The notes under the pieces were generated by a model, which did not search any database, was not told the DNA's origin, and worked only from the letters and a program-made list of their open reading frames with translations. The translations under genes and the position numbers were made by a program. This document shows, piece after piece, positions 1-6,655 of a stretch of 6,655 nucleotides of DNA. Source of the DNA: Candidatus Terraquivivens yellowstonensis. GTDB lineage: Archaea; Thermoproteota; Nitrososphaeria_A; Caldarchaeales; Wolframiiraptoraceae. Within the stretch, counting starts at the first letter, position 1, and the number at the start of each line of letters is the position of its first letter. The DNA is taken from the NCBI GenBank assembly GCA_023539445.1, contig JAKCEW010000025.1, forward strand, positions 1-6,655, read 5' to 3'.

Positions 1-36
1 CTTGAATCCAAAGAGGAATTGAAAGAAATCTTTTAA
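1..36 (+). CDS. 3' end of an upstream gene (partial)
   Basis: Reading from base 1 gives eleven codons, LESKEELKEIF, followed by TAA at 34-36. The charged, helix-like composition fits a real protein C-terminus, and the other two forward frames stop early. Too little is present to name the product, and the reading could be accidental. Confidence 0.3.
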   Translation, partial: LESKEELKEIF

Positions 37-44
37 GACACCTA

Positions 45-58
45 TGATTCACCAATCA
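45..58. repeat. Short inverted repeat after the upstream stop
   Basis: TGATT (45-49) and AATCA (54-58) are perfect complements around a CACC loop. The stem could extend to CC/GG (41-42 with 59-60) with a two-base bulge. It sits nine bases after the stop at 34-36, so a role at the 3' end of the upstream transcript is possible. No T-tract follows, so it is not called a terminator. Confidence 0.3.
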
Positions 59-95
59 GGGAAGTAGCCTGAAAACCGACCAGCTCAGCACCCTT

Positions 96-109
96 GGAAA
101 AATTTTTCC
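96..109. repeat. 14-base perfect palindrome GGAAAAATTTTTCC
   Basis: The sequence GGAAAAATTTTTCC equals its own reverse complement. The T5 run could serve archaeal transcription termination, or the palindrome could be a protein binding site. Nothing nearby decides between these, and A/T-run palindromes also occur by chance. Confidence 0.3.
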
Positions 110-274
110 CGGATGCTTGAATAAATACTCTTCATACTCTAATTAGAGGAGATAGCGTACCATGGTCCGATACGCATGAAAACGGACTGGATATGCGCGG
201 CACTTCCGCCCACCTCTCCCCATACTCCAGAAAAACTCTTATCTAAAACTTATGCGTACTTTTCTTGATAAATC

Positions 275-733
275 TTGGCATCATATAAAGACGAGAACGT
301 TCCGATTACGCTTAAGATAAAGAGGAAGGGTTTCGAGGTAATAGTACAGGGCGACATACCTACGATAACTAGACAGCTCGATGCGTTATCTGAGTTCATA
401 GAGGCGCTCGACGAAAGGTTGCATGTGGAGGCCGAAAAAGTCGAGGTGGAAAAACCACCTTCCCCCCAAGAACTTTCCTCAGTATCCACCTCGGACATCC
501 CAACAATAAAGCCATCGAAGAGCACCACGGAAAACCTAGTTAACATATTCCAGACGCCTTGGGGTAGGCAACCGCGCACGCTGGCAGAAGTCATTAAGGC
601 ACTCGAGACGAATGCTGTACCGGACACCCCGGAGAAGGTCTCGGTGTATTTGGCTAGGCTCGTAAAGAAGGGCTTCCTCAGGAGAATAGAAAAGGATGGC
701 AAGTGGGCATACTTTCATGTTGCTGAGTCCTGA
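275..733 (+). CDS. Two-domain protein with C-terminal winged-helix-like region, function unknown
   Basis: A 152-residue soluble protein I cannot assign to a named family. Residues about 10-26 read as a beta hairpin (ITLKIKRKGFEVIVQGD), followed by an amphipathic helix (about 31-50). A Pro/Ser/Glu-rich linker spans about 55-87. Residues about 100-150 look like a winged helix: TLAEVIKAL, a probable recognition helix around TPEKVSVYLARLVKKGFL, then a wing (RRIEKDGKWAYF). This layout suggests a DNA- or protein-binding regulator; that is inference. The start is a TTG at 275; the same frame has TAA at 269-271 and no ATG or GTG before the first domain, so TTG is the only sensible choice. No Shine-Dalgarno site is seen; an AT-rich region at about 237-250 could supply the promoter. 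There is no TM segment. The next gene has its own promoter, so this is probably monocistronic. Confidence 0.8.
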   Translation: MASYKDENVPITLKIKRKGFEVIVQGDIPTITRQLDALSEFIEALDERLHVEAEKVEVEKPPSPQELSSVSTSDIPTIKPSKSTTENLVNIFQTPWGRQPRTLAEVIKALETNAVPDTPEKVSVYLARLVKKGFLRRIEKDGKWAYFHVAES

Positions 734-760
734 CGGAAACCACGGCATTTTATTCTCTAG

Positions 761-770
761 GCTTAAATAA
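761..770 (+). promoter_or_regulatory. TATA box for the DUF4405-like gene
   Basis: GCTTAAATAA matches an archaeal TATA box. Its centre lies about 25-26 bases before the ATG at 792, which predicts a leaderless transcript starting at or next to the start codon. No Shine-Dalgarno motif precedes that ATG, in agreement. Confidence 0.65.
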
Positions 771-791
771 TCTAAGTGCGCATGCAAAGTC

Positions 792-1049
792 ATGATTAGC
801 ACCGCAAGGGTTGTGGTATTCTTCTCGGCCGTTGCCCTCGGAATAGTAAGCCTCCTCACTGGCCTAGTCCTATACTTCTGGCCTCGCGGTCCTAGGTCAG
901 GCTGGCTTGTAATCATGGGGCTTAACAAGAGCGGCTGGTCCGACCTACACGTGTATTCCTCGATTCTAGCACTTCTCGCGATAGCTGTTCATTTAATTTT
1001 GAATTGGAAGTCGATAAAACTCTACGTAAAATGTCTTAAGGAGATCTAA
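792..1049 (+). CDS. Very small DUF4405-type (cytochrome b561-like) membrane protein
   Basis: An 85-residue protein with two predicted membrane helices, about residues 7-29 and 53-71. The middle and end follow the DUF4405 pattern that I recognise: a GL..SGWSDLH stretch leading to H53, then H67 and the ILNW end (W72). H53 and H67 are 14 residues apart on one face of the second helix, the arrangement expected of heme ligands in b-type membrane cytochromes. In the family such domains are linked to membrane electron transfer; heme binding here is inferred. At 85 residues and two helices it is about the minimal size, so it probably dimerises or partners another protein to form a four-helix bundle. 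An upstream ATG at 782 is out of frame and stops after five codons. The start at 792 is supported by the TATA spacing. It converges with the minus-strand gene to its right. Confidence 0.8.
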   Translation: MISTARVVVFFSAVALGIVSLLTGLVLYFWPRGPRSGWLVIMGLNKSGWSDLHVYSSILALLAIAVHLILNWKSIKLYVKCLKEI

Positions 1050-1091
1050 ATGCCATCAATTCCGCGCATCCACCATATTGAGAAGAGCAAC

Positions 1092-1424
1092 CTACAGCCC
1101 CAATCTTTTAGCCAGATCGTAGATTACTGGAGGGGACCAGTAAACGTTATTGAGAGACTTTAGTATGCCAATTATCCAAACCACTAGGAGTATTAACCCA
1201 AATAGCGCACTGAGGGCCAATCCAAGAAAAGGTATGAACAATAAGATATATGCCACGATGCTGGCGATTACCGCGACCACAAAGAAAGATATGGAGAGGT
1301 ATGCCCAATGCTTTGCATACTTGTAATCCGGCTTAAGCACCAACACCAGTATACCTCCGATGAGAGGTATCAACCAAGCGATAAAACCCCAAATTCTTTC
1401 TTCACTCCCTATTGCTGAGTTCAT
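1092..1424 (-). CDS. Small DUF4870-like membrane protein
   Basis: A 110-residue polytopic membrane protein resembling archaeal DUF4870-type proteins. It opens with a conserved ERIWGFIAWLIPLIGG stretch, then the short charged loop KPDYKYAKHWAYLS, a second helix, a third hydrophobic block ending in VVWIIGILKSLN, and a tail YWSPPVIYDLAKRLGL. I recognise the WGFIAWLIPLIGG / KYAKHWAYLS / YW.PP pattern from hypothetical proteins common in Thermoproteota; the molecular function is unknown. The frame also has an ATG four codons earlier (at 1436). I chose the ATG at 1424 because the TTTTAA box at 1449-1454 lies about 27 bases before it but only about 15 before 1436, and other first genes here look leaderless. 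It diverges from the EamA gene and converges with the DUF4405 gene. Confidence 0.8.
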   Translation of the reverse strand: MNSAIGSEERIWGFIAWLIPLIGGILVLVLKPDYKYAKHWAYLSISFFVVAVIASIVAYILLFIPFLGLALSALFGLILLVVWIIGILKSLNNVYWSPPVIYDLAKRLGL

Positions 1425-1447
1425 AAGGATTTTCATGTAAGAATCTA

Positions 1448-1455
1448 CTTAAAAG
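1448..1455 (-). promoter_or_regulatory. TATA box for the DUF4870-like gene
   Basis: On the minus strand the sequence reads CTTTTAAG. Its centre is about 27 bases from the ATG at 1424, giving a leaderless transcript from that codon. The spacing to the alternative ATG at 1436 (about 15 bases) is too short for archaeal initiation. Confidence 0.55.
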
Positions 1456-1476
1456 ATTTTGGGATTATCTGAATGG

Positions 1477-1486
1477 GTTTAATAAC
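1477..1486 (+). promoter_or_regulatory. TATA box for the EamA transporter gene
   Basis: GTTTAATAAC is a good archaeal TATA-like element centred about 26 bases before the ATG at 1508. No Shine-Dalgarno motif lies between them, so a leaderless transcript is predicted. It faces away from the minus-strand TATA box at 1448-1455. Confidence 0.65.
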
Positions 1487-1507
1487 CGACGCATTCGTAC
1501 AAAGCTT

Positions 1508-2392
1508 ATGATTGGGGAGGCGCTGACGCTTACGGCGGCTTTATGTTGGGCCGTTGGTGCAAACCTTTACAAGGTAGGCCTAAGGAGTATGGATCCGATT
1601 AAGCTAAATCTCGTAAGGAGTTGCGCTGCGGCCGCCATTCTTTTAATATTCGTACTCGTATGGGACAAAAGCGGATACTTTCTTTTACTTTATACACCAT
1701 CGGCCGCTTACCTTATCGCAGCCTCCCTCATAGGTTGGGCGCTTGGTGACACACTCTACCTCATCAGCTTAAAGCACATAGGCGTATCCCATGCGGTACC
1801 GTTAACCTATTCCTATCCACTCTTTTTGGTCCCGATGAGCATGTTTATACTTCGAGAACAATTTACCCCGAACGTAGCCGCAGGCACGGTCTTAATAGTG
1901 CTAGCGGTGTGGTTGCTCAGCGGACAGGGAAAATTGCAACTCGACGGTTCTGCTAAGCTTGGCTTCATAGCAGGGGTCTTAACCGCTGTCTGCTGGGCTC
2001 TGGGCGTGACGCTGTTCAAGCTAGTCGTGGAGGTTTTCGATCCAGTATTTACGGCGTTTTTCAAGATATTAATCGTCCTACCTTTCCTCGCGGCATATCT
2101 CAAGGTCTTTGGCTCCCGGGATTCATCTCCCGTAGTTCCGCAAAAAAGATCGGAAGTCATAGCGGCAATGCTGGGCGGAATAATCTCCGTAGGGCTAGGC
2201 GACATGATTTACTTGGTAGGCTTGAGCTTAACGCAAGCAAACACCGCCGTACCTCTCGGCTCCTCAACTCCCATATTCTCTGCAATACTGGCCGCAATCT
2301 TTCTAAAGGAGAGGCTGACGAGTAGATCCGCGATAAGTTCGGTACTGGTCGTGCTGGGCGCAATCCTTCTCCTAAGCCCCATTCGTTATTAA
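1508..2392 (+). CDS. EamA-family (drug/metabolite transporter superfamily) permease
   Basis: A 294-residue, about ten-helix inner membrane protein built of two EamA repeats, the family's normal length and plan. The duplication is visible by eye: LTAALCWAVGANLYK (about 8-22) matches LTAVCWALGVTLFK (about 158-171). The ALGDTLYLISL segment (78-88) matches GLGDMIYLVGL (229-239). SHAVPLTYSYPLF (94-106) matches NTAVPLGSSTPIF (245-257), and REQFTPNVAAG (116-126) matches KERLTSRSAIS (267-277). Family members export or exchange small metabolites or amino acids; the substrate cannot be read from the sequence. The ATG at 1508 fits the TATA spacing. The stop lies 14 bases from the convergent ATPase gene's stop. 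The gene seems transcribed alone, with no sign of damage. Confidence 0.93.
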   Translation: MIGEALTLTAALCWAVGANLYKVGLRSMDPIKLNLVRSCAAAAILLIFVLVWDKSGYFLLLYTPSAAYLIAASLIGWALGDTLYLISLKHIGVSHAVPLTYSYPLFLVPMSMFILREQFTPNVAAGTVLIVLAVWLLSGQGKLQLDGSAKLGFIAGVLTAVCWALGVTLFKLVVEVFDPVFTAFFKILIVLPFLAAYLKVFGSRDSSPVVPQKRSEVIAAMLGGIISVGLGDMIYLVGLSLTQANTAVPLGSSTPIFSAILAAIFLKERLTSRSAISSVLVVLGAILLLSPIRY

Positions 2393-2406
2393 GTATTGAG
2401 ACGTGT

Positions 2407-4287
2407 TTACTGTTCCATCAGCCTTATTGCCGATTCGTATACCTCGATTGCACCGCTCTCCTTAAGCTTTTTCAGAGCCTTAAACACTGCCTTCTTCGGT
2501 GCAGGCGTCTCTACGAAGATCTTCCAGAACGGGTAATACCCTTTTTGCGCCCTCAGAGTATTCAATATAATCTCCGCGACCCTATCCTCATCAACTTCTT
2601 CTAAACGCTCCATGCCGAAAGATTCGGCTTCAATAAACAATTTTTCAACATTCCTCTGGATTCCCATGCCTTCGCTAACTAGCATTTGGATTACCTCAAG
2701 CCCGATTCCATACTTCCGTAACACTTGCTCCGGCTCCATGTAGTAGGAGTATATTTCCTTGGCTACATCTCCTACCTCAAACACCTTATTCCTGACAAGC
2801 ATTCTTAGGAGGGCAGCCCTTCTCACAATCTCGGATATGATTTCCTCCTTTGTCTTCGCGAGCCTTATCGCTATCATATCTAGGACGCTACTATTTGAAA
2901 AGTCCACTTTGAAAGAGTCAGTGAGCGGATCCCACTCTGCGATCGTCAAGTATTTGTTGTAATCCTCGACCTCCCATATGTAGCGCATCCTCCTGCCATA
3001 GGTCTTACCTTCTGAAGAAGGCCTTGCGAGGTTCACACGTTCGATGAGCGCGACCGCGTCCAGCAAGGGTATGTGGCTAGGAGGAATGTTCATCGGTGGG
3101 CTGACAAGCCTCTTAACGACAGACTCTATACTCTCCGCATGGATTGTCGAGAGGCCACCGTGTCCTGTTGCGATTGCTTGGAATAATACGAATGCCTCCT
3201 CTCCCCTAACCTCTCCAACTATGAGATAGTCTGGCCTGTATCTTAGGCTCGTCTTGACCAGATCGTAGAGCGTTATCTCGCCGATCTTATAGGACCCGAG
3301 TCCATAACTCTCTCTCGTCATGAATCTAACCCAGTTATCGCTCGGTATATTCAACTCTGCCGTCTCCTCACATGTGACTATCTTCATCCTAGGTTTTATG
3401 AAGCATGAAAGGGCGTTTAGACTCGTCGTTTTCCCGCTTCCTGTTGCTCCAGCGACGAGTATGTTTGCTTTGTGCTCTATCAAAACCCAGAAGTAAGCGG
3501 CCATCTCGGGACTTAGCACATTACTCGCTATGAGTTCTGTTATAGCAAAGGGCTTCTCTCTAAACTTTCTTATCGTGAAAGTGCTCCCTCTAGGCGAAAT
3601 CTCCTCCCTGAAAGTCGCCGCGAGCCTATGCTTGCCATAGATCATGGCATCGAGTATGGGGAATGCAGAAGAGACGTGTTTCTCAGACTTGTGGGCTAGC
3701 TGGATTATGAAATCATCCAAGACCTCCCGGTCCGTGAAGACTATGTTCGTTGGAATGCTCTCATAATCCCTATGCCAAACGTATACGGGCACGTTCAAAC
3801 CGTCGCATGAAATGTCCTCTATCTTGTAGTCCTCCATCAGTACGTTGAGCGGGCCGAAGCCGGTCATGTCCCTATCGAGATAATAAAATATCTTCTCTTT
3901 CGACTTCTCGTCAAACTTCCTGAAGGTCTTTCCATATTTTTTGATAAGCTTCTCAGCAGTATTCAGCAAGATCTTCCTAGCCTCTTCCTCTTCTCCAATC
4001 CTAGGAGGCTCGAGTTCCTTTGAAAGTATGTCTTTCAACTTTTCTAAGAGCAAGATCTCCTCTGGGGATAGTTGGACCTCTGTCGCAAAGTATTCCGGCT
4101 CTATAGTCCGGCTGGAATGCGAGGCTATTACAACCTCCGCAACACCTTCCCTTATTGGATAACGCTCCAAGACCTTATAATTCTCAGGTATTGGTCTAAT
4201 CTCTATCCCTTTCCAAGGATTCGGAACCTCTTTTGTCTTATCTTTTTTCTTCCAGATTGCTAGTGTGATATTCTTACCCCAGTTCAC
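2407..4287 (-). CDS. Type IV pilus/archaellum-type secretion ATPase (FlaI/TadA-like)
   Basis: A 626-residue cytoplasmic hexameric motor of the GspE/VirB11/FlaI superfamily, which powers assembly or secretion by type IV filament machines. The N-terminal domain (about 95-250) has archaeal FlaI/TadA hallmarks: FYYLDRDMTGFGPL, YKIEDISCDG, YESIPTNIVF and the arginine-rich GKHRLAATFREEISPRGS. The ATPase core is intact: Walker A GATGSGKT (280-287, K286), Asp-box-like TCEETAELNIP (305-315), Walker B-like DYLIVGEVRG (353-362, E359) and His box TGHGGLSTIHAE (374-385). It is longer than typical FlaI (about 500-550 residues) mainly because of about 100 extra C-terminal residues, ending in a possible winged helix (about 585-626). 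The start is GTG at 4287, supported by a TATA box about 29 bases ahead; no Shine-Dalgarno site. It is divergent from the roadblock/TadC operon, its likely partners. No TM segment. Whether the machine is a pilus, an archaellum or a secretion system is not decided. Confidence 0.95.
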   Translation of the reverse strand: MNWGKNITLAIWKKKDKTKEVPNPWKGIEIRPIPENYKVLERYPIREGVAEVVIASHSSRTIEPEYFATEVQLSPEEILLLEKLKDILSKELEPPRIGEEEEARKILLNTAEKLIKKYGKTFRKFDEKSKEKIFYYLDRDMTGFGPLNVLMEDYKIEDISCDGLNVPVYVWHRDYESIPTNIVFTDREVLDDFIIQLAHKSEKHVSSAFPILDAMIYGKHRLAATFREEISPRGSTFTIRKFREKPFAITELIASNVLSPEMAAYFWVLIEHKANILVAGATGSGKTTSLNALSCFIKPRMKIVTCEETAELNIPSDNWVRFMTRESYGLGSYKIGEITLYDLVKTSLRYRPDYLIVGEVRGEEAFVLFQAIATGHGGLSTIHAESIESVVKRLVSPPMNIPPSHIPLLDAVALIERVNLARPSSEGKTYGRRMRYIWEVEDYNKYLTIAEWDPLTDSFKVDFSNSSVLDMIAIRLAKTKEEIISEIVRRAALLRMLVRNKVFEVGDVAKEIYSYYMEPEQVLRKYGIGLEVIQMLVSEGMGIQRNVEKLFIEAESFGMERLEEVDEDRVAEIILNTLRAQKGYYPFWKIFVETPAPKKAVFKALKKLKESGAIEVYESAIRLMEQ

Positions 4288-4310
4288 TGTTAAAACAATA
4301 AAAAAATACT

Positions 4311-4320
4311 GGAATATATC
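4311..4320 (-). promoter_or_regulatory. TATA box for the secretion ATPase gene
   Basis: On the minus strand the sequence reads GATATATTCC, an archaeal TATA-like element centred about 29 bases before the GTG start at 4287. Transcription would begin at or within about three bases of the start codon. It lies back to back with the plus-strand promoter elements at 4344-4350. Confidence 0.55.
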
Positions 4321-4343
4321 CTCTATGGCGGCCCTAGGAAAAT

Positions 4344-4350
4344 GTTATAA
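4344..4350 (+). promoter_or_regulatory. TATA box (distal) for the roadblock-TadC operon
   Basis: GTTATAA, centred near 4347, predicts initiation near 4373. That gives a leader of about 11 bases before the ATG at 4384. The leader is A-rich and has no Shine-Dalgarno motif. Confidence 0.5.
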
Positions 4351-4370
4351 GCCAAAAAGTAAAGAAAAAA

Positions 4371-4378
4371 CTATAAAC
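4371..4378 (+). promoter_or_regulatory. Possible second TATA box (proximal) for the operon
   Basis: CTATAAAC, centred near 4374, predicts initiation near 4400. That coincides with the in-frame GTG (4399) and ATG (4402) codons of the first operon gene. If used, it would give a leaderless message and a protein shorter by five or six residues. This is an alternative to, or works beside, the box at 4344-4350. Confidence 0.35.
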
Positions 4379-4383
4379 TAAAA

Positions 4384-4926
4384 ATGGTTGATACGGTCGT
4401 GATGCTTAGTAATGGTTTAGTAGGTTTCGCATTAGTAGGGCTGTTTCTCCTTTTTAGAAGAGGGAAGAAGACAACTCCTCAACAGACGCGTGCAGAGGAG
4501 CAAGCTCAGAAAAATTCTGAGGCTCTTCCCCCCAAGACTGGAGGTGACGCAGAAACGAAGCCCACTGCGCCCGAGGGACCGGTTAGGTTCGCTTCCCTCG
4601 GAGAGTTAGCCTCCGCGATCGGGGCCAAACATCTCATACTCTTCAACCAGTACGGAATACCCATAGAGTCGTATAACGTCCGTGAGGGGCGCGGAATTTC
4701 TGTTCCGCTCGCCGAATTTGTGTCAACGATGCGAAAGCTTAGTCCAGATTTTGATTCTATAGTTTCCGGGGATGGCCGGAAGATCATTCTTTCATCTATC
4801 GAGAAGGTTGGAGATATTGAGGTCTTTGCCCTAGCCGTTGGCGATTCAGAAATGAAAGTTAAAGCGGATGAGGTCCGAGAATTTCTTAAAGCATACCTCT
4901 CGGAGAGTTTGGGGAGGCGCAAATGA
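4384..4926 (+). CDS. Membrane-anchored roadblock/longin-like protein
   Basis: A 180-residue protein with one N-terminal membrane helix (about 8-24, GLVGFALVGLFLLF) followed at once by RRGKK. By the positive-inside rule this leaves the rest in the cytoplasm. Residues about 28-66 form a polar Gln/Glu/Pro-rich linker. Residues about 70-178 look like a roadblock/LC7 (longin-like) domain: helix SLGELASAIG, strand LILFNQYGIPIES, helix PLAEFVSTMRKL, strands around SGDGRKIILSSI and IEVFALAVGD, and a final helix. The GDGRK(I/L)(I/L) segment and the G.PI turn recur in the next gene's product, which supports relatedness. It is first in an operon and overlaps the next gene by ATGA. The predicted role is tethering a roadblock dimer next to the ATPase/TadC machine; that is inference. 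ATG 4384 is used here; ATG 4402 is an alternative. The domain call is moderately sure, weaker than for the next gene. Confidence 0.85.
   Translation: MVDTVVMLSNGLVGFALVGLFLLFRRGKKTTPQQTRAEEQAQKNSEALPPKTGGDAETKPTAPEGPVRFASLGELASAIGAKHLILFNQYGIPIESYNVREGRGISVPLAEFVSTMRKLSPDFDSIVSGDGRKIILSSIEKVGDIEVFALAVGDSEMKVKADEVREFLKAYLSESLGRRK
4911..4917 (+). promoter_or_regulatory. Strong ribosome binding site for the second roadblock gene
   Basis: GGGGAGG lies five bases before the ATG at 4923, inside the end of the preceding gene. Together with the ATGA stop/start overlap it predicts translational coupling of the two roadblock proteins and fixes the start codon. Confidence 0.75.
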
Positions 4927-5288
4927 CGGCTAATAGCGAAGAGCAGTTGCTAGTAAGCCTGCTCAAGGCGAGCAGCCGAGGGTCTATCGAGATGGCGATG
5001 ATTTTATCCGAAAACGGAACACCTATAGCTTACGAAAGTGATAATAAATACTACGACCCAGAATACGTCGCTACAGCCGCCGCAGTTATCAGCGGTGCGG
5101 TATCCTCAGTCATGGAGCTTTTAAATGCCAAAGGTTATAAACAGGTAAGCGTAGACCTTGGGGATGGTAGGAAACTTTTGATAAGGCAGTATAAGAAACA
5201 ACAGAAGCTTTATCTCGTGTGTTTGACCAACACTAACCCCAACTTGGGATTCATCGAATTATTGTTGGAGGAGCACCTTCCCAAGTAG
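4923..5288 (+). CDS. Roadblock/LC7-domain protein (MglB-like)
   Basis: A 121-residue soluble, single-domain protein spanning essentially one roadblock/LC7 fold, the usual family size. Features in order: N-terminal helix EEQLLVSLLKASS, strand EMAMILSENGTPIAYES (23-39), long Ala/Val-rich helix YVATAAAVISGAVSSVMELL (48-67), strands KQVSVDLGDGRKLLIRQY (73-90) and KLYLVCLTNTN (95-105), then the conserved NLGFIELLLEEHL helix (107-119). Roadblock proteins form homo- or heterodimers that act as platforms or activating proteins for small Ras-like GTPases, as MglB does for MglA in bacteria. No GTPase gene is in the window. It overlaps the preceding gene by four bases and is followed after 15 bases by the TadC gene, so a roadblock heterodimer linked to the secretion machine is likely (inference). 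Confidence 0.9.
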   Translation: MTANSEEQLLVSLLKASSRGSIEMAMILSENGTPIAYESDNKYYDPEYVATAAAVISGAVSSVMELLNAKGYKQVSVDLGDGRKLLIRQYKKQQKLYLVCLTNTNPNLGFIELLLEEHLPK

Positions 5289-5291
5289 AAT

Positions 5292-5296
5292 GGAGG
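5292..5296 (+). promoter_or_regulatory. Ribosome binding site for the TadC-like gene
   Basis: GGAGG lies seven bases before the ATG at 5304. A nearer-upstream ATG at 5290 is in another frame and overlaps this motif, so 5304 is the supported start. Confidence 0.7.
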
Positions 5297-5303
5297 AGCA
5301 AGG

Positions 5304-6655
5304 ATGGGCTTTAAGGACGGGCTCGTGGGGTTCTTCTATACGAAGTTCAACACACTCGGATCGCTCCTTCTGAAGGTCTTTCCAGGAATAGCTTCAAAAC
5401 TCGACGCGGCCATTATCAGGATCCATCCTGAGGCCTATGCCTCCATGGTTGCAGGCCTAACACTCATCGCGACCTTGGTATGCGTTCCGCTGAGTGTTTT
5501 GCTCTACTTTTTCACCGGGAATCTTCTAAGCCTTGTAATCCTAGCTGTTCCGCTCATAGTCATGCTTCTTGGGGTCTTCTATCCTTACTCTCAGGCCTCC
5601 TCGATCTCCTCCGTTTTCGAGAGCGAGGTCCCCTATGCCGCCACGTATCTCGCGGTCATGGCCACTGGTGGAGTCCCACCTTACATGAGTCTGAAGAGGC
5701 TTTCTAAGAGCGAGCTAATGCCGAACCTTGCTAAGGTAGCAAGCGTAGCAAACATAAAGGTCGAAGCAACTGGAGAGGATCCTATCTCCGCCATCGAGGA
5801 CATGGTGAAGAGCGTTAAATCGAAGGATTTCAAGGACCTTCTCTTGGGCTACGTCTCGACGCTCAGGAGCGGCGGGGATGTTGTCCACTTCTTGATCAGG
5901 AAAACCGAGATGGTCTTCCAGAACAGGACAGCGAACATGAAGATCATCGGTGAGAGGCTTGGGATGTTAATGGAGGCATATGCGGCCACCGTCATGATGC
6001 TCGCGCTAGCCATCTACATAATCTTCATAATATCGAGGGGCCTTCCGTCGGAGTACTTCTTATTCCCCGCGGAGCAGTTCGTGGTCCTATCCTACCTCAT
6101 CATGCCGCTTATGGCAGGAATGTTCATATACCTTGCGGACATCACCCAACCCAAATACCCGCTAATGGATAAGAGACCTTATAGGACCTTTTTGGCGTGG
6201 TTGCCTCTTGGGATAGCCTTCTTCATACTTTTCGTTACACCATTCTACGTCGACACCCTGAGGTACATCACACCATTCAACTTTACAGCGGACTTGATAG
6301 TCAGGCTCAGGATGCTGATGGGGCTCGAGAGAGGGTATGAGTCAACGATAGCCATGTGTTTAGGCTTCCTCGTCCTCTTTGCACCCGGAGCTATCGCTTG
6401 GGAGAGGTATGGTAAGGAAAACATATCCATCCTCCGTGGCATGACTAGGTTCCTCAGGGACCTGACGGAGACCAGAAAGACGGGAATGAGCCCGGAGAAG
6501 TGCATAAGGCTGTTATCGGACAGGAATTACAGCGGGTTCACCAAGCATCTCAAGCTGATGAGCAGGCAGATTGGCTGGGGCGCCTCTCTGAAGAAGGTCT
6601 ATAAGGATTTTGAGAGGAGGGTTCACGGATGGCTCGCAAAGGCCGGAATGTTCAT
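5304..6655 (+). CDS. Archaeal TadC/FlaJ-type platform protein (3' end missing)
   Basis: An open frame of 450 codons without a stop, cut by the window end. It is the polytopic inner-membrane platform that partners the ATPase in type IV filament machines. The order is: two helices (about 47-70 and 74-97); a first cytoplasmic T2SSF-like domain (about 103-220, with LAVMATGGVPPYMSLKRLS and LLLGYVSTLRSGGDVVHFL); four more helices (about 222-244, 257-280, 297-316, 346-366); then a second T2SSF-like domain (from about 376, with TRFLRDLTETRKTGMSPEKC and MSRQIGWGASLKKVYKDF). Two T2SSF domains in one chain, and the FLRDL..GMSPEK / WG.SL signature, are typical of archaeal TadC/FlaJ. By comparison about 100 residues and two or three helices should lie beyond the edge. 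It is third in the roadblock operon and has a good Shine-Dalgarno site. Its motor is presumably the divergent ATPase. Confidence 0.93.
   Translation, partial: MGFKDGLVGFFYTKFNTLGSLLLKVFPGIASKLDAAIIRIHPEAYASMVAGLTLIATLVCVPLSVLLYFFTGNLLSLVILAVPLIVMLLGVFYPYSQASSISSVFESEVPYAATYLAVMATGGVPPYMSLKRLSKSELMPNLAKVASVANIKVEATGEDPISAIEDMVKSVKSKDFKDLLLGYVSTLRSGGDVVHFLIRKTEMVFQNRTANMKIIGERLGMLMEAYAATVMMLALAIYIIFIISRGLPSEYFLFPAEQFVVLSYLIMPLMAGMFIYLADITQPKYPLMDKRPYRTFLAWLPLGIAFFILFVTPFYVDTLRYITPFNFTADLIVRLRMLMGLERGYESTIAMCLGFLVLFAPGAIAWERYGKENISILRGMTRFLRDLTETRKTGMSPEKCIRLLSDRNYSGFTKHLKLMSRQIGWGASLKKVYKDFERRVHGWLAKAGMF

Follow-up and report, generated by a model that had tools for sequence, protein, structure and literature searches.

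The control of pili by MglA and MglB is known from bacteria. In Myxococcus xanthus, GTP-bound MglA, which is restrained by MglB, acts on the pilus through SgmX (PMC9481161). In archaea, roadblock proteins (arCOG02603) were noted in a variety of type IV pilus loci, in a sentence of the survey by Makarova et al. (2016) (PMC4858521), and no conserved neighbours were reported for the archaeal MglA Group 4 (PMC4316618). These two papers, the former for the roadblock only, were the only ones on a link between archaeal MglA and type IV pili that we found in the literature outside subscription journals. In the same literature, no report was found of an MglA-type GTPase in an archaeal pilus operon or of a GTPase loss in which the roadblock pair is retained.

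Genes of the pilus locus and its roadblock pair

The window analyzed here is a whole contig of 6,655 bp (G000:C23) from a genome of the Wolframiiraptoraceae (Aigarchaeota/Caldarchaeales), which is 1.16 Mb in size and 95.8% complete. The original prediction described a minus-strand ATPase gene diverging from two roadblock genes and a TadC gene on the plus strand, and all four genes were confirmed (Table 1). The two roadblock genes overlap by 4 nt (ATGA, 4923-4926), and 15 nt separate roadblock B from TadC. The left part of the contig (275-2392) carries ordinary genes, and similar-sized genes are found in the same order in G001 (L062), a genome of the same genus.

Table 1. Features of the 6,655-bp window
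Feature	Positions	Strand	Basis or remark
wHTH protein, Penicillinase_R-like	275-733		
DUF4405 protein	792-1049		
DUF4870 protein	1092-1436	minus	
EamA transporter	1508-2392		
Type IV pilus assembly ATPase, FlaI/TadA kind, 626 aa	2407-4287	minus	Pfam T2SSE, 1.9e-34
Probable TATA box (TTATAAG) for the roadblock-TadC operon	4345-4351	plus	Kept upstream of roadblock A in 6 of 7 aligned relatives
Roadblock A, 180 aa	4384-4926	plus	N-terminal membrane helix, linker and roadblock/MglB-fold domain predicted by AlphaFold and Foldseek
Roadblock B, soluble roadblock/MglB-fold protein, 121 aa	4923-5288	plus	Pfam Robl_LC7; AlphaFold and Foldseek
TadC/ArlJ-type platform protein	5304-6655	plus	Pfam T2SSF, 4.1e-13; gene truncated where the contig ends, with 450 of ~590 residues

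The ATPase motifs are intact (Walker A GATGSGKTT at 280, GEVRG at 358, and the His box STIHAES at 380). The top PDB match of the ATPase was an archaeal secretion ATPase (2oap, 7.6e-98), and FlaI (4ii7) matched at 3.5e-68. Archaellum identity was rejected: the protein is a relative of FlaI but scored 346 bits against the FlaI equivalog cut-off of 550. It was the sole pilus-type ATPase detected in the window genome, where one other match was weak. The TadC protein shares 80% identity with its 590-aa homologue in G005, and the rest of its gene was sought on the other contigs of the window genome and not found. In relatives (G001, G005, and others), a pilin with the class III signal SGISPVVATVILVAIAIVIAIAVAFW or a close variant is encoded just downstream of TadC wherever the sequence extends far enough. 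No pilin was found in the window, nor by Pilin_N in its genome; this model is weak here because even the true pilins of the relatives score below its cut-off. A prepilin peptidase above the Arc_PepC_II cut-off is encoded in the window genome (G000:C11:19637). The window carries the assembly locus, with the ATPase and the TadC platform, of the only type IV pilus system detected in this genome, and the pilin lies downstream in relatives. The original view, that of a type IV filament system into which a roadblock module is built, is supported by the pilins of the relatives and by the peptidase. The accompanying generalization that archaeal ATPase and TadC genes usually stay adjacent on one strand does not hold throughout the order, since in sister families the two genes are convergent, divergent, or tandem.

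Two further features of the pilus ATPases were observed. The window ATPase has a C-terminal extension of ~110 aa (residues ~517-626; window 2410-2740) with weak winged-helix similarity (PF22560, 0.028; DUF2250, 0.058). Its full-length alignment was limited to families f1 and f2, and in one f4 genome the alignment reached residue 623. Inteins break the pilus ATPase within the His box in L042, L043, L070, and L156 (frames of 1069-1095 aa); Pfam Intein_splicing matched at about 3e-15 to 3e-17 in the last three, and the same insert is found in L042. The junctions read ..FQAIA / SVSW...LLHN / TGHGG, and the insertion point corresponds to residues 373/374 of the window ATPase, which has no intein.

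The original prediction also placed both small proteins in the roadblock fold. Roadblock B matched Robl_LC7 at 8.3e-6, its 25.9 bits exceeding the cut-off of 23, and the top Foldseek matches of its AlphaFold model (pLDDT 79) were MglB proteins (M. xanthus 6hjm, E=1e-7, TM 0.77). Its top PDB match by sequence was the MK-D1 roadblock 9jue (E=1.6e-4). The Asgard-type explanation raised by this match was set aside, because MglB ranks higher by fold and the GTPase of the relatives is MglA-like. Roadblock A had no Pfam or NCBIfam match. Its AlphaFold model consists of a membrane-length N-terminal helix (residues 2-26), a low-confidence or disordered linker (~27-65), and a domain (~66-180) with the helix and strand order of the roadblock fold. 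The top Foldseek PDB match was Thermus thermophilus MglB (1j3w, E=2.3e-4), followed by Ragulator/Rag and MK-D1 roadblocks. Given the moderate confidence of the model (mean pLDDT 64, with most of the domain at 70-87), the evidence for the fold of roadblock A is good and not final. A sequence-profile search of this protein against the PDB returned mainly membrane-helix noise and a sub-threshold dynein roadblock match, and its identity was settled by the fold search. The two proteins resemble each other weakly at the profile level (hhalign probability 29%). The predicted structures assign the roadblock fold to both, with MglB as the top match in the PDB, so that the original placement held for B by profile and for A by fold only.

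Distribution of an MglA-like GTPase

In most other genera of the family, the gene directly after the second roadblock gene encodes a GTPase that its sequence identifies as MglA-like. In genera g4 and g5, as well as in two genomes of g2 (G019 and G020), roadblock B and TadC flank the gene of this ~180-aa GTPase, and the gene order is A-B-GTPase-TadC-pilin. Other g2 genomes have a roadblock pair on either side of the ATPase, one in the order A-B-TadC and one, not adjoining TadC, in the order A-B-GTPase. The best solved match of the sister-genus GTPase was T. thermophilus MglA (1.9e-9). Thr-Thr in G2 is invariant, and GTPGQ is found in G3 in most rows, with variants such as GSPGQ and GTPGH in others; Thr-Thr and GTPGQ are features of MglA Groups 2-5 according to Wuichet and Sogaard-Andersen (PMC4316618). 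The spacing from the G1 Lys to G2 is mostly 26-31, which is close to the value for T. thermophilus MglA in the printed alignment and exceeds the 19 of some other archaeal homologues, and such an insertion is a bacterial MglA trait (PMC4316618). In genus g5, a separate single roadblock gene is also located beside the ATPase (L067:11386-12650, L068:11185-12221). The gene before it encodes a protein of ~196 aa that has no Pfam match and, judged by eye, is possibly thioredoxin-like.

In the genus of the window (g1), neither a single-sequence search (E<=0.001) nor a profile detected an MglA-like GTPase in G000-G005. The roadblock module is carried by three of these genomes (G000, G001, and G005; 96-98% complete). 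In these three, the generic small-GTP model gave only longer frames or weak partial matches, and the same model recovers the GTPases of G012 and G013. The genome-wide absence of the GTPase is thus a result of searches. A gene missed by the assembly is possible in the window genome alone, because it is 95.8% complete, and is less so in all three genomes. The original suggestion of possible GTPase control was therefore borne out for the sister genera, where an MglA-like GTPase is encoded in the same operon, and not for the window's genus, with none detectable in three module-bearing genomes. In addition, the GTPase copy of G010 is shortened to 148 aa, with an internal deletion and a change of GKTT to GKTK, and has no detected roadblock pair next to it; it appears to be decaying.

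In phylogenetic trees, the GTPase-less, TadC-side roadblock copies of g1 and g2 formed one clade, with support of 91/96 for roadblock B and 96/99 for roadblock A. One long-branched f2 row also fell within this clade in the roadblock A tree, and its placement is unsure. The pair appears to have been duplicated, or to have become separate from the GTPase, before the divergence of g1 and part of g2, and the GTPase would then have been lost in g1. The GTPase-less pairs are under purifying selection (dN/dS about 0.1-0.3). Within g1, dN/dS was 0.13-0.25 for B and 0.21-0.31 for A, with dS near saturation. An Asp-Gly pair is typical of the MglB proteins that are coupled to GTPases of MglA Groups 2-5, and the window roadblock B has Asn31-Gly32 in its place. 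It is the only one of the 34 aligned roadblock B rows with Asn for Asp, its genus mates keep Asp, and only one branch of the B tree is longer than that of the window protein. As a single change, the substitution at N31 is suggestive only.

Linkage to the pilus motor and proposed roles of the pair

The linkage was surveyed in the window genome and 21 relatives of the same family. The ATPase ortholog and roadblock B were both present in 18 of the 22 genomes and both absent in the other four (G002, G003, G004, and G009), three of which belong to the same genus. Such a pattern would have odds of 1 in 7,315 among independent genomes, but these genomes are not independent. Of the 18 genomes with both genes, nearly all have the ATPase gene divergent from an A-B-(GTPase)-TadC operon. 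In G007, the ATPase and TadC form a divergent pair on one contig and the roadblock genes lie on another contig beside a pilin-like gene. Because of this shared presence and absence, the layout of ATPase, roadblock, and TadC genes is not due to chance, and the co-occurrence in relatives on which the original prediction relied was recovered with the order kept in nearly all genomes.

We also surveyed about 400 genomes of the phylum, in which MglA-like GTPases were found in 71 and roadblock B-like genes in 72. In three other families, namely f29 (L209, L211), f52 (L217), and f66 (L197), roadblock or GTPase genes have pilus genes no more than a few kb away. In f24, f2, and others, the roadblock and GTPase genes are away from pilus genes. 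Thus, the module is found in several contexts, with the pilus as one recurrent partner, and the A-B-GTPase trio of f2 shows that the trio is not always part of a pilus system. Most pilus loci of the sister families have no roadblock gene. Other arrangements were also observed: tandem GTPase-like genes, one of ~400 aa, followed by a roadblock gene (L203:6097-8412, L204:6596-8907), with similar ~400-aa frames in other f5 genomes, and a conserved set of roadblock, membrane protein, and P-loop genes in families f44 and f49 (L214, L222, and L223), which adjoins a probable HMG-CoA synthase-like gene, named by eye.

Building on the gene identities, the roadblock folds, the conserved order and co-occurrence, and a GTPase present in sister genera and undetected in g1, we propose that the GTPase of an ancestral MglA/MglB-like pilus switch was lost here and that the pair was kept as a membrane-tethered scaffold or regulator. 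We consider this somewhat better than an even prospect. Roadblock proteins dimerise as a rule, and because their genes are adjacent and overlapping, roadblocks A and B would form a heterodimer under the membrane, next to the motor of ATPase and TadC. Roadblock A would tether the pair to the membrane beside TadC through its N-terminal helix and linker, and B would be soluble. The ancestral pair would have been the MglB side of a GTPase switch, with the GTPase docking on the pair to place or gate pilus assembly, as MglA does in M. xanthus. With the GTPase lost in g1, the pair, under purifying selection, probably has a GTPase-independent role as a membrane scaffold or motor regulator. More broadly, and as a tentative proposal that we rate at a little under even, some archaea may have an operon-encoded MglA/MglB-like switch on type IV pili with a membrane-tethered roadblock heterodimer, from which one genus lost the GTPase and kept the pair for a GTPase-independent role on the motor.

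A coincidental linkage, in which the roadblock operon merely sits between the ATPase and TadC genes, was already unlikely and is rejected as highly improbable. The separate contig of the G007 roadblock pair and the distance of the f2 pairs from ATPase and TadC would fit it. However, it conflicts with the shared presence and absence in 22 genomes, the conserved order, the overlapping genes, the linkage to pilus genes in f29, f52, and f66, and the same tendency across archaea, as it is given in the sentence of Makarova et al. 2016 (PMC4858521).

The g1 pair might instead still work with a GTPase encoded elsewhere, either a diverged one or an unrelated P-loop protein, and control would stay GTPase-based. 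Roadblock B of the window is still conserved (dN/dS of 0.13-0.15 against its genus relatives), archaea keep other GTPases, and the window genome gave 12 small_GTP matches, mostly in frames of 390-700 aa. This explanation is nevertheless unlikely given that no MglA-like or other short Ras-like GTPase was found in the three module-bearing genomes of the genus; the lone exception to the Asp-Gly pair is also consistent with a relaxed GTPase contact, although it concerns the window protein and its genus mates keep Asp. We also doubt that these archaea all use the pair mainly as a structural motor part or to regulate the pilus ATPase directly, with the GTPase as an optional add-on. Every motor-bearing genome of the family has retained the pair along with the ATPase and TadC, the GTPase is lost or moved, and the predicted membrane anchor of roadblock A would suit such a role. 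However, f2 keeps the trio including the GTPase without pilus neighbours, and most pilus loci of sister families have no roadblock; the pair is therefore not a required motor part.

With MglA-like GTPases and MglB-fold proteins encoded in archaeal pilus operons, it becomes directly testable whether archaea share the bacterial way of positioning or gating pili, and whether the link between MglA/MglB and pili is ancient or borrowed. If an ancestral switch did lose its GTPase with the pair retained, the GTPase-less version of g1 is a natural experiment on the role of roadblock proteins without a GTPase. Tests are conceivable because Wolframiiraptor gerlachensis, whose genome (L042) has the GTPase as well as both roadblock pairs, has been taken into culture (PMC9246946).

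Comparison with known systems

Among the NCBIfam models, TadC and the pilin scored best against UpsF and UpsA of the Sulfolobus Ups/Aap pili. These scores are far under the family cut-offs (67.6 against 400 for TadC/UpsF and 35.3 against 130 for pilin/UpsA), thereby indicating relatives and not members. The archaeal type IV pilus loci of the 2016 survey share with the window a roadblock protein encoded in a pilus locus with ATPase and TadC (PMC4858521). The one sentence on them there describes no membrane-anchored partner, tandem pair, operon-encoded MglA-type GTPase, or GTPase loss. The original statement that no characterised archaeal system has such a layout must be narrowed accordingly, since roadblock proteins in archaeal pilus loci had been noted in that sentence.

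The MglA/MglB polarity module of M. xanthus and T. thermophilus resembles the archaeal locus in the MglB fold predicted for both roadblocks, in the type IV pilus as the linked machine, and in the MglA-like GTPase adjoining the roadblock pair in sister genera. In contrast, the archaeal locus has two dissimilar roadblocks, one of them predicted to be membrane anchored, and its genes are inside the pilus operon. In the archaeal GTPase, Thr replaces the Arg finger of Group 1 and the motif reads GTPGQ rather than TVPGQ, and the window's genus has no detectable GTPase. The actinobacterial conservons (CvnABCD) also couple, within an operon, a roadblock protein and a GTPase of MglA Groups 2-5 with GTPGQ. 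The archaeal loci differ from them in showing no histidine kinase or CvnC, and the pilus motor is coupled instead.
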